NCBI GenBank assembly: GCA_020719165.1
Contig: DYQT01000006.1
Coordinates: 1-38,537, forward strand
Length of the DNA: 38,537 nucleotides
Direction of reading: 5' to 3'
Origin: Draconibacterium orientale
GTDB taxonomy: Bacteria > Bacteroidota > Bacteroidia > Bacteroidales > FEN-979
Made by a program: the position numbers and the translations under genes. Shown here in pieces: positions 1 to 38,537 of the stretch. Positions within the stretch are counted from its first letter, which is position 1. Each line of letters starts with the position of its first letter. The notes under the pieces were generated by a model. The model was not told where the DNA came from and did not search any database. It worked only from the letters and a program-made list of their open reading frames with translations.

Positions 1-521
1 GGGATCCTGAAACCCTTGTACGTCAATGGGCTCTTCCCGGAACCGAAGGCCTCCGTCATCGCATCGGCGGACTGGAAAAAGAGAACATTGTCGGTACCGT
101 TTCCACCGATCCGATGAATCACCAGATCATGACCAACATGCGGGCTGAGAAAGTGGAGAAAGTTGCCGATTTCATTCCGGAACAGCAAATTGATGGCCCG
201 GACGAAGGAGATTTGCTGGTGGTAAGCTGGGGCGGTACCTATGGCGCTGTTCATTCAGCCGTATCCCAGATGCAGAAAGAGGGTAAGAATATCAGTCACG
301 CCCATTTTCACTATATTATGCCGCTTCCCAAAAATACGGAACAGGTGCTGAAAGGATTTAAAAAGATTGTGGTTTGTGAACTCAACAGCGGACAATTTGT
401 GAATTACCTTCGCATGAAGTATCCGATGCCCAACATCTTCCAGTTCAACAAGGTGCAGGGATTGCCTTTTATGATCAACGAGTTAACAGATAAGTTTAAT
501 CAACTTTTAGAGGAGAAATAA
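1..521 (+). CDS. korA: 2-oxoglutarate:ferredoxin oxidoreductase subunit alpha, C-terminal part
   Basis: The open frame runs in from the left edge (frame 3), so the gene starts outside the window and the internal ATG at 114 is not its start. About 172 residues are visible. The first ones include PGTEGLRHRIGGLEKE, a stretch characteristic of KorA-type alpha subunits that oxidise 2-oxoglutarate to succinyl-CoA and reduce ferredoxin. The remainder resembles the C-terminal transketolase-like domain of the fused gamma-alpha chain (normally about 600 residues). It ends 1 bp before korB, whose ribosome binding site (aggag) overlaps the last korA codons, so the two are translated from one message. In the cell it would form the cytoplasmic KorAB complex with the next gene and serve a reductive or ferredoxin-linked TCA step. 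The substrate assignment rests on this short part plus korB; a related 2-oxoacid oxidoreductase is the alternative. Confidence 0.88.
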   Translation, partial: DPETLVRQWALPGTEGLRHRIGGLEKENIVGTVSTDPMNHQIMTNMRAEKVEKVADFIPEQQIDGPDEGDLLVVSWGGTYGAVHSAVSQMQKEGKNISHAHFHYIMPLPKNTEQVLKGFKKIVVCELNSGQFVNYLRMKYPMPNIFQFNKVQGLPFMINELTDKFNQLLEEK

Positions 522-522
522 C

Positions 523-1560
523 ATGGACTTCACAAATATGACGGTTGAACGGACAAATGTTCAACTCAGTAAGGCAGATTTTGAAAGCGATCAGATGGTA
601 AAATGGTGCCCGGGATGCGGAGGTCACGCCATCCTGGCTGCCGTGGAACGCGTTTTTCCGAAAATCGGTTACCGCAAAGAGAATTTTTGCATGGTCTCCG
701 GTATCGGGTGCTCTTCGAGGTTTCCCTATTATGTGAATACTTACGGTATTCATGGCATCCATGGAAGAGCTGCCGCGATCTCAACCGGCGTGAAAATTGC
801 CAACCCCAAACTCAGCGTCTGGACCATTACCGGTGATGGCGATTCACTGGCCATTGGCGGAAACCATTTCATCCATGTCATCCGCCGGAATGTTGATATC
901 AACATCCTGCTGTTCAACAATCAGATTTACGGATTGACCAAAGGCCAATTTTCGCCAACCACCCCGATGGGTAAAGTCACCAAAACCTCACCCATGGGTA
1001 CCATTGAACATCCGTTCAATATTGGCGAGTTGGTGATGGGCGCCCAGGGCACCTTTTTTGCCCGTGTCCCCGACAATAACATCGCCCTGATGACCGAATG
1101 TATGTTTGAGGCAGCAAAGCATGATGGCACCTCTGTGACCGAGATCATGGAAAACTGCATCATATTCGCCGACAAAGCCCATGCCCCTGTTACCGGGAAA
1201 GATGTAAAAGATGAAACGATGCTGATCCTGAAAAACGGCGCTCCGATGGTCTTTGGCAAGAATATGGATAAAGGTCTCATTCTCAGGGATACCATGCTTG
1301 AAGTAGTTGAGATTGGTAAAAACGGAATTACCATCGATGATATTCTCATCCATGATCAGTACAGCCAGGATCCCGGAATCCAGCTGATGCTGGCCAAACT
1401 GGCGCCACCTCACTTCCCGATGGTTTTTGGTGTAATACGTGCCGCCATGTATCCTACCTATGATGATCTGGTGGAGGAACAAATCAAATATGCAAAGGAG
1501 ACCTCCAAGATCAAGAATATGGATGATCTGCTGAATTCGGGGGACACCTGGGAGATTTAG
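523..1560 (+). CDS. korB: 2-oxoglutarate:ferredoxin oxidoreductase subunit beta (TPP-binding)
   Basis: 345 residues, the usual length for KorB. It binds thiamine pyrophosphate and one [4Fe-4S] cluster and decarboxylates 2-oxoglutarate together with KorA. Visible signatures are the cluster cysteines C29-P-G-C32 and C63 in GIGCSSR, with a further Cys in the MENC stretch of the C-terminal half. The TPP motif starts at G104-D105-G106 and closes with the NN pair about 27 residues later. The stretch YGLTKGQFSPTTP after it is typical of the 2-oxoglutarate-specific subgroup. The start at 523 is favoured by the gaggag sequence just upstream and the 1-bp spacing to korA. Its 3' end faces the convergent gene at 1567, with only 6 bp between the stops. 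The same window carries SucA and a VorB-type enzyme, so the organism has several routes for oxidising 2-oxoacids. Confidence 0.93.
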   Translation: MDFTNMTVERTNVQLSKADFESDQMVKWCPGCGGHAILAAVERVFPKIGYRKENFCMVSGIGCSSRFPYYVNTYGIHGIHGRAAAISTGVKIANPKLSVWTITGDGDSLAIGGNHFIHVIRRNVDINILLFNNQIYGLTKGQFSPTTPMGKVTKTSPMGTIEHPFNIGELVMGAQGTFFARVPDNNIALMTECMFEAAKHDGTSVTEIMENCIIFADKAHAPVTGKDVKDETMLILKNGAPMVFGKNMDKGLILRDTMLEVVEIGKNGITIDDILIHDQYSQDPGIQLMLAKLAPPHFPMVFGVIRAAMYPTYDDLVEEQIKYAKETSKIKNMDDLLNSGDTWEI

Positions 1561-1566
1561 ACTTTT

Positions 1567-2580
1567 CTAGTCACTTAAAGATCTCATTATATTTTCCCGG
1601 ACAATCTCCAGTTTTGGAAGGAAACTTTTCATGATTAACGGTACCTTTGTTGCTTCCGAGAAAGCGGTTGCCATTTTGATAAGAACTTCCGATGCCACAT
1701 GGATTTCTTTGGGGTGAACCTGTGCCTTAATTAATAATTCCAGCATGATGGCGGGAATACTGGCGTGCATGGGTTCAATCCCGTTGCTGGGGTCAAGGCA
1801 TTTAAAACCAATGGTATTTCCACTGTTATGATCAGTGATGACCAGAATATAAGAAGCATAGGGTCGGGTACCGCGAATTCCAATCCGCGCCGGGGTCATG
1901 ATAAAGTCAGTTTCCAGAATAAGGTCGCAGGCCGGAATTGCGGTCAATCCCCTGATCAACTCCGCTGGCAGGTCAACAGGGATTTCTAACGCTGGCATTT
2001 CAATTAAATGCTGAAACGAATCTTTCCAGGAAGGGTAATCTCCAGTATTGGTATATTCTCTGATCAGCACCAAATCGCGATCTCTTTGTTCCGACCTGAA
2101 AAAATCTGTTGCATCCGGACGGGATGTTACTTCAAGCGCTTGTTCAAGAAAATGGATCATCGATTTTTGCTCTGCATCATCCAGAAACCACGGGAACATT
2201 CCGGGGGTGAAGGATCTGAAAATTGGCCAAGCTTTTTTCCCGGCATATTTCCTTCCAACCGCTTTGATCAGACCCCGGTCTTGTTTTTTAAGCTGCTGAT
2301 GGTCGCAGAACGAAAGGTTCAATTGCGGGATTTCCAAAATTGTTTCAGGTGACATTGTATCCAAATAGTCGGAAAAGTCAAACAGCTTCTTCAGGGCTCG
2401 TTCTCCAAGGTACACAGACATGGCAGGGTCATCATCGTCTGCTGCTGCGAAACTAATAAATCCGGTTGTTCCGGTTACAGGGTCCTTGACCCCAAGAATC
2501 TCATAATCAAAAAGAAAACTCCATGGTTTCAGAGCATTCAATTTGTCGGCCAACTCAAATAATCTTATCCAGTTTTCCAT
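1567..2580 (-). CDS. Uncharacterised cytoplasmic protein, DUF7309/DUF6930-like
   Basis: 337 residues with no signal peptide or membrane segment. The N-terminal part (about 1-110: WIRLFELADKLNALKPWSFL, then a DPVTGTTGF stretch and YLGERALKKL) resembles DUF7309. The C-terminal part (about 190-330, with the YASYILVITDHNSGNTIGF strand and a final helix) resembles DUF6930, a pairing I recall from other bacteria; no activity is known to me. It is divergent from tilS, with 106 bp between the starts. A near-match to the Bacteroidota -7 element, CAATTTTG read on the minus strand at 2636-2643, lies at a sensible distance upstream. The family names are from memory, and a profile search would settle them. 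The reading frame itself is firm because it is long, starts with ATG and leaves only 6 bp to korB. Confidence 0.8.
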   Translation of the reverse strand: MENWIRLFELADKLNALKPWSFLFDYEILGVKDPVTGTTGFISFAAADDDDPAMSVYLGERALKKLFDFSDYLDTMSPETILEIPQLNLSFCDHQQLKKQDRGLIKAVGRKYAGKKAWPIFRSFTPGMFPWFLDDAEQKSMIHFLEQALEVTSRPDATDFFRSEQRDRDLVLIREYTNTGDYPSWKDSFQHLIEMPALEIPVDLPAELIRGLTAIPACDLILETDFIMTPARIGIRGTRPYASYILVITDHNSGNTIGFKCLDPSNGIEPMHASIPAIMLELLIKAQVHPKEIHVASEVLIKMATAFSEATKVPLIMKSFLPKLEIVRENIMRSLSD

Positions 2581-2674
2581 AGTTTTAAGTATTTACTGCT
2601 TAATCTGAAAAAAGAGAAAAGGTCAGACAAAAAGGCAAAATTGTTAATAACTTTTTTCCTGAGAAATAACGCTG

Positions 2675-2682
2675 TAATTTTG
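2675..2682 (+). promoter_or_regulatory. Predicted -7 promoter element of tilS
   Basis: TAATTTTG is a perfect match to the Bacteroidota -7 consensus TAnnTTTG. It ends only 4 bp before the tilS ATG, so transcription would begin at or within the start codon, implying a leaderless message. I see no clear TTTG element at -33. Confidence 0.5.
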
Positions 2683-2686
2683 GCCC

Positions 2687-4027
2687 ATGCTTATCAGAAG
2701 TTTTATCCGGTTTATCGAAGAGGGGAGCATTTTCTCTGCCGATGATTATATCCTGCTTGCCGTGAGCGGCGGGGTTGACTCTACGGTGATGGCCCATCTT
2801 TTTCACCAGGCTAAATTCCGGTTTGCCATTGCCCATTGTCACTTCGGGCTACGTGCCGGGGAGAGCGACCTGGATGCAGAATTTGTTCAAAATCTGGCTG
2901 TTAAGTTGAATGTTCCATTCTTTCTGGAAAAGTTCGATACCGCTGCCATTGCCTCAGAAAGAGGGATTTCAATTCAAATGGCTGCCCGGGATTTGAGGTA
3001 CGAATGGTTTGAAAAGATCAGGATCGAAAATCAGTTTGATTATGTGGCTGTTGCCCATCACCTCGACGATCAGGTGGAAACTTTTATGATCAACCTTATC
3101 CGTGGAACCGGTATTGCCGGGCTGCATGGAATTCCTGTCAAAAAGGGTTCGGTAATCAGGCCCATGATGTTTACATTTCGACAAAATATTGACGATTATG
3201 CCGATCAACATCAGATCATTTTCCGCACCGATCGCTCAAACAATCAAACAAAATACCTGCGCAACAAGATCAGGCATGAGGTAATCCCGCTGCTTGTGAG
3301 CATCAACCCTGAGTTTACAACTGGCTTAACGGCAAGCATCAATCGCATCAGTGAATTTGAACAAGTCGGGAACCATGCTTTGTCAAAATGGTGCGAAAGT
3401 GTTCAGAGAATAGATAACGCTGAAATCGTGATCGACATTCAGCGCGTGTTGGAAAATGCTCCTGCCGAACCCTATGCCTGGGCTTTGTTATCTCCTTATG
3501 GTTTCACCGAAACGCAGGTTGCGAATATTCTCAAATGCCTTGGAACGAAAAGTAGCCGGAGATTCCATTCTGCAACCCACACCTTGGTTAAAGAACGTAA
3601 GAAGCTGGTCATCAGCACTATTGGGCAGATGGTCGAAGAGAAATCAGTCGGAATTGCGTTGTTTCCCGAACAAAAAGAGATATTTAAACCGATTCCACTC
3701 TCTTTTAAACGGATCAGGGACATTGAAAATTATATAATACCTGCAACCGGAAATATTGCCAGCATTGATTTCCGGAAGCTCCAATTTCCGCTAACCATCA
3801 GAAGATGGCGACATGGAGATGTTTTTTTTCCGCTGGGGATGAAGAGGAAAAAAAAGCTGAGTGATTTTTTTATCGATCAGAAGTTGTCTCTCAACGAGAA
3901 GGAGAACACCTGGTTGCTCTGCTCCGGAAACGATATTGCATGGATCATCAACAGGAGGATCGATCACCGGTTCAGGGTGACTGCTGCTACCTCGGAAATT
4001 CTCAGAATCACAACACCTGACACCTGA
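2687..4027 (+). CDS. tilS: tRNA(Ile)-lysidine synthase
   Basis: 446 residues. TilS attaches lysine to C34 of the CAU-anticodon tRNA-Ile using ATP, which changes its codon reading from AUG to AUA. The N-terminal PP-loop SGGVDS is at residues 27-32, followed by family stretches HCHFGLRAGESDLD, ARDLRYEWF and HHLDDQVETFMINLIRGTG. A second, C-terminal TilS domain with RRWRHGDVFFPLGM and KKLSDFFIDQKL is near residues 375-410. Length and domain order are normal. The start is the ATG at 2687, as other family members begin a few residues before the LLAVSGG strand. The last residues (TPDT) and the stop lie inside a 7-bp tandem repeat (4014-4041), so the extreme C-terminus looks shaped by repeat growth and is unlikely to be functional. 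Confidence 0.96.
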   Translation: MLIRSFIRFIEEGSIFSADDYILLAVSGGVDSTVMAHLFHQAKFRFAIAHCHFGLRAGESDLDAEFVQNLAVKLNVPFFLEKFDTAAIASERGISIQMAARDLRYEWFEKIRIENQFDYVAVAHHLDDQVETFMINLIRGTGIAGLHGIPVKKGSVIRPMMFTFRQNIDDYADQHQIIFRTDRSNNQTKYLRNKIRHEVIPLLVSINPEFTTGLTASINRISEFEQVGNHALSKWCESVQRIDNAEIVIDIQRVLENAPAEPYAWALLSPYGFTETQVANILKCLGTKSSRRFHSATHTLVKERKKLVISTIGQMVEEKSVGIALFPEQKEIFKPIPLSFKRIRDIENYIIPATGNIASIDFRKLQFPLTIRRWRHGDVFFPLGMKRKKKLSDFFIDQKLSLNEKENTWLLCSGNDIAWIINRRIDHRFRVTAATSEILRITTPDT

Positions 4028-4041
4028 CACCTGATACCTGA
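4014..4041. repeat. Heptanucleotide tandem array CACCTGA over the tilS stop codon
   Basis: Three exact CACCTGA units (4014-4020, 4021-4027, 4028-4034) are followed by TACCTGA (4035-4041). The tilS stop TGA is the end of the second unit. A second heptanucleotide array of different sequence begins about 30 bp further on. Confidence 0.85.
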
Positions 4042-4072
4042 CATGTTACATATGACTAATTATATTTTTTTT

Positions 4073-4148
4073 CCCAGTCCCGTGTCCCGTGTCCCGCCTC
4101 CCATGTCTCGTGTTCCGCGTCCCGTGTCCCGTCTCCCGTTCCCGCGTC
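4073..4148. repeat. Heptanucleotide tandem array, consensus CCGTGTC
   Basis: About ten degenerate 7-bp units run in phase: cccagtc, three ccgtgtc in all, ccgcctc, ccatgtc, tcgtgtt, ccgcgtc, ccgtctc and a slipped pair at the right end. It lies between tilS and the dsbD promoter and is likely non-coding. A related array with the same period and shared sub-units is at 13683-13731. Confidence 0.85.
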
Positions 4149-4192
4149 CTGTTTTTTATCATCCTAACCTCGCCCCGTATCCTGATTTTCCC

Positions 4193-4200
4193 TAATTTTG
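4193..4200 (+). promoter_or_regulatory. Predicted -7 promoter element of the dsbD-like gene
   Basis: TAATTTTG matches TAnnTTTG exactly and would start transcription near 4207, 14 bp before the ATG at 4221. This supports 4221 over any upstream start in the repeat. Confidence 0.6.
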
Positions 4201-4220
4201 CTTTTCCAAATCATTCGCTT

Positions 4221-6320
4221 ATGAAAAATGTTATGTTCGGTCTTCTGGCGTTGCTGATGCTGCCACTTTTTTCCGTATCACAGATACTTGATCCCGTAAA
4301 ATGGACCTTCAAAGTGGAACAATCAACACCCGAAGAGGCTACCATTCTCCTGATTGCCAAAGCGGATAAGGGCTGGCATGTTTATTCGCAGGACATACCA
4401 CCCAAAGGTCCACTCCCTACAACTTTTGCTTTTACCAAAAGCCAGCATTTTGAACTGGTTGGGAAAGTGGTTGAACCGAAGCCGATTGTGGAGAATGACC
4501 CAAACTTCGACATGGTGTTGAAGTTTTTTGCCGACAAGGCTGTTTTCAAGCAAAAAATAAAGGTTTTAAGTCAAAAGGACTTTATGGTGAAGGGTGTGTT
4601 AAACTTCATGTGTTGTGATGATAAACAATGTTTGCCACCCACAGATGTGGAATTTGAAGTATTCGTAAAAGGGAACCCCAATGCCGTTGTTCCCGCCAAC
4701 ACAACTCAGGCAACTGCCGATCTGGCCTCAGCCAGCCAGGATTCATTGAAAAATGCCGCCCTGGCAAAGGCCAAAACTGATTCGGTTGCCCGCATTGCAG
4801 AACAAAACAAATTGAGCGAAACAGCTGCCGATCAAGCTGCCGACCAGTCGCTGCTATGGTTCTTTCTCGTCTCTTTTATAGCCGGGTTGGCTGCCATCAT
4901 CACGCCATGCGTTTTCCCGATGATTCCGATGACGGTAACCTTCTTTATGCACGACAGCACCAGCAAGCGCAAAGCCCGCCTTCAGGCCATCGTGTATGGC
5001 CTTTCGATCATTGTTATTTACACCGTTATAGGCACGCTCGTAGCCGTAACCCTTGGTGCAAATTTTGCAAACTTTCTCAGTACCCATTGGATTCCCAACG
5101 TGTTTTTCTTCCTGATTTTCATGGTTTTTGCCGCCTCCTTCCTGGGGATGTTTGAAATAACTTTGCCAAGCTGGATCGTGAATAAGGCCGATAAGCAAGC
5201 CGATAAGGGTGGCTATTCAGGCGCATTTTTTATGGCCTTTACCCTTGTCCTGGTCTCTTTCTCCTGCACTGGGCCGATCGTAGGCGCAATACTGGTAAAA
5301 TCGGCCGGTGGTGCGCTGGTGATGCCGATCATCGGGATGCTCGGTTTTTCGCTGGCCTTTGCCCTGCCTTTCGGTTTATTCGCCTTTTTCCCTTCATGGC
5401 TTTCCGGACTTCCTAAATCGGGCGGGTGGCTCAATGCAGTAAAGGTTGTTCTCGGATTTCTTGAGTTGGCGCTGGGTTTGAAATTTCTCAGCATCGCCGA
5501 CCAAACGTACCACTGGCACATCCTCGACAGGGAGGTTTACCTGGCATTCTGGATCGTCATTTTCTTCCTGATGGGAATGTACCTGATCGGAAAACTGAAA
5601 TTCAACCACGATTCAGAGCTGCCATTTGTCAGCGTTCCACGCATTATCATGGCAATCATCGTATTCAGCTTTGTGGTATATATGATCCCCGGCATGTGGG
5701 GAGCCCCGCTGAAAGCACTGTCGGGATATCTTCCCCCCACCACGTATCAGGATTTTGACATGAACGCCATTGTCCAGAAAGAGGTTGGAGCCATCAATAC
5801 CTCCGGAGGAGGAGGAGCCCAACCGGGTAATGATTTGTGTGAAAAACCGAAATACGCCGAATTTCTGAAACTTCCCCACGGGCTCAACGGGTATTTTGAT
5901 TACAAACAGGCGCTTGCATGTGCCAAAAAACAAAATAAACCGATATTTATTGATTTTACAGGCCATGGATGTGTGAACTGCCGGGAAATGGAAGCCAACG
6001 TGTGGTCTGACCCCAATGTGCTGTTGCGAATGCGCGACAATTATATCGTTACGGCGCTTTATGTTGATGATAAAACCGAGCTGCCTGAAAATGAGTGGAT
6101 CACCTCAACCTACGATAAAAAGGTGAAGAAGACCATCGGGAAAATATTTGCAGATTTTCAGATCACGCGGTTCAATGTAAATTCACAACCCTATTATGTG
6201 CTGCTTGATACAAACGGCAATCTGCTCACATCACCCCGTGCCTACGACTTGAATATCGATGCTTTCGTGAAATTCCTGGATACCGGAATGGAGAATTTTA
6301 AGAAACAACAGGGAAGATAA
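4221..6320 (+). CDS. dsbD: DsbD-like thiol:disulfide interchange protein
   Basis: 699 residues from the ATG at 4221. The frame is open further upstream, but that part is translated repeat array, whereas 4221 gives a signal peptide (MKNVMFGLLALLMLPLFSVS) and follows a good promoter. DsbD passes electrons from cytoplasmic thioredoxin across the inner membrane to periplasmic partners. All three parts are present: a periplasmic N-terminal domain with C131 and C137 (C-x5-C), a polytopic membrane core of about eight helices with C230 (in ITPCVFPMIP) and C349 (in SCTGP), and a C-terminal thioredoxin fold with C584-V-N-C587. The membrane cysteines and the terminal CxxC are all in place, so it should be functional. 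It is followed after 3 bp by a surface protein gene, probably co-transcribed. A role in cytochrome maturation or in folding of exported proteins is possible; the sequence does not choose. Confidence 0.9.
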   Translation: MKNVMFGLLALLMLPLFSVSQILDPVKWTFKVEQSTPEEATILLIAKADKGWHVYSQDIPPKGPLPTTFAFTKSQHFELVGKVVEPKPIVENDPNFDMVLKFFADKAVFKQKIKVLSQKDFMVKGVLNFMCCDDKQCLPPTDVEFEVFVKGNPNAVVPANTTQATADLASASQDSLKNAALAKAKTDSVARIAEQNKLSETAADQAADQSLLWFFLVSFIAGLAAIITPCVFPMIPMTVTFFMHDSTSKRKARLQAIVYGLSIIVIYTVIGTLVAVTLGANFANFLSTHWIPNVFFFLIFMVFAASFLGMFEITLPSWIVNKADKQADKGGYSGAFFMAFTLVLVSFSCTGPIVGAILVKSAGGALVMPIIGMLGFSLAFALPFGLFAFFPSWLSGLPKSGGWLNAVKVVLGFLELALGLKFLSIADQTYHWHILDREVYLAFWIVIFFLMGMYLIGKLKFNHDSELPFVSVPRIIMAIIVFSFVVYMIPGMWGAPLKALSGYLPPTTYQDFDMNAIVQKEVGAINTSGGGGAQPGNDLCEKPKYAEFLKLPHGLNGYFDYKQALACAKKQNKPIFIDFTGHGCVNCREMEANVWSDPNVLLRMRDNYIVTALYVDDKTELPENEWITSTYDKKVKKTIGKIFADFQITRFNVNSQPYYVLLDTNGNLLTSPRAYDLNIDAFVKFLDTGMENFKKQQGR

Positions 6321-6323
6321 AAG

Positions 6324-8078
6324 ATGAAATTTCTCTCTATATCAATTCTGCTGATCATTGCATGGCAATTTCAGCTTGATGCGCAGCAATTACCGTTTTC
6401 CCAAGCCAGTGTCACCCTGCCGCAACTTGCATACAGCGCTTGCGCCTGGGGCGATTTTGACCACGATGGCGATCTCGACCTTGCGCTCACTGGAGCTGAA
6501 GGGAACAATCCGGTGACCAGGATTTTCAGGAATGACCAGGGCGAATTTACCGACATCCAGGCAAGTCTGTTGCCCTTGCATTTTGGTTCATTGGAATGGG
6601 GTGATTGCGACAATGACGGAGACCTTGATTTGCTGGTGACGGGTATAGAAAGTTCAGGAAATCCACACACCATCATCTTCAAAAACACCAATAATACGTT
6701 TACCGATTCGGGAATTACACTCCCGGGAGTTATGGACGGCCAGGCTTCCTGGGGCGACCTGGATAATGATGGTGATCTGGATGTTCTGTTGACCGGCAGT
6801 TCGATGGCACGGATATACCGCAACGATGGTAACGGTGAGTTCACCAACATCAGCGCACCCCTTCCGATTATCGAAACCACCATGTCGTGCTGGAATGACT
6901 ATAACAACGACGGACAAGCAGATGTTATGGTGTGCGGCAACACGGGCGGTGGGATAGTTTCCCAACTTTTTAAAAATGATCATGGGAATTTTACACCGGT
7001 AACAGTCACCCCCGAACCGTTTATGGGTCTTTATGGCGGGCAGGTAAAATGGGCCGATCTCGACAACGATGGGGATCAGGACCTGGTAATTTCCGGGATG
7101 GATATCTATGTTGATGGATACTTTCTCATCTATCGCAATGACGGGAATGACCAGTTTACAAAATTTGACAATAATTCGGCAAATCTGCTGAATCCCACAT
7201 TCGATATCGGCGACTTTGATGGCGATGGTTTGCCCGATATCGCATCCATGGGCACGATCTCCGGTTGCGGTGGAGCTGCGGTGACCATGCTTTTGCAAAA
7301 CCTTGGATTCATCAGCTTTTTCAATGTCAGTTCGCTCCTCCCCGGATACAAACTGGGCGGGGTTACCTGGGGTGATTACAACAACGATGGTTTTTCTGAT
7401 CTGCTTTTCACCGGACTGGATGCCTATGATGTACCGAAAACCGGGCTCTATCTGAACAATCTGGGCGATACGACCTTTTTTACTTCAAATACACCACCTG
7501 CAGCTCCTGGCGGTCTCAGCGTTACCATGGATTCAGAAAAAGCCTTGCTGCACTGGAATAGTTCTGCGGATGCACAAACCCCCAGGGATGCAATATCCTA
7601 CAATATTTGCATCGGAACACAGCCTGGTTTATTTGACGTTTTCTCCCCATTGGCCACGCTCAGTTCAGGCAATCGTTCTGTTACCGCGCCCGGAAATGCA
7701 AGTTCCGATACCAGCTGGATGATTAAAGGGATTCCGCCAGGTACATACTATTTTAGTGTGCAGGCCATCGACAACGGTTTTATGCCGGGTGCCTTCTCAA
7801 CTCCCCATATGTTTTTCTATTCACCCGTGGGAATCGGAAATCATGGAGAGCCTGCATTCAGCGTGTTCCCGAATCCAGCCCGCGAGCGAATAAATATTCA
7901 CAGCGAAAATGTTGACAAACAGGATTTTGGTATTAAAATATTCGGCGAAACAGGAATTTGCCTCTTTGAGGGAATTAATACTGAAGTAGTTGATATTTCA
8001 ACCTGGCCCCAAGGTATTTATCTTATACAAAAAACGGACAGTAATGAAAAACTGTCCGTCAAATTCATTAAAAACTAA
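6324..8078 (+). CDS. Secreted FG-GAP/VCBS repeat protein with type IX secretion sorting domain
   Basis: 584 residues. An N-terminal signal peptide (about 1-20, ending in DAQQ) is followed by about seven FG-GAP-like blades. Each carries an Asp-rich loop of the DxDxDGDxD type, for example DFDHDGDLDLALTG, DCDNDGDLDLLVTG and DYNNDGFSDLLFTG, expected to bind calcium within a beta-propeller. A fibronectin type III-like domain spans about 390-500. The last 75 residues (FSVFPNPARERINIH to the end, with DISTWPQGIYLIQK) form a type A C-terminal sorting domain, so the protein should be exported by the Por/type IX system and anchored at the cell surface. Its role may be adhesion or ligand binding, but the ligand cannot be read from the sequence. 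It starts 3 bp after dsbD, which is a plausible operon. Confidence 0.87.
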   Translation: MKFLSISILLIIAWQFQLDAQQLPFSQASVTLPQLAYSACAWGDFDHDGDLDLALTGAEGNNPVTRIFRNDQGEFTDIQASLLPLHFGSLEWGDCDNDGDLDLLVTGIESSGNPHTIIFKNTNNTFTDSGITLPGVMDGQASWGDLDNDGDLDVLLTGSSMARIYRNDGNGEFTNISAPLPIIETTMSCWNDYNNDGQADVMVCGNTGGGIVSQLFKNDHGNFTPVTVTPEPFMGLYGGQVKWADLDNDGDQDLVISGMDIYVDGYFLIYRNDGNDQFTKFDNNSANLLNPTFDIGDFDGDGLPDIASMGTISGCGGAAVTMLLQNLGFISFFNVSSLLPGYKLGGVTWGDYNNDGFSDLLFTGLDAYDVPKTGLYLNNLGDTTFFTSNTPPAAPGGLSVTMDSEKALLHWNSSADAQTPRDAISYNICIGTQPGLFDVFSPLATLSSGNRSVTAPGNASSDTSWMIKGIPPGTYYFSVQAIDNGFMPGAFSTPHMFFYSPVGIGNHGEPAFSVFPNPARERINIHSENVDKQDFGIKIFGETGICLFEGINTEVVDISTWPQGIYLIQKTDSNEKLSVKFIKN

Positions 8079-8122
8079 CCAGGCTCCCTTAACCCAACTA
8101 CTGATTTTCCCCGTTTCCTTCC

Positions 8123-8179
8123 TTGCTTGCATTGCTTGCATTGCTTGCATTGCCTTCATTGCCTTCATTGCCTTCATTG
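8123..8179. repeat. 9-bp tandem array spanning the 3' end of the M20 peptidase gene
   Basis: Three exact TTGCTTGCA units (8123-8149) are followed by three exact TTGCCTTCA units (8150-8176) and a partial TTG. The array covers the stop codon (8174-8176) of the minus-strand peptidase gene and fills most of the convergent gap after the FG-GAP gene. Confidence 0.92.
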
Positions 8180-9553
8180 TTTCCCCATCCAAAGCTCTGT
8201 AAAAAACTTGTAGAAGTAAGGGATTGTCTCGATCCCCTTGTAGAAATTATCCAGCGGATAATTCTCATTGGGCGAATGACAGGCATCTGATTCGAGTCCG
8301 AATCCCAGCAAAATGGTTTTGATCCCGAGTATCTCTTCAAATTGTGGAATAATGGGAATGCTGCCTCCGCTGCGCACCGGGATCGGTTTCTGACCCAGCA
8401 CTGCTTCGATGGCTTTGCTTGCAGCCAGGTAACCAATGGTATCGATGGGCGAAACATATGCCTGCCCGCCATGCAAAGTCTGAACCTTTACTTTCATTGT
8501 TTTGGGAGCAATTTCAGTAAAGTGTTTTTCAAAAAGTTCCCCGATTTTTACATAATCCTGGTTGGGAACGAGCCTCATGGAAATTTTAGCGTATGCCTTT
8601 GACGGAAGCACGGTTTTTGTGCCTTCGGCAGTGTAGCCGCCCCAGATGCCATTCACATCGAGGGTTGGGCGGATGCCGGTGCGCTCTTTGGTTGTATAAC
8701 CTGCTTCGCCATAAAGTTCATCAACATCCAGATTTTTCATGTATTTTGCTTCATCAAATGGCGCTTTGGCCATTTCATCGCGCTCTTCACGGGTAATCTC
8801 AATCACCTCGTCATAAAATCCCGGGATGGTAATACGTCCGTTTTCATCGGTGAGTGATGCGATCATTTTCGTGAGGGCATTGATTGGATTAGCCACTGCA
8901 CCTCCGAATATTCCCGAATGAAGGTCGATGTTCGGACCCGTTACCTCTACCTGCATATAGGCCAGCCCTCGCAGGCCAACCGTGATGGAAGGAGTTTTCA
9001 GGGCAATCATGCTGGTATCTGAAACCAGGATAATGTCCGATTTCAAAAGCTCTTTGTGCGCAATGCAAAAGGGAGCGATGTTCATGGAGCCTACCTCCTC
9101 TTCCCCCTCGATCATAAACTTCACATTGCAAGGCAGGGTGCTGGTCCGCACCATCAGTTCAAAGGCTTTGGCGTGCATGAATGCCTGACCTTTGTCATCA
9201 TCGGCGCCACGGGCGAAAATTTTTCCATCGCGTACTTCAGGTTTGAAGGGCTGCGATTCCCACAACTCAACCGGGTCAACCGGCATCACGTCATAGTGAC
9301 CATAAACCAACACAGTTGGCAGGGCGGGGTCAATGATTTTCTCTCCATAAACGATCGGGTTTCCATCGGTAGGAAAAATTTCAATTTTGTCGCACCCAGC
9401 CTCCCTGAGCGATTTACGCCAGTATTCTGCAGCCTTGGTCATGTCTTCTCTGTGCTCGGCCACCGAGCTGATGGACGGGATGCGAATCAGACCAAAAAGT
9501 TCTTGTAAAAACCGGTCTTTATGCTCTTCAATATACTGCTTAACGTGTTCCAT
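8174..9553 (-). CDS. M20 family dipeptidase/metallopeptidase
   Basis: 459 residues, the normal size for the M20 dipeptidase (carnosinase-like) group. It would hydrolyse dipeptides or N-acyl amino acids in the cytoplasm with two metal ions. Ligands are visible in the expected order: H86 (in YGHYDV), the bridging D119 (RGADDDKG), the catalytic and metal-binding glutamates E151-E153 (EGEEEVGS), D179 (VSDTS) and a C-terminal His in SDACHSPNE. H212 in DLHSG is the dimer-domain histidine. It has no signal peptide. A perfect Bacteroidota -7 element lies upstream at 9577-9584. The last codon and stop lie in a 9-bp tandem repeat. The substrate cannot be told from the sequence. Confidence 0.93.
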   Translation of the reverse strand: MEHVKQYIEEHKDRFLQELFGLIRIPSISSVAEHREDMTKAAEYWRKSLREAGCDKIEIFPTDGNPIVYGEKIIDPALPTVLVYGHYDVMPVDPVELWESQPFKPEVRDGKIFARGADDDKGQAFMHAKAFELMVRTSTLPCNVKFMIEGEEEVGSMNIAPFCIAHKELLKSDIILVSDTSMIALKTPSITVGLRGLAYMQVEVTGPNIDLHSGIFGGAVANPINALTKMIASLTDENGRITIPGFYDEVIEITREERDEMAKAPFDEAKYMKNLDVDELYGEAGYTTKERTGIRPTLDVNGIWGGYTAEGTKTVLPSKAYAKISMRLVPNQDYVKIGELFEKHFTEIAPKTMKVKVQTLHGGQAYVSPIDTIGYLAASKAIEAVLGQKPIPVRSGGSIPIIPQFEEILGIKTILLGFGLESDACHSPNENYPLDNFYKGIETIPYFYKFFTELWMGKQ

Positions 9554-9576
9554 AGGGTTTGGTTGGATTTTGACCG

Positions 9577-9584
9577 CAAAGGTA
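9577..9584 (-). promoter_or_regulatory. Predicted -7 promoter element of the M20 peptidase gene
   Basis: On the minus strand this reads TACCTTTG, followed by CGG, the commonest form of the Bacteroidota -7 element. Transcription would start near 9570, 17 bp before the ATG. Confidence 0.65.
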
Positions 9585-9744
9585 ATTATTTTTCTGCTTC
9601 AGTGTAAGGATGAACCGTGTGTTCAGGCAGGCTGATCTTTTAATGGCCGCGCAGATAAATCGCTCATTTCATTGTAGAATAGATACCCAAAAATAATACA
9701 ATTTTATCAGACAGTACCCATGAAGTGCATTATTCAATTATCTG

Positions 9745-9752
9745 TATATTTG
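9745..9752 (+). promoter_or_regulatory. Predicted -7 promoter element of sucA
   Basis: TATATTTG matches TAnnTTTG and would start transcription near 9759, 18 bp before the sucA ATG at 9777. The 9554-9776 gap carries this element and the divergent one at 9577; I see no other structure in it. Confidence 0.55.
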
Positions 9753-9776
9753 ACGCTGAAATGATAAACATTTGAA

Positions 9777-12572
9777 ATGGATAAATTCAATTATTTGAAT
9801 CAACCGGACAACTCCGTTGTTGACGGTTTGTACGAACAATATAAACAGGATCCCTCTTCTGTTGATGAGAGCTGGCAGAAATTCTTTGAAGGTTTTGAAT
9901 TTTGCCAGACAAATTTCAAGGCCGATCAGGGCAATGCTTTTGTTGTGCCCAACGAATTTAAGGTGATCAACCTCATCAATGGCTATCGTGCCAGAGGACA
10001 CCTCTTTACAAAAACCAACCCGGTGAGAACCCGTCGCAAATACGCGCCAACGCTGGATATTGAAAATTTCGGACTTGCAAAGGATGAGTTGCAGAAAACC
10101 TTTCAGGCCGGGAAGGAACTCGGGCTGGGCAATGCAAAACTAACCGACATTGTTGCCCATCTGCAAAAAACCTATTGTCAGTCCATTGGCGTGGAGTATC
10201 ATTACATCCGACGTCCGGAGGTCGTAGAATGGTTTAAAGAAAAAATGGAACCCGGGCAAAACAGGCCGGTTTTTTCTATGGAGGATAAAACCATCATTCT
10301 CCGCAAACTGGCAGAGGGAGTGTTGTTTGAGAAGTTTATTCATAAGAAATTTCCAGGGCAAAAGAGCTTTTCGCTGGAAGGAGTTGAGTCGCTGATTCCG
10401 GCGCTGGAAGCTGTAATCCAAAAGGGAGCCGACCTGGGTATCAGTGAATTTGTGGTTGGCATGGCCCACCGGGGCAGGTTGAATGTGCTGGGAAATATCA
10501 TGCACAAACCCTTTACCCAGATTTTTTCAGAATTTGAAGGAAAAGAGTACGAGGATGATGATCTGCTGGGCGATGTAAAGTACCATCTTGGATTTTCGAA
10601 TGAGATCATTTCCCACAACGGGCAGAAAGTTCGCCTCACCCTGGCGCCCAATCCGTCGCACCTTGAAACGGTCGATCCGGTTGTAGAAGGTATTTCCAGG
10701 GCTAAAATAGATCACACTTATGATGGGAACAATGACAAGGTTGCTGCAATCCTGATCCATGGCGATGCCTCCATATCCGGCCAGGGTATTATTTATGAAC
10801 TGATACAGATGGCTGACCTTGAGGGTTACAAAACCGGCGGAACCATCCATCTCGTGGTGAACAACCAGATCGGTTTTACCACCAATTACCTCGATGGCCG
10901 GTCGAGTGTTTATTGCACTGATGTCGCGAAAACCATCCAGTCGCCTATTTTTCATGTGAATGCCGATGATGTGGAAGCGGTGGTTTATACCGTTCGGCTC
11001 GCCATGGAGTTCAGGGCCAGATTTCACAAAGATATTTTCATCGACCTCCTGGGATACAGAAAATACGGTCATAACGAAAGCGATGAACCACGGTTTACCC
11101 AGCCGATTCTCTATAAAATCATTGAAAATCATCCTGATCCGCTGGAGATTTACCTGAAAAAACTGGAGGAGGAAAATACACTTTCACTCATAGACGTTCA
11201 CGGAATAAAATCCGAAATCAATGGCCTCCTTGAGCATGGCTTTGATGAATCTAAAACCATTGTAAAAGGCGACATAACCTCCTTCCTCGGAACACAATGG
11301 GATGGATTGAGAAAGGCCACGCATGCTGATTTTCAATGTTCTCCAAAAACAGCCATTGAAAAAGCAATGTTATTGGAAATAGGCAGAAAACTGACAGATC
11401 TGCCATCCGGAAAAACATTTTTCAGAAAGATCATCAAAATGCAGGATGACCGGAAGGCCATGCTCGAATCTGACAAACTCGACTGGGCCATGGGAGAGTT
11501 ATTGGCCTATGGCTCACTCCTTGCCGAAGGCCATCCGGTGCGGCTCAGCGGTCAGGATGTGCAGCGCGGCACCTTTAGCCATCGCCACGCGGTGCTTACC
11601 GTAGAAGATTCGGAGGAAAAGTTCATTCCGCTTGAACATATTTCACCCGACCAGGCTAAATTAAGCATTTACAATTCATTGCTTTCTGAATACGGCGTAC
11701 TTGGATTTGAATATGGCTATGCATTTGCGACGCCCAATGCATTGACGATTTGGGAGGCGCAGTTTGGCGACTTTAACAATGGCGCCCAAATCGTTATTGA
11801 TCAGTATATCAGCAGTGCTGAAGACAAATGGAAAGTGATGAATGGTGCAGTTTTGCTGCTGCCCCATGGTTATGAAGGCCAGGGACCTGAACATTCCTCA
11901 GCCCGTTTAGAGCGGTTTCTGTCGCTCTGTGGCCATCATAACATGCAAATTGTAAACTGTACAACGCCCGCCAACTTTTTTCATGTGATGCGCCGCCAGC
12001 TTTTGTGGCCGTTTCGTAAACCGCTTGTGGTTTTTACGCCCAAGAGCCTGCTCCGCCACCCGCGCTGCATCTCAGCTATTGCCGACTTTACCACCGGTGG
12101 ATTTCGCGAAGTAATTGATGATCCATCGGCCAATCCGGAAAAGATAAAGCGGGTTGTGATTTGTTCGGGAAAAGTATATTACAACATTCTCGAAGAAAAG
12201 GAAAAGTTGCAAAAGGAGGATGTTGCCATTATCCGGCTCGAACAGTTGTACCCGCTTCCTCTGAATCAGCTTCAGTTGATTTTTGCCAGATATTCGCAAA
12301 CAAAACACTGGGAATGGGTGCAGGAAGAACCGGTAAACATGGGTGCATGGAAATTTATCAACCAGAATCTTGTATTCGAACCAAAAAGTTCCATGCCAAC
12401 CCTCCACCATACCGCCCGACCGGCCAGCGGCAGTCCTGCAACCGGATCATCACGGCTGCATAAGATCCAGCAAAAGCTGATTGTTGAAAAGGCGTTGGGT
12501 AAATGCACCTGCGAACATGCAAATGGGTCGTGCAGGCTGCATTGTGCAGAACATGAGTTTCAGATTTTATAA
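9777..12572 (+). CDS. sucA: 2-oxoglutarate dehydrogenase E1 component
   Basis: 931 residues, normal for SucA. It is the thiamine-dependent subunit that decarboxylates 2-oxoglutarate and passes the succinyl group to the lipoyl arm of E2. The N-terminus has the E2-binding stretch (FNYLNQPDNSVVDGLYEQY, then WQKFFEGF). Active-site signatures follow: GMAHRGRLNVL, NPSHLETVDPVVEG, GDASISGQG and the pyrimidine-domain stretch SGQDVQRGTFSHRHAV. The C-terminus carries TARPASGSPATGS, the normal end region of the family, then an unusual tail (KCTCEHANGSCRLHC, then 9 residues) with four cysteines and two nearby histidines. No sucB follows; the next gene on this strand is a peroxiredoxin 121 bp on. Having it together with korAB suggests both oxidative and ferredoxin-linked handling of 2-oxoglutarate. 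Confidence 0.95.
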   Translation: MDKFNYLNQPDNSVVDGLYEQYKQDPSSVDESWQKFFEGFEFCQTNFKADQGNAFVVPNEFKVINLINGYRARGHLFTKTNPVRTRRKYAPTLDIENFGLAKDELQKTFQAGKELGLGNAKLTDIVAHLQKTYCQSIGVEYHYIRRPEVVEWFKEKMEPGQNRPVFSMEDKTIILRKLAEGVLFEKFIHKKFPGQKSFSLEGVESLIPALEAVIQKGADLGISEFVVGMAHRGRLNVLGNIMHKPFTQIFSEFEGKEYEDDDLLGDVKYHLGFSNEIISHNGQKVRLTLAPNPSHLETVDPVVEGISRAKIDHTYDGNNDKVAAILIHGDASISGQGIIYELIQMADLEGYKTGGTIHLVVNNQIGFTTNYLDGRSSVYCTDVAKTIQSPIFHVNADDVEAVVYTVRLAMEFRARFHKDIFIDLLGYRKYGHNESDEPRFTQPILYKIIENHPDPLEIYLKKLEEENTLSLIDVHGIKSEINGLLEHGFDESKTIVKGDITSFLGTQWDGLRKATHADFQCSPKTAIEKAMLLEIGRKLTDLPSGKTFFRKIIKMQDDRKAMLESDKLDWAMGELLAYGSLLAEGHPVRLSGQDVQRGTFSHRHAVLTVEDSEEKFIPLEHISPDQAKLSIYNSLLSEYGVLGFEYGYAFATPNALTIWEAQFGDFNNGAQIVIDQYISSAEDKWKVMNGAVLLLPHGYEGQGPEHSSARLERFLSLCGHHNMQIVNCTTPANFFHVMRRQLLWPFRKPLVVFTPKSLLRHPRCISAIADFTTGGFREVIDDPSANPEKIKRVVICSGKVYYNILEEKEKLQKEDVAIIRLEQLYPLPLNQLQLIFARYSQTKHWEWVQEEPVNMGAWKFINQNLVFEPKSSMPTLHHTARPASGSPATGSSRLHKIQQKLIVEKALGKCTCEHANGSCRLHCAEHEFQIL

Positions 12573-12693
12573 CAAGTGTTCTCTCAGGCAACGAATAATT
12601 ATTTTCCTGCTGAATTTTGATTACCTTTATAGCTTCAGCGTTATTAAGTCCCCATCACCTTCCGGCGAAAAACCGGGAATCAAAAACGACATT

Positions 12694-13155
12694 ATGGCGA
12701 ATAAAATTGAAGTTGGCAGCAAAGCCCTCGATTTTTCATTGCCCGATCAGCGTGGAAGGAGGGTAAACCTCAGCGATTTTTTAGGGAAGTCGAGCGTTGT
12801 ACTCTATTTTTACCCCAAGGACGAATCGTACGGATGCACGAAGGAGGCTTGCAGTTTCCGCGACAACTATGAGGTTTTTAAAGAAGCGGGCGCTGTCGTA
12901 ATTGGGATCAGTTCCGATGACATCGCTTCACATCAGGCTTTTGCCGCCAACCATAAATTGCCTTTTCTGCTTCTGTCGGACAAAGATAAAACCGTTATCA
13001 ATAATTATGGCATAGGTAAGTCATTGGGTGTTTTGCCTGGCAGGGTTACCTTTGTTATCGACAAGCTTGGGATCGTCAGGATGATGTTTTCGTCGCAGCT
13101 TAGTTTCGAAAAGCATGTCACGGAAGCGATTGAGACCTTGAAGAAGATGGACTGA
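12694..13155 (+). CDS. bcp: Thioredoxin-dependent peroxiredoxin, PrxQ/Bcp type
   Basis: 153 residues from the ATG at 12694, which gives the family's normal length and N-terminus (MANKIEVGSKALDFSLPDQ). The open frame extends upstream into the end of sucA but shows no family similarity there. It would reduce H2O2 and organic hydroperoxides in the cytoplasm using thioredoxin. The peroxidatic Cys is in YPKDESYGCTKEACSF, with the resolving Cys five residues on (C-x4-C), the atypical 2-Cys arrangement of PrxQ. The usual PxxxTxxC threonine is a serine here, a conservative change. The partner arginine is likely the one in PGRVTFVID. It lies 121 bp after sucA with no strong promoter that I can see, so it may be read through from sucA. 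It meets a convergent gene at its 3' end. Confidence 0.92.
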   Translation: MANKIEVGSKALDFSLPDQRGRRVNLSDFLGKSSVVLYFYPKDESYGCTKEACSFRDNYEVFKEAGAVVIGISSDDIASHQAFAANHKLPFLLLSDKDKTVINNYGIGKSLGVLPGRVTFVIDKLGIVRMMFSSQLSFEKHVTEAIETLKKMD

Positions 13156-13201
13156 TTATAGTTAGGATGCCTGCGATTAACGCAATTCGGGGACGAGAAA
13201 A

Positions 13202-13651
13202 TCAGAAGAGGAATTTTTTGTCTTTTTTCAGATCTTGCTCAATGCCTTCAGCGGTGAGTAAATCTTTTTTCTCTTTTGGATAAAATGAGTCAGGCAACAG
13301 TTGTATATGCATGCTGAGTAACAGGTGATCCATGATGATCAGCAGGAGGGTTCCCACGAAAGGCAGCGGAACAAGCATAACAGGCACGATGACCCCCGAA
13401 CTTCTTAAAATAGCGATGGCCTGCTTTTTAAACCTCTTTTTTTCTTCCCAGGTAATCTTCTCCTTTTTAATGTATTTTGTGAGGATTGTAAAGGTCTCCT
13501 TCGTTTCAACAGCCTCTGCTTTAATTCCTGTAGAATACCTGCCCGCCTCACCCATAAACATTCTTGCATAACCGGCAATGATCTCTTTAACCCTTGGCAG
13601 AGTAAACAAACCTAAGAAATAGGTGATAATTTTTTTCCGAAGGCTATTCAT
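13202..13651 (-). CDS. Small LETM1-like membrane-associated protein
   Basis: 149 residues. The stretch from about 48 to 128 (ETKETFTILTKYIKKEKITW, basic EEKKRFKKQ, then a hydrophobic segment SGVIVPVMLVPLPFVGTLLL and LLPDSFYPKEKK) follows the pattern of the LETM1 ribosome-binding-like domain. In that family, 'ET..L...L..G..LT..E..Q', a hydrophobic helix and a 'LPS.F' motif occur in this order. LETM1 proteins act in mitochondrial K+/H+ exchange and ribosome association; bacterial copies are mostly uncharacterised. One membrane segment (about 85-108) is visible, with a basic N-terminus. The assignment rests on motif resemblance only. It is convergent with bcp (46-bp gap) and lies upstream of a heptanucleotide array. 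Confidence 0.6.
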   Translation of the reverse strand: MNSLRKKIITYFLGLFTLPRVKEIIAGYARMFMGEAGRYSTGIKAEAVETKETFTILTKYIKKEKITWEEKKRFKKQAIAILRSSGVIVPVMLVPLPFVGTLLLIIMDHLLLSMHIQLLPDSFYPKEKKDLLTAEGIEQDLKKDKKFLF

Positions 13652-13682
13652 AACTTCGCAAGATACTAAAAATCATCAACAA

Positions 13683-13731
13683 ACGCCTCCCATGTCCCGC
13701 GTCACGCCTCACGTGTCACGCGTCACGTCTT
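13683..13731. repeat. Heptanucleotide tandem array, consensus (A/C)CGYGTC, over the yqaE stop
   Basis: Seven uninterrupted 7-bp units: acgcctc, ccatgtc, ccgcgtc, acgcctc, acgtgtc, acgcgtc, acgtctt. It shares period and sub-units with the array at 4073-4148. The stop codon of the minus-strand yqaE gene (13723-13725) and its last codons lie inside. Confidence 0.88.
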
Positions 13732-13878
13732 CTTCATATTAAACACAATTGCTGCAATCACTCCCGGAATCCAGCCACAGCATGTGAGAATGAATACCAG
13801 TAAAATGGCGCCGCACCCACGGTCGAGAACAGCCAGCGGAGGAAATATGATACAAATAATGGCTCTGAGGATTCCCAT
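13723..13878 (-). CDS. YqaE/Pmp3 family small membrane protein
   Basis: A 51-residue frame on the minus strand: MGILRAIICIIFPPLAVLDR, then GCGAILLVFILTCCGWIPGV and IAAIVFNMKKT. This matches the Pmp3/YqaE proteolipid pattern (two membrane helices, FPPLAV, RGCG, GWIPGVI.A). Plant and yeast relatives modulate membrane potential under salt stress; the bacterial role is unknown. A perfect -7 promoter element is 19 bp upstream. The final codons and stop lie within a 7-bp tandem array, so the C-terminal MKKT may be repeat-derived. It is short enough to be missed by usual length cutoffs. Confidence 0.9.
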   Translation of the reverse strand: MGILRAIICIIFPPLAVLDRGCGAILLVFILTCCGWIPGVIAAIVFNMKKT

Positions 13879-13896
13879 AAATGTTTATATATTATC

Positions 13897-13904
13897 CAAA
13901 GGTA
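13897..13904 (-). promoter_or_regulatory. Predicted -7 promoter element of yqaE
   Basis: Reads TACCTTTG on the minus strand, with transcription expected near 13890, 12 bp before the yqaE ATG. The rest of the 13879-14117 gap shows no gene I can support. Confidence 0.6.
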
Positions 13905-14117
13905 GCAAAAATGATTTCAATGCATATATTTCCCGATCGGATTGTTCCTCTTCATATGCCAGGTGATATCCGTCGCAATGGTTAAAATGGCTGTTCCCAC
14001 CCCGTGATGGATCAGCTCTTTTCAATAAGTTCAGAAAAAAAAGCATGAAGATGGCAGCTTAAATAATCAGGCCATAAAAAATGCCCCGGAAGCTTTTGTT
14101 TGAAACGAGTTTTCTTA

Positions 14118-14912
14118 TCATGACGGAATATTAAACAATTTATGCATACCTATGCCAAAGAGCGCTAAATCATACTTTACCGGGTCATCCGGATCAAAAA
14201 CCCTGAGTGCTTCCGTTAGTTCCATTGCAGCCGACCAGTCGTTCTGGCGACGATGGAGCAGCCCCAGTTCACGCGACACCCGGCCAACATGAATATCAAG
14301 AGGGCAAACAAGATATGCGGGATCGATGGAGTTCCACAATCCAAAGTCAACGCCGCAGGTATCGCGACGCACCATCCACCGGAGGAACATGTTGATCCGT
14401 TTGGCAGCTGATCCCGCCAGTGGATTGGCAATATGTTTTTCCGACCGGGGCAGGTGATCGGTTGAGAGGAAGATGCTTCTGAATCTGCTGATGGCATGAG
14501 CCGCACCCCGCTCATTCATGGTGTTGAATAGTGGTTCAAGGCTATTATATTCGCGATAAATATTTTGCAGTGATGTGAGAAAGAAAAGAGAGTCGTCACC
14601 GTTGAAAGTACGGTGTACAAAATTAAGAAATCGTTTGAGATCATATGATTTGGCATGAAGCAGAAAGTTGAAGGGCTCACCCTCCATCATGCCAACAAGC
14701 CGTTGTGCGTTTGCAACAATAGAACGCCGGTTGCCCCAGGAGATGGATGCTGCCAGAAATCCGGCAATTTCAATGTCCTGCTTCAGTGAAAACCCATGAG
14801 GAACACTAATCGGGTCGTTTGTGATGAAGCCGGGGATATTATATTGGATGGTTTTTTGATCCAGCAGTCGTTTGAGTTCGTTGGAGGATCTTTGCGCAGA
14901 TTCAGGATTCAA
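14118..14912 (-). CDS. TIGR02757 family protein (DUF2400)
   Basis: 264 residues, the usual family length. Recognisable family stretches are NDPISVPHGF near the start, DIEIAGFLAASISWGNRRSI, the RRDTCGVDFGLW segment followed by LVCPLDIHVGRVSRELGLL, and the end FDPDDPVKYDLALFGIG. The family is widespread in Bacteroidota and Deltaproteobacteria. Its helical fold has been likened to HhH-type DNA glycosylases (a PLD-x-H-x-GR motif where a glycosylase would have its catalytic loop), but no activity is established to my knowledge. It starts 26 bp after the oxidoreductase gamma gene on the same strand, so it is probably at the end of that operon. A functional link to the oxidoreductase is not evident. 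Confidence 0.9.
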   Translation of the reverse strand: MNPESAQRSSNELKRLLDQKTIQYNIPGFITNDPISVPHGFSLKQDIEIAGFLAASISWGNRRSIVANAQRLVGMMEGEPFNFLLHAKSYDLKRFLNFVHRTFNGDDSLFFLTSLQNIYREYNSLEPLFNTMNERGAAHAISRFRSIFLSTDHLPRSEKHIANPLAGSAAKRINMFLRWMVRRDTCGVDFGLWNSIDPAYLVCPLDIHVGRVSRELGLLHRRQNDWSAAMELTEALRVFDPDDPVKYDLALFGIGMHKLFNIPS

Positions 14913-14938
14913 ATTTGTTGACTTGTCCTCTTTTTTTA

Positions 14939-15493
14939 CTAACCCAGCAAATGCACCGCCGTTAGCAACTCTTTCCCGATCTCGATGGCTTTTTCGTTTT
15001 CAGGAATCAGGGCATGGTGGCGCGCAGGAAGAGATTTTTGCAATCCTTTGTGGATGAATTCAGGGGCAACCAGCGGTTTTAATTTTAAAAATCCACCAAG
15101 AACAATCATGTTGAATATTTTTGAAAGCCCCCGTTTCCCTGCTTCATCGGCTGCTTCGATGGAATAGATATTGATATCCTTCCGCTCGGGCAAACGGGTA
15201 AGTCCGTTCGGGTCGTAGATAAGCAGACCTCCCGGTTTAACAGTTTTTTCAAATTTATCCATCGATTGCTGGTTCAGGATGATGGCTGTGTCGTAAGAGT
15301 TCAGAATGGGGGAACTAATTCGTTCATCGCTGATAATCACAGTTACATTGGCAGTGCCACCACGCATTTCCGGGCCGTATGAGGGCATCCAGCTCACTTC
15401 TTTATTTTGCATCACCCCCGAATAAGCGAGGATTTTTCCCATGGAGAGGACACCTTGTCCGCCGAAGCCTGCAATAATTATCTCTTCTGTCAT
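14939..15493 (-). CDS. 2-oxoacid:ferredoxin oxidoreductase gamma subunit (VorC/KorC type)
   Basis: 184 residues from the ATG at 15493 (MTEEIIIAGFGGQGV). A TTG at 15520 would add nine residues with no family support. It is the gamma domain that binds the CoA side of the substrate complex in 2-oxoacid:ferredoxin oxidoreductases. Signatures are GFGGQGVLSMGKILAYSG at the N-terminus, SWMPSYGPEMRGGTANVTV, and the NMIVLGGFLK helix. It is the last oxidoreductase component in the order ferredoxin, alpha (VorB), beta, gamma, with 51 bp separating it from the beta gene. Branched-chain, aromatic and 2-oxoglutarate enzymes share this layout, so the substrate is open. Aromatic 2-oxoacids would fit the neighbouring aminotransferase and decarboxylase. 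Confidence 0.92.
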   Translation of the reverse strand: MTEEIIIAGFGGQGVLSMGKILAYSGVMQNKEVSWMPSYGPEMRGGTANVTVIISDERISSPILNSYDTAIILNQQSMDKFEKTVKPGGLLIYDPNGLTRLPERKDINIYSIEAADEAGKRGLSKIFNMIVLGGFLKLKPLVAPEFIHKGLQKSLPARHHALIPENEKAIEIGKELLTAVHLLG

Positions 15494-15544
15494 ATCAAAT
15501 GAATATCGAATATTGAACAACGAATTTTGATGGTTGAATGGCTT

Positions 15545-16357
15545 TTATTCCTTTTCAAGCGTTTCTTTTTTTTCTACAAGTTTCCCGTCTACCTTGATGT
15601 CACCAAGTTGATAAAATGGGAACATGTTATCTTCCATCCATTTGTTGGATTGTACCGGGGTCATCTTCCAACCGGAATTGCAATTTGAAACGATTTCAAT
15701 AAAGCATAGCCCTTTGTTTTCTTTCTGAAGTTCGAAAGCTTTCCGGATTGCTTTTTTAGTTTTTCGAACATGATTTGGGGTGTGCACCGCCTGTCGGGTA
15801 ACATAATATACCCCGGGGAGGTGCGCAACCAGTTCGGTAATCTTGAGCGGATGACCCATTGTTGGAACATCCCGTCCGTAGGGCGACGTCGAAGAACGCA
15901 TGCCGGGAAGGGTGGTGGGGGCCATTTGACCACCGGTCATTCCGTAAATTCCATTGTTGATGAAGATAATGGTGATATTTTCTCCACGGTTACAGGCGTG
16001 AATGGTCTCCGCCGTACCTATCGCGGCAAGGTCGCCATCGCCCTGGTAGGTGAACACAAAATGATTGGGCCACATGCGTTTGATCGCGGTGGCTAAAGCA
16101 GGTGCACGTCCATGAGCCGCTCCAAGCATATCGATGTTCAGAAAGTCGTAGGCAAGAACGGAGCACCCTACGGGGGATACTCCGATGGTTTTATCAGCAA
16201 TATCCATCTCTTCAAGCACTTCCATGAGCATACGGTGTGCAGTGCCATGACCGCAACCCGGGCAATAACTCAATGGCCGGTCGACCATCAGATCTGTCTT
16301 TTTATAGACAATGTTTTCCGGTTTATGTATTTCGGTTTTTGCGAATTGTTCTTCCAT
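15545..16357 (-). CDS. 2-oxoacid:ferredoxin oxidoreductase beta subunit (TPP-binding)
   Basis: 270 residues. It binds thiamine pyrophosphate and a [4Fe-4S] cluster and carries out the decarboxylation. The cluster cysteines are in YCPGCGHG and PVGCSV, with a further one in IVSNCNSGW. The TPP motif runs from GDGDLAAIG to the NN of IFINNGIYGMTGGQMAPTT. The N-terminus has a long lead before the CPGC motif, as in VorB-associated beta chains. Translation should be coupled to the alpha gene: the ggagg ribosome binding site overlaps the alpha stop, and the gap is 2 bp. This set is separate from korAB at 1-1560, and the two beta chains differ clearly in sequence and length (270 and 345), pointing to different substrates. 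Confidence 0.93.
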   Translation of the reverse strand: MEEQFAKTEIHKPENIVYKKTDLMVDRPLSYCPGCGHGTAHRMLMEVLEEMDIADKTIGVSPVGCSVLAYDFLNIDMLGAAHGRAPALATAIKRMWPNHFVFTYQGDGDLAAIGTAETIHACNRGENITIIFINNGIYGMTGGQMAPTTLPGMRSSTSPYGRDVPTMGHPLKITELVAHLPGVYYVTRQAVHTPNHVRKTKKAIRKAFELQKENKGLCFIEIVSNCNSGWKMTPVQSNKWMEDNMFPFYQLGDIKVDGKLVEKKETLEKE

Positions 16358-16359
16358 AA

Positions 16360-17442
16360 CTAACCTCCGATAATGTTTTGTTCAAGTGCCCTTACAACTT
16401 CATCCGGGGATGGGATGATGCCGCCGAAACGGCCGAAATGTTCGATTTTAACTTTGCAGCCCACCGAAAGCTTTACATCTTCAATCATCTGTCCGGCGTT
16501 CATTTCCACGACGAGGATTCCTTTTACACGGTTTCCGACGTTGGAAACCTGAATTGTCGGGAACGGGAAGAGCGTGATCGGACGGAAAAGCCCGACTTTG
16601 ATGCCTTTTGCGCGTGCAAGGTCGATGGCTTTCTGACAGATGCGGGCCGAGAGACCGAAGGCGACAAAAAGGTAGTCGGCATCTTCGCATTGGATCTCTT
16701 CATACAGCACTTCATGTTGCTCCATGAGTTTGTATTTGGCCTGCAGTTTCAGATTTACGCGTTCCTGCCCGGCAGGATCGAGGTCGAGTGAAGTGATGAT
16801 GTTGTGGTTACGGGTTTTTGGTCTGCCGTTTGACGCCCACGGACATTGTTTAATGACCTCCTCATCGGTGCGACGCGGAATCTGGTCGAAAAGAACAACC
16901 TTCTCCATCATCTGGCCAATAGCTCCATCGGAGAGAATCATGACCGGGGTACGGTATTCATATGCCTTGTCAAAACCGAGTTTAACGTGGTCACACATCT
17001 CCTGAACCGATGCTGGTGCAAGAACCAGCATTTTGTAGTCGCCATGGCCACCGCCTTTCACGGCTTGAAAATAATCGGCTTGGGATGGCTGGATTGTTCC
17101 CAATCCTGGTCCGCCGCGCACAATGTTTACGATTACAGCCGGAAGTTCGGCTCCGGCCATATAACTGATGCCCTCCTGCATCAGGCTGATTCCCGGACTT
17201 GACGACGATGTCATCACCATTTTTCCTGTTCCGGCGCCGCCATAAAGCATGTTGATGGCAGCTACTTCGCTTTCAGCCTGAAGCACTACCATTCCGGTGC
17301 GTTCAAACGGCTTTTCAGCCATCAGGTATTCCATTACCTCGGACTGCGGTGTGATCGGGTATCCGAAATAACCATCGCAACCCGCGCGGATTGCAGCCTC
17401 GGCTATGGCTTCGTTGCCCTTCATTAATCTGAGTTCACCCAT
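16360..17442 (-). CDS. vorB: 3-methyl-2-oxobutanoate (2-oxoacid):ferredoxin oxidoreductase alpha subunit VorB
   Basis: 360 residues, normal for VorB, which with its partners oxidatively decarboxylates branched-chain or related 2-oxoacids to acyl-CoA and reduces ferredoxin. The N-terminus has MKGNEAIAEAAIRAGCDGYF followed by GYPITPQSEVMEYLM, the standard PP-domain entry, and later EAGISYM-like and GGPGLGTIQPSQADY stretches. The C-terminal domain includes LFRPITLFPFPTI. It follows the ferredoxin gene after 20 bp and precedes beta after 2 bp. The name VorB is a family label: members include enzymes acting on aromatic pyruvates and 2-oxoglutarate. The PLP aminotransferase just upstream suggests it feeds on amino-acid-derived 2-oxoacids. 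Confidence 0.9.
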   Translation of the reverse strand: MGELRLMKGNEAIAEAAIRAGCDGYFGYPITPQSEVMEYLMAEKPFERTGMVVLQAESEVAAINMLYGGAGTGKMVMTSSSSPGISLMQEGISYMAGAELPAVIVNIVRGGPGLGTIQPSQADYFQAVKGGGHGDYKMLVLAPASVQEMCDHVKLGFDKAYEYRTPVMILSDGAIGQMMEKVVLFDQIPRRTDEEVIKQCPWASNGRPKTRNHNIITSLDLDPAGQERVNLKLQAKYKLMEQHEVLYEEIQCEDADYLFVAFGLSARICQKAIDLARAKGIKVGLFRPITLFPFPTIQVSNVGNRVKGILVVEMNAGQMIEDVKLSVGCKVKIEHFGRFGGIIPSPDEVVRALEQNIIGG

Positions 17443-17462
17443 TTGAGTTTCTTTTTTGATTG

Positions 17463-17693
17463 TTATTCAGTTGCGACTTTGGCACGGTAAACAGTGATTA
17501 CCCCGTCGGGGCATACAAGGGCGCAGTTGGTGCAGCCCGTACACTCATTGTTTACTTTCATAGCAAAATGATATCCTTTGCTGTTCACTTCCTTCGACAT
17601 TGCGATCACCGTGAAGGGGCACGCAGCAATGCACACTTCACAGCCCTTGCAGCGCTCGGTGTTGATGACGATGTCACCTGTAATTTTTGCCAT
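17463..17693 (-). CDS. Two-cluster ferredoxin-like subunit of the 2-oxoacid oxidoreductase
   Basis: 76 residues with two classical [4Fe-4S] motifs, CKGCEVCIAACP and CTGCTNCALVCP. It starts with MAKITGDIVINTE and is the delta (ferredoxin) component that takes electrons from the TPP subunit. It is first of the four oxidoreductase genes and 20 bp before vorB. Upstream at 17729-17736 the minus strand reads TACTTTCG, one mismatch from the -7 consensus, so the four-gene unit may have its own weak promoter as well as read-through from the aminotransferase gene 85 bp away. Confidence 0.94.
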   Translation of the reverse strand: MAKITGDIVINTERCKGCEVCIAACPFTVIAMSKEVNSKGYHFAMKVNNECTGCTNCALVCPDGVITVYRAKVATE

Positions 17694-17778
17694 ATTCTTG
17701 GGGTTGATTTGTTAACGGATTCACAGGGCGAAAGTACAAAAAATATTTTACCATTTCGCTTTTTTGCTGTTTTGCCGG

Positions 17779-19095
17779 TTATTTATTATGGTTCAAATTA
17801 AACTTTTTGAGCCTTTCTTCCAGTGCAGGGAATTGCTCTCGTTTCACGAGGGATACGCAAGCGCGGATACCCTCCGTGCGTTCGCTGCCGGTGATGCTGA
17901 GAGCGATGGCGCTGATGCCATAGTAAATCAGCTCCTGGAGCAATTCTTCTCCGCTAAACCCGGGATAGGCAAAGGTGAAATAAAACCCATCGCCAATGGG
18001 TTCATCTTCGTCTTTGTCGTACACGATCGTGAAACCATTGTCGGTAAACATTTTTTTCATGATTTTAGCCTTCGCCCCATATTCCTTGACCACCTCAACA
18101 AAATCAAAGGTTCCGTCGTTGGCAGCTTTTAGCATCGCGGCCAGCGCGTATTGGGTTGAATGGGCGGTGCCGGCGCTCAAAGCGTAAACTGTGCCGTAGA
18201 TAAGGGCCCGGCCAACAATATCTGTCGAATAATAATTCAGCAGATCGGGTGCCTGAAGGTTGAACAGCTTGTTCGACAAAATCATCAGTCCGATGCGCTG
18301 ACCGGCATAACTGAAAGCTTTGGAACTTGAAATGAGCAATAAATAGTTGTCGGTATATTTTGCCACGGTTGGCTGGTATGGCGGTTGACCGGGCTTTGAA
18401 TAATCTTTTCTGAAGTCCATGGCAAAATAGGCCAGATCTTCAATGATGATCACATCATATTTGGTCGCAAGTTCACCTATGATTCTCAGCTCTTTGTCGG
18501 TAAAGCATATCCAGGAAGGATTGTTGGGGTTGGAGTATAGAACAGAATGAATGTTTCCCTTGGCAAAATAACTTTCGAGTTTATCCCGGAGTTTGTCGCC
18601 ACGGTAATTGTACACATCAAAGGTTTCGAACTTCAGCCCCAGAACCCTGTGCTGCTGGTGATGCACCGGAAATCCGGGGTCGATAAACAGGGTGGTGTCT
18701 TTGTAGCGATGTATCTTGGAAAAGGTTAAAAATGCGGCAAAACCACCCTGCATGCTCCCAACTGTGGGCAAACAATTTGCGGCATCAACATCGATGTCAA
18801 GAAATAATTTTACAAACCGGGCGGCCTCTTTTTTCAACACCGGAGTCCCTTCAATATCGGGGTAAATGGAGGCAACCCCTTTCTTCAGGGCTTCAATTTC
18901 GGCCTGAACCCCGATTTCAGTGGCCGGGAGCCCGGGTACACCCATCTCCATGCGGATAAATTTCTCGCCGGTTTCGGTCTCAATGCCATTTATCAGCCGC
19001 TTGATTTCGCGAATGGTTGCCTTGCCGATATTTCGGATTTTGCTCTCCTGAAAATGGCGCTGAACAACCTCGTAGTTGATGGGTGTGTCTTTCAT
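17779..19095 (-). CDS. PLP-dependent class I/II aminotransferase
   Basis: 438 residues. Fold-type I aminotransferase features are clear: SIYPDIEGTP near 76-85, the SNPNNPSW loop (N192 stacks near the cofactor), D220 in IIIEDLAYFAMD with Y223, and the Schiff-base lysine K269 in SSSKAFSYAGQRIG. It would swap an amino group between an amino acid and 2-oxoglutarate in the cytoplasm. The amino-acid specificity is not visible. Its position directly before a ferredoxin-VorB-beta-gamma operon argues that its 2-oxoacid product feeds the oxidoreductase. The 4-hydroxyphenylacetate decarboxylase genes upstream on the same strand make tyrosine a sensible candidate. The N-terminal 40 residues (QRHFQESKIRNIGKATIREI) are a helical lead typical of this bacteroidal subgroup. 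Confidence 0.9.
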   Translation of the reverse strand: MKDTPINYEVVQRHFQESKIRNIGKATIREIKRLINGIETETGEKFIRMEMGVPGLPATEIGVQAEIEALKKGVASIYPDIEGTPVLKKEAARFVKLFLDIDVDAANCLPTVGSMQGGFAAFLTFSKIHRYKDTTLFIDPGFPVHHQQHRVLGLKFETFDVYNYRGDKLRDKLESYFAKGNIHSVLYSNPNNPSWICFTDKELRIIGELATKYDVIIIEDLAYFAMDFRKDYSKPGQPPYQPTVAKYTDNYLLLISSSKAFSYAGQRIGLMILSNKLFNLQAPDLLNYYSTDIVGRALIYGTVYALSAGTAHSTQYALAAMLKAANDGTFDFVEVVKEYGAKAKIMKKMFTDNGFTIVYDKDEDEPIGDGFYFTFAYPGFSGEELLQELIYYGISAIALSITGSERTEGIRACVSLVKREQFPALEERLKKFNLNHNK

Positions 19096-19173
19096 GAGTA
19101 GTTTTGGTGTTGCTGGTTTGTTTGCAGAATAACAGGCAACAAAATTGAAGAAAATATTTCAACAATCCAATTT

Positions 19174-21396
19174 TTATCGCACCAAAACAACATTTCCGGT
19201 AAGGGTGGTATTTTCGGGTGGAGCCATCGACGATTGATACACTATGATGAAGGCATAATTGCCTGCAGGGCACATGCTGCCCCGGAAGGTTCCGTCCCAT
19301 CCGGTTTCCGGATCTGCAGTGGAAAACACCAATTCTCCGTCACGGTTAAAGATGTTCATGCTGAATTCTCTGACGTTTGCCGTAAAAGGACGGAAAATGT
19401 CATTCAGCCTATCCCCGTTGGGTGAGAAGGCATTGGGCACCCAGATAACAATTTCACACTCCTTGCCGGTTTTCACAAACATCCGGGAGGTGTCAGAATT
19501 TTCGCACCCGTGTAAATCCGTGTAATGGTAAACGATCTGGTGATCTCCTGCCCCCTGCAACGCCGGATCAAAGTTGGTCATCTTTGATCCATCGATGCTG
19601 TATTCGCCTCCTTGAGGCGTTCCGCCGCTCAACGCGAATGATGCTTCGTTAAAACAAACTGAATCCGGACCAGCAAGGCTTACTTGTGGCGGAGGGTAGA
19701 AGTTGACTGAGATGGTTGCCGCCTGACCCTCGCCACACTCCTGGTTGTATCCCGAAACAGACAATGTGCCTGAAGTTGCCGACTGGGAAAAAGTGACAGT
19801 TGTTGCAGTGTCGTTATTGACAATGGTGGCGCCGGTTCCGGAATAGGACCAGGTGTAGGAAGTGGCGTTGGCAACATGGCGTATGGTATAAGTGCGGGAT
19901 AATCCGCCTTCACAAAAGGTCGGGTCTCCGCCAATCTTTCCCGGCGTTGCGGGAGTACGGTAAACTTTAAAAGTGAAGGACGGTACAGTTGAACTGGCCA
20001 CATACCACCATGAGTTGATGGTGTTGGTGTCTCCTGTAACAATATCCCAGAAGTGACAACCCATCAAATCATTGCATCCATTGAGGTCAACAGTGCCCAG
20101 GTCGCCTAAAGGGCTGTCGTCCCAATAAATATCGGGCTTCACCCCGGGTGGCCTCACCACCTCGACGATGTAACCATTGTCGTTGTATTCAATATCGTAA
20201 ATCGGAAGGTGGGTAATGCCGTGAATAAACCTGATGGTGGCCGTTACCAGCACACCGTTTCCGACAGGGTTTCCCAATCCGTCATTTCCATTCCAATGGA
20301 TGGTGTTAAACCCATTTCCGCCGGGATTGGAAAGTACATTGGCGTTAATCTTGACATCCCGCGGGTCGGCTCCCGGATTGGGATCTATCTCAACCAGTAT
20401 CTCGATGATGCCGTCCTGGGTTACCTTGATGCCAAGATCAACCGAACCGGTTGCACAATAGGTGGTTGTGTTTACCGGCAGGATAATTCCGGGCATAGCC
20501 TTACCGGTTGGGAAAATGGTACTGTCAGGATCAGACAGAAACACCTTATACTGGGGAATTGTGTGGAACCCCGGACGCGATTGTCTGTCATATGCAATGT
20601 TCCCGGTTGATGAACAACCCCATTGGTTGCTGGAGATGGAAAAGGTTCCGCCTACAAACCCATTGCAATTCAAACTGGTTACGATGCTGTCGTCCGACAG
20701 GATGTACATGGTTCCGTAAAACCGGCTGGTGGTAGGCGGGCCGAATATCGGCACCGGCCCGCAGTTAAATTGCCACGCTTTCGACCAAACCCGGCCTGTT
20801 ATCGGTTGATTGGCTGAATTGACAACCGTGATGTCGAAATAATTGAAATTGATGTAGCTCCAGTATGTATAGGTTGTATCCGAATCGGGAGGATAATAAA
20901 ACTCAAGAGAATAGTTGCCGGGCATTGAAGGTGTATGCCCGATCGGATTGTACCCGCCTGTTGCAGGAAGGGGCCCATTGACAGCCTCAGCGTAGGTGTT
21001 GATGAAACCTTGTCCCGACCTGGGAACAAGAGAGGGACCAATCACAATGTTACCGGCCGGGTCTTTTAACTGGTAATGCACCTCCACCGTTGAATCATTC
21101 TGGGTGATCTTGCCCAATCCGAAATAAAACTTCTCTGTTATATTTGCCACATAAATGTTGAGCCGGAATTCGGGGGCAGCATTGAAAAAACCAAAGTCGT
21201 TGCGCGATTTGTCGATGCACAGCGTCCCTTTCCTGCCGTCAAAAGGCACAATCTGCTTCGTTCCTTCCGAAAAGACCATCAATGGGATCAGCATCAGAAG
21301 GCATACCGGGAGAAAAACGTTAGAAAGGGGTTTCGCTCCCGATATAACATTTGATTCCCATCGATGCGAACTGTTGAGCGATTTTATGAAGTTCAT
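19174..21396 (-). CDS. Large secreted protein with type B (gliding-motility-associated) T9SS sorting domain
   Basis: 740 residues from the ATG at 21396, the first that leads into a signal peptide (hydrophobic core VFLPVCLLMLIPLMVF). The frame is open further upstream but lies over hpdA. The C-terminal 100 residues are a type B sorting domain: VPNAFSPNGDRLNDIFRPF, FNRDGELVFST, GWDGTFRGSMCPAGNYAFI. This marks export through the type IX system. The middle has a FlgD-like segment (NTIHWNGNDGLGNPVGNGVL) and a PKD-like domain near 520-600 (TSYTWSYSGTGATIV). It has no catalytic motif that I recognise, so it is probably a surface or matrix protein. Its start overlaps the end of hpdA by 77 bp, which is unusual for an exported protein after a radical-SAM activase. 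A non-ATG start inside the overlap cannot be excluded. Confidence 0.82.
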   Translation of the reverse strand: MNFIKSLNSSHRWESNVISGAKPLSNVFLPVCLLMLIPLMVFSEGTKQIVPFDGRKGTLCIDKSRNDFGFFNAAPEFRLNIYVANITEKFYFGLGKITQNDSTVEVHYQLKDPAGNIVIGPSLVPRSGQGFINTYAEAVNGPLPATGGYNPIGHTPSMPGNYSLEFYYPPDSDTTYTYWSYINFNYFDITVVNSANQPITGRVWSKAWQFNCGPVPIFGPPTTSRFYGTMYILSDDSIVTSLNCNGFVGGTFSISSNQWGCSSTGNIAYDRQSRPGFHTIPQYKVFLSDPDSTIFPTGKAMPGIILPVNTTTYCATGSVDLGIKVTQDGIIEILVEIDPNPGADPRDVKINANVLSNPGGNGFNTIHWNGNDGLGNPVGNGVLVTATIRFIHGITHLPIYDIEYNDNGYIVEVVRPPGVKPDIYWDDSPLGDLGTVDLNGCNDLMGCHFWDIVTGDTNTINSWWYVASSTVPSFTFKVYRTPATPGKIGGDPTFCEGGLSRTYTIRHVANATSYTWSYSGTGATIVNNDTATTVTFSQSATSGTLSVSGYNQECGEGQAATISVNFYPPPQVSLAGPDSVCFNEASFALSGGTPQGGEYSIDGSKMTNFDPALQGAGDHQIVYHYTDLHGCENSDTSRMFVKTGKECEIVIWVPNAFSPNGDRLNDIFRPFTANVREFSMNIFNRDGELVFSTADPETGWDGTFRGSMCPAGNYAFIIVYQSSMAPPENTTLTGNVVLVR

Positions 21397-22291
21397 CTTT
21401 GTCAGGAATTTTAAAATCGGTGGTGTAATATTTTTTACCAAGAAGGGGATATTTTTCACGTCCAAGGTGATGCAGCGGCAAAATGTTAATCTCATTGCGG
21501 CCCGTCGATAAAATAAACCGTGCTGTTTCAATGATATTTTCGGGCAAATCATTGAAACCCGGGATTACCGGCAACCGGAAAATTATTCGGCCCTTAAATT
21601 TTTCGGCCAAACGGCGTGCGTTATCAAGAATAACCGGAACCGGCAGGCAGGGGGAATTACGCTGGCGCTGATAAGTGGACGGATAGCGGTTCGATTCATT
21701 CAATGTTTTCAGGTCATAAAATATCCAGTCGATATATGGAAGAGATATTTCATAGTTCTCCCAGGGAACATTACCGCATGTCTCAACCGCGGTATGGACA
21801 TAAGCATCATAGCAGCGTTTCAGCAGATCATGAACAAATTCAGGCTGGGTGAAAGGTTCCCCTCCGGTGAGGGTCATGCCGCCCCCGGGTCCCCAGTATT
21901 GGCGGTCGCGACTGATTGTCGCGAAAATGTCATGAACCGAAACTTCATAACCGCCAAGCTGAAGTGCTCCTGAGCAGCAGGATTTTACACAATCGTAAGT
22001 GGTGCAGCGGGCACAAATTTTCCGGTCGAAATACAACTTTCCGGATTCACCGTTGTGGCAGATTGAGATGGCTCCATGGGTACATGCTTTGATGCACAAA
22101 CCATCCAAAGTGCATCTCGACTCCCGGTAAAGTGGTTCTGGTATAAAAGATATTCCTTCAGGATTTGAACACCACGCACATTCAAGGGAACAGCCCTTCA
22201 GAAAAACCAACGTCCGGCAACCAGGGCCATCGTGAACCGAAAAGCCCTGGATGTCGAAAATAAAACCTTTGGTTAGTTTTGATTGTTCCAT
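21320..22291 (-). CDS. hpdA: 4-hydroxyphenylacetate decarboxylase activating enzyme (radical SAM)
   Basis: 323 residues. It installs the glycyl radical on HpdB using S-adenosylmethionine and reduced ferredoxin. The SAM cluster cysteines C34, C38 and C41 lie in KGCSLECAWCSN, after the family opening FDIQGFSVHDGPGCRT. Two further ferredoxin-like cysteine groups are inserted (C60, C66, C70, C78 and C93, C96, C101, C105 with C106), as in activases of hydroxyphenylacetate decarboxylase and glycerol or choline lyases but not of pyruvate formate-lyase. MTLTGGEPFTQPEF is the GGE motif, and VETCGNVPW follows. Its start overlaps hpdC by 19 bp, so translation is coupled. The specific name rests on the neighbouring hpdB and hpdC. 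Confidence 0.9.
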   Translation of the reverse strand: MEQSKLTKGFIFDIQGFSVHDGPGCRTLVFLKGCSLECAWCSNPEGISFIPEPLYRESRCTLDGLCIKACTHGAISICHNGESGKLYFDRKICARCTTYDCVKSCCSGALQLGGYEVSVHDIFATISRDRQYWGPGGGMTLTGGEPFTQPEFVHDLLKRCYDAYVHTAVETCGNVPWENYEISLPYIDWIFYDLKTLNESNRYPSTYQRQRNSPCLPVPVILDNARRLAEKFKGRIIFRLPVIPGFNDLPENIIETARFILSTGRNEINILPLHHLGREKYPLLGKKYYTTDFKIPDKDELHKIAQQFASMGIKCYIGSETPF

Positions 22292-22530
22292 TTAAAGTCA
22301 GCACATTTAGCAGCGATCATATCCGGATAAGCCAGGGTTGTTCCCATACATTTGCCAAGATATTCTTTTTCGGAGAGGTAGTTTTCGCAGAACTTGCACT
22401 TGGCTATTTTAAGCGCCTTTCCGCATATCGGATCATCGGGACCGATTTTTTCTTTACTCAATTTACACAAACCTCTGAAAACATCTACCGGCAGGTAATA
22501 TTTACAGTCTTTACACGATTCTGCTTCCAT
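22273..22530 (-). CDS. hpdC: 4-hydroxyphenylacetate decarboxylase small (gamma) subunit
   Basis: 85 residues, matching the clostridial HpdC size. This subunit is specific to 4-hydroxyphenylacetate decarboxylase; it carries two [4Fe-4S] clusters and is needed for the hetero-octameric enzyme. Eight cysteines are visible: C6, C9, C22, C36 in the N-terminal half and C45, C48, C61, C76 in the C-terminal half. They follow the C-x2-C-x12-C-x13-C and C-x2-C-x12-C-x14-C spacing of two pseudo-repeated lobes. As I recall, one cluster in the clostridial protein uses a histidine as first ligand; here that place seems to be held by C6. It lies between hpdB (75-bp gap) and hpdA (19-bp overlap). Its presence is the best argument against other glycyl-radical enzymes such as indoleacetate decarboxylase. 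Confidence 0.88.
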   Translation of the reverse strand: MEAESCKDCKYYLPVDVFRGLCKLSKEKIGPDDPICGKALKIAKCKFCENYLSEKEYLGKCMGTTLAYPDMIAAKCADFKWNNQN

Positions 22531-22605
22531 ATTCTGTTATATTTTTCAATTTATTATTCCGGCCAGCGGAACTGAAAATTACCATGGTTGTCATTCGTCA
22601 TTCTG

Positions 22606-25275
22606 TCAAAGTTCTTCGTATTCGGTTCGTGAAATAACCTCGTCCTGGATTTGTTTTCCCAGTTCAACCCAGTATTGCGTGAAACCGGCTACACGCACCA
22701 GCAAACTCCTGAATTTATCGGGGTCGGCCTGAGCCTGTTTGAGCATTCTGGAATCGACAATGTTGAACTGCACATGAAAGCCGCCTTTGCGGAGATAGGC
22801 CCTGATCATCTCCAGGAATTTCCGGGAGCCTTCGCGGCCTTTGACGACCGACGGATGTATTTTCATGTTGAGCTGCGAATTCTGCGATTGGGCATGATTC
22901 CAACAGGTGGCTGAGTTGAAAAGTGCATAGGGCCCGTTTTTATCGGTGCCGGGATAGGCAGACACAGACCCGTCGGAAAAGGTGGTGCCGCTCAGTCGTC
23001 CGTCGGGAGTGGCAAGGGTGACCGCCCCCATGGGGCCGTGGGTAGAGACAGATATCTGACAGGCGTACATTGGCTGATCATACAGGGACCGATAGTTGTG
23101 TGCCATATCGCAAAACCATTCTTCCCACTCTTTCAGAATAGCGTCGACAAATGGATTGTCGTTTCCAAATTTCGGAGCATCCAGACTTTGCCGGTGAATT
23201 TGTTTCCAGTTATGGTAATCTGTTGTGGGAACCTGATCAATCAAGGAGTAGGAGCCTGTTTCCGCCGCGGTTTTATAACCAAAATTGGCCAATATCGCCG
23301 AGCGATATTCATCTAAGGTGTAAACATTGTCGGTAAATATATTCTTTTTCAGGGAGCCCAGCGAATTTACAAGATTGGTTGTGCCACAACTTTCGATGTT
23401 AAAAGTTGTATTGTAGCGACATCCCATTTGTCCGATGTCTTTGCCTTTTGCAAGGCAATCGGGTTTCAGCATCGAATTTATCAGGGAGGGTGATATTTTT
23501 CGCCAGGCATCATGCTGGATATTGTTAGTAAGGGTGAGCACATGGCATGCCCGGCTGAAATAATCCTTAAAGGCTTTCCAAATTTCGTCGTAGGTTGCCA
23601 ATTTTAGCCCATGAGCCGGGAAAATACGCTCACCGGTGCGCATGTCCATTCCATCAAACAAGGTGACTTCCAGCAATTTCGGAAGGTTCAGGAAGTGAAC
23701 CCCGACACTTGTTGCAGGTGCCGAACCGCCTGGAATCCAGTGGATCTGATTGTCCAGCTCAAGTGGCATCCAACTGCCGGGTGATGTTTCCAGGCATCCC
23801 CCGATGGCCCAGGCCCGGGCCTCTTCGATGTTCATCCCCTCGTGGTTGTAATTGCCAATCAGAAATTCCATGGCCACCTGATTGTTTACCCAGGCCGGAT
23901 ACCCGGTGCCAATTTTGGTGCACTCTACCCCTTTGAGCAGGAATTCTTCCGGAAGTTTTTCATCGTATAACACCGAAAGCGTGGGTTGCGGTGTATCGCA
24001 ACTAATGCCCGCTTCAAGAATCAGCATCTCAAGTTCGTTGGCAGCGGAGGTGCCGTCTTTTAAAAGCCCGCCCAGACAGAGATTATTAAAGGTGTTGCCC
24101 GAAAGAACTCCTCCAACCACACCCATGGAGGCAAAACAATCGATTTCGGTAAACTTAACACGCATGCATTCAAGCAGTTCAATGGTTTTCTCCCGGTTGA
24201 TAATGCCATTTTTCATGTCGCGTTGCCAGTAGGGGAAGAGTACTTGTCCGACCCGCCCGGGCGACAATCCGGATATTGCATCTTCATTAAGTACAGCCAC
24301 ATGGAAAAGCCAGAGCATCTGTAAAGCATCATGAAATGAACGGGGCGGCCTGGAGGATATCCAGTTGAGCCTGTCGGCCATTTCAAGGTATTCGCTTTTC
24401 TGTTTTGGCTCTTGTTCAATGGAGGCCAGGAATAGCGCTTCATCAGCGTAATTTATTGTCCATTGTTTAATTCCTTCGAGCATCAGGATTACTGCCCGGT
24501 AAAAATAGAGACGATCCATGTCGGGGTAACCGGCCACATCAGCCATGCTTTCCATACAATTTCTGATAATTCCATCGATTCCAAATTGCAACGGATAATA
24601 GTAATTCATCACCTCACGACCTTGCGGAAGCGTATAGCCTGAGTCGAACATACAGATAACCGAGCGCATCAGCGCCTCTTTTTCTTTGTATCCGGGCACA
24701 AGTTGCTCGTATTTATGACCAACATCATCCACCGATTTGTTTTTCCATTTCCTGGCTACCTCAAGCATTACAGGCATCTCTTCTACCCGCAGCCCGAATT
24801 TCCCGGCAATGGAAAGAACTTTGCCTACACTTTTTGTCACATTTCCCCCCCCTTTCCCCATGGTGGTGTAGGTGTCGGCTGTAAGTTTGCCCGATTCCTG
24901 GGCCTCCTTGTATAGTTTATCCTCTGAGGCCATAAAAAAAGCCTCCGACAGCCATGGCATCGGAAAGGATCCCCTGAGATAGGATGCTTTCACCATACAC
25001 AGAAGTTCTCCTGGAAATATCACAGGTGTTAAATGTTCAAACCCTGCTTTTAAGGCCTCTGCCCGGCGGACGATTGGAATTTCACCTTCAAGTTCTTCCC
25101 ACCGTCGGGTATACCAATAGGGAAATTCCATTGAAACCGACGACTTTGCCTCAAAGTATAGCTCCCTGGCTTCATGTGCCCGTGGAGTGGGAAGCCTTTT
25201 GCCATCCCGGGAGGTAATATCCGTAACAGGCTCATGACCGTAATAATTGATTTGATGTTGGGTCTCTTTTTCCAT
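22606..25275 (-). CDS. hpdB: 4-hydroxyphenylacetate decarboxylase, glycyl-radical catalytic subunit
   Basis: 889 residues. It decarboxylates 4-hydroxyphenylacetate to p-cresol anaerobically. All residues known from the Clostridium scatologenes structure are present at a constant offset of -9: S335 (Ser344), C494 (thiyl Cys503) and E496 (Glu505) in GGCLETSPG, H527 (His536) in GVHF, E628 (Glu637) in NIESCGT, and the radical glycine G864 (Gly873) in VRVAGFTQYW. Long stretches match clostridial HpdB as I remember it, such as MFDSGYTLPQGREV, NEDAISG, CFASMGVVGGVLSGNTFN and QISVSTHGP. The length is normal and no key residue is missing. The start at 25275 has an aagga site upstream. A promoter and a 20-bp palindrome lie upstream, so expression is probably controlled. 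It is first of hpdB-hpdC-hpdA, the order known from Clostridioides difficile. Confidence 0.94.
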   Translation of the reverse strand: MEKETQHQINYYGHEPVTDITSRDGKRLPTPRAHEARELYFEAKSSVSMEFPYWYTRRWEELEGEIPIVRRAEALKAGFEHLTPVIFPGELLCMVKASYLRGSFPMPWLSEAFFMASEDKLYKEAQESGKLTADTYTTMGKGGGNVTKSVGKVLSIAGKFGLRVEEMPVMLEVARKWKNKSVDDVGHKYEQLVPGYKEKEALMRSVICMFDSGYTLPQGREVMNYYYPLQFGIDGIIRNCMESMADVAGYPDMDRLYFYRAVILMLEGIKQWTINYADEALFLASIEQEPKQKSEYLEMADRLNWISSRPPRSFHDALQMLWLFHVAVLNEDAISGLSPGRVGQVLFPYWQRDMKNGIINREKTIELLECMRVKFTEIDCFASMGVVGGVLSGNTFNNLCLGGLLKDGTSAANELEMLILEAGISCDTPQPTLSVLYDEKLPEEFLLKGVECTKIGTGYPAWVNNQVAMEFLIGNYNHEGMNIEEARAWAIGGCLETSPGSWMPLELDNQIHWIPGGSAPATSVGVHFLNLPKLLEVTLFDGMDMRTGERIFPAHGLKLATYDEIWKAFKDYFSRACHVLTLTNNIQHDAWRKISPSLINSMLKPDCLAKGKDIGQMGCRYNTTFNIESCGTTNLVNSLGSLKKNIFTDNVYTLDEYRSAILANFGYKTAAETGSYSLIDQVPTTDYHNWKQIHRQSLDAPKFGNDNPFVDAILKEWEEWFCDMAHNYRSLYDQPMYACQISVSTHGPMGAVTLATPDGRLSGTTFSDGSVSAYPGTDKNGPYALFNSATCWNHAQSQNSQLNMKIHPSVVKGREGSRKFLEMIRAYLRKGGFHVQFNIVDSRMLKQAQADPDKFRSLLVRVAGFTQYWVELGKQIQDEVISRTEYEEL

Positions 25276-25309
25276 GATGGGTTCCTTTTAGCAGAAGAGA
25301 ATTTGAACC

Positions 25310-25317
25310 CAAAGTTA
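25310..25317 (-). promoter_or_regulatory. Predicted -7 promoter element of hpdBCA
   Basis: Reads TAACTTTG on the minus strand, a full match to TAnnTTTG. Transcription would start near 25303, 28 bp before the hpdB ATG. There is no well-spaced TTTG at -33; that place is taken by the right arm of the palindrome at 25333-25352, as expected of an activator-dependent promoter. Confidence 0.6.
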
Positions 25318-25332
25318 ACGATTCATTTCGTA

Positions 25333-25352
25333 CAAAACACACGTGTGTTTTG
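25333..25352. promoter_or_regulatory. Perfect 20-bp palindrome, likely regulator site for hpdBCA
   Basis: caaaacacacgtgtgttttg is its own reverse complement over all 20 bases with no spacer. Its centre is about 39-40 bp upstream of the predicted transcription start, close to the -41.5 position typical of class II CRP/FNR-type activators. The regulator itself is not encoded in the window. Confidence 0.65.
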
Positions 25353-25378
25353 AAAAATCATGAGGATTTACGAACGGT

Positions 25379-26092
25379 TTAAAGCCGCTTCATCTGCATC
25401 AGGCTTGCCAGGGATAGCAATACACCGAGAATGACGCCATAAACCGCGGCTACCAGAATCCGGGATCCCTCGGGGAGCATGAAATTCAGGGTTTGAGCAG
25501 GTATCCAGAAGATCGGGATGGTCTTTTTTACAACAAAGTTCCAATAGGTAAGCCAATCGCCTTCCACAACATATTGACTTACCGGTATCGGACTGAAAAA
25601 CCCTTTGATTGTTCCCGACGTATTCATAATATGCATATCGGTGATACGGTGAAAAGCCATGAAAACAGGAGCAAAGAAAAGGTTCAGCATCGTGCTTACG
25701 CTGAAAGCAGCAAGCAGTTTCAGAAAACTGAACCCGGGTTGTCGTAAGATATCAGCCGGATTTCCGGATGGAAACTGAACCCCGAATGTTTTCAGCATCA
25801 TGGGAGCGCCTTCACCGAAAATCACAAATGCAATTTTAATGCTAATTCCAAGAAAACCCCATACAATGGCGCGGGGTATAAGGCCAAACCCCTTTTTATT
25901 GTAAAAACCGGTTCGCAGCCTCAACCCCACAGATTCTCCAAAAGTAGCCAGGATGGCAAACTTAAAGAAGCTCATCGGGTAGGCGTAGTGTGCATTTAAC
26001 TCTTGATAAACCTTGAAAACAGATGGGAAAATAAAAAAAGGGAGCAAAATTATCACAATAACTCCCAATACAAGCAGGTCGATTTTCTTCAT
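25379..26092 (-). CDS. Mpv17/PMP22-like integral membrane protein
   Basis: 237 residues from the ATG at 26092 (MKKIDLLVLGVIV); a TTG at 26101 would add three residues. About five or six hydrophobic segments are visible. The C-terminal part fits the Mpv17/PMP22 family: APVFMAFHRITDM in place of the GPxxHxWY segment, then FWIPAQTLNFMLPEGSR, the W-x-P-x-Q-x2-N-F-x2-P-x3-R signature (one residue shorter than in animal Mpv17). Family members form small-solute channels in mitochondrial and peroxisomal membranes; bacterial relatives are little studied. It has its own promoter and stops 103 bp before hpdB, so it is a neighbour on the same strand and possibly of the same function, such as passage of an aromatic acid or cresol, but this is guesswork. 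The family call is from motifs only. Confidence 0.68.
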   Translation of the reverse strand: MKKIDLLVLGVIVIILLPFFIFPSVFKVYQELNAHYAYPMSFFKFAILATFGESVGLRLRTGFYNKKGFGLIPRAIVWGFLGISIKIAFVIFGEGAPMMLKTFGVQFPSGNPADILRQPGFSFLKLLAAFSVSTMLNLFFAPVFMAFHRITDMHIMNTSGTIKGFFSPIPVSQYVVEGDWLTYWNFVVKKTIPIFWIPAQTLNFMLPEGSRILVAAVYGVILGVLLSLASLMQMKRL

Positions 26093-26138
26093 AAATAGCA
26101 ATGGTGAAAGTGCCGGTCGGAATGTTTATAACCGGGTG

Positions 26139-26146
26139 CAAAAGTA
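26139..26146 (-). promoter_or_regulatory. Predicted -7 promoter element of the Mpv17-like gene
   Basis: Reads TACTTTTG on the minus strand; transcription would start near 26132 and leave a leader of about 40 bp before the ATG at 26092. Confidence 0.6.
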
Positions 26147-26168
26147 GGAAATTAAACGGGTTTTCTGG

Positions 26169-26729
26169 TCAGTTTAAGGTTGGGTCGGCAGGAAAATTAG
26201 CCCAAATCGCGTAATCCTGCCCCATGTGCTTCAGGTAATTGCTCCAGAGTGTTTCAGGATGGGCATTGATAATTTCTGATACGCTGGTTTGAGAAAGAAC
26301 CCACGATTTTTCTTTTAGCTCCCGGTCGAGTTGGTTGGGTGACCAGCCTGAATAACCGACAAAAAATCGAATGTCTCCGGGCAATAGTGTTTTGCTTTTC
26401 AGCATCTCTTTGATGGTATCGAGATCGCCCCCCCAATTCAAGCCGGGCATGATTGGCAAACTTTGTGGTATTTCATCGCAGGTATGAATAAAGAAAATGC
26501 TGTCGGTTTTAACCGGTCCGCCGAGATACACCGGGAGATTATATCCGGAAAAACCTTTGATAATATCCTTTAATCTGGCTTCAATCGGCTTGTTTACAAT
26601 CACGCCAAAAGTTCCTTCTTCATTGTGTTCTGCTAATAAAATGACCGATTGGCGGAAGTAGAAATCGCGCAGCGACGGCTCAGAGATAAGGATGCTTCCC
26701 TGTTTTGGTTTTGTGCGTGGTTTTTCCAT
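26169..26729 (-). CDS. YqgE/AlgH family protein
   Basis: 186 residues, the normal size of the YqgE/AlgH (DUF179) family. The opening GSILISEPSLRDFYFRQSVI, GTFGVIVNKP, PVYLGGPVKTD, IRFFVGYSGWSPNQLDREL and the end stretch LWSNYLKHMGQDYAIWANFP are all family hallmarks. It is a soluble protein of unknown role; AlgH was linked to alginate regulation in Pseudomonas, but no mechanism is known. It is divergent from murL, with 61 bp between the starts and interlocked promoters. Confidence 0.93.
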   Translation of the reverse strand: MEKPRTKPKQGSILISEPSLRDFYFRQSVILLAEHNEEGTFGVIVNKPIEARLKDIIKGFSGYNLPVYLGGPVKTDSIFFIHTCDEIPQSLPIMPGLNWGGDLDTIKEMLKSKTLLPGDIRFFVGYSGWSPNQLDRELKEKSWVLSQTSVSEIINAHPETLWSNYLKHMGQDYAIWANFPADPTLN

Positions 26730-26748
26730 GGGGTTCTTACAATTTTAT

Positions 26749-26756
26749 TACTTTTG
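26749..26756 (+). promoter_or_regulatory. Predicted -7 promoter element of murL-murD2
   Basis: TACTTTTG followed by CG, a perfect match. Transcription would start near 26763, 28 bp before the murL ATG. Confidence 0.62.
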
Positions 26757-26772
26757 CGTTGGTCGCATCCGA

Positions 26773-26780
26773 CAAATATA
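26773..26780 (-). promoter_or_regulatory. Predicted -7 promoter element of yqgE
   Basis: Reads TATATTTG on the minus strand, with a start near 26766. The yqgE and murL -7 elements are only 16 bp apart and face each other, so the two promoters share one short DNA stretch. Confidence 0.58.
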
Positions 26781-26790
26781 ATACCAATTC

Positions 26791-28182
26791 ATGGCCAGGT
26801 CAAGCAGACGGGAGAAATTTTTACAATTACGCGAAAAATTGCCATTTTTCGTATTTGAAAAACAGGAGTATTCATTGTCCGCTGTCGGGCTCGACATCAG
26901 GTTCACCTTTAACCTTGCCGATCGGTACAAGTTTCAACCGGCCCTTTATGTGCCGCGCAAATCCTTTTTCCTGGCCGATGCACAAATTGCCGGTTGCTTG
27001 GACAACATTGTTTTCAATCTCGGCATGATTGAGCTGATAAGTTATTGGAAAACAGCATGTCCTCCAAAGGTGGTCATAAAACCGTTTTGCCTTCATCCCG
27101 AACAGGCAGCCTGGTGGAAAAAGCTCTATTTTCATGGATTGGGCGAATTTTTTTATCTGAATTCACTGGAAGTCACGGAAGAAAGTTTCATGCAAATCTT
27201 GTGTGAGAATAGCAGCGGGATTATTGCTCCGGCGATAATTCCCTGCTCGTCTGCCTCCGATAACCATGCTGTGATCATTCCTGTTGGCGGGGGTAAGGAT
27301 TCGGCAGTTACACTTCAACTGCTTGGTAACCGGCCCGGGAGTCTCCCAATGATCATGAACCCGCGGGCTGCAAGTTTGGAAACAATCACAGCCAATGGGT
27401 TTGCTGCAGATGATTTTATCGAAATCAAGCGCACCATCGACCCGGAATTGATCAGGTTGAACGGACTTGGATTTTTAAACGGCCATACCCCGTTTTCGGC
27501 CATGCTGGCATTTAATACAGTGCTCGCGGCCATTGTGACAGGCATACGGCATATTGCACTGTCGAATGAGTCGAGCGCCAATGAGGCGACCATCGAAGGT
27601 ACCGAAATCAATCATCAATATTCAAAGTCGTATCAATTTGAGTCTGATTTTCGTGATTATGTGAAACGATGGATTTGCAGTGATGTCAACTATTTCAGTT
27701 TTCTGCGTCCCCTGAATGAGTTGCAGATCGCCTCCGTTTTTTTCCGGTTTCCGCAATATCACCCTGTTTTTAAGAGTTGTAATGCCGGCAGCAAAACCGA
27801 CACCTGGTGCGGTGTTTGTGCCAAATGTCTTTTTACCTATTGCATATTATCCCCGTTTTTGAAAGAGGAGCAACTGATGCGGATTTTTACTAAAAACCTG
27901 TTTGCCGACGAATCGTTGAAGCCTGTTTTTGATCAGCTTACGGGTGTGGCTGATGAAAAGCCTTTTGATTGTGTCGGGACAATCAGGGAGGTAAACCTGG
28001 CCCTCTGCGAAACCATCCGCCAGCGCGATGGCCACAGCTTGCCATTTCTGCTGAGCTATTATAAAACCACGGAGGAATTCGACCAATACAGCAGGTTTGA
28101 CTTTGCAGCGGAGTTGACACAAATTTCAACAGAGCACCATCTCCTGCCTGAGTTTTTAAGGGTACTAAAGGAAAACCTATGA
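26791..28182 (+). CDS. murL: UDP-N-acetylmuramoyl-L-alanyl-L-glutamate epimerase
   Basis: 463 residues. MurL, first shown in Xanthomonas, inverts the terminal L-Glu of UDP-MurNAc-L-Ala-L-Glu to D-Glu in an ATP-dependent reaction, giving the peptidoglycan precursor without free D-glutamate. The PP-loop-like motif G166-GGKDS171 (PVGGGKDS) matches, as do S258-N-E followed by SSANEATIEG, and N274-HQYSKSYQFE. A cysteine group C340-x2-C343-x2-C346 (WCGVCAKC) may hold a metal. Its stop overlaps the next start by 4 bp (ATGA), and the next gene is a MurD-like ligase, exactly the partner that MurL needs. The context makes the name firm, though I rely on memory of the family signature. Confidence 0.85.
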   Translation: MARSSRREKFLQLREKLPFFVFEKQEYSLSAVGLDIRFTFNLADRYKFQPALYVPRKSFFLADAQIAGCLDNIVFNLGMIELISYWKTACPPKVVIKPFCLHPEQAAWWKKLYFHGLGEFFYLNSLEVTEESFMQILCENSSGIIAPAIIPCSSASDNHAVIIPVGGGKDSAVTLQLLGNRPGSLPMIMNPRAASLETITANGFAADDFIEIKRTIDPELIRLNGLGFLNGHTPFSAMLAFNTVLAAIVTGIRHIALSNESSANEATIEGTEINHQYSKSYQFESDFRDYVKRWICSDVNYFSFLRPLNELQIASVFFRFPQYHPVFKSCNAGSKTDTWCGVCAKCLFTYCILSPFLKEEQLMRIFTKNLFADESLKPVFDQLTGVADEKPFDCVGTIREVNLALCETIRQRDGHSLPFLLSYYKTTEEFDQYSRFDFAAELTQISTEHHLLPEFLRVLKENL

Positions 28183-29555
28183 TAGATATGATCCGTGAGA
28201 AATTCGCTCACAAATCGATTGTAATTCTGGGATTTGGCAGGGAGGGGCAATCAACCTATTCCCTTCTGCGTAAAATCTTTCCCGATAAGCAGCTTTCGAT
28301 TGCCGACCGGAATGAGGCTGTTCGTGAAAACCCGCTGATCCTTCACGATCTGTTCGTTAGCTTCATTACCGGAACCGATTATCTGAGTTATCTTGCCGGT
28401 TATGATGTAATTATACGCTCTCCCGGCATTATTGTATGGAACCTGCCATCCGATATACAGCAAAAAATCACTTCGCAAACGGAGATTTTTCTTGAAGGCT
28501 ATTCAAAGCAGGTGATTGGCGTTACCGGAACCAAAGGCAAAAGCACCACATCAAGCCTCATTCATCATATTTTCAAAACTGCCGGTAAAGATGCTGTGCT
28601 GGCTGGTAACATTGGCAATCCGGTGTTTCATTTTATCGACGTCATTAAACCCGGCACAACGGTTGTTTTTGAACTTTCATCCCATCAGCTCGAATATCTG
28701 AAGGTGGCGCCGCATATCGCAGTTCTTTTAAACCTTTACCAGGAACATCTCGATGCCTATGAAAGCTATGAGACATATCAACGCGCAAAAATAAATATTG
28801 TAAAATATCAGCAACCGTCTGATATAGTCGTTTTTAATGCCGATGATACCTTGCTCAAAACATTGGTTGATCCTTACCTGAAAAATCGCCGGGCATCTCC
28901 TTTTTCGTTACAAAGCCAACCTCAGCCAGGCGGGTTTATCCGCGAAAACGTACTCTGTTTTGCCGATGGGCAACAGGTTGTTCCTGTGTGGAACATTCAC
29001 CAGGATCGTTTTTTGCGCGGAGAGCATAACCTGAGAAATATTCTGGCGGCAGTGAGTGTAGCCATGTTTTATGGCATCGACCTTGATATGATTGAGGATG
29101 GAATCGCTACTTTCAAAGGATTGGCGCACCGACTCGAGTATGTTGGCGAGTTTGACCATATACATTTTTACAACGATTCCATCGCCACCATCCCCGAAGC
29201 ATGCATGGAGGCCATCAAGGCTGTGCCAAATGTTGACACCCTTGTTGCCGGTGGATTTGACCGCGGTATCGATTATTCGGAGTTGGCCGGGTTCTTAATC
29301 CGGTCGAACGTAAGAAATCTCATCCTTCTGGGGGCAGCAGGGAAACGGATTATGGAGCAATTGGCAGCCTTTGATCACTCAGGCAAACATATATTTCCAA
29401 TTAACCGGTTTGACGATTTTAAACCCATCGCTTTTCGCGAAACCCTTGCCGGACATGCCTGTCTGTTGTCGCCTGCCGCTGCCAGTTACGATGAATTTAA
29501 AAACTTTGAAGAACGGGGAATCAGATTTAGGGAACTTGTTAGCGTTCTTTGTTAA
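28179..29555 (+). CDS. murD2: UDP-N-acetylmuramoyl-L-alanine--L-glutamate ligase (MurD2 type)
   Basis: 458 residues, a Mur ligase with the ATP loop G117-TKGKST (VIGVTGTKGKSTTSSL), the ELSSHQLEYL stretch, LNLYQEHLD in place of the usual LNI..DHLD, and the NPRAHRLE-equivalent KGLAHRLEYVGEF. An N-terminal Rossmann-like domain (SIVILGFGREGQSTY) binds the UDP part. MurD2 joins L-Glu, not D-Glu, to UDP-MurNAc-L-Ala in the cytoplasm, after which MurL epimerises it. The choice of MurD2 over ordinary MurD rests on the 4-bp overlap with murL and on its location away from a division and cell wall cluster; sequence alone leaves ordinary MurD possible. Downstream is a 175-bp gap, then an AT-rich restriction-modification operon. 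Confidence 0.82.
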   Translation: MIDMIREKFAHKSIVILGFGREGQSTYSLLRKIFPDKQLSIADRNEAVRENPLILHDLFVSFITGTDYLSYLAGYDVIIRSPGIIVWNLPSDIQQKITSQTEIFLEGYSKQVIGVTGTKGKSTTSSLIHHIFKTAGKDAVLAGNIGNPVFHFIDVIKPGTTVVFELSSHQLEYLKVAPHIAVLLNLYQEHLDAYESYETYQRAKINIVKYQQPSDIVVFNADDTLLKTLVDPYLKNRRASPFSLQSQPQPGGFIRENVLCFADGQQVVPVWNIHQDRFLRGEHNLRNILAAVSVAMFYGIDLDMIEDGIATFKGLAHRLEYVGEFDHIHFYNDSIATIPEACMEAIKAVPNVDTLVAGGFDRGIDYSELAGFLIRSNVRNLILLGAAGKRIMEQLAAFDHSGKHIFPINRFDDFKPIAFRETLAGHACLLSPAAASYDEFKNFEERGIRFRELVSVLC

Positions 29556-29694
29556 GAGGCGAACCAAAACAGAACGCAACCCTTTGTGGCATAACCCAAC
29601 CCTTCGGCAAAAGCCAAAGTGCCAATCTTGTCTCCTTTTTGAATACTGTTGATAATTTTTTGAAAACATTTGAATTAATCTTGGAAAAAAATGT

Positions 29695-29702
29695 TATCTT
29701 TG
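29695..29702 (+). promoter_or_regulatory. Predicted -7 promoter element of the type III R-M operon
   Basis: TATCTTTG matches TAnnTTTG; start expected near 29709. The 29556-29730 gap holds this promoter and the inverted repeat below, and no other feature I can support. Confidence 0.6.
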
Positions 29703-29715
29703 ACAAGTTTGTCAA
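29700..29715. promoter_or_regulatory. Inverted repeat overlapping the R-M promoter, likely operator
   Basis: TTGACAA-gt-TTGTCAA is a 7-bp inverted repeat with a 2-bp spacer. It covers the end of the -7 element and the predicted start site. An HTH protein is encoded 15 bp downstream, so auto-repression is the natural reading. Confidence 0.6.
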
Positions 29716-29730
29716 GAAATAATTATCAAG

Positions 29731-30042
29731 ATGCAATCGGAAAATGTTGGAGGATATATAAGGCAACTTAGAGAAAAGGAAAATATGCCTTTGCGAAAGC
29801 TTGCAGCTATATTGGACCTTGACCAAAGCACCTTAAGTAAATTGGAAAGAGGCGATAGACCGGTAACAAGACAAATGATACCAATTATTGCCAAAACGTT
29901 CGGACTGGTTGAAAAAGATCTTGTTGTAAAGTATATGAGTAAACATATTGCTTATCAGATTGCTGATGAAGAATACGCCAACGACATCCTGAAAGCCGCG
30001 GAAGAAGAGGTGAAATACATTAAAAATCAGAAAGGGAAATGA
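29731..30042 (+). CDS. XRE-type helix-turn-helix regulator of the R-M operon
   Basis: 103 residues. Residues about 8-62 are a Cro/C1-type [23 protein letters not shown], then [19 protein letters not shown] as turn and recognition helix. A helical C-terminal tail of 40 residues follows. It resembles controller (C) proteins that time the expression of restriction genes. It overlaps the methyltransferase start by 4 bp (ATGA) and lies just after an inverted repeat in the promoter, so it probably controls its own operon. The base composition is AT-rich like the two genes that follow. It could also be an antitoxin-like regulator, but no toxin is next to it. Confidence 0.85.
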
Positions 30043-32036
30043 TGCAAAATCTATACAACGAAATGACAGAGTTGCTTCGCGAGGAAGCTCCCGACTTTTT
30101 TGTAAACAAAAAGTTTAATAAAAGCAAGGTTTCTGATGCTGCATACAGTTACAATACAGCGTTGCTTGAAATTCTTCTTAAAAACGAAGGACTGAAAAAG
30201 CAATTCTTTGTTGAAGCAGGAAAAACATTGGTGTTTAAGCAACGTGAGTTTTTACAGTTCTTAAATAACAAGAGTTTTTTAAAAGACAGTTACACCGAGT
30301 TCAAAAACCAAATCGGTTTGCAAGATGAACGCGGTGAATATTATCGTGAAAACAAAGATGTTGTTTTGGTTTTTCCTCACAAAGATTGTGTGCTTGAAGG
30401 AGGGCAAGATAAGGAAGACCAAAAACGCGATGAAATATTTTACAATGAAACCCTCGCTCCCGATGAAATTACGATGCTGTTTGCTCCCAAAGCGCTTACT
30501 AATTTTAAGCTTTTTGACAGTAAAGGAGAACATCTTCTAAATGAAAAAACGAAAATTGATTTCTCAAAACAAAATCTGATCTTAAAAGGTAATAATCTTT
30601 TGGCTCTTCATTCTTTGAAAAAGATAAAAAGTATTGCAGGGCAAATTAAACTTATATACATAGATCCTCCTTATAATACTGGTAATGATAGTTTTCACTA
30701 TAATGATAAGTTCAATCATAGTTCGTGGTTGACGTTTATGAAAAACAGATTAGAAGTTGCTAAACAACTTCTTTCAAATACTGGTTCGATATTCATTCAT
30801 ATTGACTACATTGAATTTGCGTATTTAAAAGTGTTATGTGACGAAGTATTTGGGCAGGATAATTTCGTTCAAAGTATCAGTGTAAAAACCGCAACTCCAG
30901 CAGGTTTTAAAGTTGTAAATCCTGGAACCGTAAATGTGACTGAATATATTTTAAATTATTGCAAGAATAAGAAACTCTATAAATTCAAACACATTTATGT
31001 GGAAACACAATATCAAAAAGATTATCAATATATAGTAAAAAATTTCGAAGACAACCCAACAAAGTGGCAGGTAGCAAATTTGAAAGATATTGCAATTAAA
31101 GACTTAGGTTTTACAGATGTTAAAGAATTGAAAAAGAAATTTGGTGATGAAGCTGGGAGTTTCATTATCGACAGCAAGATGGCTGAAATAGCTGAAACAA
31201 ATGCTGAAAGGGTTTTTGCATCTTATGGCCCACATAAACCAGCAGGTGTTTTAAGCGAACTTATGGAGAAATCAAAAAATAGTCCAGATCAAATATTTTA
31301 TCACGAAAGAGAAGAAAACGATCCATTCATTTTAAGAAACGGAAGGTTATTTGCGTTTTATTCTAAAAAACTCAGAATTGTTGATGGGAAAAAAGTGCCA
31401 ACAAAAATCCTAACAGATTTCTGGGATGATGTTTCATGGGATAGTTTGTCATTTGAAGGTGGAGTAAAACTTAAAAATGGAAAGAAACCAGAAAAACTTT
31501 TGAAAAGGATTGTTGAGTTGGCAACGGACAATGAGAATGATATTGTAATGGATTTTCATTTAGGAAGCGGAACAACTGCTGCCGTTGCACATAAAATGAA
31601 AAGGAGATATATAGGACTTGAACAACTTGACTATTTAGAAAATGGCAGTGTAACGCGATTGAAAAATGTTATCGATGGAGATACAACCGGGATTTCTCAA
31701 TCTGTCAACTGGAAAGGTGGTGGGAGTTTTGCTTACGCTGAATTAAAGCAGTACAATCAGCAATACATGGATGATATTGAAAAAGCAAAAGACGGCAAAA
31801 CATTAAAAAAGCTCTATGAACAAATGAAAGAGGAAGCATTTTTCAGAATTGAAATTGAGCATGAGAAATGGAACAATGGCGAATTTGAAAAGCTTACTTT
31901 GGGAGAACAAAAACAATTGCTTTGCGAGTGCCTTGATAAAAACCATTTGTATGTAAATCTTTCTGAAATGGCTGATGCCGAATACAAAATGAGCAAAGAT
32001 GATATTGCACTCAATAAAAAGTTTTACGATATTTAA
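30039..32036 (+). CDS. mod: Type III restriction-modification system methyltransferase (Mod)
   Basis: 665 residues, in the normal range for Mod, which methylates adenine N6 on one strand of an asymmetric site and also supplies target recognition for Res. The catalytic motif D209-P-P-Y212 ([17 protein letters not shown]) precedes the SAM motif at D505 ([20 protein letters not shown]), the beta-class order expected for Mod. SAM motif variants with FxGSGT are usual; the FHLGSGT form is slightly unusual. The target-recognition region lies between (about 260-490). The N-terminal 200 residues include the Mod-type [20 protein letters not shown] and [20 protein letters not shown]. It overlaps the regulator by 4 bp and precedes res by 12 bp. 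The recognition site cannot be read from sequence. Confidence 0.95.
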
Positions 32037-32048
32037 TCAAATGCAACA

Positions 32049-34715
32049 ATGGATTTATTAGCAGATAAAATACACGGTTACTGGAAAGACGGTTTTATTA
32101 ATTACGAGGAAAAGGATTACATCAAAGGCAATCTTAATCCGATGTTTCTCGACCGCTTGTATCAGCAGGAAGCCCTTGCAAAATTTGATTTTTATCTAAA
32201 TAAATTTCCTGCTCGTCCTAAAGACAAACCAATACATCTTTTGCTTAATATGGCCACCGGTAGTGGTAAAACCGTTCTGATGGCTGCCAATATGTTAGAG
32301 CTTTACACAAAAGGGTATCGAAATTTTATTTTTATCGTCAATAGCGCCAACATTATTAAAAAAACCATTGCTAATTTTACCGAGAAAGGAAACAGCAAAT
32401 ATTTATTTGACGATAAAATAATTATTGATTTCAAAGAAATTCACATTAATCAGGTTGAAAATTTTGAAACCGTTCCGTATTCAGACATCAACATTTTATT
32501 TAGCACCATTCAGGGCTTGCACGTTCAACTCAAAGAACCAAGAGAAAATGGGTTAACTTTTGAAAGTTTGCAACAATCAAAATTAGTGATACTTTCCGAC
32601 GAAGCTCACCATTTAAACACACTCACCAAAAGGAAAAAAAATAAAACCGAAGAAGAAGAAGAAAACAGTTGGGAATGGACAATCAATATGATCGTTTCAA
32701 ATCATTCTGAAAATATTTTATTGGAATATACCGCAACAGTAGATTTGAATCATCCTGAAATTGCCAAAAAATATGCTGATAAAATTTTAATGCGTTATTC
32801 GCTTAAAGAATTTCGTAACGACAAATATAGTAAGGAAATAAAACTTATAAAATCAGGTGTTACTACCGAAGAAAGAATATTACAAGCATTACTGTTAAGT
32901 CAATATCGCTTAAAAGTTGCAAATGATTTTAAATTTGATTCACCATATTTACCTTTTAAACCTGTAGTTCTGTTTAAAAGTTCAAGTATTGATGAAAGCG
33001 AAAAATGTTTTGAAGAGTTCAAACGACTTTTGAAAAATCTGGAATCACAGAATTTAAAGGCATTGCAAAGCAATGGTGGAGCAACTCTCAAAAAAGCATT
33101 TGAGTTTTTTAAACTAAGAAATATTTCCCTTGATCGGCTTGCGACCGAAATAGCAGATGCTTTTCGTGCAGAAAGATGTATTATTGTTAACAACGAAAAT
33201 GACAGCGAAGCAAAGCAAATTGAGTTGAATCAATTGGAAGGCGATAAAAACGAAATAAGAGCTATTTTTACTGTGAAAATGTTAACCGAAGGTTGGGACG
33301 TGTTAAACTTGTTTGACATTGTACGTTTGGATGAAAGTAACGGAATAAACACAAATGGTAAACCTGCCGCCAGCACTATTTCAGAAGCTCAGTTAATCGG
33401 TAGAGGCGCCAGATATTTCCCTTTTGTTTTAAAAACTGACGAAGAAATGTATCAGCGTAAATTTGATAAAGATTTACGAAATGATTTGCGTTGCCTTGAA
33501 GAGTTGTATTATCACAGTGTAAACGACAATAAATATATTGATGCTATTACCAAAGAACTGGTAGAACAAGGGGTTTATGACCCAAATCAGGATGAAGCGC
33601 CTTTGGAGGTTAGAGTAAAACCCGAGTTTAAACAAACCGCGCTTTGGGATGAAGGATTGTTATTTACGAATGAGTTGGTAAGAAAGGATAATAAAAAAGT
33701 TACTTCATTAAAACAAATTCACGAAACCGGGTTGCAATATAAGCATTTCGTTGGCACAAGTGGAACTGACGAGTTAGTTGTATTTGATGAGGAAGCTGTA
33801 AAGGCAGACAGAGAGTTACAGAAAAAATTTGTCGGATCGATAAACAAAGAAATTAAATTAATTGATTTGGGACTAAACATTTGTTTGAAAGCAACTGAAA
33901 ATATTCCGTTCTTCAATTTTGAAAATCTCAATAATATTTTGCCTCAGTTAAAATCTAAAAGGGAATTTTTGACAAACGATAATTGGATTGGAAAAACGCC
34001 CGTCACTCTAATTGGAAGCAAAGACCGATTAGAAGCATTGAAACCAAAAGAAAAAATAACAATTGCCAAAAACATTCTAGCAGCAATTAAGAACGACATC
34101 GGGGCAAGGGTTCATAAATATGAAGGAAGCATGGAGTTCGAGGGCCGACCGTTGAAAAGTTATTTGCAAAAAGATATTGTAATGATGGTTTCTGAACCGG
34201 AAGAAGATAGCAAAAAGCAATTCGGTAAATCAATGACAGGCAATAGCAGACAAGATTTTAAGATGAATGTAGCTGATGCCGACTGGTATATTTACGATGA
34301 AAATTATGGAACAAGTGAGGAAAAATATTTTATAAAATACATTGAACAGGTAATGACATTGCTAAAACAAAAATACATCGACATATATTTGCTTCGCAAT
34401 GAAAAACTTTTTAAAATCTACGATTTCAAGGATGGTGCAGCATTTGAACCTGACTTTGTGTTGTTTATGAAAGAGAAAAAAACTGATAAGAAATTATCAT
34501 ATCAACTTTTCATTGAACCCAAAGGAGACGGTTACATTGCCAAAGACCAATGGAAAGAGGATTTTCTGAATGAAATAAACATCAAAGCCAAAGTGAAAAA
34601 AGTTGAATTACTTTACGAGGACGATAAATTTAAAATCTTCGGTTTGCCTTTCTATAACTATCAAACAAGACAGAAGTTTGAAACTAAATTTAAAGAGGTT
34701 TTGAAAGTTGAATAA
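32049..34715 (+). CDS. res: Type III restriction endonuclease subunit (Res)
   Basis: 888 residues, of typical Res size. It is an SF2 helicase-type ATPase with a nuclease domain that cuts DNA when two unmethylated sites meet. Walker A is A69-TGSGKT75, the DEAH box is D184-EAH187 (LSDEAHH), and motif VI-like AQLIGRGARYFPF follows at about 460. The C-terminal PD-(D/E)XK nuclease shows D802 in FEPDF and E823-x-K825 in IEPKG, the correct spacing. Nothing is missing, so the system looks intact. Codon use is strongly A/T-rich compared with murD2 before it; for example 33301-33360 has 19 G+C out of 60 against 31 out of 60 in 10441-10500 within sucA. This supports recent transfer of the three-gene unit. 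Confidence 0.95.
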   Translation: MDLLADKIHGYWKDGFINYEEKDYIKGNLNPMFLDRLYQQEALAKFDFYLNKFPARPKDKPIHLLLNMATGSGKTVLMAANMLELYTKGYRNFIFIVNSANIIKKTIANFTEKGNSKYLFDDKIIIDFKEIHINQVENFETVPYSDINILFSTIQGLHVQLKEPRENGLTFESLQQSKLVILSDEAHHLNTLTKRKKNKTEEEEENSWEWTINMIVSNHSENILLEYTATVDLNHPEIAKKYADKILMRYSLKEFRNDKYSKEIKLIKSGVTTEERILQALLLSQYRLKVANDFKFDSPYLPFKPVVLFKSSSIDESEKCFEEFKRLLKNLESQNLKALQSNGGATLKKAFEFFKLRNISLDRLATEIADAFRAERCIIVNNENDSEAKQIELNQLEGDKNEIRAIFTVKMLTEGWDVLNLFDIVRLDESNGINTNGKPAASTISEAQLIGRGARYFPFVLKTDEEMYQRKFDKDLRNDLRCLEELYYHSVNDNKYIDAITKELVEQGVYDPNQDEAPLEVRVKPEFKQTALWDEGLLFTNELVRKDNKKVTSLKQIHETGLQYKHFVGTSGTDELVVFDEEAVKADRELQKKFVGSINKEIKLIDLGLNICLKATENIPFFNFENLNNILPQLKSKREFLTNDNWIGKTPVTLIGSKDRLEALKPKEKITIAKNILAAIKNDIGARVHKYEGSMEFEGRPLKSYLQKDIVMMVSEPEEDSKKQFGKSMTGNSRQDFKMNVADADWYIYDENYGTSEEKYFIKYIEQVMTLLKQKYIDIYLLRNEKLFKIYDFKDGAAFEPDFVLFMKEKKTDKKLSYQLFIEPKGDGYIAKDQWKEDFLNEINIKAKVKKVELLYEDDKFKIFGLPFYNYQTRQKFETKFKEVLKVE

Positions 34716-34779
34716 TAAAAATGATTTTTCATTATTCATACATCTTTTACTCCTGTTCAGGGTTGAAACGCTCGTGTAC

Positions 34780-35736
34780 ATGAAAAAAACAGTAAGTCTG
34801 GTTTGGTTAGTTTTATTTGGGTTAACATTTAGCGGTCATCTTGCAGCCCAGCAAACCGATTACAATGCTGTGGTTGATCGTTACATTCAAAAATACAAGG
34901 AAATTGCCGTAAAAGAGATGCAGGAGTATAAGATTCCGGCGAGCATCACGCTTGCACAGGGGATTCTCGAATCAAATGCGGGTCGAAGCGATCTGGCTGT
35001 AAAGGCAAACAACCATTTTGGAATAAAATGCCACAAGGGGTGGACAGGCATGACATTGTACAAGGATGATGAAACGAAGAATGAATGTTTCAGAAAGTAC
35101 GACAGCCCGCTAACATCGTTTCGCGATCACTCCTGGTTTCTAACCACCCGCGATCGCTACAAAAACCTCTTTAATCTGGACATAACCGACTACAAAGGAT
35201 GGGCCGCCGGATTAAAAGCTGCAGGTTATGCCACGAATCCGGCATATGCGCAATTATTGATTAATACCATCGAGAAATTTAAGCTCAACCGGTTCGACAT
35301 GCCTGAATCTGTGGTTGAAATGGTTGACAGTCTTGACGATCTGGAGAATCCGGTAAAACAGCCATGGTTGCGGAAGTTCGTGATTTTACGGAGAGGGGCG
35401 GGAGATCGCAATGTGTATGAGAATAACCGTTTGGCAATGATCATTGCCCGCAAGGATGACAATTTGATTATAATTGCCAGGGATTTTAATTTGTCGGTAG
35501 ATAAACTTCTTAAATACAATGATTTGCCAAAACCATCAGCACTAAAGTCGGGCCAGATTGTTTACCTTGAACACAAGCGGCGAAAAGGAGTTGTTTCAAA
35601 TCATAAAATACAAAATGGAGAATCAGTTTATTCCATTGCCCAGCTTCACGGAGTTAAATTGAAAATTCTCCTTAAACGAAATGACCTGAAGCAGGGAGTT
35701 GAACCAAAGAAGGGAACGATTTTAAGGTTGAGGTAA
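34780..35736 (+). CDS. Secreted glucosaminidase with LysM domains
   Basis: 318 residues from the ATG at 34780, giving a signal peptide (MKKTVSLVWLVLFGLTFSGH, cleaved after LAAQQ or near). The frame opens earlier (34708), but that lead is AT-rich and has no signal features. Residues about 25-170 are a GH73-type endo-N-acetylglucosaminidase domain, with the catalytic E64 in GILESNAGRS and the family stretches NNHFGIKCHKGW, YDSPLTSFRDHSWFL and YKGWAAGLKAAGYAT. Two LysM-like peptidoglycan-binding repeats follow (about 215-265 and 270-318, with NGESVYSIAQLHGVKLKILL). It cleaves the cell wall glycan in the periplasm during growth or division. It lies 64 bp after res, yet its base composition returns to that of the host genome. 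Confidence 0.9.
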   Translation: MKKTVSLVWLVLFGLTFSGHLAAQQTDYNAVVDRYIQKYKEIAVKEMQEYKIPASITLAQGILESNAGRSDLAVKANNHFGIKCHKGWTGMTLYKDDETKNECFRKYDSPLTSFRDHSWFLTTRDRYKNLFNLDITDYKGWAAGLKAAGYATNPAYAQLLINTIEKFKLNRFDMPESVVEMVDSLDDLENPVKQPWLRKFVILRRGAGDRNVYENNRLAMIIARKDDNLIIIARDFNLSVDKLLKYNDLPKPSALKSGQIVYLEHKRRKGVVSNHKIQNGESVYSIAQLHGVKLKILLKRNDLKQGVEPKKGTILRLR

Positions 35737-38460
35737 CCGGTAATTTTTCAGGAACTTTCCGGATCCCACGATTAAATTCATTTGAGATTCATTTTCGAGC
35801 TGTCCCAGGTCGAAGGGGGTGTTTCCACGGATGCCGGATTCAAGTTCGCGGTACCCGTTCTGATCAAACAGGAAAAGTTCGTTGGTTTCCGGCACCACGT
35901 ATCCGATCATGGCCTTGCCTTTGCTGCTATGCAGCAGGAACGGGAGATTTTTTATTTCACGCCGAAAAGCATAGGAGTAAATCAGTTTATAGTTCCGGTT
36001 GTAATAGTAGATGGTATTTCTGTCTGAAAAAATAAACTCAGGCTGGCCATTCCCCATGATATCCGTATAAAAGAATCGGTGCTCGGGAGAAAAAAGGTTG
36101 AGGGTAACTTCTGAGGATGTACCATTCTCCTGAATAAAGATTACCTTGCCATCGGGGCCGGTGGTGAGAAAAGGCCCTTTTTTGTTGGTTTTATTGAGGT
36201 GAAATCCGGAGATGTGTGCCTGAGCGAACTTGAGTCTTGGCGTTATTTGGGTCTCCCCGTTGCGGTCGAGAATCATATTGGCGCCGGTCACCCCGGAGAT
36301 GATCACATATTCTTTTAAACCTACTTTAAAACACGACACCGGTTCTGTTATCTCCTCTTTGAGGTTGGGCCGTTTCCATCCATAAACAGAAATCCCATCC
36401 ATTGTGAAGCAATACACCCTGTTGTCCTGAAAAGCAACCATAACCTGATAATCCTTGTTGTTGTCCCAGTCAATTAATGTCACCCCATTGGTAGCATGAA
36501 GCGGAAAACGCATTGGGAATTTGTCGGCAAACCTGCCGTCACCATGAAGAAGGTATAGATGCGTATCGGTATTGAACAACAGAAAAAGCGAATCATTTCC
36601 ACGAAGGTGAATTGGATGAATTTCCCCCATTATTTTTCCCATGATGTGACGTTTCCAGGCAATGTGCCCTTCATCTGTTACAAGATACAAATTATTAGAC
36701 ATGTCGGTCGCAACAACCACCGGAGGCTCGGAAGCGGATGCCTTAATAATCTTTGGTTGTCCGACAATAGTGGTGTCAAGGGCCACCTGCCATTGCAACG
36801 GACCCTCTTTCCCATGATTTGGGTCGTAACGCAAAAAGATGCTTGAATAGAACTGACCATCAGCGTTGCCATACTGAAAAGCAACGGATTCAAATTTCTG
36901 CAAACTATCCATCATGGGGTTTAATTGATCAGAAAGATCCTGACTCATCATCCCTTTAATGGAGTGAACTGCATTTTGTGCATTAAAATAGGAATATACA
37001 TTTGACTTTTCGGATAAATTGGCCTCAAAATCGTTATATCGTCTGTTTTTCGAGATGGTTGATTGTTCTGAAACAGCCGAAATCACCGGTTCAAGATTTT
37101 TGGGCTGAGATGCAAATACGACATATCCTTTCAGAAATGTAAAGCAATTGGTTTCGCACTTTCCGAACAACTCTCCGAACAGGGCAGGAATGAAGGCGGG
37201 CAGCGAAAGCAGATAGATTTTATGCCCCATAAATTGAGTGGAATCATACTTGATTCCCAGGGTATCGGCAAGGGCGAACAGCGAATGAACGGTAAGTGCG
37301 GTGTCGCGGGTGCTGAAGGCATTAAAACCGATGGAGGCCGACGACCTGGTCTCTTCCAGCGTAAAATAGCATCCTTCATTACCCATCCAGGGTAGAAAAT
37401 ATTCACTGACATTCAACTGGTACCGGTCAATGAGGGAGATTACATCATTTTGTTCGCCTGTGAAGTTTTCATCCCGTTGTGATCTGTTTTGAAATCTTTG
37501 ACAAAACCGTGAAGGATCACTCCATCCATAGGTGGTAAAATAGAGTGTGTTTTCAGGTATAATCGCGGTGATTTCTTTTTTCTGTGGCTTTTGATCGGTA
37601 AAAAGGGCAAGAAACTGAAGGTTGCTGTCGGATGCCACGGTTATACCATTAAAGAGCAGTTCATCTTTTTTGATGATCAGGTCGAGTTCACTCCAGTCGG
37701 CGAAATTTGAAAATTTCAGCAGGTCGGGAAGTGTTTCTTCGTGGGCAATTTTCGATAACACCAGCGAAAAGAAACGGTAATTGACGTAAATATTGGCATC
37801 CACTTTTTTCCCTGCGGTGGCCTGCACTTTGCGAAATCCTGCCGAAGTTCCCATGGGGGTGTTGAGTGAAAGGCGGTCGATGGCCCGTTTGACCAGGTCG
37901 GCATGAAAACTTCCCATAAATACCCCTTTTAACACGGCAAAATAAAATGCGTCGCGGTTGCCACCCGATTGAATGCGATGCAGCGTGGTGGTGGAATAGG
38001 GCGTTTCGGTGAGAATCGCTTTCCCCGAGTTCATATCGTTGATAAATTCAAGAATGTACGACTCGGGATCTCTTCCCGAAACCGAGGCCAGGTAAAGTGC
38101 TCCGAAATTATTGCGGCCACTCAGTGTGATAGAAACCAAGATGTTGTATTGCTGGAATATCTTATTGATTTTTTCATTCTTCCGGCTTGTGGAGTCAACA
38201 TAATGAAGCTCGTTTTTCACCATATTGATTCCCGGAAAACGCGACATTGCTTTCCAGAGCAGATTCGACCGGTTTAACTCTTCGAGCAGATTTCCGGCTT
38301 TATTCAATTGGATGATCAGGGCGGTGTTTCCGGGAATGGCGTTAAACGGAGACTCGGCAGGTCGCTGAAATTTATTGTAGATGGTGTAGCCCAGCCAGGA
38401 GAAAGCAGTTATGGCAACAATCACTGCAAAGGCAATCAAAATGCTTCTGAATTTTCCCAT
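35722..38460 (-). CDS. Large membrane-anchored protein, DUF3352-like with C-terminal propeller-like region
   Basis: 912 residues. A single membrane helix near residues 7-28 (ILIAFAVIVAITAFSWLGYTI) anchors the protein, with the rest expected in the periplasm. The region of about 35-560 resembles DUF3352-type proteins of Bacteroidota (FNAIPGNTALIIQLNKAGN, repeated alpha/beta modules with NTLYFTTYGW). The region of about 590-910 has repeated strands of the form NNLYLVTDEGHIAWKRHI, TDTHLYLLHGDG, DNRVYCFTMDG and NTIYYYNRNYKLIY, consistent with a PQQ-like or similar beta-propeller. Its function is unknown to me. Its 3' end overlaps the convergent glucosaminidase gene by 15 bp. The upstream 77 bp to the window end show no clear promoter. 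Confidence 0.78.
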   Translation of the reverse strand: MGKFRSILIAFAVIVAITAFSWLGYTIYNKFQRPAESPFNAIPGNTALIIQLNKAGNLLEELNRSNLLWKAMSRFPGINMVKNELHYVDSTSRKNEKINKIFQQYNILVSITLSGRNNFGALYLASVSGRDPESYILEFINDMNSGKAILTETPYSTTTLHRIQSGGNRDAFYFAVLKGVFMGSFHADLVKRAIDRLSLNTPMGTSAGFRKVQATAGKKVDANIYVNYRFFSLVLSKIAHEETLPDLLKFSNFADWSELDLIIKKDELLFNGITVASDSNLQFLALFTDQKPQKKEITAIIPENTLYFTTYGWSDPSRFCQRFQNRSQRDENFTGEQNDVISLIDRYQLNVSEYFLPWMGNEGCYFTLEETRSSASIGFNAFSTRDTALTVHSLFALADTLGIKYDSTQFMGHKIYLLSLPAFIPALFGELFGKCETNCFTFLKGYVVFASQPKNLEPVISAVSEQSTISKNRRYNDFEANLSEKSNVYSYFNAQNAVHSIKGMMSQDLSDQLNPMMDSLQKFESVAFQYGNADGQFYSSIFLRYDPNHGKEGPLQWQVALDTTIVGQPKIIKASASEPPVVVATDMSNNLYLVTDEGHIAWKRHIMGKIMGEIHPIHLRGNDSLFLLFNTDTHLYLLHGDGRFADKFPMRFPLHATNGVTLIDWDNNKDYQVMVAFQDNRVYCFTMDGISVYGWKRPNLKEEITEPVSCFKVGLKEYVIISGVTGANMILDRNGETQITPRLKFAQAHISGFHLNKTNKKGPFLTTGPDGKVIFIQENGTSSEVTLNLFSPEHRFFYTDIMGNGQPEFIFSDRNTIYYYNRNYKLIYSYAFRREIKNLPFLLHSSKGKAMIGYVVPETNELFLFDQNGYRELESGIRGNTPFDLGQLENESQMNLIVGSGKFLKNYRLPQP

Positions 38461-38537
38461 GAAAGGTTTTTCTTAAAAAAACATCCGTTTACTTTCGTAT
38501 TCGGACGTTTTAAATTATCTAACGTCTAATTTCTAAA

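Follow-up and report, generated by a model that had tools for sequence, protein, structure and literature searches.

A predicted 4-hydroxyphenylacetate decarboxylase operon in a Bacteroidota genome, with cysteine at a usual histidine position of its small subunit

The window, by which is meant the whole stretch of 38,537 nucleotides analysed, carries on its minus strand an intact hpdB-hpdC-hpdA operon for 4-hydroxyphenylacetate decarboxylase (HPAD), running from 25275 to 21320, with a gap of 75 bp between hpdB and hpdC and an overlap of 19 bp between hpdC and hpdA (Table 1). The original prediction had been of a complete three-gene system in the order known from Clostridioides difficile, lying in a Bacteroidota genome, and this is upheld in each respect: all three open reading frames are present and intact, the hpdBCA order matches that of the clostridial operon, and the closest named relatives are Bacteroidales/Bacteroidetes MAGs. 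Among Pfam families, HpdB matches the glycyl-radical domains and HpdC the HPAD gamma N-terminal domain, and the best solved relatives are both chains of the Clostridium scatologenes HPAD (2y8n_A, 1015.2 bits; 2y8n_B, 24.0 bits). The systems of C. scatologenes (PDB 2y8n/2yaj) and C. difficile share with the window the three genes, their order, the catalytic residues and a small subunit with predicted ligand sets for two clusters, whereas in many of the fetched Bacillota loci (among the best 80 of 231 relatives, see below) hpdA starts some 1.4 to 1.7 kb past hpdC rather than overlapping it as here.

Table 1 Genes of the HPAD locus and its surroundings (positions are those of the window).
Feature	Position	Strand	Basis or remark
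hpdB, HPAD large (catalytic) subunit, 889 aa	22606..25275	-	curated model, alignments, residues
hpdC, small iron-sulfur subunit, 85 aa	22273..22530	-	curated model, Pfam 4HPAD_g_N, predicted fold
hpdA, radical-SAM glycyl-radical-enzyme activase, 323 aa	21320..22291	-	best model HPAD activase, under cut-off
class I/II aminotransferase, candidate for tyrosine to 4-hydroxyphenylpyruvate step	17779..19095	-	models; also in four HPAD-free congeners
VOR-type 2-oxoacid:ferredoxin oxidoreductase, four subunits, candidate 4-hydroxyphenylpyruvate oxidoreductase	14939..17693	-	models, family loci
oxidoreductase delta subunit	17463-17693	-	
oxidoreductase alpha subunit	16360-17442	-	
oxidoreductase beta subunit	15545-16357	-	
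oxidoreductase gamma subunit	14939-15520	-	
240-aa membrane protein upstream of hpdB	25379..26101	-	no Pfam/NCBIfam family at E 0.001

HpdB scores 1442.3 bits on the curated HPAD model NF033715 (cut-off 1150), and shares 51.3% identity with the solved C. scatologenes HPAD, as against 33.7% with a glycyl radical enzyme of another kind from its own genus. The alternative to be weighed here is that the operon serves the decarboxylation of some other arylacetate, turning indoleacetate into skatole or phenylacetate into toluene. Enzymes of this kind belong to the same superfamily, indoleacetate decarboxylase being likewise a glycyl radical arylacetate decarboxylase with the thiyl Cys and Glu1, and HpdB reaches 729.8 bits on the indoleacetate decarboxylase model; moreover HpdA, for which the HPAD-activase model NF033717 is the best (305.4 bits, cut-off 420), is only 11.5 bits behind on the indoleacetate decarboxylase activase model (293.9 bits). 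However, the HpdB score on the indoleacetate model is below its cut-off of 1100, and two features set the enzymes apart according to PMC6181972: indoleacetate decarboxylases lack Glu2, which is kept here as Glu628, and no small-subunit gene lies beside theirs, while hpdC is present in the window. On these grounds, which bear on indoleacetate decarboxylase, the alternative is very unlikely, and the grouping with indoleacetate decarboxylases that would have counted against the original prediction was not found (1442 against 730 bits). No indoleacetate decarboxylase over the cut-off occurs in the 14 HPAD-bearing genomes reached through the loci. As to HpdA itself, it passes the subfamily model TIGR02494 (280.1 bits, cut-off 174.35) and has a CxxxCxxC motif at residues 34-41 followed by a cysteine-rich stretch (Cys60-Cys106); with the radical-SAM motif and this stretch in place, we read its score below the HPAD-activase cut-off as probable divergence.

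A quick tree, built without PhdB or any curated indoleacetate decarboxylase, split all HPAD rows from an outgroup of two other glycyl radical enzymes (L052 and L053) with a branch support of 100. The tree program flagged the C. scatologenes row as lying on a long branch, so that the tree does not fix its placement and the point is carried instead by its identities, which are 49.6 to 60.3% to HPADs, 69.1% to the fragment L054, and 33.2 and 32.1% to the outgroup pair.

The catalytic residues Ser335, Cys494, Glu496, His527, Glu628 and Gly864 of the window's HpdB correspond to Ser344, Cys503, Glu505, His536, Glu637 and Gly873 of the C. scatologenes enzyme, with an offset of -9 to 2y8n_A over the active site, exactly as had been proposed from the sequence at the outset. 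In an alignment of 93 rows (the window, the named loci that form the best 80 of 231, the PDB sequence, nine family copies and the outgroup pair), Ser335, His527 and Glu628 are common to 90 rows, and Cys494, Glu496 and Gly864 to 92. The misses are confined to L052 and L053, which are of another enzyme kind and were included deliberately (they have Leu, Gly and Leu at the positions of Ser335, His527 and Glu628), and to gaps in the fragments L054 and L143. Ser335 and His527 presumably bind the carboxylate end of the substrate. Roles for the thiyl Cys, Glu1, Glu2 and the glycyl-radical Gly are given in PMC6181972.

Taking the chemistry from the published clostridial enzymes, and the genes, residues, subunit set, occurrence and position from the window and its family, HpdA, as a radical-SAM activase, would make a glycyl radical on Gly864 of HpdB, from which the radical would move to Cys494; Glu628 would hold 4-hydroxyphenylacetate at its phenol group while CO2 is lost and p-cresol released, and HpdC, with two [4Fe-4S] clusters, would be seated on HpdB. 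Such an HPAD is an oxygen-sensitive radical enzyme. In all likelihood, then, hpdBCA encodes a working HPAD that converts 4-hydroxyphenylacetate to p-cresol; that it is active in the organism, which would thereby be a p-cresol producer as originally suggested, is something we infer from the genes.

The presence of the specific small subunit, to which the original prediction attached particular weight, is borne out, since HpdC passes the curated model NF033716 (57.8 bits, cut-off 50) and its predicted fold (pLDDT 80.1, or 68 over the first ten residues; pTM 0.61) matches 2y8n_B with Z 11.4 and an rmsd of 1.9 over 79 residues. Its eight cysteines fall into two predicted ligand sets, an N-terminal one of Cys6, Cys9, Cys22 and Cys36 and a C-terminal one of Cys45, Cys48, Cys61 and Cys76. 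Cys6 stands at a position where His is found in most HpdCs. The first aligned pair in the structural comparison is residue 4 of the model with residue 1 of 2y8n_B, so that residue 6 would fall on chain residue 3 if the alignment is ungapped; His3 of the C. scatologenes HpdC is reportedly a cluster ligand in the solved structure. An alignment of 99 HpdCs comprised 74 from named loci among the best 80 of 231, the window's own, the PDB piece, and 23 from family stretches, partly from genomes that also supplied named loci. Of these, 55 have His and 42 have Cys at position 6, while L142 has Tyr and the clipped PDB piece shows a gap; the C-terminal four cysteines are invariant, and Cys9, Cys22 and Cys36 are absent only from L142. 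A role for position 6 as a ligand is supported by the fact that the site is otherwise always His or Cys, the one exception also missing the three partner cysteines. Counted by locus, the best 80 of 231 comprise 53 of His type, 20 of Cys type, one with Tyr and six without a detected hpdC (L077, L078, L094, L104, L109 and L143). The exceptional HpdC, from an Oligoflexia MAG (L142:12678-12956), has none of the four N-terminal ligands and keeps the C-terminal four; the accompanying HpdB lies on a long branch and retains the catalytic residues.

How often this ligand has changed was considered on the HpdB tree, using a set of 83 rows without the outgroup pair, the PDB sequence or L142, whose branch is long. 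With 77 rows labelled, 23 of them Cys, the Cys label needs 3 changes, of which the starred branches force 2. Joining the window's clade with L092 and L093 as one clade is not rejected (p-AU 0.78, 83 rows), whereas a single origin of the Cys ligand that includes L113 is rejected (p-AU 6.55e-32, in a hand-picked subset of 24 of the 83 rows chosen to include L113). Given the gene tree, the two results together therefore imply at least two swaps: the change from His to Cys at this position of the N-terminal cluster would have arisen separately in L113 and in the window's clade. L113 is one MAG contig only. Within the window's family the His type is found in G020 and G022, whose HpdBs share no more than 73 and 72% identity with the window's, a combination that suggests replacement or separate acquisition.

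In the window's family (37 genomes, G000-G036) hpdB was found in 28, counting contig-edge fragments and one broken copy in G036, and hpdC in 26, all of them among the 28; in the two with hpdB and no hpdC (G021 and G026) hpdB lies at a contig end. The broken copy (G036:C170:26773-29228) is matched as three segments, of which the central one has two internal stops. The search also took in 24 genomes from outside the family, where identity to HpdB never exceeded 37%. Order-wide, the HPAD cut-off was passed in 8 of 295 sampled genomes, with the window's family contributing four of these (G000, G020, G022 and G027), against none of 14 control genomes; the search patterns had no match in viral contigs. 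A collection of named genomes gave 272 pattern-matching stretches, of which 231 encode relatives; the best 80 of these are the named loci used throughout. In an 87-row tree that includes them, with taxa as labelled, 40 rows are Bacteroidota and 17 Bacillota, and others belong to Acidobacteriota, Chloroflexota and Coprothermobacterota, with single rows of further phyla. Five loci of the window's clade (L080, L082, L083, L087 and L116, among the best 80 of 231) are titled as Lake Pavin samples. Two labels conflict with the tree, in that the HpdB of an 'Alphaproteobacteria' contig (L085) is near-identical to that of Bacteroidales L091, and the HPAD of a 'Lutibacter' (L139) is placed among Bacillota; both conflicts probably lie in the labels or bins. 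That the operon is on a contaminant contig, or is a recent isolated transfer, deserves almost no credence even though the MAG has a completeness of 81.3% and a contamination of 5.93%, because hpdB is so widespread in the family, often between yqgE and the aminotransferase/VOR-type operon, and the same neighbours recur in many genomes of genus and family.

The usual gene order in the genus is yqgE, the membrane protein, hpdBCA, in some cases a CHU_C-type secreted protein, the aminotransferase and the four-subunit oxidoreductase. Fifteen of the 20 stretches L056-L075 have yqgE upstream of hpdB, and in several other genera yqgE is followed by hpdBCA with the membrane protein missing. The membrane protein was rejected as a part of the HPAD system because HPAD-free congeners and other families of the order retain it (a match in 31 of 61 genomes of the order). 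The aminotransferase is present in 17 of the 24 fetched family stretches with hpdB, and the oxidoreductase alpha gene in 12. Of the seven that do not have the aminotransferase, two are cut by contig ends (L057, L072), one is rearranged (L058), and four (L063, L071, L074 and L075) extend 3 to 7 kb past hpdA with the gene absent; the separate hpdCA pieces of G008 and G014 (L046 and L047) do adjoin it. The named loci (best 80 of 231) have the aminotransferase in 16 cases and the alpha gene in 13, counting matches with at least 60% query coverage; distant homologues therefore escape the count, as do genes that lie past the end of a fetched stretch or of a contig.

The same neighbours recur without hpd in four HPAD-free congeners (L048-L051), which thus present an empty site; the flanking matches there are only some 90 to 130 bp apart, which leaves no room for an hpd remnant. 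This comparison covered those four stretches, the hpdB-free genomes G004, G023, G031, G033 and G035 being left out of it. In all four the aminotransferase-oxidoreductase operon is present, and it is therefore not HPAD-specific.

Some further irregularities of the operon were seen. In G014 hpdB and hpdCA are on separate contigs (L078 and L047), where hpdB and a 2-oxoglutarate dehydrogenase E1 gene stand tail to tail and hpdC has an E2-like gene beside it (both named by eye); either the operon itself was broken by a rearrangement or the assembly is at fault. The operon of G008 is also split, near contig ends (L046, L057). In L104 and L109 the DNA after hpdB holds neither hpdC nor hpdA; as hpdB starts near the contig start in both, the missing genes may lie upstream.

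Where the 4-hydroxyphenylacetate would come from is a separate matter. We lean slightly towards its being supplied from tyrosine by the adjoining aminotransferase and oxidoreductase, the alpha subunit of which scores 534.9 bits on the VorB model NF005507 (cut-off 399), as judged from gene content and position. That HPAD acts instead on imported 4-hydroxyphenylacetate made by other microbes is a quite possible, if less favoured, account, and it concerns the source only. The persistence of the aminotransferase-oxidoreductase operon without hpd in the four congeners speaks against a dedicated role and so for import, as against which there is the linkage of the aminotransferase in the family stretches, and its presence at 15 of 20 Cys-type as against 1 of 53 His-type named loci (best 80 of 231). 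In PMC13285125 most HPAD sequences are described as not near tyrosine-fermentation genes, an HPAD-linked VOR-type oxidoreductase specific for (hydroxy)phenylpyruvate is characterised, and the tyrosine-to-p-cresol cluster of C. scatologenes is given as HpdDEFG-HpdJ-HpdK-HpdBCA, with an enzyme of the butyrate-kinase type for the last step of the pathway. The window resembles that cluster in having HPAD near a VOR-type 2-oxoacid:ferredoxin oxidoreductase, and differs from it in including an aminotransferase; the window genes scanned or read included none recognisable as an acyltransferase or kinase. Elsewhere in the same genome two butyrate-kinase-family genes are over the cut-off of a model that is also passed in 4 of 14 control genomes. 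For TIGR02717, an alternative acyl-CoA-converting enzyme, the genome has no match over the cut-off, a gene resembling it (428.9 bits, cut-off 567) being clipped by a contig start, and an IOR-like gene is likewise under its cut-off (539.8 bits against 650.9).

HPAD is already known in Bacteroidota from Tannerella forsythia, a Bacteroidales species whose enzyme (A0A1D3UC78) was used in PMC6181972, and the homologue that the original prediction named from Tannerella is thereby confirmed. What is added here is a frequent, position-conserved HPAD in one family, its link with an aminotransferase-oxidoreductase operon, and the recurrent change of an HpdC ligand. A tentative reading, to which we would give somewhat less than even weight, is that in the window's clade an all-cysteine N-terminal [4Fe-4S] cluster has replaced a His/Cys3 one, that this swap has happened at least twice and the cluster has been dropped in another lineage, so that its part would be redox or structural, open to tuning or even to loss, and outside catalysis; in this reading the clade would also make the pairing of HPAD with a tyrosine-degrading operon a common feature of one environmental Bacteroidales family. 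If this is true, natural HpdC variants would probe the role of the HPAD small subunit. The function of that subunit is described as unsolved in PMC12358834, PMC12590467 and PMC11194802, and the His-to-Cys and cluster-loss variants make it testable by subunit swapping.

Producers of p-cresol are usually sought among clostridia; given the frequency of HPAD in the family and the five Lake Pavin titles, Gram-negative bacteria may be a source of p-cresol in anoxic water. Titles and opening abstract text in open-licence PubMed Central yielded nothing on HPAD in lake Bacteroidales or on the HpdC ligand, and HPAD transcripts from Proteobacteria and Planctomycetes are reported from fjord metagenomes in PMC13228077.

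Two minor observations may be added. The enzymes used as outgroup come from the HPAD-free congeners G013 and G001, where each is encoded next to an activase-like gene (L052:4704-7163 and L053:4512-6977); they are 33 to 34% identical to HpdB, have the indoleacetate model as their best but stay under its cut-off (730 and 748 bits against 1100) and, with Leu at the Glu2 position, are possibly another arylacetate decarboxylase. Finally, positions 29731-34715 of the window hold a type III restriction-modification pair (methylase 30039-32036, Res 32049-34715) together with a small helix-turn-helix gene that precedes it.
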